From contig NZ_JAQTQR010000016.1 of the NCBI RefSeq assembly GCF_028712165.1, forward strand, positions 1 to 42,324: 42,324 nt of DNA, written 5' to 3'. Positions 1-42,324 of this stretch are shown piece after piece. The first letter of the stretch is position 1. Each line of letters begins with the position of its first letter. The notes under the pieces were generated by a model, which was not told where the DNA came from, did not search any database, and was given only the letters and a program-made list of their open reading frames with translations. Source of the stretch: Sulfuricurvum sp. (lineage in GTDB: Bacteria; Campylobacterota; Campylobacteria; Campylobacterales; Sulfurimonadaceae). A program made the translations under genes and the position numbers.

Positions 1-231
1 ATAATGGGATATTGGAAGAAAGAAAATATATTTTTTATGACCCGTTTAATAACCATGGGGGCAATATTGCCTGTATTGGCTTTTCCAGTCGGTAAAACAC
101 TTTTTCTATTTAGTATATTTTTTCTTTCTAAAGTTTTGATTGTCGGAGTTGTCACATATTTCGGATTACGCTTTGGAATGTGGACCGCGCGTTATTTCAA
201 TACATTAAGAGTGCCGATAGAGATAAAGTAG
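1..231 (+). CDS. C-terminal part of a multi-pass membrane protein (paralogue of the 1075-1926 gene)
   Basis: The reading frame is open to the left edge of the window, so this is the 3' end of a longer gene. An in-frame ATG at position 4 is not a likely start, because the paralogue at 1075-1926 has matching protein sequence (GYWK motif) that continues upstream. The visible part has two hydrophobic segments and ends in the same residues as the paralogue (TLRVPIEIK). At the DNA level 161-231 is almost identical to 1856-1926, while 1-160 is clearly more diverged. The function is unknown. The pair is a tandem duplication with a toxin-antitoxin module between the copies. Confidence 0.75.
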   Translation: MMGYWKKENIFFMTRLITMGAILPVLAFPVGKTLFLFSIFFLSKVLIVGVVTYFGLRFGMWTARYFNTLRVPIEIK

Positions 232-314
232 TAAAAGTTTCCATAAAAAAACGCATTTTATAATTGAAAATATTTAAATATCGGTAGGGGTAAGAAAAAA
301 GTGCTCTTGAAATA

Positions 315-362
315 TTGACACAAAAAGTGTACAATGTTTGACATAAAGATGTCAGAAGGAGG
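315..362 (+). promoter_or_regulatory. Candidate operator/promoter and RBS of the MazF-type module
   Basis: Two inverted repeats sit directly before the ribosome binding site. One is ACAC-AAAAA-GTGT (318-330), extending imperfectly to TTGACAC/GTGTACAA. The other is perfect, TGACAT-AAAG-ATGTCA (339-354). TTGACA occurs at 315-320 and again at 338-343. A TACAAT at 330-335 is too close to the first TTGACA for a normal spacer, so the exact promoter is uncertain. AAGGAGG at 356-362 is a strong RBS for the ATG at 368. Toxin-antitoxin operons are usually repressed by their own antitoxin at such palindromes. Confidence 0.5.
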
Positions 363-367
363 AACTA

Positions 368-619
368 ATGACACAAATCATCGGTACGCGCGAATTAATG
401 CGCAACCCTTCGCTATTACGGATCGATCCGCAGGAAACATTGATTATCGAAGATAAAAAAGCGCATAAAACCCTCGGTATTTACATGGGAGTCGAAGCGG
501 CAAAAGAGTTTGAAGCCTATCGCGCGAAAGCACAATTGCTTGAAAGTGCCCGAAAAATTCGTCGCCATGCACTAGAAGAATACAATGCGCTAAACGAGAG
601 CATCGACGATGGTCTATGA
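368..619 (+). CDS. Antitoxin of a MazF-type toxin-antitoxin module
   Basis: This 83-residue acidic/basic protein directly precedes and overlaps a MazF/PemK-like toxin by 11 bp, the usual antitoxin-first layout. The N-terminal half (TRELMRNPSLL, then a short beta-rich stretch ending LGIYMG) looks like a Phd/YefM-type DNA-binding fold. The C-terminal half (about residues 45-83) is predicted helical and charged, which fits a toxin-neutralising tail. A strong RBS at 356-362 supports this start. Inverted repeats just upstream suggest autoregulation. Assignment rests mainly on context; the exact antitoxin family is not certain from sequence alone. Confidence 0.75.
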   Translation: MTQIIGTRELMRNPSLLRIDPQETLIIEDKKAHKTLGIYMGVEAAKEFEAYRAKAQLLESARKIRRHALEEYNALNESIDDGL

Positions 620-953
620 ACGCGGTTCTATCGTTTTAGTCAACTTCAATCCACAAAAAAAAGCTGAAGAGGTCGGGAAAGTCCGACCCGCCCTTATCCT
701 CTCTGACACTATGCTCAACGATATTCTCGATCTCGTCACTGTCATCCCCTTTAGTACTAATCTCATAGACGATGCTGAACCGTTGCGCATACGGATGGCT
801 CCGCGCGATAAACTCAAACATGAGAGTGACGTGATGATTGAACAGCTACGCAATATTGCCAAAAGTCGAATCGGTGAGTGCATCGGGTATGTGAGTGCGG
901 ATGAATTGGCGAAAGTCGAGTATGGTGTGAAAATGATGTTGGGATTGGCATAG
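609..953 (+). CDS. MazF/PemK-family mRNA interferase toxin
   Basis: This 114-residue protein matches the MazF/PemK/CcdB-fold toxins. It starts with YERGSIVLVNFNPQ, followed by GKVRPALILSD and VTVIPFST, the usual beta strands and conserved Arg-Pro-Ala of the family. A later segment (MIEQLRNIAKSRIGE) matches the conserved region near the MazF C-terminal half. MazF toxins cleave mRNA at short sequences and are held inactive by the partner antitoxin. The start overlaps the end of the antitoxin frame (609-619), so the two are probably translationally coupled. Length is normal for the family. The pair lies between two copies of an unrelated membrane-protein gene, as expected for a mobile module. 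Confidence 0.9.
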   Translation: MVYERGSIVLVNFNPQKKAEEVGKVRPALILSDTMLNDILDLVTVIPFSTNLIDDAEPLRIRMAPRDKLKHESDVMIEQLRNIAKSRIGECIGYVSADELAKVEYGVKMMLGLA

Positions 954-988
954 TTAGGTGAAAAGGTATTGAACTTTCAGTGTTCGTA

Positions 989-1062
989 GTGAGCTCACAT
1001 TCGGAAAATCAGAATAAAATTAGATACAATATTTGGTTTTAAATATTAAAAAATAACCAAAT
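989..1062 (+). promoter_or_regulatory. Promoter and inverted repeats before the 1075 gene
   Basis: A perfect 10-bp palindrome, GTGAGCTCAC, lies at 989-998. A TACAAT that may act as a -10 box is at 1025-1030. Immediately after it is a perfect 8-bp inverted repeat, ATTTGGTT (1031-1038) and AACCAAAT (1055-1062), separated by 16 A/T-rich bases. Its place between the -10 and the start codon would suit an operator or a 5' UTR hairpin. No regulator can be named. Confidence 0.35.
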
Positions 1063-1074
1063 AATGGAAATCGT

Positions 1075-1926
1075 ATGGAAGAAAATACAGAACTCAAAAG
1101 ACCGTGGACGATAAAGTGGGCGGTAGGATTATTATCTTTTGTTTTTATAACAGGATTAATTGAAGGAGTTTTGAACCACAATGTGAATTCAGCACTTCTA
1201 GCTCAAATCGCTTTTATACTGGTATTGCTTTTTGGAATATGGCGAGGGAATCGCTGGGGAAGAAATCTATTATTTTTAAGTTTATTATTCATTTTGCCTC
1301 TCGCTGTTTTACTCTTTGGTCTAATGATACAAATACCGTCTAAATGGGATCTGGGGTATGCCATAGGCGTATTTAGAACATTACTTTCAATTGTCGCAAC
1401 AGTATTTCTTTTTATGAAGTTATCAAATGAATGGTTCGCTTCGATGAAGGGGGAATCATTCCAAGAAGATTTGAAACAGTTATCATGGAATTTTCAACTT
1501 ACTCTGATTGTAATTTCTATTGGACTTAGTGCTTTGGTGATAGATATTAATAATAGATTAGATCTTTTTACATTCATGGGGGATGTGATTCGTAATGTCT
1601 TGGATTATAACGAGCGACAGGCTATGCTAGTCGGTATTGATGCTTTTGGATTTTTGATCGGAGCTATAATCGTTTTGTTTCCATTCGGGATATTGTTGGG
1701 GTATTGGAAAGAGGGAAATGCGATGTTATTAACTCGATTGATAACCATTGGGTCCATTTTTCCTATGATAGTTTTTAGCATAGATAAAACACATCTCTTA
1801 TTCAGCATATACTTGATGCTCTCTCAAGTAATGATTGTTGGAGTAGTTGTGTATTTCGGATTACGCTTTGGAATGGGGACCGCGCGTTATTTCGATACAT
1901 TGAGAGTGCCGATAGAGATAAAATAA
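1075..1926 (+). CDS. Eight-helix membrane protein of unknown function
   Basis: This 283-residue protein has about eight hydrophobic segments (near residues 15-33, 40-56, 65-86, 93-114, 140-156, 192-211, 220-235 and 240-262). The two halves look like an internal duplication: LFGIWRGNRWGRNLL in the first and LLGYWKEGNAMLLTR in the second fall at equivalent positions, each followed by three further hydrophobic stretches. No catalytic or transport motif was recognised. The C-terminal tail TARYFDTLRVPIEIK is shared with the partial gene at the window start. Base composition is A/T-richer than the dapC-mutS2 operon that follows. I do not recognise a named family. Confidence 0.8.
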   Translation: MEENTELKRPWTIKWAVGLLSFVFITGLIEGVLNHNVNSALLAQIAFILVLLFGIWRGNRWGRNLLFLSLLFILPLAVLLFGLMIQIPSKWDLGYAIGVFRTLLSIVATVFLFMKLSNEWFASMKGESFQEDLKQLSWNFQLTLIVISIGLSALVIDINNRLDLFTFMGDVIRNVLDYNERQAMLVGIDAFGFLIGAIIVLFPFGILLGYWKEGNAMLLTRLITIGSIFPMIVFSIDKTHLLFSIYLMLSQVMIVGVVVYFGLRFGMGTARYFDTLRVPIEIK

Positions 1927-1942
1927 AATACAGCCTCACAAC

Positions 1943-1950
1943 GCTATAAT
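1943..1950 (+). promoter_or_regulatory. Extended -10 promoter for the dapC-mutS2 operon
   Basis: GCTATAAT at 1943-1950 lies 33 bases before the operon's first start codon. No convincing -35 box is seen 17 bases upstream, which fits the vegetative promoters of Campylobacterota, where the -35 is poorly conserved. Confidence 0.5.
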
Positions 1951-1982
1951 ATATCTCTTAATTCCATTACAAAGATTATCCT

Positions 1983-3128
1983 TTGCATTTTGAACCGTAC
2001 CCATTTGAAAAACTGACTCAACTTTTAGAGGGGATTACTCCGAATCCCGCGTATTCACCTATCGCTTTGACTATCGGGGAGCCGCAGTTCGAGACTCCGG
2101 CATTTATCCAAAAATCGCTGGCAAAACACTCCGAAGAGCTTCGTCGTTATCCGAAGACGGCAGGGGAAACGTACCTGAATGACTCGATGCGCGGGTTTGT
2201 TGAACGCCGTTTCGGTGTCAAGCTCAAACCCAATGAACTGATCAGCAGTTTCGGTACGCGCGAAGTGCTTTTTAATTTCCCTCAATACTATTTGTTTGAT
2301 AAACCAAACTCGGTAATGGCCTACACCAATCCGTTCTATCAGATTTATGAAGGGGCCGCGATTGCTTCCCGTGCTAAAGTGATCCATCTGAACCTGAACG
2401 AAGCAAACGGTTTCAAGCCCCGTATCGATGAAGACGAACTGGCTCTATGCGATCTCGTGATTTTGAACTTCCCGAACAATCCGACAGCATCGGTTCTCAC
2501 TCTCGAAGAGTTGGGAACGTGGGTAAAACTTGCTCTCAAACACGATTTCTGCCTCATCAACGACGAGTGCTACAGCGAGATTTATACGGCAGAGAAAGTC
2601 CCTTCGCTTCTCGAAGCATCGGTCTACGTAGGGAATACCTCGTTTAAAAACGTCCTCGTCATCAACTCGATCTCCAAGCGCTCTTCCGCACCGGGGCTTC
2701 GCAGCGGATTTATCGCGGGAGACGCTGAGATACTCAAAGGGTATGCGCAGTATCGAACCTATGTCGGATGCGCTTCACCGCTTCCTCTGCAAGCGGCGGC
2801 GGCAATGGCATGGGCAGATGAGGAACACGTTGAACGTGCCCGTAAAGTGTACGCAGAGAATTTTAAAGCGGCTCAGGAAATTTTAGGGATTGATACTTCA
2901 GACGCGACGTTTTACGTCTGGCTCAAAGTCGATAATGCGCTTGAATTGACTCAGCGTCTGTATCGAGACTATAATGTGAAAGTATTACCGGGGGAGTTTT
3001 TGGCACGCGAGAATGCTCTAGGTGAAAATCCCGGTATCGGCTATATCCGTATTGCGCTCGTCGAAGAGACGGTACGTACCATCCAAGCACTTAACCGCCT
3101 AAAGGAGGCAATGTCATGCAAGAATTAA
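1983..3128 (+). CDS. dapC: Class I/II PLP aminotransferase, probable succinyldiaminopimelate aminotransferase
   Basis: This 381-residue protein is a fold-type I aminotransferase. FPNNPTA near residues 163-169 and LINDECY near 191-197 (the Asp pairs with the PLP ring nitrogen) are present. The Schiff-base lysine is in SISKRSSAPGLRSGF (K232), followed by the phosphate-binding Arg region, and a C-terminal Arg in IGYIRIAL could bind the substrate carboxylate. Placement before murC suggests lysine/diaminopimelate synthesis for peptidoglycan, so DapC is the best guess, but other amino-acid substrates cannot be excluded. The start codon is TTG with a weak RBS; no better in-frame ATG precedes the conserved N-terminus. 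It overlaps the next gene by 13 bp. Confidence 0.85.
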   Translation: MHFEPYPFEKLTQLLEGITPNPAYSPIALTIGEPQFETPAFIQKSLAKHSEELRRYPKTAGETYLNDSMRGFVERRFGVKLKPNELISSFGTREVLFNFPQYYLFDKPNSVMAYTNPFYQIYEGAAIASRAKVIHLNLNEANGFKPRIDEDELALCDLVILNFPNNPTASVLTLEELGTWVKLALKHDFCLINDECYSEIYTAEKVPSLLEASVYVGNTSFKNVLVINSISKRSSAPGLRSGFIAGDAEILKGYAQYRTYVGCASPLPLQAAAAMAWADEEHVERARKVYAENFKAAQEILGIDTSDATFYVWLKVDNALELTQRLYRDYNVKVLPGEFLARENALGENPGIGYIRIALVEETVRTIQALNRLKEAMSCKN

Positions 3129-3580
3129 AAGATAAAATTTTTCAGGCGCAGAGCGAGGGGGACATTGCCTCGTTGTATGTACTCGAATCGCAGGCACATG
3201 AGACGTTTGATGAAGATACTTTGATGGCCTATTATGCGAATATTCTCGATTTGGCACTGGAACGTCTCACCAATGCGTTAGAGAGTCTCGAAAAACTGGA
3301 TATGAACGAAGTACAGGATTTTGCAACGTTACGCGCTTTGTATGAATATGCGATCGAGCATTACAGTGCCGGTTCGGCAAGCGATGCAAGTGCGTTGTTC
3401 GAAGTCCTCGGCGGAATCAGCAATGATGAGCCTTTCGGTGAAGCGATGAAGATGCACCGTGCGGCATGCGATACTCAAATCCCGTTTGATGATTTTATCG
3501 ATGACTATGTCGATATGGTTGCAACACAAAACGGCGGGAAATTTTATATCAGCACTTTTAAAAAGGAAATTGCACAATGA
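3116..3580 (+). CDS. Conserved hypothetical protein between dapC and murC
   Basis: This 154-residue acidic protein is mostly predicted alpha-helical, with no signal peptide or membrane segment. It starts inside the end of dapC, preceded by AAGGAGG within the dapC frame, and its stop overlaps the murC start (ATGA), so it is translated as part of the operon. No catalytic motif was recognised. The position between two peptidoglycan precursor genes suggests a cytoplasmic role linked to cell-wall synthesis, but this is inference only. Confidence 0.8.
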   Translation: MQELKDKIFQAQSEGDIASLYVLESQAHETFDEDTLMAYYANILDLALERLTNALESLEKLDMNEVQDFATLRALYEYAIEHYSAGSASDASALFEVLGGISNDEPFGEAMKMHRAACDTQIPFDDFIDDYVDMVATQNGGKFYISTFKKEIAQ

Positions 3581-4887
3581 AAATCCACTTTATCGGAATC
3601 GGCGGGATCGGTATTTCAGGATTGGCAAAATATATGCGTTTCAGCGGCCATGAGGTGAGCGGTTCGGATATGAAAGCGACTCATATCACACAGCGTCTGA
3701 TCGATCGCGGGATTAAAGTTTTTATCGGTCATGACGCAGCAAATATCCCTGAAGGGTGTGATCTGGTAATCCATTCGGCGATTATCCGACCGACCAATTC
3801 TGAAATCGTAGAAGCGCATCGTCGCGGTATCGAAGTGCTCCATCGCCGTGACGCCCTGTTGCGAATATTGAGTGAGAAAAAAGTATATGCGGTATGCGGT
3901 GCACACGGAAAAAGTACGACGACGGCGATTTTGGCGGCGATAATGGACGGAAGTGCGATCATCGGTGCGGAGTCTAAAGGATTCGGTTCCAATGTTCGTT
4001 ACGATGGAAGTACCGATGTCATGCTATTCGAAGCGGATGAATCGGATGGCAGTTTTCTCAACTCCAACCCGTACTGCTCGATCGTGACCAACGCCGAACC
4101 GGAGCACATGGAATATTACAACTACAATCTCGATGAGTTTTACAGTGCCTATAAACGTTTTATCGAGATGGGAAGTGTACGGGTTATCAACGCAGAAGAT
4201 CCGTTTATGGCAACACTGACATGCGATGCACTGCGTCTTTATCCGAGTGTCGATATTACCAATATTACCTATGTTCTCATCGATGACGAACCCTACACCC
4301 GTTTTCATCTCAAGGGATTCGGTGAGTTTGAAGTCTGGGGATTCGGGGAACACATCGCTATGGACGCCTCATTGGCGATCATGGCAGCTGCACAAACGAT
4401 GAGTATCGCTTCTATCCGTGTCCATTTGCTCAACTTCCGTGGGATCAAAAAACGCTTTGATGTGATTTTCAAAGGAAGCGATCGCGTCATTATCGACGAT
4501 TACGCCCACCACCCGACCGAAATCAAAGCGACAATGCAGTCGCTTACAACCTATACCGAGCTAAAAGGATTTAAGCGCATCGTAGCCATCTGGCAGCCGC
4601 ATAAATATTCTCGTACAATCGATAACCTCGATGCCTTTGTTGAGTGTTTCGAAGGGTGTGAGACGCTGATTATTCTTCCGGTATGGGCAGCGAGCGAAGA
4701 GCCTCGTGAAATCGATTTCGAGGGACGTTTCGGACGTTACAACCTCGTTATGGCCGATAAACTTCACCGCGAAGGGGATGCGATCCAAGTGATCGTAGCA
4801 GACGAAGTGGTGAAAACGTATGACAAAAACGTGATCGTCGGATTCGGGGCAGGGGATTTGACCTATCAACTCAGAGGAACCAAGTAA
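3577..4887 (+). CDS. murC: UDP-N-acetylmuramate–L-alanine ligase
   Basis: MurC adds L-alanine to UDP-MurNAc, the first amino acid of the peptidoglycan stem peptide, using ATP in the cytoplasm. The 436-residue protein begins with the UDP-binding loop HFIGIGGIGISGLA (residues 4-17). The ATP-binding P-loop is GAHGKSTTT (108-116), a variant of the usual GTHGKTTT. FEADESDGSF (151-160) and VTNAEPEHMEYY follow, and the C-terminal domain contains DDYAHHPTEI. Length is normal. It overlaps its upstream neighbour by 4 bp and is 3 bp from the next gene, consistent with one transcript. Confidence 0.97.
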   Translation: MKIHFIGIGGIGISGLAKYMRFSGHEVSGSDMKATHITQRLIDRGIKVFIGHDAANIPEGCDLVIHSAIIRPTNSEIVEAHRRGIEVLHRRDALLRILSEKKVYAVCGAHGKSTTTAILAAIMDGSAIIGAESKGFGSNVRYDGSTDVMLFEADESDGSFLNSNPYCSIVTNAEPEHMEYYNYNLDEFYSAYKRFIEMGSVRVINAEDPFMATLTCDALRLYPSVDITNITYVLIDDEPYTRFHLKGFGEFEVWGFGEHIAMDASLAIMAAAQTMSIASIRVHLLNFRGIKKRFDVIFKGSDRVIIDDYAHHPTEIKATMQSLTTYTELKGFKRIVAIWQPHKYSRTIDNLDAFVECFEGCETLIILPVWAASEEPREIDFEGRFGRYNLVMADKLHREGDAIQVIVADEVVKTYDKNVIVGFGAGDLTYQLRGTK

Positions 4888-4890
4888 ATT

Positions 4891-5220
4891 ATGGGGTATC
4901 TGGTATGGTTTGGGATCGTTGCTCTTGTTTTTGCTTTGATGCACTACTTTACGGAACTGAATAGCCGTCAAAAAGGTTTGATTACTCTGCTCGTAACGCT
5001 GTTTGTCATAGGGGCGATAGCCTATAATATTCAAAGCGACCGAGAGCGCTCACGGGTGATTGCGATTGAGCTCCAATACCGTCAAGGGAAAAATCTCATC
5101 TGTCATGGGATTGACGTTAATAATACAACCTTCTCTTACAGCGACGGAACTCAGAGTTTTATCGGTAACCCAGGGACAGCTCATGAACAGCAAATACTGA
5201 ATGCGCGTGAGTGTCAATGA
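4891..5220 (+). CDS. Small inner-membrane protein between murC and mutS2
   Basis: This 109-residue protein has two N-terminal hydrophobic helices (about residues 4-20 and 31-47) separated by a short basic turn, followed by a soluble region of about 60 residues. That region contains a Cys in LICHGIDV and ends NARECQ, giving two cysteines that could form a disulfide if periplasmic. No family was recognised. Three bases separate it from murC and its stop overlaps the likely mutS2 start (ATGA), so it belongs to the operon. Confidence 0.75.
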   Translation: MGYLVWFGIVALVFALMHYFTELNSRQKGLITLLVTLFVIGAIAYNIQSDRERSRVIAIELQYRQGKNLICHGIDVNNTTFSYSDGTQSFIGNPGTAHEQQILNARECQ

Positions 5221-7436
5221 CGCGTCTCTCATCTAACCTTGCCGAACTTTTCGGAAAACTCGATCTTCTCCCTCATATCGCCTCATTAGAGCATTTTTTT
5301 TCCCGTGAGCAAAATATTGCTATCCCCGGAGATCAGGAACGTCATTTCCGTTATATCCAAGCCCTTGATGCGTTGGAGTTCAAAGCCCCTCCGAAAAGCG
5401 TATCGTTTGAAAGTATCATCAACCATTTGAAAAAACAGGGTGTTTTGCGCTTTGAAGAGATTTTTGAACTCCTCAAAGTGGTTCGCTATTTTCGGCTTAT
5501 GCGAAACAATGATTTTCCGGGGATCATCGGCGAATGGATGGGGACGATTATCATCCCAGAACCCTTTGGCGAGATCGATGAGTATTTCGATCATGAGGGG
5601 AACTTTATCGAATCGCGCGATGAGGAACTCTATAAAATCGCGCAGCGGATCAAATCGATCAAAACGGAGATCAACGAGTCTATTAAACGGCTCTTTCATA
5701 CTCAAAAGCTTACCCCGTATCTCGTGGATACCCAAATCCATTATGTCAATGATGAAGAGTGTCTCCTTGTGCGCGGCGGATTCAACCATGTCCTCAAAGG
5801 TTCCGTCGTCGGACGGACGGGTGCGGGATTTTTCTACGTCGCGCCCGATGCGGTATTGCGTTCCAAAGAGCAGCTTCGCTACGCGATGCAGGAGCGTGAA
5901 ACGAAACTGTATGAGTACGCGAAGCGATTCAGTGCGAAACTCTCGAATCTCGTCCCGTTCATCGGCTTTTGTGATCGAGAGTTCGAGCGGTACGATCATT
6001 ACCAAGCGCGGGTATTGTTTGCCCGTGCACGTGATTTCGCGATTCTCAAGCCCCAAAACAACACCGATATCATCCTCGAAGAGTTCTCCCATCCGGCGAT
6101 CCATAAACCCAAACCGATCAGTGTCGATTTCCGCTCCAACCTTCTGATGATTACGGGAGTCAATGCGGGGGGTAAAACGATGCTCCTCAAATCGCTCCTC
6201 TCGGCGAGTCTAATGGCGAAATATCTCATCCCGATGAAGATCAACGCCAGCAAATCGCGTATCGGGAGTTTCAAGCGGATCGAGGCGGTTATCGATGATC
6301 CCCAAAGCGTCAGTAACGACATCTCCACCTTTGCGGGTCGGATGGTGCAGTTTAGCCATCTGTTTGAACACAAAAGCGCCCTTGTCGGAGTCGATGAGAT
6401 CGAACTGGGAACCGACAGCGACGAAGCGGCGGCACTCTTTGCCATCGTTCTCGATGAGTTGATCAAACGGGGACAGAAGATCATCGTTACCACCCATCAC
6501 AAACGGCTCGCCGCATTGATGGCGGATCGGGACGATGTGGAGCTGATGGCGGCACTCTACGATGAAGAACGTCGTCTTCCGACCTATGAATTCCTGCAAG
6601 GGGTGATCGGGAAGAGCTACGCGTTCGAGACGGCGTCACGTTATGGGATCAATCCCGCCATCATCACCCGTGCGAAATCTCTCTACGGTGAAAACCATGA
6701 AAAACTGAGCGTCCTCATCGAGCGGGGAAGTGAGCTGGAGCGGGAGCTGAAGCGGAAAAACCGCGAAGTGGACGAGCGTCTCGAAGCGCTCAAAGCGCAG
6801 GAGAGCGCACTCAAAGAGGCGCGGGAACACTTACGCTCAGAACTCGATGCTGAAAAAGCGAAGCTTCGCGCAGGGTATAACGAAGCGGTACGCGAAGCCA
6901 AAGAAGCGGCGCGAGGTATGGATATGGCGGCGATCCACCGACAGCTGAACCGTGCGCAAGCGAAACTGCCAAAAGCAGAGCCGATCAAAATTGCCGAACC
7001 TGAACCAATCCGTTACGAAGTAGGGCAGACGGTAAAATATCGCAACCAGCGCGGAACGGTCGTGAGCGTCGGGGCGAAAGATGCGATGATCGAGGTGGAG
7101 GGGATGCGGCTGCGGGTCAAGCTCACCGATCTTAAACCCAGCGGCAACCTCCCGAAAAAGCCTAAAACAACCCATACAATGCAGGTGGAGCAAAAGAGCG
7201 GTCTCAAACTTGATCTTCACGGATTACGCGGAGAGGAAGCGTGCGAGCGGATGGACAAATTTCTCTCCGATGCGCTTTTGCAGGGATTCGATGAGGTGAT
7301 CATCTATCACGGTATCGGGACGGGGAAACTCTCTTTTGCTGTCAAAGAGTTTCTAAAAGAGCACCCGAGTGTCAAAAGTTTTACGGACGCCCCGCAACAT
7401 CTGGGCGGATTCGGGGCGAAAGTCGTTCGGCTTTAG
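5217..7436 (+). CDS. mutS2: Endonuclease MutS2
   Basis: MutS2 proteins are MutS-like ATPases with a C-terminal Smr nuclease domain. In Campylobacterota they suppress homologous recombination and repair oxidative damage, and in other bacteria they act on collided ribosomes. The protein (739 residues from ATG 5217; a GTG two codons earlier is also possible) has the MutS core and clamp in the first 300 residues. The P-loop is TGVNAGGKTMLLKS near residue 315, followed by the Walker B VDEIELGTDSDE and the switch THH. A charged coiled coil spans about 490-590. The Smr domain at the C-terminus shows KLDLHG and IYHGIGTGKL. The ATG overlaps the preceding stop as ATGA, which is why I prefer it. Confidence 0.95.
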   Translation: MTRLSSNLAELFGKLDLLPHIASLEHFFSREQNIAIPGDQERHFRYIQALDALEFKAPPKSVSFESIINHLKKQGVLRFEEIFELLKVVRYFRLMRNNDFPGIIGEWMGTIIIPEPFGEIDEYFDHEGNFIESRDEELYKIAQRIKSIKTEINESIKRLFHTQKLTPYLVDTQIHYVNDEECLLVRGGFNHVLKGSVVGRTGAGFFYVAPDAVLRSKEQLRYAMQERETKLYEYAKRFSAKLSNLVPFIGFCDREFERYDHYQARVLFARARDFAILKPQNNTDIILEEFSHPAIHKPKPISVDFRSNLLMITGVNAGGKTMLLKSLLSASLMAKYLIPMKINASKSRIGSFKRIEAVIDDPQSVSNDISTFAGRMVQFSHLFEHKSALVGVDEIELGTDSDEAAALFAIVLDELIKRGQKIIVTTHHKRLAALMADRDDVELMAALYDEERRLPTYEFLQGVIGKSYAFETASRYGINPAIITRAKSLYGENHEKLSVLIERGSELERELKRKNREVDERLEALKAQESALKEAREHLRSELDAEKAKLRAGYNEAVREAKEAARGMDMAAIHRQLNRAQAKLPKAEPIKIAEPEPIRYEVGQTVKYRNQRGTVVSVGAKDAMIEVEGMRLRVKLTDLKPSGNLPKKPKTTHTMQVEQKSGLKLDLHGLRGEEACERMDKFLSDALLQGFDEVIIYHGIGTGKLSFAVKEFLKEHPSVKSFTDAPQHLGGFGAKVVRL

Positions 7437-7441
7437 GTATC

Positions 7442-7503
7442 CGTTCGTGGTAAGCTTGTCGAACCATGAATCGGATGCCCTTCGACAAGCTCAGGTCGAA
7501 CGA
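7442..7503. repeat. Long imperfect inverted repeat (REP-like hairpin)
   Basis: The arms at about 7442-7465 and 7480-7503 are near-complementary, sharing CGTTCG at the outside and AGCTTGTCGAA/TTCGACAAGCT inside, around a 14-base loop. It begins a few bases after the mutS2 stop, so it may also end transcription, although no clear T-run follows. The core TTCGACAAGCTCAGG resembles a palindromic repeat seen in many bacterial genomes (from memory, not checked). A half-copy occurs at about 9154-9182. Confidence 0.7.
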
Positions 7504-7521
7504 AAAACCACTTCTTTCTAG

Positions 7522-7587
7522 TTGCAAACTTTTTCACTTAATAGTAAAATCTTTAAAGTTATGCCATTTTGTTGAATTTTGATAGAC
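7522..7587. repeat. Diverged dispersed repeat, copy A
   Basis: This 66-bp non-coding stretch aligns without gaps to 9269-9334 (offset 1747), with roughly three-quarters of positions identical. Shared blocks include TTTTCACTT, ATCTTTAAA, TTTTGTT and AATTTTG. Each copy comes after a REP-like hairpin and shortly before an accessory gene. TAAAAT here and TACAAT in copy B fall at the same place and could be -10 boxes, so the repeat may carry a promoter. Confidence 0.6.
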
Positions 7588-7688
7588 AGGTCTTGATATT
7601 CAGATATTCTAAGCATCTGATGATCCGTTTTGAATTGGGTAAAAAGGTGCATTTTTGAATGAAGAAATAGTTAGATAGGAAAAGTGTA

Positions 7689-8525
7689 ATGAGAGAAAAA
7701 ATGTCAGCTACTTTATTTGTCATAATATTGGCATTCATTGCAGTATTCAGTGCGGAAGTATTCAATAAACTATTTATTAATGTAAATAATAAGTTCTCTG
7801 ATACGGCTTCTGGAGCATTCCTCGGTGCGTTTTTGGCTTTTTTATTTGTGAGGCTGGGTGATTTCTTTAAATCATATTCTGATCGTGTCACAAAAGGATA
7901 TAACGCTCTTATTAAACTTGAACACACATTGAATAGTTTGTTGAGTGATCTAGATGATAATGTTTATATAATAAATATTTTTGAAAATAATTATAAAGAA
8001 CACTTAAGTCGTGGCATACAAAATAAGGTATTTCTGTGGGGCAACAGGTTGAGTGAGGTCACATTAATAGGAGACATAAAGCTTGAGTTACTGAATATTG
8101 ATCTCATAAACGAATTATTTATTTTGGATGTGCATCTGAAAAAGCTGAATGATTCCATAAATACAATCAATTCTATTTATGTGGAATCCAAAGATGCCTT
8201 ACTTGGTGGGAATATAGATGAAAGTAATTATCAGCACAATTTATCTAATGTGAATGCTCAGTTACTAAATATGAAGAAGTTCTTTGTCACAAATATTGAA
8301 GAAACAAAGAATGTATTATCTGCAGTCCGTGTCTTGGGAAGAAAACGTCCACTTATGAACTATGTTCTTAAAGCCCTCGCTGGTCACGAATATGGAAACA
8401 AATTTGAGTTACTGCGCAAATCTGAATTAGACAATTTGAATGCCGAAATTCAACATGGACGGGAAAAAGGTAAAGAGAGGATTGCTGAAATAATGAATAT
8501 TGAGAATGAAATACCTAATAAATAG
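7689..8525 (+). CDS. Membrane-anchored helical protein of unknown function
   Basis: The protein has 278 residues. Two N-terminal hydrophobic segments (about 6-25 and 41-56) are followed by about 220 residues of A/T-rich coded, mainly helical, charged sequence, probably cytoplasmic and partly coiled-coil. An RBS (AGGAAA, 7676-7681) supports the start at 7689. Composition is clearly more A/T-rich than in mutS2 or ligA, which suggests recent acquisition. No family was recognised. It lies in a repeat-lined accessory region, and a two-helix anchor with a helical cytoplasmic body is a layout seen in phage-defence effectors, but nothing here proves that role. Confidence 0.75.
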   Translation: MREKMSATLFVIILAFIAVFSAEVFNKLFINVNNKFSDTASGAFLGAFLAFLFVRLGDFFKSYSDRVTKGYNALIKLEHTLNSLLSDLDDNVYIINIFENNYKEHLSRGIQNKVFLWGNRLSEVTLIGDIKLELLNIDLINELFILDVHLKKLNDSINTINSIYVESKDALLGGNIDESNYQHNLSNVNAQLLNMKKFFVTNIEETKNVLSAVRVLGRKRPLMNYVLKALAGHEYGNKFELLRKSELDNLNAEIQHGREKGKERIAEIMNIENEIPNK

Positions 8526-8535
8526 CTCAAGTTGT

Positions 8536-8646
8536 TTGATTTCTCTTGTTTCCACTCTCTTGATGGGAGCGAGAAATCTCGAAAAAGCAACCACCCCTGC
8601 ACCGAAGATTGAAGCCGATATTGAGTATTTTCTTAATTTAAAATAG
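8536..8646 (+). pseudogene. Possible 3' remnant of a lost gene
   Basis: After the stop of the 7689 gene, one frame stays open to a TAG at 8644-8646 and encodes about 36 residues including MGARNLEKATTPAPKIEAD and ending YFLNLK. Its codon use resembles the chromosomal backbone more than the A/T-rich gene before it, and it has no RBS or ATG at a sensible place. It reads like the C-terminal end of a protein whose 5' part was lost, perhaps when the island was assembled. This is a weak call without a database match. Confidence 0.3.
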
Positions 8647-8673
8647 AGACTATTCAATAAGGTAAATTTATGT

Positions 8674-8704
8674 TATAGTAATATTTATATATAAAAAAAA
8701 GGGG
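8674..8704 (+). promoter_or_regulatory. Promoter and RBS for the secreted protein at 8710
   Basis: TATAGT at 8674-8679 may serve as the -10 box, and A-rich sequence leads to an AAAAGGGG at 8697-8704, a good RBS five bases before the ATG. No clear -35 was found. Confidence 0.35.
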
Positions 8705-8709
8705 TCACA

Positions 8710-9138
8710 ATGAAACGTTTTCTCCTGTCAGCGGTAATCGCCGCTGCTACTTTCACCGCTCCGGCAATCGCTGCCGATGTCGGTGTTTCGATCAGCGTCG
8801 GTCAGCCCGGCTTTTATGGCCAAATTGACATCGGCGATTTTCCACGACCAAGGGTACTCTATACTCAACCGGTGATTATTGAACGGGGTATATCGAGAAA
8901 TCGTCCGCCAGTTTATCTGCGCGTCCCACCACGCCACGCAAAAAATTGGAAGCATCACTGTCGCGAATACCACGCCTGCGGCGAGCGGGTCTATTTTGTG
9001 CGCGATGATTGGTACGAACGCGAGTATGTTCCGCGTTATAGAGAAAAACACGGTGATCGCGGGCATGACAACCGTGATCATGGTGACAAAGGCCGGGGTA
9101 ATGATCATGGGGACAGAGGTCACGGCAATAACCGTTAG
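8710..9138 (+). CDS. Secreted His/Gly/Asp-rich protein, foreign-looking
   Basis: The first 21 residues (MKRFLLSAV to AIAA) form a clear Sec signal peptide with an Ala-x-Ala cleavage site. The mature part has a short beta-rich start (VGVSISVGQPGFYGQIDIG) and a conserved-looking core (VYLRVPPRHAKNWKHHC, HACGERVYFVRDDWY) with two cysteines that could form a periplasmic disulfide. The tail of about 35 residues is rich in His, Gly, Asp and Arg (HGDRGH, RDHGD) and could bind metal. From memory, this core resembles small periplasmic proteins common in Betaproteobacteria. Its richer G/C content against the A/T-rich neighbours fits horizontal transfer. Function unknown. Confidence 0.8.
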   Translation: MKRFLLSAVIAAATFTAPAIAADVGVSISVGQPGFYGQIDIGDFPRPRVLYTQPVIIERGISRNRPPVYLRVPPRHAKNWKHHCREYHACGERVYFVRDDWYEREYVPRYREKHGDRGHDNRDHGDKGRGNDHGDRGHGNNR

Positions 9139-9153
9139 GCTTCTTTCTCCTTT

Positions 9154-9253
9154 CCGTTTGTGGTGAGCGTGTCGAACCATGAACAGTTTCCTTTTGTCAT
9201 ACCCGACATAATCGGGAATTCAGCTCTCCGTCATCCCGTACTTGATACGGGAT
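9154..9253. repeat. Cluster of three short hairpin repeats
   Basis: About 9154-9182 is a half-copy of the REP-like element at 7442 (GTCGAACCATGAA shared). It is followed by two other inverted repeats: CCCGA-CATAA-TCGGG (9202-9216) and the perfect ATCCCGTA-CTTGA-TACGGGAT (9233-9253). The last two resemble the GTCATCCCG-type dispersed hairpins known in several proteobacterial genomes (recollection, unchecked). They could also act as a bidirectional stop between 9138 and 9379. Confidence 0.6.
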
Positions 9254-9268
9254 CTATCTCCTTTTCCC

Positions 9269-9334
9269 TTGTAAATCTTTTCACTTCACAGTACAATCTT
9301 TAAAAATATGTCGTTTTGTTTAATTTTGGTTGAT
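9269..9334. repeat. Diverged dispersed repeat, copy B
   Basis: This is the counterpart of 7522-7587, aligned without gaps. It lies after the hairpin cluster and 44 bases before the DUF2971 gene. A TACAAT at 9292-9297 occupies the place of TAAAAT in copy A. Confidence 0.6.
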
Positions 9335-9378
9335 TGATTTTGGGAATGAATCATATTGTTATATTTAGAGGAATGTAG

Positions 9379-10338
9379 ATGAGTTTAGATGATGAAAAAT
9401 TACAAAAAATATGTATGCCTTACCTATCTAAACAACAACAAGTATTAAAAGAACGTAATAATCAATTTGTACATTATACATCTGCAGATAATGCAAAAAA
9501 CATAATTCAGAGCAAAAGACTCTGGATGCGAAGTCCAAAATGTATGAATGATTACATGGAAATTGAACACGGGCACAGCCAACTAGTTGATTTTTTCAAT
9601 ACACAGAAACATAAAGATTATTTTTCAAAAATCATGAATTCAATTGCAGAAGACGCGTCTGATATCATCTTAAATCAATTTGACGAATGGTGGAAAAAAA
9701 TAGAAAATGATATCTATATAGCTTCAATATCTATTCACCATGCAGATGAGAATCAGTCTGGTCGACTATCCATGTGGCGTGCATATGGTGAACATCAAGC
9801 AAAAGCTGCGCTTGTATTAAACAATCCTCCTGAACCAATTAAAGGATTGGCACTTATTCTAAGCCCAGCTGCATATTTTACTTATGAAGAATTAGAAAGT
9901 GAACTGCTTTCTATGATTAATAACATCAATGACAACATGGAATTTATTAAAACACTTGACTCAAACAAAGTTTTAGTGAATGTAATAACATACTTAATTA
10001 CTTTAGCCGTTTGTTTAAAACATCCAGGCTTTAAAGAGGAAGAAGAATGGCGAGTTATTTATCTTCCTAAAATGCAAGAACAAGCAAATGAATTAATAGA
10101 AAAATCAGTTGAATCAATCGCCGGAGTACCACAAATAGTTTATAAACTAGTATTGGAAGAGTACAAAAACTTAGAAGTAACAAGTATGAGTATTCCAAAT
10201 TTAGTTAATAAAATTATTATTGGACCCACTCAATATCCTTTAGCACTTCTAGATGCATTTCATATTTTACTAAATGAGGCTGGAGTTAGTGATACATCAA
10301 ATAAAATTGTTATTTCTGATATACCATTAAGAACATGA
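9379..10338 (+). CDS. DUF2971 domain protein
   Basis: The 319-residue protein shows the hallmarks of DUF2971: QFVHYTSADNAKNII near the N-terminus, LWMRSPKCMNDYMEIEHG next, then RLSMWRAYGEHQAKAALVL and, further on, KEEEEWRVIYLP. The biochemical role of this family is not established. Members are scattered through accessory islands, sometimes near defence genes. No signal peptide or membrane segment is seen. An AGAGGA RBS (9367-9372) supports the start, and TATATT at 9360-9365 could be a very close -10. The gene is strongly A/T-rich compared with the housekeeping genes, so acquisition by transfer is likely. Confidence 0.85.
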   Translation: MSLDDEKLQKICMPYLSKQQQVLKERNNQFVHYTSADNAKNIIQSKRLWMRSPKCMNDYMEIEHGHSQLVDFFNTQKHKDYFSKIMNSIAEDASDIILNQFDEWWKKIENDIYIASISIHHADENQSGRLSMWRAYGEHQAKAALVLNNPPEPIKGLALILSPAAYFTYEELESELLSMINNINDNMEFIKTLDSNKVLVNVITYLITLAVCLKHPGFKEEEEWRVIYLPKMQEQANELIEKSVESIAGVPQIVYKLVLEEYKNLEVTSMSIPNLVNKIIIGPTQYPLALLDAFHILLNEAGVSDTSNKIVISDIPLRT

Positions 10339-10414
10339 GGGAAAGAATTAGGGGTTAGGTGATAATTATGACTAAGTTCTTTCGTTCCCACTTCCAAATT
10401 CCTCTAAATCAAAT

Positions 10415-10460
10415 TTGACACAATCAGTCTTAATTCGGTATCATATTAAGACCGAAGGAG
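10415..10460 (+). promoter_or_regulatory. Promoter and nested operator of the Phd/ParE module
   Basis: TTGACA (10415-10420) and TATCAT (10439-10444) are spaced by 18 bases, a good sigma-70 promoter. A perfect 8-bp inverted repeat, GTCTTAAT (10427-10434) and ATTAAGAC (10445-10452), brackets the -10 box. A second repeat, TTCGGT (10435-10440) and ACCGAA (10451-10456), is interleaved with it. Binding by the antitoxin here would cover the -10 and block transcription. AAGGAG at 10455-10460 is the RBS. Confidence 0.7.
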
Positions 10461-10466
10461 TTTATG

Positions 10467-10739
10467 ATGCAACTGATGAATGATATTAAACCCATTACCT
10501 ATTTAAAGAGTCGAGCGGCAGATGTACTAAAACATATCAATGAAACGCATAGACCTATGATTATCACACAAAACGGTGAAGCTAAAGCGGTTATCCAAGA
10601 CCCGCAAAGTTATGAAGATATGAAAAATGCGATTTCGCTGTTAAAACTTCTATCTTTTGCAGAAGAAGATATAAAAAACAGCAATGTAGAGAGTGAAGAG
10701 GATGTATTTCGTTCGGTAGAAGAATTGCTGAATAAATGA
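10467..10739 (+). CDS. Phd/YefM-family antitoxin
   Basis: This is a 90-residue protein (91 if translation starts one codon earlier at 10464; the later ATG is better spaced from AAGGAG). The N-terminal half has the Phd/YefM fold: ITYLKSRAADVLKHIN, then RPMIITQNGEAKAVIQD and YEDM. The C-terminal tail from about residue 60 is acidic and helical (EEDIKNSNVESEED), as expected for the part that wraps the toxin. It binds and neutralises the ParE-like protein encoded next and most likely represses its own promoter through the nested palindromes upstream. The stop overlaps the toxin start by ATGA. Confidence 0.92.
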   Translation: MQLMNDIKPITYLKSRAADVLKHINETHRPMIITQNGEAKAVIQDPQSYEDMKNAISLLKLLSFAEEDIKNSNVESEEDVFRSVEELLNK

Positions 10740-11065
10740 GTAAAACCTATAAACTGCAATGGACGCTGAATGCTAAAAATGATCTTTTAAATATTATTGA
10801 ATATATTAAAAAAGATAGTCCGAGTAATGCAAATGATATTTATTTGAAAATCAAAAAAGTAGCTCATTCCAGTAATTTTTTCCCTTTAAAAGGGAGAATT
10901 GTACCGGAACTCCACAAAGAAGGGATAACACTCTATCGAGAGGTTATCGCTTCTCCTTGGCGGATTATCTACAAAGTCGGTAATGATACGGTTTATATCA
11001 TGGCTATTTTGGATTCGAGACAAAATATTGAAGAGATATTGCTACAAAAGCTGTTAAAAGGTTGA
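10736..11065 (+). CDS. RelE/ParE-family toxin
   Basis: The 109-residue basic protein has the RelE/ParE layout: YKLQWTLNAKNDLLNIIEYI with the typical N-terminal strand and helix, then a helix-rich middle, then LYREVIASPWRIIYKVGNDTVYIMAILDSRQ, which holds the conserved Arg and the terminal beta strands. ParE proteins poison DNA gyrase and RelE proteins cut mRNA in the ribosome; the NIIEYI helix favours ParE. It is translationally coupled to the antitoxin through a 4-bp overlap. Location between island genes and the Sel1/ligA backbone marks the right side of the accessory region. Confidence 0.92.
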   Translation: MSKTYKLQWTLNAKNDLLNIIEYIKKDSPSNANDIYLKIKKVAHSSNFFPLKGRIVPELHKEGITLYREVIASPWRIIYKVGNDTVYIMAILDSRQNIEEILLQKLLKG

Positions 11066-11106
11066 TGTGTTATTAGATTCGGCTCAAAGATCGTCAGTCT
11101 TTGATT

Positions 11107-11165
11107 TTGGTTTTAAAACGCTAAAATCATATAATCGATAAATGGATACTTTTAAAAAGTAGGAG
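11107..11165 (+). promoter_or_regulatory. Promoter and RBS of the Sel1-repeat gene
   Basis: TTGGTT (11107-11112) and TATAAT (11130-11135) are spaced by 17 bases. AGGAG at 11161-11165 is the RBS for the GTG start at 11172. Confidence 0.5.
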
Positions 11166-11171
11166 AGTGGT

Positions 11172-12122
11172 GTGTTTAAATCTCTTTTTCGTCCTTTATT
11201 TAATGCCATAAACTTCAAACAATTGGAGAAGACTGCCGAACAGGGCGACCCTGATGCGCAAAATAAATTGGGTGTCATGTACCATTTAGGTTCCTATATC
11301 CCCCAAGATTATAAAAAAGCCGTTTATTGGTATACCAAAGCCGCGAATCAAGCCCATACCCAAGCAGAAGCCAATTTAGGGGAGATGTATGAATACGGGT
11401 TGGGTATTATGCGTGATGATGCAAAAGCCGTATATTGGTATACCAAAGCCGCACAACACGGTGAGGCAAATGCCCAAAATGCTCTGGGATGGATGTATGA
11501 AAAAGGCAAAGGGATTGAACAAGATTATGCCGAAGCAGTAAACTGGTACCGAAAAGCTGCGCTGCAAGGGGAAGCTGATGCCCAGTATAATCTCGGTGTC
11601 ATGTACGATGCCGGCAGAGGGGTTACCCGAGATTATATCCAGACATTGATTTGGTTTCGAAAATCTGCTGAGCAGGGATACGCACCCGGTCAAACGAGTT
11701 TGGGTATGATGTATGCGCATGGTCATGGTGTGGCACAAGATATCCGCATCGCACTCGAGTGGTATCAAAAAGCCGCAGACCAAGGATATTCTCTTGCACA
11801 AAGATTGCTTGGGGATTATTATGAAACCGAGAAAAATATTAAAAAAGCGATTTATTGGTATCTGTTAGCGGCAAAACAGGGGGAGACCACTGCTCAAACC
11901 AATCTGGGATTGATGTACGGAGTCGGACAGGATATTATGAAAAATTCGATTATATCTTATGCGCTGTTGGAAATGGCGGCAGCTGGCGGAAACGAAACGG
12001 CACAGGATATCCGATACGTGATTGCAAAAGAGCTGAACTCCGACCAGATTAAAGAAGCGCATGTATTGGCAAAAGAGCCCGAAGAGTTATGGAAACGGAT
12101 TGAGAGTACTGTTCAAGACTGA
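11172..12122 (+). CDS. Sel1-repeat (TPR-like) protein
   Basis: The protein has 316 residues with at least seven Sel1-like repeats of about 36 residues. The recurring pattern is A-Q-x-x-L-G-x-M-Y-x-x-G-x-G, then D-x-x-K/E-A-x-x-W-Y-x-K-A-A-x-Q-G. Examples are AVYWYTKAAQHGEANAQNALG and AVNWYRKAALQGEADAQYNLG. Such solenoids serve as protein-protein scaffolds; in Helicobacter and Campylobacter relatives many are secreted and Cys-rich, but this one has no obvious signal peptide and no paired cysteines, so it is probably cytoplasmic. The start codon is GTG, chosen for the AGGAG at 11161. The gene lies between the toxin-antitoxin pair and ligA, in its own transcript. Partner unknown. Confidence 0.9.
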   Translation: MFKSLFRPLFNAINFKQLEKTAEQGDPDAQNKLGVMYHLGSYIPQDYKKAVYWYTKAANQAHTQAEANLGEMYEYGLGIMRDDAKAVYWYTKAAQHGEANAQNALGWMYEKGKGIEQDYAEAVNWYRKAALQGEADAQYNLGVMYDAGRGVTRDYIQTLIWFRKSAEQGYAPGQTSLGMMYAHGHGVAQDIRIALEWYQKAADQGYSLAQRLLGDYYETEKNIKKAIYWYLLAAKQGETTAQTNLGLMYGVGQDIMKNSIISYALLEMAAAGGNETAQDIRYVIAKELNSDQIKEAHVLAKEPEELWKRIESTVQD

Positions 12123-15299
<3,177 letters not shown>

Positions 15300-15323
15300 A
15301 AAATCCCCTAATATTTTTCTGCA

Positions 15324-15329
15324 ATAGTA
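15324..15329 (-). promoter_or_regulatory. Possible -10 box of the NDH-2-like gene
   Basis: On the minus strand CGCTACTAT gives a TACTAT -10 with the GC extension seen at other promoters in this window, 25 bases before the start codon. No -35 is visible. Confidence 0.3.
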
Positions 15330-15372
15330 GCGGATTTTATGCACTTTCTCAACTATTATTGAGAGGTATCTG

Positions 15373-15380
15373 GCTATAAT
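15373..15380 (+). promoter_or_regulatory. Extended -10 promoter of the GGDEF-EAL/tlyA/ribF operon
   Basis: GCTATAAT at 15373-15380 gives a leader of about 58 bases before ATG 15445. No clear -35 box is seen. It is back-to-back with the putative promoter of the NDH-2-like gene. Confidence 0.5.
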
Positions 15381-15444
15381 TTGAACACGATTTAAAAAAG
15401 AAGCTCCTTAGATATTTGGGAGGGATTAGGGTAGACGATACGTT

Positions 15445-17715
15445 ATGAATGAAACAATCCATCCGTTATCCTGTTCGATTGAAGCTATGTCAATAGAATC
15501 CGAATCCTTTCCGTCCTCCCAATACGTTGAAATTTTTACCCTCCAGAACCAAATATTAGAGTTAATGGCGTTGGGAGTGGATGATACTGAAGTTTTACAT
15601 CGATTGTGCGAACTCGAAGAGAAACTGGTTCCCGGTTCGGTAGCATCGATTATGATTTTGGATGAGTCTACCGGATTGATGAATGTTTTGGAAGCTCCGA
15701 GTATTCCGCAACACGGTATCAAGATGCTTAACGGTCTGCGCCCGGGGCCGGGAGGCGGTTCATGCGGGAACGTCTTGTATACCAAACAGGCACAATTCGT
15801 TACCGATATCGAAAACGATGCACGGTGGGATGAACTCCGTCCGGTTGCCAAAGCTTTCGGTCTGGGGGCGTGTTGGTCTATGCCGGTGCGAAGCGAGGGG
15901 AACACCATCATCGGTACCTTTGCCCTTTCATCATTTGAAAAACGTGTTCCCACCGCATTTCATAAAAGTCTTCTGGAAATCGGAGCGTTTATCGTCGGTA
16001 TTCTTTTGAAACGGCGAGAACACAGTACACAGATCCAAGAACACAAAGAACGGATTCGTATATTAGGAACCGCTTTTGAAAAAGCACGTGAAGGGATTAT
16101 GATCAGCAATGAATGCAATCAGATCATAGAAGTGAATCAAGCATTTATGGATGCGTTCGGATATACCTATGAAGAGGTGATCGGGAAAAACCCGAAAATC
16201 CTCGCTTCCGGTCGGCACAATCATCTCTATTATGAACAAATGTGGAAAGCAATCAATGATGAGGGGTACTGGAACGGGGAGATATGGAATCGTCATAAAG
16301 ACGGACATGAAATTGTCCAGTGGATGAGTATCTCGGTTATTCATGATGCTCAAACCAAGGCAAAAAATTATCTCGCATTAACATTGGATATCAGCCAGCT
16401 CAAAGCAAGTGAAGAAAAACTCTCCTATATGGCATTTCACGATCCTCTGACCGGATTGGCAAATCGGACGAAACTTTTTGAACGGATCGATCAATTTATC
16501 AAACGTTCACGTCGCACCCAAGCGATCGGTGCGTTGCTCTATCTTGATTTGGACCGATTTAAAAATATTAACGATTCGTTAGGCCATACCGTAGGCGATC
16601 AGATGCTTGTCGAAGTAGCGGATAGGCTCTCATCCCGTATCCGATCACATGATCTCATAGCGCGGGTCGGGGGAGACGAGTTTGTACTGTGGCTGGAAGA
16701 TCTTCAAAACATTTCTGAAGCGGAAATCGTAGCCGAAAAGTTTTTAAGTATATTTAATGAACCTTTTGAAATAAATTCTCATGAATACCAGTTACAAGGG
16801 AGTATCGGTATCGCCTTGTATCCACAGGACGCACGGGAACGTGACTCTTTGCTAAAAAATGCCGATGCCGCAATGTACAGAGCAAAAGAAGATCCGAAAC
16901 GCCGTATCGCATTTTATCGTGCTCAGATGACCCAACAGGCAAAAACGTCGCTGCGGCTTGAAACCGAACTCTATCAGGCATTGAAAAATCGTGATTTTGA
17001 GCTCTACTATCAGCCGAAAATCGATGCAAACAGCGGTGAAATGAGAGGTGCGGAAGCGCTTATACGATGGAATCATCCTACACGCGGCCTTGTATTGCCA
17101 GGAGAATTCATCCCGTTTGCGGAACAAACGGCACTCATTTCACAGTTGGGCGAATACGTTTTGGAACGTGCGTTTGAGCAGTTGCGTATCTGGCAACAAC
17201 GTTCCAACGTTGAGATGAGTATGTCGGTTAACATTTCAGGGCGTCAGCTCAACGATGATGATATCAATTCGCTTTTACGCATTATCGGTATCAATATTGA
17301 TTTAGCCCCTTTCATTGTCATTGAGCTTACCGAAACGTTTTTGATGCATCATGCCCACAGCGCGGTAGGAATGCTCGAACGGTTGAAAAACTCCGGAGTT
17401 AAACTCTCCATAGATGATTTCGGTACCGGATATTCATCATTAGGGTATTTGAAACGATTTAAAGTAGACGAACTCAAAATCGATCGCTTGCTGATCAACG
17501 ATATTGAAATCGACGTCAATGACAGAGTAATTTCGAGTGCCGTGATTGCAATGGCACATACTTTAGGACTTAGTGTTGTGGCTGAGGGGGTCGAAACCCA
17601 GGCTCAGATCGAGATTCTTCGTGAAAGCGGATGCGATTTATTCCAAGGATTCTATTTTGATTGTCCTCTCGATGCAGAAACATTTTATAAGCGTTATTTA
17701 GAAGGAAAAGAATGA
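15445..17715 (+). CDS. GAF-PAS-GGDEF-EAL bifunctional c-di-GMP protein
   Basis: The 756-residue soluble protein makes or degrades c-di-GMP under control of two N-terminal sensors. A GAF domain covers about residues 33-190 (GPGGGSCGNVLYTKQ, ACWSMPVRS) and a PAS domain about 205-320. The cyclase domain has the intact active site GGDEF (409-413) and an inhibitory I-site R400-x-x-D403 five residues before it. The EAL domain has E537-A-L, N in SVNIS, ELTE, DDFGTGYSS (657-665), LKIDR and EGVET (714-718), so the phosphodiesterase site also looks complete. No membrane segment is present. It overlaps tlyA by 4 bp, so its output is co-expressed with an rRNA methyltransferase and flavin synthesis. Confidence 0.95.
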   Translation: MNETIHPLSCSIEAMSIESESFPSSQYVEIFTLQNQILELMALGVDDTEVLHRLCELEEKLVPGSVASIMILDESTGLMNVLEAPSIPQHGIKMLNGLRPGPGGGSCGNVLYTKQAQFVTDIENDARWDELRPVAKAFGLGACWSMPVRSEGNTIIGTFALSSFEKRVPTAFHKSLLEIGAFIVGILLKRREHSTQIQEHKERIRILGTAFEKAREGIMISNECNQIIEVNQAFMDAFGYTYEEVIGKNPKILASGRHNHLYYEQMWKAINDEGYWNGEIWNRHKDGHEIVQWMSISVIHDAQTKAKNYLALTLDISQLKASEEKLSYMAFHDPLTGLANRTKLFERIDQFIKRSRRTQAIGALLYLDLDRFKNINDSLGHTVGDQMLVEVADRLSSRIRSHDLIARVGGDEFVLWLEDLQNISEAEIVAEKFLSIFNEPFEINSHEYQLQGSIGIALYPQDARERDSLLKNADAAMYRAKEDPKRRIAFYRAQMTQQAKTSLRLETELYQALKNRDFELYYQPKIDANSGEMRGAEALIRWNHPTRGLVLPGEFIPFAEQTALISQLGEYVLERAFEQLRIWQQRSNVEMSMSVNISGRQLNDDDINSLLRIIGINIDLAPFIVIELTETFLMHHAHSAVGMLERLKNSGVKLSIDDFGTGYSSLGYLKRFKVDELKIDRLLINDIEIDVNDRVISSAVIAMAHTLGLSVVAEGVETQAQIEILRESGCDLFQGFYFDCPLDAETFYKRYLEGKE

Positions 17716-18422
17716 GACTCGATAGTTATTTAGTTGAACAGGGGCATGTGGAAAGCCGTAACAAAGCACAACAGTTGATAAAAGAGCATGCCGTCAGCAT
17801 TGACGGCAAGATTGTCGACAAGGTCTCTTTTGATGTCGTAGATGGAATGTATGTCGAAGTCGCGAACACGGAGATGTATGTGAGTCGTGCCGCTATCAAG
17901 CTTAAAGGATTCCTCCCCTATACCGGATGGGATCTAAAAAATCTGCGGGCATTGGATATCGGATCGAGTACCGGCGGGTTTACGCAAGTGCTTTTGGAAA
18001 ACGAAGTCTCCAGTGTAACCTGTGTCGACGTAGGGAGTGAACAGCTCCATCCGAGTTTACGGGGCGATTCACGTATCAGCCTTTATGAAAATACTGATAT
18101 ACGGACTTTTTCGAGTGAAGTGCCGTTTGAGATCGTAACATGCGATGTGGCGTTTATCCCACTGGAATTGATACTCGAATCGATCGATCAATTGGCTTCG
18201 AACTACCTCATTCTCCTTTTTAAACCGCAGTTTCAGGTTGGACGCGAAGTAAAACGGGATAAAAACGGGGTTGTCAAAGACGACAAAGCCATTGGCAAAG
18301 CAATGATCCGCTTTGAAGACACCTGTGCTTTGATGGGATGGAAGTGCATTGCCAAAGAAGTAGCCCACATTAGCGGCAAAGAGGGAAATCAGGAGACGTG
18401 TTATGCCTTTATCAAAGGTTGA
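17712..18422 (+). CDS. tlyA: TlyA-family 2'-O-methyltransferase (S4 + FtsJ domains)
   Basis: TlyA proteins methylate ribose on rRNA (16S C1409, and 23S C1920 in the longer type) and in Campylobacter affect motility and biofilm. The 236-residue protein begins with an S4 RNA-binding domain (RLDSYLVEQGHVESRNKAQQ) and continues with an FtsJ-like SAM domain: SRAAIKL, then the SAM loop LDIGSSTGGF (81-90), VDVG, the CDVAFI segment and KPQFQVG. The start overlaps the GGDEF-EAL stop by ATGA and its end overlaps ribF by 20 bp, so the three genes are coupled. Whether it is the one- or two-target type cannot be told with certainty; the length suggests the shorter type. Confidence 0.93.
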   Translation: MRLDSYLVEQGHVESRNKAQQLIKEHAVSIDGKIVDKVSFDVVDGMYVEVANTEMYVSRAAIKLKGFLPYTGWDLKNLRALDIGSSTGGFTQVLLENEVSSVTCVDVGSEQLHPSLRGDSRISLYENTDIRTFSSEVPFEIVTCDVAFIPLELILESIDQLASNYLILLFKPQFQVGREVKRDKNGVVKDDKAIGKAMIRFEDTCALMGWKCIAKEVAHISGKEGNQETCYAFIKG

Positions 18423-19230
18423 TTCGATCAGTATCGGCGGATTTGACGGGATGCATATCGGGCATCAGCGGTTATTTGATGAGCTCGGTGAAAATGGCGC
18501 GATTGTCGTCATCGAGACGGGATATGCCAACCTGACTCCCGGAAGTGAACGTGAACACTACACCCATTATCCGATCTTTTATTATTCACTTGAAGATATT
18601 CGTCATTTGGAGGGGGAAGAGTTTATCGCTATGCTCAAGCAACGGTTCCCCCGTTTGGCGAAAATAGTGGTTGGATACGATTTTCATTTCGGGAAAAACC
18701 GCCGCTATTCGCATGCCAATCTGCATGAACTTTTTTCGGGTGAAATTCGGGTAATCGAGCAAGTTTGTCTCGATAACGACTCGGTTCATTCCCACAAAAT
18801 CCGAAACAAGATCCAAATCGGGGATATCAGCGGAGCGAACCGTTTTTTAGGACACAATTACACTATCAAAGGTTCCGTGGTAAAAGGACAGGGTATCGGT
18901 AAAACCGAACTTGTCCCTACGATCAATCTGGAGTGTCCGCTCTATCTGCTCCCTTATGAGGGAGTCTATGCCGCGTTTACACGTATCGACAATGAAGAGC
19001 ATTTTCATCCTTCGGTAGTGTTTGTCGGACATCGTGTAACAACGGACGGGAGCTATGCGGTTGAGAGTCATATTTTGGGTGAAACGATAGAGTCGTGTTC
19101 GAGTGCATCGGTCAGTTTTGTCAAATTTATACGTAAAAATCAGAAGTTTGAAACGCTTGATGCACTGAAAGAGGCAATTCAAAAGGATATTGCATTTGCA
19201 AAGACGGAGTTGCGTCATTTGAGCTTATAA
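18403..19230 (+). CDS. ribF: Bifunctional riboflavin kinase/FAD synthetase
   Basis: RibF turns riboflavin into FMN and then FAD. The 275-residue protein has the N-terminal FAD-synthetase nucleotidyl-transferase motif ISIGGFDGMHIGHQRLF (residues 8-24) and, further on, VGYDFHFGKNR. The C-terminal flavokinase domain shows KGSVVKGQGIGKTELVPTINL and GVYAAF, with a later ESHIL segment corresponding to the catalytic Glu region. The protein is slightly shorter than most RibF (about 300), which is common in this phylum. It starts inside tlyA. The flavin product serves flavoproteins such as the NDH-2-like enzyme nearby. Confidence 0.93.
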   Translation: MPLSKVDSISIGGFDGMHIGHQRLFDELGENGAIVVIETGYANLTPGSEREHYTHYPIFYYSLEDIRHLEGEEFIAMLKQRFPRLAKIVVGYDFHFGKNRRYSHANLHELFSGEIRVIEQVCLDNDSVHSHKIRNKIQIGDISGANRFLGHNYTIKGSVVKGQGIGKTELVPTINLECPLYLLPYEGVYAAFTRIDNEEHFHPSVVFVGHRVTTDGSYAVESHILGETIESCSSASVSFVKFIRKNQKFETLDALKEAIQKDIAFAKTELRHLSL

Positions 19231-19259
19231 AATATAAGATATTTTTAAACCAAAGGTGT

Positions 19260-19285
19260 TATCATTAAGTACACCCATTAAGGAG
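19260..19285 (+). promoter_or_regulatory. Promoter and RBS of the cytochrome c gene
   Basis: TATCAT at 19260-19265 is a plausible -10. AAGGAG at 19280-19285 is the RBS for ATG 19291. The distance between the two is short, giving a leader of about 20 bases. Confidence 0.35.
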
Positions 19286-19290
19286 CGTAG

Positions 19291-19707
19291 ATGAAAACAC
19301 GTGGTTTATTTGTAGTTGGTCTTGCATCTTTGTTAATGTCGAGTTTTTGCAGTGCAAAAACATTGGAAACACCGAGTATGATTTATAAAAATCGTTGCGC
19401 AAACTGTCATGGTCTTAAAGCAAACGGAGTGCCGAAGCTTAAAGAACAGCCTGGCACTTCTGTGGAAGAAGCCGCTGCACACGGTATGGCGTCACAAGAA
19501 AAAAGCGATATTTACGGACCGCCGCTCAATAATATGACGAAAGAAGAGCTTGTGGCTAAATTGAAAGATTTAAGAAACAAAGACTTTGACAGTAAATCGG
19601 CTCACTCTGTAATGCAGAAGAACTTGAAAAAAGTCGAAGAGCGTGAAGGGAAAATTTCCGACGAAAAAATGGCAGACTACATCGTTACGACTTTTGGATC
19701 AAAATAA
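19291..19707 (+). CDS. Periplasmic monoheme cytochrome c
   Basis: A signal peptide spans about residues 1-22. The heme-binding site is C36-A-N-C39-H40, followed by GLKANGVPKL, as in class I c-type cytochromes. Candidate axial methionines include M85-like positions in the HGMASQEK segment and the later SVMQKNL. Only one CxxCH is present in 138 residues. It should shuttle electrons in the periplasm, possibly to a terminal oxidase or reductase; the neighbours do not settle the partner. The gene has its own RBS and is followed by a terminator-like hairpin, so it looks monocistronic. Confidence 0.9.
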   Translation: MKTRGLFVVGLASLLMSSFCSAKTLETPSMIYKNRCANCHGLKANGVPKLKEQPGTSVEEAAAHGMASQEKSDIYGPPLNNMTKEELVAKLKDLRNKDFDSKSAHSVMQKNLKKVEEREGKISDEKMADYIVTTFGSK

Positions 19708-19724
19708 TTTTTCTTCTCTTCATT

Positions 19725-19738
19725 GCCCCTTCGGGGGC
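19725..19738 (+). terminator. UUCG-tetraloop hairpin after the cytochrome c gene
   Basis: GCCCC (19725-19729), loop TTCG, GGGGC (19734-19738). The stem is G/C-rich with a very stable UUCG loop. A T-rich stretch appears about 12 bases later rather than right away, so it is a likely but not classical intrinsic terminator. Confidence 0.6.
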
Positions 19739-19829
19739 TATCTGCTAACTTTTCTCTTTTTTGTTAAATTTTTACACAATATCTGAAATTTACTTCCATC
19801 AAATTGCTTAAAAAAGCACTTAATGTTCA

Positions 19830-19923
19830 TATAATAAGCGCAAAGATGGGATTTCATTCTCTGAGTTTATAGGAATTTAATATCAATAAAGGTAAAATTC
19901 CACTAATTTTCTATGCAAAGGAA
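19830..19923 (+). promoter_or_regulatory. Promoter, leader hairpin and RBS of atpB
   Basis: TATAAT at 19830-19835 is a consensus -10; TTGCTT at 19804-19809 is a poor -35 with a 20-base spacer. The leader of about 90 bases carries a 7-bp inverted repeat, GGAATTT (19872-19878) and AAATTCC (19895-19901). AAGGAA at 19918-19923 is the RBS. Confidence 0.5.
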
Positions 19924-19931
19924 CGCTACTT

Positions 19932-20609
19932 ATGGGTGAGTTGTTTACCTTCTTCGGCCTTATCAGCCACGAACACACGTTCATTTTCCTCACACACATG
20001 TTGCTTACAGCGGCTATTGTTCTTGTGATCGCAAAAATGGCGACATCAAATCTTCGTCTTGTTCCAACCGGAACACAAAACGTAATGGAAGCGTATCTTA
20101 GCGGCGTTCTTGCTATGGGTGCGGACGTAATGGGTAAAGCGGAAGCTCGCCGTTACCTGCCTCTTGTTGCGACTATCGGTCTTTTTGTCGGTATTGCAAA
20201 CGTTATCGGAGTACTTCCGGGTTTTGAAGCGCCAAGTGCGTTTTTGGATTTTACCCTTGCTCTTGCATTGGTAGTATTCGTATACTATAACTTCGAAGGT
20301 ATCCGCCGTAACGGTATCATCAGCTACTTCAAACACTTTATGGGTCCTGTATGGTGGTTGGCATGGTTGATGTTCCCGATCGAGATCGTTTCACACATCT
20401 CTCGTATCATCTCTTTGAGCTTCCGATTGTTCGGTAACGTCAAAGGGGACGATATGTTCTTGATGGTATTGTTGATGCTGGCTCCATGGATTCTTCCAAT
20501 CGTTCCGTTTGCATTGTTGACATTCATGGCATTCTTGCAAGCATTTATTTTCATGATGCTCACCTACGTTTACCTCGGCGGTGCGGTTCTTCTTCACGAC
20601 GAACACTGA
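19932..20609 (+). CDS. atpB: ATP synthase F0 subunit a
   Basis: Subunit a forms the proton half-channels of the F0 motor in the inner membrane. The 225-residue protein has five to six hydrophobic helices and the family signature [21 protein letters not shown], with the essential arginine at R165. Length is normal. As in other Campylobacterota, atpB stands apart from the other ATP synthase genes. Downstream genes follow closely, so it may drive transcription of the small membrane protein and the thiE/tenI-like gene. Confidence 0.97.
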
Positions 20610-20613
20610 GTCA

Positions 20614-20898
20614 ATGCTTATGAAGCGAAGTACGTTTGACGCACTTTTAAGCTTCCTTGGCGGGGTTTCCTGGGCTTTCGTTATTGTTGGGGCCTTGGTA
20701 ACTTTTAAATCCTTTCTCTTCTTGGGTTTAGTGCCCGCATTGATGTTTACGTTTGTTTTCCTCTTTTTAGCACTTTTTTTGATCTTGGTATTGGAAACAA
20801 TGTCGATGTATCGCGATCGTCATGAAATGATGCTCAAACAAACAGCACTTCTCGAAGAGATTCGTGACAGTGTCAAGGAAGTTTCAGAAGACGCGTGA
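20614..20898 (+). CDS. Small two-helix membrane protein after atpB
   Basis: From the ATG at 20614 the protein is about 94 residues. Starts further upstream would lie inside atpB and encode unrelated sequence, so I reject them; ATG 20620 (MKRST) is also possible. Two hydrophobic segments (roughly residues 10-30 and 35-60) are followed by a charged helical tail (ETMSMYRDRHEMMLKQTALLEEI) that could form a coiled coil. The gene starts five bases after atpB and overlaps the next gene. The function is unknown; its place suggests a membrane role, possibly linked to ATP synthase, but there is no motif evidence. Confidence 0.7.
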   Translation: MLMKRSTFDALLSFLGGVSWAFVIVGALVTFKSFLFLGLVPALMFTFVFLFLALFLILVLETMSMYRDRHEMMLKQTALLEEIRDSVKEVSEDA

Positions 20899-21446
20899 AA
20901 ACTTATCTGATCACTGATCCCGTCTACTATGGAAGTGAGCCTATGGCGCTCACATCTTCTCTCAAAACTGTTTTTACCCGAACTATTCCGGATTTTATTT
21001 TACTTAGAGATAAACAAACCTCTGATTATCCTACTCTTGCAAAAACTTTTATCAGGGTATGCCGAAGCCACAATGTTCCAACGGTACTTTTGCATGCTGA
21101 TTGCACACTTGCGCATGATTTAGGTGCGGATGGTGTGCATCTGACTTCTAATCAGTCTGATCTCATCGTAAAGGCAAAAGCATTAGGTCTTTATGTCATT
21201 ATCAGTACCCATACTCATGAAGAAGCATTCAAGGCTCAGAATTTGGGTGCCGATGCGATCACCTACAGTCCGATATATGAGTCTCCGAACAAAGGAGAGC
21301 CCAAGGGTTTAGAGGATTTAAAAGAAATAGTGGATAAAATAAGTATACCTATTTTTGCGCTCGGCGGAATTACGACCGAAGAGCAAATAAACGCGGTCGA
21401 AAAATGCGGAGTATTTGGCTTCGCTTCGATCCGATATTTTATATAA
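20895..21446 (+). CDS. Thiamine phosphate synthase/TenI-like TIM-barrel protein
   Basis: The 183-residue protein has the ThiE/TenI barrel motifs: FILLRDKQTSDY, then LHADCTLAHDLGADGVHLTSNQSD, then STHTHEEAFKAQNLGADAITYSPIYESPNKGEPKGLEDL, and a C-terminal FALGGITTEEQINAV with FASIRY. ThiE joins the thiazole and pyrimidine halves of thiamine; TenI-like relatives isomerise the thiazole instead. The phrase SPIYESPNKGEPKG is closer to TenI-type sequences and the protein is shorter than typical ThiE (about 210), so the reaction is uncertain. The GTG start overlaps the preceding stop. Confidence 0.8.
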   Translation: MKTYLITDPVYYGSEPMALTSSLKTVFTRTIPDFILLRDKQTSDYPTLAKTFIRVCRSHNVPTVLLHADCTLAHDLGADGVHLTSNQSDLIVKAKALGLYVIISTHTHEEAFKAQNLGADAITYSPIYESPNKGEPKGLEDLKEIVDKISIPIFALGGITTEEQINAVEKCGVFGFASIRYFI

Positions 21447-21464
21447 CCCAAGGAAACTATTCGT

Positions 21465-22895
21465 ATGTTTGAAACCATTATCGGTTTGGAAGTCCACGTC
21501 CAGCTTAATACCCAGTCTAAACTTTTTTGCTCATGCCCTACCAGCTTTAACCACGAACAAAATACGAACACCTGTCCAACCTGTCTTGCTTTGCCGGGTG
21601 CGTTGCCGGTACTGAACAAAGAAGCAGTCCGTAAAGCGGGAATGTTTGGTACGGCAGTCGGTGCGACGATCAACCGTACGTCGTTTTTCGACCGTAAGAG
21701 CTACTTTTATCCGGACAGCCCGAGTGCGTATCAAATCACTCAGCTCTACACCCCTATCGTCGAGCACGGGAAACTGACCATCGATTTCGAAGACGGCAGC
21801 CATAAAACCATCCGTATCAACCGTGCCCATATCGAAGCGGATGCAGGGAAAAATATCCATGACGGACCTATTTCAAAAGTCGATTTGAACCGTGCGGGAA
21901 CGCCGTTGCTCGAGATCGTTTCTGAGCCGGATATGCGTTCAGCCGAAGATGCGATTTCGTATCTCAAAAAGCTCCATTCGATCGTCCGTTATATCGATAT
22001 CTCCGATGCGAACATGCAAGAGGGATCGTTCCGTGTCGATGTTAACGTCTCTATCCGTCCTCGTGGGGATGAAAAGCTCTATACCCGTGTCGAGATCAAA
22101 AACATCAACAGTTTTCGATTTATTCAACGTGCGATCGAGCTTGAGGTAGCGCGTCAGAAAGAGGCGTGGGAAGATGGTGTGTATGAGCAGGAGATTGTTC
22201 AGGAAACCCGTCTGTTTGATCAGGTAAAACAAGAGACCCGTTCGATGCGCGGTAAAGAGGAAGCGGCGGATTACCGTTATTTCCCTGAACCGGATTTGCT
22301 CAAAGTAATCGTGGATGATGCAATGTACGCTCAAGTTTTGGATATTCCTGAACTTCCTGATGCGAAAAAAGAGCGTTTCGTAACGGCATTCGGCCTTCGT
22401 GAGTACGATGCAGCGGTTATCACTGCTGATTTGGAAAATGCCCATTATTTTGAATCGATGTTAGAGTGCGGAGTTACCGCAAAAAATGCGGTTACATGGC
22501 TCACGGTAGAGTTGCAGGGACGTCTCAAGGGGGGAATCAGTGCGTATGAGTCTCCGGTCAGCGCCAAAACGCTCGGAACTCTGGTCAAACGGATTGAAGA
22601 GAGTGTTATCAGCGGTAAAGCAGCTAAAGAAGTTCTTGATTATCTCCTCGAAAATGAGGGTGGCGATGTCGATGAAGTGATTGAAAAACTGGGGCTTAAA
22701 CAAGTCAGCGATACCGGTGCCCTCGAAGCGCTGATCGATGAGATTTTGGCGGCTAATACCGATAAAGTGGCAGAATACAAATCGGGTAAAGACAAACTGT
22801 TCGGATTCTTTGTCGGACAGGCTATGAAAGCGTCGAAAGGTTCTGCAAACCCGAATACGCTGAATGAGATTCTTCAAACTAAACTAGCGCAATAG
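21465..22895 (+). CDS. gatB: Asp/Glu-tRNA(Asn/Gln) amidotransferase subunit B
   Basis: GatB is the tRNA-binding and kinase subunit of GatCAB, which converts mischarged Glu-tRNA(Gln) and Asp-tRNA(Asn). The 476-residue protein begins [21 protein letters not shown] and contains the zinc-binding cysteines in FCSCPTSF and [20 protein letters not shown] and [10 protein letters not shown] are typical of the family. The C-terminal helical tail domain (about 330-476) ends with the YqeY-like region ([17 protein letters not shown]). Length is normal. gatA and gatC are not in the window, as often in this phylum. The RBS AAGGAAA at 21450-21456 supports the start. Confidence 0.97.
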
Positions 22896-22903
22896 GGACA
22901 GAT

Positions 22904-24463
22904 ATGATTGGCAGATGGATCGTAGGATTCGCATTTTTTATACATGCGTCTCCGAGCTATCGCCGCATTAAGAGATTTTTTCATAATCTCCTCGAAAATC
23001 CTTCATATCCGTATAAGAAATTTTTTGATTATACGATGATCATGTTGATCGTCATCAGTGTTTATATTCTGATCCGTCATGTTAAACATGAAGTGAGCCC
23101 GGAGTGGCTTTATTTCAATAACTATATTATTTCATTCATATTCTTGATCGAGTATCTTTTACGTTTATGGCTCTACAGCGACGGATCGAAAATTGTGATC
23201 GAGCAATATGAACACGATCTCTTTTTGCAACGTCCGTTTCGATGGATAAATGCGTTTAAACTGGCTTTGGCGAGTAAACGGGCATATGTTTTCTCCCTCT
23301 CTGCCATGATCGATTTACTGGCCATTATGCCGTTCTTCCATGAACTTCGAATGTTGCGTGTTTTTATCCTCTTTCGGGTATTCAAGCTTTTTCGTTATAC
23401 AAAAAGCTTGACCCAGTTCATCTCAATCCTCTCCTCTAAAAAATTCGAGATTTTTACCCTCGGTATTTTTGCGATGATGATCATCGTTGTTTCATCGGTC
23501 TTGATTTATGTAATGGAAGCCAATAATCCCGAATCGCGGATTAATACCCTTTTTGACGCCATCTATTGGTCTGTCGTCACGATTTTTACCGTAGGATACG
23601 GTGATTTTATCCCTGTAACCGATGAGGGGCGGATGGTTGCTATGGTGATTATCGTAGCAGGTATCGCGGTTATCTCTTTTGCAACGTCGATTGTGGTATC
23701 GGCATTTACCGAAAAGCTTGATGAGATTAAAGAGGAAAAACTCATCGAAGATGTTTCAAAAATTAACCAATTTTATTTGATATGCGGATATACGCCGCTT
23801 ACACAGCAAGTGGCTCACCGTTTTAACAAAAATGGAAAAAATGTTGTTATTTTAGAACGGGATAAACAAAAGGTGGTAGAAGCCCAGAAGGAAGGATTTG
23901 TTGCATTAGCGAATGATTCCGGCTCTCTTAATTCCTATCAGACCCTTCAAATGGACTTTGAGAAGCAGGTTATAGCCGTTATTTTGCTTCAAGAGAGTGA
24001 TGTGCTGAATGTTTATACGGCATTAACCATTCGCGAGCTCTCAAAAAAAGTGTCGATACTTTCTATTTTGCACCAAAAAGAGAATCGTCGTAAACTCTCA
24101 TTGGCCGGTATTAACGAGATTGTTTATACTCAGGAATTGATCGGATTGATCAGTAAAGAGATCAGTGGCAGACCGGTTGCTTTTGAGGTGATTCATGCTC
24201 TAAGATCTGAAAATAGCGGTGTATTTATTGAAGAGATCGGATTAGATGCTTCAATGGCGGATCATTTTTTAGAGGCTTCAAAACTTCCGCTGTTTCATAA
24301 ACGTCTGATTGTTCTGGGGATTTATAAAACTGCTGAGAGCTCTTTTTGTTTTAACCCTTCCAGTACACTTGAAATCAAGGAGGGGGATGTTGCAATCATT
24401 ATCGGTACGCGGACTCTCATTGATGAATTAAAAGCGCTGATGTATAAAAAGGGTAAAAAATGA
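22904..24463 (+). CDS. Six-helix voltage-gated-type K+ channel with RCK domain
   Basis: The 519-residue protein has a 6-TM channel module: S1-S3 in about residues 42-90, an S4-like helix with spaced basic residues (RMLRVFILFRVFKLFRY, 149-165), S5 about 183-203, a pore loop with the K+ selectivity filter TVGYGD (229-234), and S6 about 242-262. A cytoplasmic TrkA-N/RCK domain follows (YLICGYTPLTQQVAHRF near 292), then a TrkA-C domain. The Rossmann motif reads GYTPLT rather than GxGxxG, so dinucleotide binding may be altered. It overlaps the next RCK-like gene by 4 bp and should be regulated together with it. Confidence 0.92.
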   Translation: MIGRWIVGFAFFIHASPSYRRIKRFFHNLLENPSYPYKKFFDYTMIMLIVISVYILIRHVKHEVSPEWLYFNNYIISFIFLIEYLLRLWLYSDGSKIVIEQYEHDLFLQRPFRWINAFKLALASKRAYVFSLSAMIDLLAIMPFFHELRMLRVFILFRVFKLFRYTKSLTQFISILSSKKFEIFTLGIFAMMIIVVSSVLIYVMEANNPESRINTLFDAIYWSVVTIFTVGYGDFIPVTDEGRMVAMVIIVAGIAVISFATSIVVSAFTEKLDEIKEEKLIEDVSKINQFYLICGYTPLTQQVAHRFNKNGKNVVILERDKQKVVEAQKEGFVALANDSGSLNSYQTLQMDFEKQVIAVILLQESDVLNVYTALTIRELSKKVSILSILHQKENRRKLSLAGINEIVYTQELIGLISKEISGRPVAFEVIHALRSENSGVFIEEIGLDASMADHFLEASKLPLFHKRLIVLGIYKTAESSFCFNPSSTLEIKEGDVAIIIGTRTLIDELKALMYKKGKK

Positions 24464-25161
24464 CACATCACAGTGCACTGGTATTCGGTTTTAATGAATA
24501 CGCCAAGCAGATTGTATTGCAAATAGCAGGTGAATATACCTCTTTTGCCGTTTTTGTTATGAATGATGCAGAAAAGTCAGCGGCGCAATCAGCGGGTTTT
24601 GAAGCTGAAATATTTGACCTTAGTGAAGATTGGAAGAGCATTGAAGAACGTTTTAATATCAAGGAACTGATTGTCTTTTGTGCATTGGACAATGATGCTG
24701 AAAATGTCTTTCTCACGATTTCATTACGCTCGATGTTTGAAGATATTCCTATCATTGCTTTAGCCGGAGATCATGAAAGTGCTGAAAAGATGAAAAGTGC
24801 CGGTGCAAATAAAGTGATGCCTATTTTGCAAATTACGGCTGGGATTATTGGCGAAATGCTCGAAAAACCGACCGTTACTGAAGTACTTCATGATATTTTT
24901 TATGAAGATTCGACATTGAAAATCGCACAGATAACCGTTTCAAAAGATAGTTTTGTAGTGGGGAAACATCTGTATGATATTGATTGGGGAAATGAGTATG
25001 ATGTATTGCTGCTAGCCATTGTGGATTTTCAGCTAGGGGCAACATTCAGCTTTACGTCACGCGGTCATAATCACCACATCGATCCCGATGATATTTTAGT
25101 CGTTATCGGTTACGAGGATAAAATAGCTGCATTTTCGAAGTTAATGGAGGTATCGATATGA
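24460..25161 (+). CDS. Soluble RCK/TrkA-like protein, partner of the K+ channel
   Basis: The 233-residue protein has a TrkA-N-like Rossmann region starting ALVFGFNEYAKQIVLQI and a TrkA-C-like domain about 145-230 (ISKDSFVVGKHLYDIDW-type segment, then PDDILVVIGYEDKI). It has no membrane segment. The GFNEYA loop is not a full GxGxxG. Coupled by ATGA to the channel gene, it probably adds a second pair of RCK domains to the channel's gating ring, much as KtrA does for KtrB. The stop overlaps gpsA, although that gene is metabolically unrelated. Confidence 0.88.
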   Translation: MTHHSALVFGFNEYAKQIVLQIAGEYTSFAVFVMNDAEKSAAQSAGFEAEIFDLSEDWKSIEERFNIKELIVFCALDNDAENVFLTISLRSMFEDIPIIALAGDHESAEKMKSAGANKVMPILQITAGIIGEMLEKPTVTEVLHDIFYEDSTLKIAQITVSKDSFVVGKHLYDIDWGNEYDVLLLAIVDFQLGATFSFTSRGHNHHIDPDDILVVIGYEDKIAAFSKLMEVSI

Positions 25162-26048
25162 AAAAAGTAGGGATTATCGGTGCAGGTAAATGGGGTGAAG
25201 CACTCAGTTTTGCAATGAGTGAAAAAAATGAGGTGATTATTACATCTCGTACTCCCCGGGATTGGCCAAATTTTAAACCCCTCGAAGAAGTATTGCAGTG
25301 CGAGTATCTCATCATCACTGTTCCGGCCCAGCAGGTCGGGAAATGGCTGGAAGAAAATTTTGTCTTTTCGGGACAAAAAATCCTCGTGGCGGCAAAAGGG
25401 ATCGAAGCATCCAGCGGCCGATTTTTGAATGAAATCTATATGCAGTATATCCCGAGTGAAAATCTCTGTTTTCTCTCCGGTCCTTCGTTTGCGGCGGAGG
25501 TAATCAAGTCACTTCCGACCGCATTGGTGATTAATTCGACTTCGCTTTCTACGGCGCGGGAGTTTGCCGCTTTATTTCCCAAATTTATTCGTACGTATGT
25601 GAGCGAAGATGTTATCGGAGCGGAGATTACGGGAGCGTATAAAAACGTTATTGCTATCGCTGCGGGGATTTGTGAGGGACTCGGACTGGGGCATAACGCT
25701 GCTGCGAGTTTGATCGCACGCGGGCTGGTAGAGATGCAACGCTTTGGAAAAGCATACGGAGCAAAAGACGAGAGTTTTTTAGGTCTTAGCGGAGCGGGGG
25801 ATCTGTTTCTAACCGCCAGCTCTTCAATGTCACGTAACTTTCGTGTCGGATTGGGACTTGCCAAGGGTTTGAACAAAGAGGCGGTATGCGAAGAGATCGG
25901 TGAAGTGAGTGAAGGGATAGGGACAGCCTACGCGCTTCATGAGATTGCCGAAGCAAGAGGGGTATATCTTCCCATTGCCGCAGAAGTGTATGCTATCTTA
26001 GAAGGGAAATCACCGCGTGCGAGTTTACGTGATTTGATCGAACGCTAA
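25158..26048 (+). CDS. gpsA: NAD(P)H-dependent glycerol-3-phosphate dehydrogenase
   Basis: GpsA reduces dihydroxyacetone phosphate to sn-glycerol-3-phosphate for phospholipid synthesis. The 296-residue protein starts with KKVGIIGAGKWGEAL, the NAD(P) Rossmann motif. LSGPSFAAEV near residue 112 and GAYKNVIAIAAGICEGLGLGHNAAASLIARG with the catalytic lysine (about 161) are family signatures; GLSGAGDLFLTASS and SRNFRVG follow. The protein is somewhat shorter than the usual 330 residues, typical for Campylobacterota. It overlaps the RCK gene by 4 bp and is 3 bp from the permease. Confidence 0.96.
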   Translation: MKKVGIIGAGKWGEALSFAMSEKNEVIITSRTPRDWPNFKPLEEVLQCEYLIITVPAQQVGKWLEENFVFSGQKILVAAKGIEASSGRFLNEIYMQYIPSENLCFLSGPSFAAEVIKSLPTALVINSTSLSTAREFAALFPKFIRTYVSEDVIGAEITGAYKNVIAIAAGICEGLGLGHNAAASLIARGLVEMQRFGKAYGAKDESFLGLSGAGDLFLTASSSMSRNFRVGLGLAKGLNKEAVCEEIGEVSEGIGTAYALHEIAEARGVYLPIAAEVYAILEGKSPRASLRDLIER

Positions 26049-26051
26049 GTC

Positions 26052-27404
26052 ATGAATATGTCGGAACAATCGAAAAAACTAATCATTGCTCTTTTAACGG
26101 CACTGATAACTTTTGCTATCGCTTTTATAATTCTTAATGCGGTACAAGCGGCATTGTTAGGGATAATTGTCCTTCTCGTGGCATTATGGAGCAATGAAGC
26201 GCTGCCGATGGCTGTGGTATCGCTTTTGCCGATTATCCTTTTTCCCGCCTTTGGGATTATCGATACCAAAACAACGGCACTCAATTATGCCAATCCGATT
26301 GTGTACCTCTTTTTTGGCGGGTTCTTACTGGCGATTGCAGTGGAGAAGAGCGGTTTGCACCGATGGATGGCCCACCATTTACTGAATCTCTTTCCCAAAA
26401 GTGCCAAAGGGGTGATTTTTGCTTTGGCATTTACTTCGGCAATGTTAAGCTCGCTCCTCTCCAATACAACCACGACACTGCTGTTGATGTCGATGGGGCT
26501 GTTTTTATCCACAATTCCGAAAATCCAAATGCGCTATCTTCTTGCCATCGCATACGGAGCAAGTATCGGCGGGATCATAACTCCTGTGGGGACGGCGCCA
26601 AATCTGATTTTACTCGGGATATTGGGAGAACATTCGCTTCCGGTCGTCCCTTTTGTCCAGTGGGTTGTGATGGTGGCACCTTTGGCATTTGTGATGCTGG
26701 GGATGATGGGCTGGGTACTTGGTATCGGATTGGCGAATGAGCCGAGCCATGCCAGCGAATCGCACCCTCCGTTGACGCCGCCTCAGCGAAAGGTATTGAC
26801 GCTTCTCGGTGAGTTGATGGCGGTATTGTTGGTTAATGCTCCGATTCGTCCCTATTGGAACGGATTGGGATTGGCAGAAGAGGGGGTAATGCTCACGTTC
26901 GGATTGCTCCTCTTCTTACCGCAGTTGAATTTGCTGGACTGGATTGAAGATAAGGGAAAAATCCCGTTTCGGATTATGTTTTTATTCGGTGCGGGATTTG
27001 CGATTGCCAAGGCATTTTCGGATACGGGATTGGCAGATACTACGGCACAAAGTCTCGGAGTACTCGGAACATTGGCTCCGTGGATGATCATATTAGCGAT
27101 TGCGGCATTGATTACGTTTACGACAGAAATTACGTCGAATACGGCTCTGATTTCGGTCATGCTACCGGTCATCTATTCCTTTTCGATCCAAAATCATTTT
27201 GATCCACTCCTTTTTATGATGGTGGCAACGATCAGCTCAAGTTATGCGTTTATGCTGCCGATTGCGACACCGCCGAATGCGATCGTGATGTCCAGCGGTG
27301 TGATAAAAATCAAAGAGATGGCAAAGTATGGAATGATTCTAAATATTATCGGGATTATTTTGATTGTATTATTCGCCCATTTTTATTGGGAAAATTTTAT
27401 TTAA
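26052..27404 (+). CDS. SLC13 (DASS) family sodium:anion symporter
   Basis: The 450-residue protein has about eleven hydrophobic helices. It carries the two Ser-Asn-Thr clamp motifs typical of DASS transporters: LLSNTTTTLLL near residue 137 and EITSNTALIS near 361, each preceded by re-entrant-loop-like sequence. PVGTAPNLILLGI and PIATPPNAIVMSSGVI are the matching substrate-site loops. Such proteins import dicarboxylates, sulfate or phosphate with Na+. The substrate cannot be read from the sequence. It directly follows gpsA and has no separate promoter that I can see. Confidence 0.9.
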   Translation: MNMSEQSKKLIIALLTALITFAIAFIILNAVQAALLGIIVLLVALWSNEALPMAVVSLLPIILFPAFGIIDTKTTALNYANPIVYLFFGGFLLAIAVEKSGLHRWMAHHLLNLFPKSAKGVIFALAFTSAMLSSLLSNTTTTLLLMSMGLFLSTIPKIQMRYLLAIAYGASIGGIITPVGTAPNLILLGILGEHSLPVVPFVQWVVMVAPLAFVMLGMMGWVLGIGLANEPSHASESHPPLTPPQRKVLTLLGELMAVLLVNAPIRPYWNGLGLAEEGVMLTFGLLLFLPQLNLLDWIEDKGKIPFRIMFLFGAGFAIAKAFSDTGLADTTAQSLGVLGTLAPWMIILAIAALITFTTEITSNTALISVMLPVIYSFSIQNHFDPLLFMMVATISSSYAFMLPIATPPNAIVMSSGVIKIKEMAKYGMILNIIGIILIVLFAHFYWENFI

Positions 27405-27414
27405 AAGGTTGATT

Positions 27415-27705
27415 ATGTTAGTTCACATCGTTATGTTTCAGTTTAAAGAAGAGAACAAAGAAGCAAATCTAGTAAAAGTCAAAGGGATGCTCGAAGCCCT
27501 CCCTTCTAAAATCGATACTTTGCGCAGTATGGAAGTCGGAATTGATGTCAGCCGAAGTGAGCGATCATTTGATCTGGTACTGATATCAACGTTTGATGAT
27601 CAGGCAGGGTTGGATGTCTATGCCCCTCATCCGGCACACCAAGAAGTGGTAAATGTTATCAAAGAGGTTACGAGTCTTTCCAAAGTTGTCGACTATATCC
27701 AATAG
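27415..27705 (+). CDS. Dabb-domain (stress-responsive alpha/beta barrel) protein
   Basis: From ATG 27415 the protein is 96 residues and begins MLVHIVMFQFKEENKEAN, the typical Dabb opening with the conserved His. DLVLISTFDDQAGLDVYAPHPAHQEVV is the second signature. Members are small dimeric ferredoxin-like barrels whose cellular role is mostly unknown. A start further upstream would lie inside the permease gene and lacks the motif, so it was rejected. AAAGG at about 27403 is the RBS. Confidence 0.88.
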   Translation: MLVHIVMFQFKEENKEANLVKVKGMLEALPSKIDTLRSMEVGIDVSRSERSFDLVLISTFDDQAGLDVYAPHPAHQEVVNVIKEVTSLSKVVDYIQ

Positions 27706-27751
27706 ATAATTTTCTACACTATTCATTAACTCTTTTGTAACATTTCCGTTC

Positions 27752-27777
27752 TATAATGGTATAAATCACTCGAGGAG
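27752..27777 (+). promoter_or_regulatory. Promoter -10 and RBS of the DUF1104-like gene
   Basis: TATAAT at 27752-27757 is a consensus -10 preceded by TTC; no -35 at the normal distance. GAGGAG at 27772-27777 is the RBS for ATG 27784. The leader would be about 20 bases. Confidence 0.5.
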
Positions 27778-27783
27778 TATCAC

Positions 27784-28164
27784 ATGAAAACGTTAGTAAC
27801 TGTTGTAGCGGCTGCGGCCTTATTATCTTCATTCGCATTCGGTGAAACTGCCGCAATGAATCAAGAACGGGTACAAGTTCAAAACGAAGTCCAAAATAAA
27901 TTTCGTACGATGAGTACGGATGAATTGTTGGAAAAACGGGGAACTATGACCACTCAGCAAGAACGTGAACAGCTCCATAATGAGCTTATGAGCCGTCAGA
28001 AAACGATGACGAAAGAACAAAATGAGAAGTTCATGAAAAGACCGGAAAATCGTGTTCCTAAAATGAAAAACCAAGGTTCAGGCAAAGGGATGATGCAAGG
28101 TGGCGGTATGGGCTCAGGCATGGGCGGTGGCGGAATGGGTGGCGGAGGGATGGGAGGACGTTAA
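27784..28164 (+). CDS. Secreted DUF1104-like protein with Gly/Met-rich tail
   Basis: A signal peptide covers about residues 1-20 (ending SFAFG). The core MSTDELLEKRGTMTTQQEREQLHNELMSRQKTMT matches the DUF1104 pattern of Campylobacterota periplasmic proteins: MSTxEL-xxRG followed by a helical hairpin. The last 30 residues are almost only Gly and Met with a few Ser/Arg (GMMQGGGMGSGMGGGG). Met-rich tails can bind Cu(I), so a copper or envelope-stress role is possible but not shown. The gene stands alone and converges with the mutarotase gene. Confidence 0.8.
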   Translation: MKTLVTVVAAAALLSSFAFGETAAMNQERVQVQNEVQNKFRTMSTDELLEKRGTMTTQQEREQLHNELMSRQKTMTKEQNEKFMKRPENRVPKMKNQGSGKGMMQGGGMGSGMGGGGMGGGGMGGR

Positions 28165-28176
28165 TCGTCTCTCCTC
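28151..28176. terminator. Possible hairpin between convergent genes
   Basis: GGAGGACG and CGTCTCTCC can pair with one bulge around TTAAT, spanning the stop codon of the 27784 gene. There is no T-run on either side. It is the only hairpin between the convergent genes ending at 28164 and 28185. Confidence 0.25.
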
Positions 28177-28184
28177 TCTATCCG

Positions 28185-29087
28185 TCAGTTTTCTACAGAA
28201 TAGACTGCTTTTAGCGTATAACTCTCTGCGGGTTGCAGTGTGATGATGTCATCACCTGCATTTGCCGTTTCAACGCAGACTATTTTTGTGTAATCATCTG
28301 CATTTAAATCCGCTTTTTGCTCACATACCCGTATCCACGGATTCCACACGATAGCAGTACGGCTCCCCTCAGACTCAATACGAATATTTCGATTGTATGC
28401 ATCGTCATGTATTATGATCTCTCCCCCATTAGTAGGATAGACACGGTCCGTTTCGCCCTCGATGGAGATAGGATTTTTTTGAGGTTTTTCTCGGCTGTTA
28501 TCGGTTTTGTCAGTGTAGGTGAATCCTTCGAGCCCAGTAATCCTCGTTTGGGTGATATCTCCTACACTAAAGTAGGTGTGGAGTGCCTGCGTAAGCTCCA
28601 AAGATGTATCCCCTAGGTTGTGGGTCGTGAGTTCCATTGTGAATTGTTTGCCTACGGTGAGTTTGAGGATAAGGCGAAAACGATGAGGCCAGAGTGCATA
28701 GGTCTCAGGAGTATCGGTGAGCTCAAAGGTGATACTGCACTCCTGATCGGGAAGAAGATCGGAAGAGATAACATTCCACATACGGGTGCGGACAAGTCCG
28801 TGATCGCTACGCCCTTGTTTTTGAGGATCGGGACCAAACCACGGCCAGCAGATAGGGACTCCGCCTCGGATAGGGGTTCCTTCTTTGAAAATCGCTTTTT
28901 CGCTCAGAAACAGCAGATTCTCAGTGTCAGAAGTAAAACGATACGAGAGTAAATGGGCGCCGTAAGGGGTAATGGCTGCTGTCGCGTGAGGTGTCGTGAC
29001 AAGGGCTATCGGAAAGCCGTTTGGCCCATCTTTGAATGTTACATAACCTGCGTGTGAATACAGAGAGTTGAGAGTTTCGATGTCCAT
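28185..29087 (-). CDS. D-hexose-6-phosphate mutarotase (aldose 1-epimerase-like)
   Basis: The 300-residue protein belongs to the YeaD-type branch of the galactose mutarotase fold. Typical segments are ITPYGAHLLSYRF, RGGVPICWPWFGP with the conserved Arg-Gly-Gly region, the catalytic histidine in ALHTYFSVGD and the Glu in IVCVETANA near the C-terminus. Enzymes of this group interconvert alpha and beta anomers of hexose-6-phosphates. No sugar pathway genes are nearby. It starts 9 bp after the ABC-F gene and is therefore co-transcribed with it. Confidence 0.9.
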   Translation of the reverse strand: MDIETLNSLYSHAGYVTFKDGPNGFPIALVTTPHATAAITPYGAHLLSYRFTSDTENLLFLSEKAIFKEGTPIRGGVPICWPWFGPDPQKQGRSDHGLVRTRMWNVISSDLLPDQECSITFELTDTPETYALWPHRFRLILKLTVGKQFTMELTTHNLGDTSLELTQALHTYFSVGDITQTRITGLEGFTYTDKTDNSREKPQKNPISIEGETDRVYPTNGGEIIIHDDAYNRNIRIESEGSRTAIVWNPWIRVCEQKADLNADDYTKIVCVETANAGDDIITLQPAESYTLKAVYSVEN

Positions 29088-29096
29088 TGAACTTCC

Positions 29097-31055
29097 TTAA
29101 CTGTTTTTCAGAGCTTCGATCTCTTCAGCTTTCTCTTCGATCGTGAGGAGTTCGTCTACTTTTTCCTCGTAGAGCGCTTTTGTTTTTTCCAGCTCTTCGG
29201 CGAGGACGCTAATCCCGATTTTTTCGTATTTTTTCGGATCGGCGAGGGAAGCGTTTAGCTCATCGATCTTGGCTTCGAGGGCTTCGATTTCTGTCGGGAG
29301 TTTTTCGAGAGCACGTTGTTCGTTAAAAGTGAGTTTGAAGACTTTTTGTTTTTCGTTTTGCGCGGTTACCGCAGTGGTTGCAGATTTGGCAAACTCTGCT
29401 TCCATAGCGTCCATTTCCTGGAGCTCTTTTTCATCTTCTAGGTATTCGCTGTAGGGTTTATAGCTCTCTTCGATGGTTCCGTCACCTTTGAAGATAAAGA
29501 GTTTTTTGGCAATCTTGTCGACGAAATATCTATCATGGCTGACGAGGATAACGGCTCCCGGGAAGTTTTGGAGTTTTTCTTCAAGGATATTGATTGTGGG
29601 AATATCGAGATCGTTGGTCGGTTCATCCAGAATTAGACAGTCCACTTTTTTCGTAAAGAGCAGGGCGAGGGCGACACGGTTTTTTTCTCCGCCGCTGAGG
29701 ACTCCGATCTTTTTGTCCAAAAATTCTCTCGGGAAGAGGAAGTTTTTTAGATAGCCGTAAACGTGGTAGTCTTGCCCCTGTGCATCGACGCGATCTCCGC
29801 CGTGAGGGCAGAATGTCTCGATGAGGTTGAGATTGTCATCGAGCATTTCACGGTGTTGATCAAAATAGCCGATTGTGAGATCCCCTATCTTGATAATTCC
29901 GCTGGTCGGTTTGAGGCGTCCGAGCAGTGCTTTGAGCAGCGTCGATTTTCCGCTCCCGTTGGGGCCGACTACGGCAATGACGTCTTTTTGCAGGATTCGG
30001 GTTGAGAAGTCTTTGATGAGGAGTTTATCTCCGAGAGTAAGTCCGAGATGCTCAATCTCGAAAAGCATCTTCTGGCGGTTGATTCCCTCTGAACGGTTAA
30101 AGTGTTTTGCTTCGCGCTCGAGTTCGAGTTTCATTTTTCGAATTTTAGAAGGATTGTTTTTAGCATCTTCGCGCAGCTGCAATACCCGCTGTTTGCGTCC
30201 TTCGTTTCGTTTTAGACGTGCTTTGACTCCGCGACGGAGCCATTCGTTCTCGGTTTTGAGGAGTTTTAGGAGGTTGTCGTGCTGTTGAGCCATGGTACGG
30301 AGCAACTCCTGCTTTTGTTCCAGATAGTTGCTGTAACCCCCGTTAAATTCGCGAAGAGAACAATCTTCGACTTCGATCGTTTTGGTCGCGACCTGATCGA
30401 TAAAATAACGGTCATGCGAGATAAAGAGGAGGGTGAAACGCTCTTTGAGAATCAGCTCTTCGAGAAACTCGACCATGTAGACGTCGAGATGGTTGGTTGG
30501 TTCGTCGAGGAGAAGGATATCGGGTTTTTGGAGTAAGAGTGAGGCGAGGGCGACACGGCGTTGTTCCCCTCCGCTGAGGAGATCGACTTTTTTATTCTCA
30601 TACTCTTTGAGCATAAAATGGTGCATCACCCGCTCGATTTTATCATCGAGGTTCCAGGCATTGTGATGATCAAGGAAATTAGTCAGTGTGGCTTGTTCAT
30701 CGAGAAGTGCGCTATTATCAAATTCTTCGGCAAGGAGGACGGAAATCTCATCAAAACGGACTTTTGCCGATTTCAGCTCACCAAGACCTGCTTCAATCGC
30801 TTCGCGTACCGTGTGAGAAGGATCAAATTTCGGTACTTGGGAGAGCATCTTGATCTCGATACCTTGACGGTTGATCCGCTCACCCCCATCCGTATCAAGT
30901 GATCCGTGGACGATCTTCATCAGTGTCGATTTGCCGCTGCCGTTTTTGCCGACGATGACGACGCGTTCCCCCTCATCGATATGGAAATTGATATTTTCTA
31001 AAATTTTTTGGGCTTCGTAGTGTTTGCTGACACCGAGGAGATCGACTAATGCCAT
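29097..31055 (-). CDS. uup: ABC-F ATPase, Uup type
   Basis: The 652-residue soluble protein has two ABC ATPase domains and no membrane segment. Walker A motifs are GKNGSGKS (36-43) and GPNGSGKS (364-371); signatures are LSGGEQ (160-165) and LSGGEKNRVALA; Walker B motifs are LLLDEPTNHLD and LILDEPTNDLD. The linker has the basic EWLRRGVKARLKRNEGRK typical of Uup. A C-terminal coiled coil of about 60 residues (IEALEAKIDELNASL) also fits Uup, which binds DNA and ribosomes and affects precise excision of transposons in E. coli. Other ABC-F members are translation factors, so the exact role remains open. Confidence 0.92.
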   Translation of the reverse strand: MALVDLLGVSKHYEAQKILENINFHIDEGERVVIVGKNGSGKSTLMKIVHGSLDTDGGERINRQGIEIKMLSQVPKFDPSHTVREAIEAGLGELKSAKVRFDEISVLLAEEFDNSALLDEQATLTNFLDHHNAWNLDDKIERVMHHFMLKEYENKKVDLLSGGEQRRVALASLLLQKPDILLLDEPTNHLDVYMVEFLEELILKERFTLLFISHDRYFIDQVATKTIEVEDCSLREFNGGYSNYLEQKQELLRTMAQQHDNLLKLLKTENEWLRRGVKARLKRNEGRKQRVLQLREDAKNNPSKIRKMKLELEREAKHFNRSEGINRQKMLFEIEHLGLTLGDKLLIKDFSTRILQKDVIAVVGPNGSGKSTLLKALLGRLKPTSGIIKIGDLTIGYFDQHREMLDDNLNLIETFCPHGGDRVDAQGQDYHVYGYLKNFLFPREFLDKKIGVLSGGEKNRVALALLFTKKVDCLILDEPTNDLDIPTINILEEKLQNFPGAVILVSHDRYFVDKIAKKLFIFKGDGTIEESYKPYSEYLEDEKELQEMDAMEAEFAKSATTAVTAQNEKQKVFKLTFNEQRALEKLPTEIEALEAKIDELNASLADPKKYEKIGISVLAEELEKTKALYEEKVDELLTIEEKAEEIEALKNS

Positions 31056-31090
31056 ATTGGTTTTATTCCTATGTGAGGATACGTGAGCGA

Positions 31091-31098
31091 ATTATAGC
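31091..31098 (-). promoter_or_regulatory. Extended -10 promoter of the ABC-F/mutarotase operon
   Basis: On the minus strand GCTATAAT lies 35 bases before the ABC-F start. As at 1943 and 15373, there is no matching -35 box. Confidence 0.5.
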
Positions 31099-31202
31099 GG
31101 ATGGGAACTTAGAGGGGGTATCTCATATTAATATCTAAAGATGACTATTATATGACTATAAAAGTGCTAAAATTCCCGCAATCAATTGAGGAGTCAACTA
31201 GT

Positions 31203-31535
31203 ATGAAAACAAATTTAACATTAGTCTTGTCTATGCTTTTAGCAGCAAGTGTAAGTGTCAATGCAGGACAAATAGACGGCGGAGCAGTCGTGGGCAGTAT
31301 GGTCGGTGCGGGAGTCGGTTCAGCAGTCGGTTCAGCGACCGGTGGTAAAAACGGTGCAATCATCGGCGGCGGTGTCGGCGGGGCACTCGGAGCAGCGGTC
31401 GGAAGCAAAGATCAGCCACGGGCTGGGACTAGAGAAAACACGGTATATGTAGAGGGTAGAAATCGGGATGATTATCGAGAACACCATGATAATGGAAGAC
31501 ATAAAGGACACCATAAGCATCACGATCGTGATTGA
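31203..31535 (+). CDS. Glycine-zipper secreted protein with His-rich tail
   Basis: From ATG 31203 (GAGGAG at about 31188-31193) the protein is 110 residues. A signal peptide of about 20 residues (MKTNLTLVLSM to VNAG) is followed by a glycine-zipper stretch with GxxxG repeats (GSMVGAGVGSAVGSATGG, then IIGGGVGGALGAAVG), as in outer-membrane lipoproteins and 2TM glycine-zipper domains. The tail is charged and rich in His, Asp, Arg and Lys (HHDNGRHKGHHKHHDRD), possibly metal-binding. There is no lipobox cysteine. The function is unknown, most likely in the cell envelope. Confidence 0.8.
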   Translation: MKTNLTLVLSMLLAASVSVNAGQIDGGAVVGSMVGAGVGSAVGSATGGKNGAIIGGGVGGALGAAVGSKDQPRAGTRENTVYVEGRNRDDYREHHDNGRHKGHHKHHDRD

Positions 31536-31538
31536 TTG

Positions 31539-31597
31539 TAAAAATACCCTTTAAAAACAGTGATTGCGTGAGAGATACCATATCGCAATCGCGTAAT
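31539..31597. repeat. 59-bp direct repeat, left copy (3' gene-end fragment)
   Basis: Identical to 37683-37741 except for one base (A at 31582, G at 37726). Read on the minus strand it encodes NYAIAIWYLSRNHCF and a stop, the C-terminal end of the small membrane protein whose full gene is at 37695-37997. Upstream in this frame there is soon a stop codon, so this copy is a 5'-truncated remnant. It lies 47 bp past the 3' end of the REC-HD-GYP gene. Confidence 0.9.
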
Positions 31598-31644
31598 TAA
31601 CGATAACTGCTTGTTATACATATATGAATTATATCGGAGGAATT

Positions 31645-33147
31645 TTATTTTAATAATTCTTCCAAATCTTCGAGAGAATGTATCAGATAGCTATCCGTAT
31701 TAAATTCTTTGAGTTCCAGAGTGATTAGGTTATCTGATTTTTGAAGAAGTGGTGTGAACAATGATAAATCTAAACTGATTGGGTTATTGGATAAGAGGAC
31801 AAAATCATCACCATGCAGACGGAAAAGTACTTCATCCTCCGATTTTTTACGTAGAATATCAGCAAAAGACTTTAAAAACAAGTCGCCTTTGTCCCATCCG
31901 TAACGGTTATTATAGAGATTGAAATTATGGATAAAGATAATTTTTAGATAGAGAGTATTTGGATTATTTTGATGTTGAACTAAAAATAGATCTAGATAAT
32001 GGGGATTATAGATTTTACATAATGAATCTTCAAAAAAGAAAGAAAAACGTTTCTGTTCCATTTCCGTCGAGGGGAGCTGAGAAATATTCGTATTGATCTC
32101 GATACCGGATAATACGGTGATGGCCGCATCGGTTACTTCAGGGTTAAATTGTGTACCGGAATATTTTTTGAGTTCATCGATAGCCAATTCAATGTTCATT
32201 CTGGGTTTATAAATACGGTTTGTTGTCATAGCATCAAATGCATCAGCCACAATCATAATTCGAGAGAGCGGAGGTATGGCGTCGCCTTGAATCCCGAGCG
32301 GATAGCCGGTTCCGTCATGCCGTTCATGGTGTGCCGCAACAATTTGTGAGAGTTCAAAATACATCGGAATATTTTGCAGCATGTTTGAGCCGGTTGTAAC
32401 GTGCTCACAAATCAGGCGGTATTCGAGATCATCGAGCTTTCCGGGTTTGAGCAAGACGGAATCCGGAGTCACTATTTTGCCGATATCATGCAAAATTCCC
32501 GCACGATATACGAGATCACACTCTTTAGTGCTATACCCCATTTTTTCAGCAATGAGCTTACAGTATGTTGCAACACGTTCCGAATGTCCGCCGGTATAGG
32601 TATCGCGTTTTTCGACCAGTTCGACGAATGAGAGGAGCGTTTTTTCATAGTTTTCTATTTTTTCTATTTCGAGTGTAATATTTTTTTCGGTTCGGACCCT
32701 TACCATCTCTTCTAAAGACTCTTTATAGAGTTCGTTTTCACGGTATTTGTTGATTTTGTCAACGATTTTAAAAAGGATGAGATTGATATCGTCAAAGTCG
32801 ATCGGTTTCACGAGATAGCCGCTGGCATGGAGGGAAAGCGCATCGAGGAGATAGGGCACTTCCGAAAAAGCGGTTGTAATAATTATCTCTTGTTCCGGAA
32901 CTATCTCTTTAATAGCTTTAATCATTTCCAACCCGTTCATGTGGGGCATTTGTATATCGGTGATAATAATATCGTAGATTTTTTTTCGAAAAGCGATTAG
33001 CCCTTCTTCTCCGTTTGATGCGGTATCTACCTGCGGAAAAATGAGTCTGAGATAATCAACGACACTTTTTTGAAGGGCTGCATCATCCTCGACATATAAA
33101 ATAGAGATTGACGAACTGATTGCTTTGAGCTCTTTCAAATATGCCAT
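31645..33147 (-). CDS. Response regulator: REC–HD-GYP–degenerate GGDEF
   Basis: The 500-residue protein has an N-terminal receiver domain with acidic pocket D21/D22, phospho-acceptor D64 in IITDIQMP and K114. The HD-GYP phosphodiesterase domain (about 168-345) keeps H188, H220-D221 in ILHDIGK, H249, H273-H274 and the HDGTGYP motif (277-283), so it should hydrolyse c-di-GMP when phosphorylated. The last 130 residues resemble a GGDEF domain: a NRYGWDKGDLFLKSFA segment and HGDDF (445-449) in place of GGDEF, so cyclase activity is unlikely and it may bind GTP or only act as a regulator. It lies 12 bp after the histidine kinase gene and is its obvious partner. Confidence 0.9.
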   Translation of the reverse strand: MAYLKELKAISSSISILYVEDDAALQKSVVDYLRLIFPQVDTASNGEEGLIAFRKKIYDIIITDIQMPHMNGLEMIKAIKEIVPEQEIIITTAFSEVPYLLDALSLHASGYLVKPIDFDDINLILFKIVDKINKYRENELYKESLEEMVRVRTEKNITLEIEKIENYEKTLLSFVELVEKRDTYTGGHSERVATYCKLIAEKMGYSTKECDLVYRAGILHDIGKIVTPDSVLLKPGKLDDLEYRLICEHVTTGSNMLQNIPMYFELSQIVAAHHERHDGTGYPLGIQGDAIPPLSRIMIVADAFDAMTTNRIYKPRMNIELAIDELKKYSGTQFNPEVTDAAITVLSGIEINTNISQLPSTEMEQKRFSFFFEDSLCKIYNPHYLDLFLVQHQNNPNTLYLKIIFIHNFNLYNNRYGWDKGDLFLKSFADILRKKSEDEVLFRLHGDDFVLLSNNPISLDLSLFTPLLQKSDNLITLELKEFNTDSYLIHSLEDLEELLK

Positions 33148-33159
33148 TGCATAAGCCTT

Positions 33160-36100
33160 TTAAGATAGTATCATCGGTAATCCGATATAAAAGCAGCATC
33201 CGACACTGTCACTGCTCCACCACAGTCTACCTCCGAGATGTTTGGAGATAATAATATTTGACATATAAAGTCCGAGCCCTGTACCGTTTTCGGCTTTTGT
33301 TGTGACGTAGGGCTGGGAGATTGTATTTTTGATCGAAGGGCTGATTCCTCCGCCGTTGTCACAAACCTGAATGATAATTTCCCTATCTTCACGTGTGAGT
33401 CCAATGCGGATGATTCCTGTGGTCGGATTATGTTCTTTGATCGCATCTTTTGCATTGTTAATAAGATTGATAAGGGCTTGAAGGAGTTGATTTTGGTAGG
33501 TATGAATTTCAAACTCTTGATTTTTTGGAAGTTCCAAGAGGATACCGTTATTATCGAGCCCTTTTTGAATAAGGGTGACTAATTTTTCGATGATGGTTGC
33601 CATATTCACTTTGTCTTTGACTTTGTCCGGTTTAAAAAAGTCCCGAAAATCATCAATTGTACGGGAAAGATAATGAGTTTGCTCATCCATGGTTTCGATC
33701 ACCTGTTCGAGTACATCATCGGATATCTCATTATCGAGCTCAAGATGTGCTTTGAGGGTATTGGATGCCATCGAAATAATACTCAGAGGTTGTCGCCATT
33801 GATGGGCAATCATCGCGAGCATGTCTCCCATAGCCGCTTGACGGGCTTGTGAGATCATGATTTCATCTTTACGCTGAATCTCGGTAATGTCAATAGCGGA
33901 GGAAACAATCAAAGGTTTGTTTTTATGATTGTGATCTAGCCGTACCGAACTGACCAGCCAAACCCGATTTTCACCGGTTTTGACCGTGATATGGTGCTCT
34001 TTTGGTTCTCCTTGGATCGGTTGAATATACGATAATTTGAGCTCTTGTTTGTATGGCAAACTTATATTCGGATACAGTTTATCCATCCAGAGATCCAGTG
34101 TCGGAATCTCTTTGTACGAATACCCGGTACACTCTTTCAGTGTGAAATTGGTTAGGATAATATCCCCCTCATCGTCATGCAACATGATCGGGATAGGGGC
34201 GTATTCGATAATATTTTGGCGTTCCGCTTTTTCCATTTCCAGTTCATACATTAGGAATTTTAGCTGTGAAATATCACGGATAATGAGGAGAAAATAGAGC
34301 GGATTTCCGAATTCATCGTGCAATAAAACTGCTGAATGGTTAACCCAGATGACATTTCCATTTTTATGCTGATACCGCTTTTCGACTTGATAATTGTTCC
34401 GTTGATTTTCCAAAAGAAGCTTTTTCAGATGAATATCTACCGCTATATCTTCAGGATAAATAATATCACTAAGGTTCATGTATAACAGCTCTTCTTTGGT
34501 ATAGCCTAAAAGAGTGCAGAGATATGTATTGGCGTCTATCCAGCTATCATCAAGTCCGATATGGGCGATTCCAATATTCGCCTCTTGGAAGGTGAGCTTA
34601 TAAAGATTTTCTTGCTGTGCAAGCTTTTGGATAAGAACATCTTCTTTTGTGATATCGACAGCGGAGCAAATGACTCCGGTAATATTTCCTTCTTGATCTT
34701 TGATTGCGGCATTGGTCCATGACATCAGATGCCTACCATTATTTGCGTCGGTTACGGCAAAAGTGTTATTAGGGATAATCAGTATTTCTCCACTGAGAAT
34801 CGAGGAAAATATCTCTTTAAATTTGTCACGTGATTCGGATGGGACAAAGATATCAATCCAGTTTTTTCCGATAACCTGATCAGAAGGAAGCCCTAAAATA
34901 GTGCACCCTTCAGTATTGATGGTCAGTATATTGGCATTTGTGTCGAGTGCCATGACCAGCATTCCGCTAATACTCATATAAAGATCGGAGAGTTGATGTT
35001 CACGGATCGCAATTTTTTCGAGTCGGTTTTGTTCCGTGATATCGTGAAAAGAGATTACGGCACCGATGATTTTTCCGCCTTCTATGATTGGGCTTTCGAC
35101 TAATTCGACTTCGAAGGAGGTTCCGTCTTTACGCCAAAAAACTTCTTCTCCCCGATGGTGTTTACCCAGTCGAAGAACATTTTGAAGTGGGCATTCATTT
35201 TCTAGGTAAGCGGTTCCATCGGATTTAGTACGTTGCCAGAACTCATTACTCTTTTTCCCGATAAGCTCATCCGCACTCAATCCCAGCATTTTTGCGGCGG
35301 CAGCGTTGACAAAAGTGTGACGCATATCCATATCGAACCCCAGAATCCCATCGAGCGTTGAGTTCAGAATTAAAGCGTGCTGATGTTGGATATTTTCGAT
35401 ATGGGACAAGGATACATGGAGCTCTTCATTGGAGCTTTGTAACTCTTCATTCGATGTTTCCAACTCTTCATTGGAGCTTTGCAACTCTTCATTAGAACTT
35501 TGCAACTCTTCGTTCATGAGCTGCAAAGTCTCTTTGTTGATTGTTAATTCATCGGATAGTAAACGGATTTCTTCTCTGGCAGTTGTGAGCTGAGAGGTGA
35601 GATTCTTAAGCATCATTGATTCATCCGGAAGAGTTAATGCTCCGGGGTTAAACTGAAGATCACTACTGCTTAGTTCCTGAAAATAGAGCAAAAGCATTGG
35701 ACTGCCGGTTAATCCGTTAAAAGGGTAGGCTATCACACGAACAAAGGTATCATCGGATGAAGTTGAAGCCGTTTCAATAAATTTTGTTGATTCAGGATTT
35801 TTGGAAGCAAGGGCGCGAATGAGAAGCGTTTTAACATCGTAACGGAGCGACTCATCCAGATTCAATAAAAGATTAAGGGTAGGAAAACCATCGGAAAAAC
35901 GGATATAAGGGATAGCACCTTTTTTATAGACCATCGTAAAATTTTGATCTACGATGATGCAGTGAGGGGCAAAAAAATCAAACACGGTATGGGCTATTTG
36001 ATCTTCAATATTTTTCATTTCAATTTCGGTGACCGGATTCGGTTCTTTTTCTGATTTTTGGTCTAGATGTTTTGAAAAATAATGGTTAGAAATTTTGGGA

Positions 36101-37497
36101 GGGTTTTGAATATATTCTTTTTCGTAAATTTTATGCAGGGTATTGAGCGGCGTGAAATAATTGACACTCAAGAGGGTTGATTCTGAGGAACCCAAAAAGA
36201 GGATCCCATGATCTTTGAGGGCGTAATGAAAAAGAGAAAATGTCTCTTTTTGCGCGACAGGCAAAAGATAGATCAGTAGATTTCTGCAGCTGATGAGATC
36301 TTGATTGATAAACGGGGGATCTTGGAGAAGATCGTGATGGGTAAAAACAATGGATTGACGGAGAGTCTGTACTACTTTATACCCATCATTAAACGGGGTG
36401 AAATATTCGTCCAATAAGGTTTGATCCACCTCTTGGAGAGACTCTTTAGAATAAAAACCTGCGCGCGCTGTTGCAAGTGCATCATCATCGATATCGGTGG
36501 CAAAAATACGAATATCAAGATTTTTTTGGAGACGTTTACAAATTTCACTAACCAAAATTGCCAATGAATACGCCTCTTCTCCGGTCGAACAGGCAACGCA
36601 CCAAATGCGTAATTCATGATTTTCGGATTTTTTTTCCAAGGTGGAGGTCAGAGTATGCTCAAGAGCGTTAAATGCCTCTTTATCTCGAAAAAAAGCAGTG
36701 ACCCCAATCAAAATTTCCTGATACAAAAGTTGTGCTTCCTCATGATGCTCCAGTAAATATTCCGCATATTCCGGGAGTGAATCGATGTGAAGGGCCATCA
36801 TCCGTTTTTTAATCCTCCGTGAAACCGTCTCGTCTTTGTATTTTCGCAAATCGAGGTGAACTTGATTACGAAGTACGGTTTGGATCGTTTTCATCGGTTC
36901 CATCGTCGCATTTTTCAGGGGTGACTTAGATCCATGGATCAGATGATCAAGATGTCCCGGGATCTCTTCCAGAGTTAAAATATCGTCAATAACTCCAGCT
37001 TCAATGGCACTTTTCGGCATTCCATCATAATGGGTTTCTCCCAGTGACTGGGCTATAGTTCTCCCTCCGTGTTCTTTAATAGACCTCATCCCTTTTGTCC
37101 CATCATGCCCAGAGCCGCTTAATAAGATTCCAATGGTATTTTTTTTCTTGTACAAAGCCAAACTTTCAAAGAGTGTATCGACAGAAGGTGTCGGAGAATG
37201 AGGCATATTTTCAGCTTTTTCGAGGACAAGGCGATGATTTTTAAAATAAAGATTGCAGTTGGACGGGATAATGTAAATATGATCGGGAAGAAAGGCAGCG
37301 TCATAGTCTACTTCGGATACTGGGAGGAGGGAATGGTGCGCTAATATAGAAGCTAGGAGACTTTTATTATTGGGGGTCAAATGCTGTGCCACAATATATA
37401 TACAGCCTAAACCCGATGGCAGCAGTGGAACAAGTTTTTGCAACGCCTCCAAACCACCCGCACTGGATCCGATTCCGACATACGTATATTTTTTCAT
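33160..37497 (-). CDS. CheB-CheR-PAS hybrid histidine kinase
   Basis: This 1445-residue soluble protein fuses chemotaxis-type modules to a sensor kinase. CheB methylesterase: GSSAGG with catalytic S12, H39 in AQHL, D132 in GHDGT (residues 1-190). CheR methyltransferase: ILIGVTAFFRD near 262 and SAM loop CVACSTGEEAYS near 300 (205-460). A coiled coil of SSNEELQ heptads follows (660-695). Then come about four PAS domains (705-820, 835-950, 965-1080, 1090-1205). The kinase has H1232 in IAHQWRQPL, LINNAKDAI, DNGGGI and NGTGLGLYMS. No receiver domain is fused; the REC-HD-GYP protein downstream likely accepts the phosphate. What is methylated is unknown, as no chemoreceptor gene is adjacent. Confidence 0.95.
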   Translation of the reverse strand: MKKYTYVGIGSSAGGLEALQKLVPLLPSGLGCIYIVAQHLTPNNKSLLASILAHHSLLPVSEVDYDAAFLPDHIYIIPSNCNLYFKNHRLVLEKAENMPHSPTPSVDTLFESLALYKKKNTIGILLSGSGHDGTKGMRSIKEHGGRTIAQSLGETHYDGMPKSAIEAGVIDDILTLEEIPGHLDHLIHGSKSPLKNATMEPMKTIQTVLRNQVHLDLRKYKDETVSRRIKKRMMALHIDSLPEYAEYLLEHHEEAQLLYQEILIGVTAFFRDKEAFNALEHTLTSTLEKKSENHELRIWCVACSTGEEAYSLAILVSEICKRLQKNLDIRIFATDIDDDALATARAGFYSKESLQEVDQTLLDEYFTPFNDGYKVVQTLRQSIVFTHHDLLQDPPFINQDLISCRNLLIYLLPVAQKETFSLFHYALKDHGILFLGSSESTLLSVNYFTPLNTLHKIYEKEYIQNPPKISNHYFSKHLDQKSEKEPNPVTEIEMKNIEDQIAHTVFDFFAPHCIIVDQNFTMVYKKGAIPYIRFSDGFPTLNLLLNLDESLRYDVKTLLIRALASKNPESTKFIETASTSSDDTFVRVIAYPFNGLTGSPMLLLYFQELSSSDLQFNPGALTLPDESMMLKNLTSQLTTAREEIRLLSDELTINKETLQLMNEELQSSNEELQSSNEELETSNEELQSSNEELHVSLSHIENIQHQHALILNSTLDGILGFDMDMRHTFVNAAAAKMLGLSADELIGKKSNEFWQRTKSDGTAYLENECPLQNVLRLGKHHRGEEVFWRKDGTSFEVELVESPIIEGGKIIGAVISFHDITEQNRLEKIAIREHQLSDLYMSISGMLVMALDTNANILTINTEGCTILGLPSDQVIGKNWIDIFVPSESRDKFKEIFSSILSGEILIIPNNTFAVTDANNGRHLMSWTNAAIKDQEGNITGVICSAVDITKEDVLIQKLAQQENLYKLTFQEANIGIAHIGLDDSWIDANTYLCTLLGYTKEELLYMNLSDIIYPEDIAVDIHLKKLLLENQRNNYQVEKRYQHKNGNVIWVNHSAVLLHDEFGNPLYFLLIIRDISQLKFLMYELEMEKAERQNIIEYAPIPIMLHDDEGDIILTNFTLKECTGYSYKEIPTLDLWMDKLYPNISLPYKQELKLSYIQPIQGEPKEHHITVKTGENRVWLVSSVRLDHNHKNKPLIVSSAIDITEIQRKDEIMISQARQAAMGDMLAMIAHQWRQPLSIISMASNTLKAHLELDNEISDDVLEQVIETMDEQTHYLSRTIDDFRDFFKPDKVKDKVNMATIIEKLVTLIQKGLDNNGILLELPKNQEFEIHTYQNQLLQALINLINNAKDAIKEHNPTTGIIRIGLTREDREIIIQVCDNGGGISPSIKNTISQPYVTTKAENGTGLGLYMSNIIISKHLGGRLWWSSDSVGCCFYIGLPMILS
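35421..35513 (-). repeat. 21-bp tandem coding repeat (heptad coiled coil)
   Basis: Four to five copies of a 21-base unit encode SSNEELQ/TSNEELQ heptads between the CheR and PAS parts of the kinase. The unit length equals exactly two helical turns, so the coil can lengthen or shorten by replication slippage without a frameshift. Similar heptads are known in this protein family. Confidence 0.8.
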
Positions 37498-37517
37498 TTT
37501 AACCTAATTGTTGTTTT

Positions 37518-37571
37518 TGAGCGCTCACATATCTATATACATAATATAACAAGGATATTCTGTTATGTCAA
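37518..37571 (-). promoter_or_regulatory. Consensus promoter and palindrome of the kinase operon
   Basis: On the minus strand TTGACA (37571-37566) and TATATT (37548-37543) are separated by 17 bases, one of the best sigma-70 promoters in the window. Between the expected start of transcription (about 37536) and the ATG at 37497 lies the perfect palindrome TGAGCGCTCA (37518-37527), a possible operator. Confidence 0.7.
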
Positions 37572-37638
37572 GTTTAAATAAAAATAAATATAAGATGATT
37601 TTTTAATCAGTATTGTAATTTTTTGCTTTTACAGAAAC

Positions 37639-37683
37639 TTATGCTGATTTAAGGGCGCTTTGAAATGAAAAAGGGTTAGTAAT
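37639..37683 (-). pseudogene. Remnant of a nitrate-reductase-like 3' end
   Basis: On the minus strand this stretch encodes TNPFSFQSALKSA and a stop. It matches the C-terminus of the complete-ended reductase gene at 40552 (LNDPFSSQSALKSAQVTL). In DNA, 36 bases align to 40580-40615 with 29 identities and no gaps, and most changes are at synonymous positions. It has no start codon and is followed at once by the right copy of the 59-bp repeat, so it is a scar of a second reductase copy or of a rearrangement. Confidence 0.65.
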
Positions 37684-37741
37684 AAAAATACCCTTTAAAA
37701 ACAGTGATTGCGTGAGAGATACCATGTCGCAATCGCGTAAT
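37683..37741. repeat. 59-bp direct repeat, right copy
   Basis: This copy contains the 3' end of the small membrane-protein gene (stop at 37695) plus 12 bases beyond it. It is 58/59 identical to 31539-31597, 6144 bp away in the same orientation. Together they bracket the kinase/response-regulator operon and its promoter. Confidence 0.9.
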
Positions 37742-37997
37742 CATTATAGGGTGTTTCACGCTGAGCAACGGGAATGGAATCGTTGCGAAGTTTGCTTCGG
37801 ATGATTCCAAAGACAATAAAACCTAAAAGCAACGTTCCTAGTACGATAAACCAATCACTCGTCCACCATACAAACCCTGCAATAATATAGTTTCCATAAC
37901 TCAGTGCATATCCCAATATCCGTGCAAAAAATCGGCATTGACGTGTCGGCAATGTAGGCGTTGGATCAATATGGAAAGTTAATTGCTCATTATTCAT
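37695..37997 (-). CDS. Small two-helix membrane protein
   Basis: The 100-residue protein has two hydrophobic segments (about 27-45 and 48-66) and then a basic cytoplasmic tail (IRSKLRNDSIPVAQRET) ending in an aromatic stretch (YNDYAIATWYLSRNHCF). There is no other Met that could serve as start, and no RBS precedes ATG 37997; a TATAAT lies only seven bases before it, suggesting a leaderless message. The family is not recognised. Its 3' end is duplicated at 31539, which shows that this gene was the site of a rearrangement. Confidence 0.7.
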   Translation of the reverse strand: MNNEQLTFHIDPTPTLPTRQCRFFARILGYALSYGNYIIAGFVWWTSDWFIVLGTLLLGFIVFGIIRSKLRNDSIPVAQRETPYNDYAIATWYLSRNHCF

Positions 37998-38003
37998 AGA
38001 TAA

Positions 38004-38011
38004 ATTATAGC
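38004..38011 (-). promoter_or_regulatory. Extended -10 box immediately before the 37997 start
   Basis: Minus-strand GCTATAAT ends seven bases from the ATG, so transcription would start at or next to the A of the start codon. No Shine-Dalgarno sequence fits between. Confidence 0.45.
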
Positions 38012-38031
38012 GGATGGTGGTTTAAGGGTGC

Positions 38032-40449
38032 TTATAATGTATTCGTCTCAAAATAGTTGAGCAGATCCGTATAAGTTAAAGGACGGCTATGCCAGTATCC
38101 TTGAATAGCAAAACATTCCAAATCATTTAAAATAGTGACTTGTTCGATCGTCTCGGCACCTTCGGCTATTGTTTTAATTCCTAGGGATGTAGCCATTGTG
38201 ATAATTGCCTGAACGATAGCTCGGTCGTGCGGATCCGTTACCAGATCATCGACAAAGGATTTATCGATTTTGAGCGTGGAGACCGGGAATTTTTTTAGAT
38301 AAGACATAGAAGAATATCCGGTTCCGAAGTCATCGATTGAAAAAGTGATACCGTGAACTGTCAGCTGGTTCATCTTTTCAATAGCGAGTGTTGGATTATC
38401 GACCAAAGCTCCTTCTGTGATTTCAAGTTCCAGCTTTTCAAAAGGGAACCCTGTTTCCTGCAATGCTTTTGTAATGATCTCATTGAGATGCTGATTTCGA
38501 AACTGGACAGGAGAGAGATTGACGGATATTTTGGGGATGAAACCGGTAGTTTCGGAGAGTTTCATCATTTTCGATAATGCCTCTTTGAGAATCCATTCAC
38601 CTAAGGTAATGATTAGATCGGTCTCTTCGGCAATCGGAATAAAGTATGCGGGGTTCATAAATCCAAGAGTTGGGCTATTCCAGCGTATGAGAACTTCTAA
38701 TCCTATAAACTGTTTTTCACGTGTATTGTATTTAGGCTGATAGACGAGAAAGAGCTCATCCGAACCGATCGCCTTGCGAAGAGCATTTTCGATAATCAAT
38801 GTTCCAGAAACAAAATCGCCGTTGGTCGGTTCAAAAAAGAGATACGTGTTTTTGCCTTTGATTTTTGCTCCGTACATTGCCATGTCGGCAGCTTTGATCA
38901 ATGTCTCAGCATCGTCTCCATCCTGCGGATACAACGCAATACCGATACTGGCAGTCATATAAATATCATTTTGATCAATAAAAAATGGTTCCTTCATCAA
39001 ATGTAAAATGTCATGAACAGATTTTTCTATTGATTCTTTGGAGTCAGAGAATTCGGTTATAATCGCAAATTCATCTCCCCCTAAGCGGACACAGAATCGG
39101 TTCTCATCACATATCTGAGCGAATCGATCGGCAAGATTTTGTAAGAGCTGATCTCCGACTGAATGACCGAGTGAATCATTGACCATTTTAAAGCGATCCA
39201 AGTCGATATAGATAAGGCCGAAAATTTTGTCGTTTTCCTGTGCTTCAAGGATTTGAGTATTAAGACGTTCACGGAAGAAATGACGGTTTGGAAGTTTGGT
39301 CAGAGGGTCGAATAAAATCAATTGTTGAAGATGTTCTTCCGTATGTTTACGATCTTCGATGTCTTCGATAACACCGATATAATGAGTGATTTTTCCATCA
39401 TTATCCAATACAGGAGAGATGGTTTCCAAACACCAGTAGATTGCACCGTTTTTTTTCTGATTTTTAAATTCTCCTCTCCATGTAAAACCCTTGGAAATTG
39501 TTTCCCACATATTTTTGTATATTTCTGAGCTATTGAGATGGGTTCGCATTACATTGGGTTTTTTGCCGATGAGTTCTTGCCGGGTATAACCGTTGATTTT
39601 ACTAAAGGCTTTATTGACATATTCGATAATACCTTGTGTGTTTGTGATAATGATTCCGTTTCCGCTTTGTTCCAATGCATGCGTAAGCATTAGCAATCGC
39701 TGTCGGCTTGTTTCAAACGCTTTTTCACTTCCGATCAGTCGGCGTCCTAAAAACAATATCATACCAATACCGATGATCCAGAGAATCAAGTGGGTCAAGA
39801 TCAGATTTGAAATACTATCTCGCTCAATAAGTTTATATGAGTCCAAAGGGATTGTGACATCGGTCGCACCCCGTAACCCGCCGACGGGGATTCCTGTCCA
39901 GGCATGACATTTTATACACCCCTGTTCCATATACATCGGCTGCATCATACGTAGATATCTTTTTCCGTCGACTTGGATGATCTCTGTGTACTCTTTTTTT
40001 CCTGATGAAAGGATATCAAGAGCTTTGGATTCCCACGTATCTGGAGCATTTTCGGGATTCATATATACTTTTGCAGTAATCCGTGCTTTGACTCCGTAGA
40101 GTTTCCCGTAGTCATTCATAATTTCTCGTAACATTGTTGCCGGATTGTAGAGAGTGAGCATTTTCCCGCTGCTGATATTAACATCACGATCTTTTATATT
40201 GGCAAGAAACGGGATAGGTTTTGTGTTTTCATCGACCGTGAGATATGCTCCGCCATGGCGTGTTGCCCACAAACGGAAAGCGAGGTCTTTGTTTAGATTG
40301 GTTTTTGCTTCTTGGGTAGCAAGTTGCAGTATTTGTTGATTGATATTATGAATATTCCAAATTAACGAGGTGAGGATAAGGATCATGAACCCGATAATAA
40401 AAAGGGGAATATATTTGGATAGAGTAACCGCTTTAGTGATGTTAGGCAC
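38032..40449 (-). CDS. Periplasmic heme-c sensor (DUF3365-like)–PAS–GGDEF–EAL protein
   Basis: The 805-residue membrane protein has helix 1 at about 12-32 and helix 2 at about 216-236, enclosing a 180-residue periplasmic domain. That domain resembles DUF3365/Tll0287-type sensors and carries C178-I-K-C181-H182, a c-type heme site. A PAS domain follows (about 255-370). The cyclase site is intact (GGDEF, 457-461) but lacks an RxxD I-site at the normal place. The EAL domain has E585-V-L, SVNLS, EITEG, DDFGTGYSS (706-714), LKIDK and EGAET (763-767), all close to active forms. It could couple heme redox state or ligand (O2, NO) to c-di-GMP. The start is GTG with AAGGAAG before it. It lies 102 bp downstream of the nitrate-reductase-like gene. 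Confidence 0.93.
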   Translation of the reverse strand: MPNITKAVTLSKYIPLFIIGFMILILTSLIWNIHNINQQILQLATQEAKTNLNKDLAFRLWATRHGGAYLTVDENTKPIPFLANIKDRDVNISSGKMLTLYNPATMLREIMNDYGKLYGVKARITAKVYMNPENAPDTWESKALDILSSGKKEYTEIIQVDGKRYLRMMQPMYMEQGCIKCHAWTGIPVGGLRGATDVTIPLDSYKLIERDSISNLILTHLILWIIGIGMILFLGRRLIGSEKAFETSRQRLLMLTHALEQSGNGIIITNTQGIIEYVNKAFSKINGYTRQELIGKKPNVMRTHLNSSEIYKNMWETISKGFTWRGEFKNQKKNGAIYWCLETISPVLDNDGKITHYIGVIEDIEDRKHTEEHLQQLILFDPLTKLPNRHFFRERLNTQILEAQENDKIFGLIYIDLDRFKMVNDSLGHSVGDQLLQNLADRFAQICDENRFCVRLGGDEFAIITEFSDSKESIEKSVHDILHLMKEPFFIDQNDIYMTASIGIALYPQDGDDAETLIKAADMAMYGAKIKGKNTYLFFEPTNGDFVSGTLIIENALRKAIGSDELFLVYQPKYNTREKQFIGLEVLIRWNSPTLGFMNPAYFIPIAEETDLIITLGEWILKEALSKMMKLSETTGFIPKISVNLSPVQFRNQHLNEIITKALQETGFPFEKLELEITEGALVDNPTLAIEKMNQLTVHGITFSIDDFGTGYSSMSYLKKFPVSTLKIDKSFVDDLVTDPHDRAIVQAIITMATSLGIKTIAEGAETIEQVTILNDLECFAIQGYWHSRPLTYTDLLNYFETNTL

Positions 40450-40491
40450 GGAAAACTTCCTTTGATCTTTATCCTGAATGACTTATCAATG

Positions 40492-40499
40492 ATAATAGC
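40492..40499 (-). promoter_or_regulatory. Extended -10 promoter of the heme-sensor gene
   Basis: Minus-strand GCTATTAT at 40499-40492 gives a leader of about 35 bases to the GTG start at 40449. No -35 box is apparent. Confidence 0.4.
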
Positions 40500-40551
40500 A
40501 CAATGTTTTTGAATATTGCTAAGTTAAAGGAGAAAATACCTATACACAGTC

Positions 40552-42324
40552 TCACACCAAATTTTTAAGAGTGACTTGAGCCGATTTTAAGGCACTTTGG
40601 GATGAAAAAGGGTCATTTAATGCAGGAACCAGAGTATTGATCGGGTTTTTCGGATAACCAAACGGGGCAAACAGATGGTTGGGTGAGAGTTTTCCGAAAC
40701 GGACGGGAAGTTCGAGAGAACCGAGATTATTACTGATAATTGCAATGTCTCCCTCCTGCAGACCTTTCTTTAGCGCTTCATCACTGTTCATCAGAAGATA
40801 GGGTGCTTCTTCTCCTTTGAGCAACTCTTCGACTTGCCCGGTACGGGTCATTGTATGCCACTGTTTTTTAGTTCGGCCGGTAATCAATACAAACGTATCG
40901 GTATCCAGATGAGGAGAAGAGGAGATGATCGGATGAAATTGTGCCTTGAGCGTTGCTGTGGCAAAGCATTCATCCGTATAAAGGCGTTCACCTCCCCATT
41001 GGTATGAAAGGGATTCGTACTTTTGGGTGCTTTGATCGCATAATCGATTTTTTGTGAGGGATTTATAGTCGTTATAGATCGCTTCTGTATCGGTGTAGTC
41101 GAAGCCTTCAAATCCCAGTTTCTGTGCTACATAGCAAATAATATCGCTGTCGCTTTTGGCTTTATCAGGGCCGGATTTAAAAGGGCGTACTCTTTTGATA
41201 AAGCGTTCCGAGTTGGTCATGCTCCCCTCTTTTTCTCCCCATGAAAGTGTCGGAAGGACGAGATTGGCAAGCGATGCCGTTTCACTGAGAACACAGTCTT
41301 GGACAACCAAAAAAAGCTCAGGATTACTAAATGCCCGCTCCGTCTTTTTCAGATCGGGAAGGGTTAGAAGGGGATTAGTGCAGGCAACCCATAAAAAGCG
41401 GATTTTATTCTCCAAGATAGCATCGACGGCATCGGTAACAGTGATACCGGGAGTAGGGGAAATCGTATTGGTCGGGAGGTTCCAATACACTTCGCAAACT
41501 GCTCTATCGTCCGGATTGCGCACATCCCGGTATCCCGGGAGTCCGTTAGAGAGATATCCCACTTCCCGTCCACCCATCGCGTTTGGCTGACCTGTGAGTG
41601 AGAGAGGGAGCCCTTTTTGGGCATTTATGCGTCCTGTTGCCAAAAATAGGTTGATAAATCCGAGATTGCGCATAACTCCGTCAACCGCTTGATTGAGCCC
41701 CTGACACCATAATCCGAGTATCTTTTTATTGGATGCGAAGAGTTCAACCAGTGATTCGACATCGTTCAAAGAGAGTCCACAGGATGCGACGGATTCTGCA
41801 AACGGTATTTCGATTGCAGCATTTATTGTTTGCTCGAACCCTTCGGTTGCACGGTCTATAAAGGCGGTATCGCATGCCCCGCGTCGATAAAGCTCGGCTA
41901 AAAGGGCATTATAAAGGGTCGTATCGCTTCCGCCGGAGAGTCCTATCCAGAGATCGCTTTTTTCGGCTGTTTCGGTATAGATCGGATCGATGACGATGAT
42001 TTTTGTCTCCGGATGGGCTTTTTTACGGGCCAGTATTCTGCGGAAGATGACCGGATGTGCCCATGCGGGATTGGAACCGCTGATGATTATGACGTCTGCA
42101 TCATCGATATCGGCGTAACTGCCTACGGGACCGTCACTGCCGAAAGCCATTTTGTGGGCGACAACGGCGGTTGCCATGCAAAGGCGGGAGTTTGCATCGA
42201 CGTTGTTGGTTCCTAGATGTCCTTTGATCAATTTTGTAAAGAGATAGCTCTCTTCGGTAAGAAGCTGTCCTGAGAGGTAAAAGTAGAGGGCATCTTTGGG
42301 AAGATCGGAAATGTTTTTGGCGAG
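40552..42324 (-). CDS. Molybdopterin nitrate reductase-type catalytic subunit, 5' end outside the window
   Basis: The frame is open to the right window edge, so about 590 C-terminal residues are seen and the N-terminal [4Fe-4S] domain is missing. Visible are IKGHLGTNNVDANSRLCM with the Cys that ligates Mo, DVIIISGSNPAWAHPVIFRRI, KIIVIDP, SGGSDTTLYNALLA, LPTLSWGEKEGSMTNSERFIKRV and the C-terminal molybdopterin-binding barrel (VLITGRTKKQWHTMTRTGQV). NSRLCM with TNN and the single-subunit form point to the assimilatory NasA/NarB or periplasmic NapA branch; the start of the gene would be needed to see a Tat signal. The C-terminal sequence is duplicated as a remnant at 37639-37683. Confidence 0.88.
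   Translation of the reverse strand, partial: LAKNISDLPKDALYFYLSGQLLTEESYLFTKLIKGHLGTNNVDANSRLCMATAVVAHKMAFGSDGPVGSYADIDDADVIIISGSNPAWAHPVIFRRILARKKAHPETKIIVIDPIYTETAEKSDLWIGLSGGSDTTLYNALLAELYRRGACDTAFIDRATEGFEQTINAAIEIPFAESVASCGLSLNDVESLVELFASNKKILGLWCQGLNQAVDGVMRNLGFINLFLATGRINAQKGLPLSLTGQPNAMGGREVGYLSNGLPGYRDVRNPDDRAVCEVYWNLPTNTISPTPGITVTDAVDAILENKIRFLWVACTNPLLTLPDLKKTERAFSNPELFLVVQDCVLSETASLANLVLPTLSWGEKEGSMTNSERFIKRVRPFKSGPDKAKSDSDIICYVAQKLGFEGFDYTDTEAIYNDYKSLTKNRLCDQSTQKYESLSYQWGGERLYTDECFATATLKAQFHPIISSSPHLDTDTFVLITGRTKKQWHTMTRTGQVEELLKGEEAPYLLMNSDEALKKGLQEGDIAIISNNLGSLELPVRFGKLSPNHLFAPFGYPKNPINTLVPALNDPFSSQSALKSAQVTLKNLV

Follow-up and report, generated by a model that had tools for sequence, protein, structure and literature searches.

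The locus and its genes

The window analysed here is a stretch of 42,324 nucleotides from a Sulfuricurvum sp. draft genome. On the minus strand, its region of interest reads fdh, a GGDEF-EAL gene, smp, a fragment of fdh, a kinase gene, an HD-GYP gene, a second and incomplete smp and then glyz, itself on the plus strand. The gene smp (37695..37997, minus strand) is an intact ORF of 100 amino acids encoding a putative membrane protein with no Pfam match; it is found in 39 of 41 Sulfuricurvum genomes, mostly adjoining an ABC-F gene. In the window, the ABC-F ATPase gene abcF (29097..31055, minus strand, recognized by Pfam) lies at the far side of the insert described below and represents a conserved native flank, which most relatives have next to smp or to glyz. 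It is followed by glyz (31203..31535, plus strand), the native left flank, which encodes a glycine-zipper protein with Pfam Gly-zipper hits. On the other side of smp lie the GGDEF-EAL gene (38032..40449, minus strand; Tll0287-like/PAS-GGDEF-EAL according to Pfam) and fdh (40552..42231, minus strand), a molybdopterin oxidoreductase gene with Pfam Molybdopterin and Molydop_binding domains. The fdh ORF opens with a TTG start near position 42324, where the contig ends, and it matches its Pfam profile from position 72 of 353 onward; this resident copy is therefore probably truncated by the end of the contig.

Between glyz and smp lies an operon of two intact genes, which are the only long ORFs of the insert. 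The first, on the minus strand, encodes a CheB-CheR-PAS-histidine kinase of 1445 amino acids (33160..37497; Pfam CheB_methylest, CheR, PAS, HisKA, HATPase_c), and the second a REC-HD-GYP response regulator of 500 amino acids with a GGDEF-like C-terminal domain (31645..33147, minus strand; Pfam Response_reg, HD_5, GGDEF). The GGDEF-like domain carries the motif HGDDF instead of GGDEF and is probably degenerate. The kinase gene includes four 21-bp coding repeats (35422-35526) that specify SNEELQS-type heptads; its orthologue in genome G008 has five. Ahead of the kinase gene and within the insert stands a promoter-like TTGACA-17-TATATT (37543..37571, minus strand) that matches 11 of 12 positions, the number of such sites in the region being not above chance. 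The ORFs of the insert include no integrase, recombinase or transposase, and no terminal inverted repeat connects its two ends. A plasmid search with the whole stretch gave nothing beyond short matches in conserved signalling domains, covering 1-2% of the query.

A gene end present twice

The operon is bracketed by a 59-bp direct repeat. The original prediction described its copies as 58/59 identical, in the same orientation and 6144 bp apart, and our recomputed comparison of 31539-31597 with 37683-37741 gave the same values, the distance being start to start. The right copy (37683..37741, minus strand) consists of the last 44 coding bases of the intact smp, its stop codon and 12 bp beyond; alignment to relatives with a single copy places its end at the junction with the fdh fragment, termed junction J. 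The left copy (31539..31597, minus strand) comprises the same 3' end and 12 bp past the stop, belongs to the incomplete smp and is attached to the native glyz, beginning 3 bp past the glyz stop codon. The sole mismatch is an A at 31582 in the left copy; relatives have G at this position, as does the right copy, and by this comparison the A is the derived state.

The sequence does not recur elsewhere. A pattern made from a 32-nt core of the repeat, with up to 3 mismatches allowed, hits two sites in the window (0 expected by chance), and the whole assembly (2,724,856 bp in 130 contigs) contains the same two copies and no third, which rules out a dispersed element. An Rfam scan gave no match at the gathering threshold. 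We also considered a short inverted repeat (GATTGCG...CGCAATC) within the 59-bp sequence; on inspection it is not conserved in relatives, and we read it as coding sequence.

Relatives without the operon

The search for an empty site proposed in the original prediction yielded a clear result. The order abcF - glyz - smp is present in the sister genome G021, whose smp product is 94% identical in amino acid sequence, and in G022, G023, G014 and G002, with glyz adjoining smp in each of them; in many other relatives smp directly adjoins abcF. The operon is absent from the smp locus in all relatives examined. Exactly one copy of the repeat sequence occurs in 25 of 29 loci tested, and none at threshold in the other 4. 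The homologous sequence of G021 and G015 continues uninterrupted from a few bases past glyz into the end of smp. Since relatives lack the operon and hold a single copy of the repeat region, the operon is a lineage-specific insertion. These single-copy empty sites bear out the view that a segment was integrated with duplication of a gene end. The two observations that would have spoken against it were not made: the operon is missing from this site in relatives, and the repeat is not spread over many loci. The further remark that recombination between the repeats would remove the operon cleanly is geometrically correct, the event itself being hypothetical.

The closest orthologues of the kinase/HD-GYP operon (68%) are found in G008 and G038, among other genes and in other surroundings, and the sister genome G021 has no comparable equivalent. 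No repeat-bracketed operon was found at equivalent sites in other genomes. Six loci with operon homologues display no comparable bracketing repeats, with the G008 and G038 contigs breaking near the operon, and no fdh or smp remnants were found beside the orthologous operons.

Gene remnants at the edges of the insert

The operon and its promoter had been thought to be exactly what lies between the repeats. The interval also holds a piece of the fdh 3' end (37622-37682) and the start of a second smp (31598-31644), so that both edges of the insert carry pieces of neighbouring chromosomal genes.

A DNA search with the insert matched its non-coding right end to G026 DNA adjoining smp (87% over 55 bp). 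The matched DNA is the 3' end of fdh, the gene upstream of smp in many relatives. The remnant, fdh_B' (37622..37682, minus strand), corresponds to the terminal ~60 bp of a molybdopterin oxidoreductase gene, includes a stop codon in frame, echoes the 3' end of the resident fdh and extends up to the junction with the right repeat copy. Its top match in the window is the fdh end on the expected strand, with a score reached by 0 of 5000 dinucleotide shuffles. It is closest to the fdh end of G026, a different species, with 44/52 identical positions, compared to 38/52 for the resident fdh, a phylogenetic signal that comes from about 52-55 nt.

In the left remnant, smp_B' (31598..31644, minus strand), a promoter-like TATAAT is followed by the start of a diverged smp, with an ATG (31621-31619) and 8 initial codons (MYNKQLSL) whose reading frame is not that of the adjoining 59-bp smp end. 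Within the window it aligns best to the smp start, on the same strand, with a score of 44 compared to 31 for the next best; a score as high was seen in 0 of 5000 dinucleotide shuffles. BLAST aligns it to the smp start with 28/35 identities, about 80%, over a remnant of only 47 nt. The left remnant is thus recognizable as a second smp that has kept its start and end, with the middle missing. The original prediction was correct in assigning the right repeat copy to the 3' end of an intact gene; its description of the left copy as a truncated gene end alone does not hold, as the remnant there retains a 5' start as well as the 3' end.

A variable slot between fdh and smp

The two genes represented by the remnants flank a variable slot in relatives. 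In seven genomes (G021, G022, G026, G002, G020, G038 and G035) fdh lies next to smp, and nothing sizeable intervenes. The window and G030 have a GGDEF-EAL gene at this position, and such a gene adjoins smp in G015 and G001. Because fdh and smp flank such a slot, the insert looks like another allele of it, with the kinase/HD-GYP operon as its content. A donor with this operon in the fdh-smp slot was not found in 41 Sulfuricurvum genomes, in 228 from the family or in a scan of contigs.

The resident genes abcF, smp, fdh and glyz are each closest to their counterparts in G021, so that the resident frame is native and the inserted allele more likely foreign. The remnants are diverged, and the repeat copies are identical at 58 of 59 positions; therefore both repeat copies are resident DNA, and the rest of the insert looks foreign. 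We consider it probable, at about two chances in three, that the resident allele (fdh-EAL-smp) was joined in tandem by the slot allele of a related species (fdh-kinase-HD-GYP-smp).

Tandem duplications are common, and an endogenous duplication of the segment from the fdh end through the slot to smp, followed by divergence of the slot content and decay of the second smp, yields the same gene order. A single such event would make all pieces equally old, and their ages differ: the repeat is 58/59 identical, as opposed to 38/52 for the fdh remnant and about 80% for the smp remnant when each is compared to the genome's own gene. The fdh remnant is moreover closer to G026 than to the fdh of its own genome, and the near identity of the repeat calls for later gene conversion limited to 59 bp. 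This history is accordingly an improbable one. The reverse direction of transfer, with the kinase/HD-GYP operon original to the slot, the EAL-smp segment imported upstream and the old smp decayed, is slightly less probable still. It leads to the same final order, and it fits with G021 also lacking a GGDEF-EAL gene beside smp; against it, the resident smp and fdh are closest to G021, that is, native, and one would expect the left repeat copy to be unlike the right one.

An insert flanked by direct copies of the 3' end of a gene is reminiscent of the att sites of integrative elements, and the original prediction allowed for integration at a gene end. Site-specific integration or transposition of a mobile unit, with the 59 bp as its attachment site or as a duplicated target, seems very unlikely at this locus: no recombinase is found among the genes identified by annotation near the insert, terminal inverted repeats are absent, the genome holds two copies of the repeat only, the homologues of the operon examined have no such repeats, and the edges are scraps of the genes that flank the slot. 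As these edges derive from genes neighbouring the slot, with no integrase and no inverted repeats, the 59-bp repeat and the gene scraps are better seen as insertion scars than as the ends of a mobile element. Least credible is an assembly artefact, in which sequences from two strains were fused or a circle outside the chromosome was built into it. A draft of 130 contigs and a repeat length near common k-mer sizes might invite this reading, which is countered by the uniqueness of the smp_B'/59 and 59/fdh_B' junctions and by the one mismatch that separates the repeat copies.

A possible course of the insertion

The tandem addition of a foreign slot allele could have proceeded as follows. The ancestral locus would have been fdh - (slot) - smp - (glyz) - abcF, the slot in this lineage being occupied by the GGDEF-EAL gene. 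A related donor, whose allele we infer from the remnants, would have carried the kinase/HD-GYP operon in the slot, in the order fdh_B - kinase - HD-GYP - smp_B. One fragment from this other species, taken up by transformation or conjugation and holding the donor allele with mere scraps of its flanking genes, would then have been inserted after the resident smp. At one end, the join may have been made within or near smp, connecting the start of the donor smp_B to the end of the resident smp. At the other end, an illegitimate join would have linked the resident sequence, at a point 12 bp downstream of the smp stop codon, to the final ~60 bp of fdh_B. Since the second join lies farther along than the first, the part of the resident smp end that separates the two would have been duplicated, which would account for the 59-bp repeat. 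The middle of the second smp was either lost later or absent from the join at the outset, which adds a step to the scheme. The operon would have stayed intact, and the cell would have gained an extra c-di-GMP two-component system.

The sequences at the two joins can be compared with this scheme. The smp_B start and the resident smp end are parts of the same gene, set out of register, and the resident smp end and the fdh_B end are unrelated. At junction J the sides share a few bases by inspection (TTA/ATTA), a microhomology that is at most suggestive and not significant. The genome has ComEC-like and DprA genes, which permit competence without proving it; both families also match E. coli in controls.

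Similarity to known kinds of recombination

Two described processes resemble the proposed insertion. Homology-facilitated illegitimate recombination (HFIR) in natural transformation (PMC3240628) likewise combines a homologous join at one end with an illegitimate join at the other and results in the gain of foreign genes. With microhomology of 3-10 bp it usually leaves a deletion (PMC3240628), and its products typically show deletion of resident DNA and inserts of about 1 kb, whereas the present locus gained ~6 kb, shows a short duplication and has no evident deletion. A linear fragment that has circularised can, through a single crossover, produce a part-duplication of the homologous locus (PMC3240628). 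Small additive tandem duplications without flanking repeats are described in pneumococcal transformation (PMC3784515). The merodiploids of Streptococcus pneumoniae (PMC3784515) have two alleles side by side and duplicated resident DNA, as does the present locus; they come from a laboratory cross, in contrast to the old, mostly decayed footprint between species seen here. One-end-homologous additive integration is marked by one join within homologous sequence and another without homology, and this trait is recognizable at our locus.

Some genomic islands are integrated at gene 3' ends by tyrosine integrases. They share with the present insert a direct repeat of a gene 3' end, which is found here at both borders, and a gene that stays intact. 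Unlike such islands, the insert has no integrase, and its edges are pieces of neighbouring chromosomal genes.

Implications

We regard the insert as a well-preserved scar of gene acquisition, left by a known kind of recombination and not by a new system. It carries a caution for the reading of similar loci: a direct repeat at a gene end need not be an attachment site. As a tentative and rather doubtful generalization, the fdh-smp interval may be a preferred exchange slot of Sulfuricurvum for c-di-GMP modules, which would be swapped between species via the shared flanking genes and could be stacked in tandem without any enzyme of a mobile element. The locus itself would represent a natural footprint of how a signalling operon is gained between species without a mobile element, with both genes that flanked the donor slot still recognizable at its ends.
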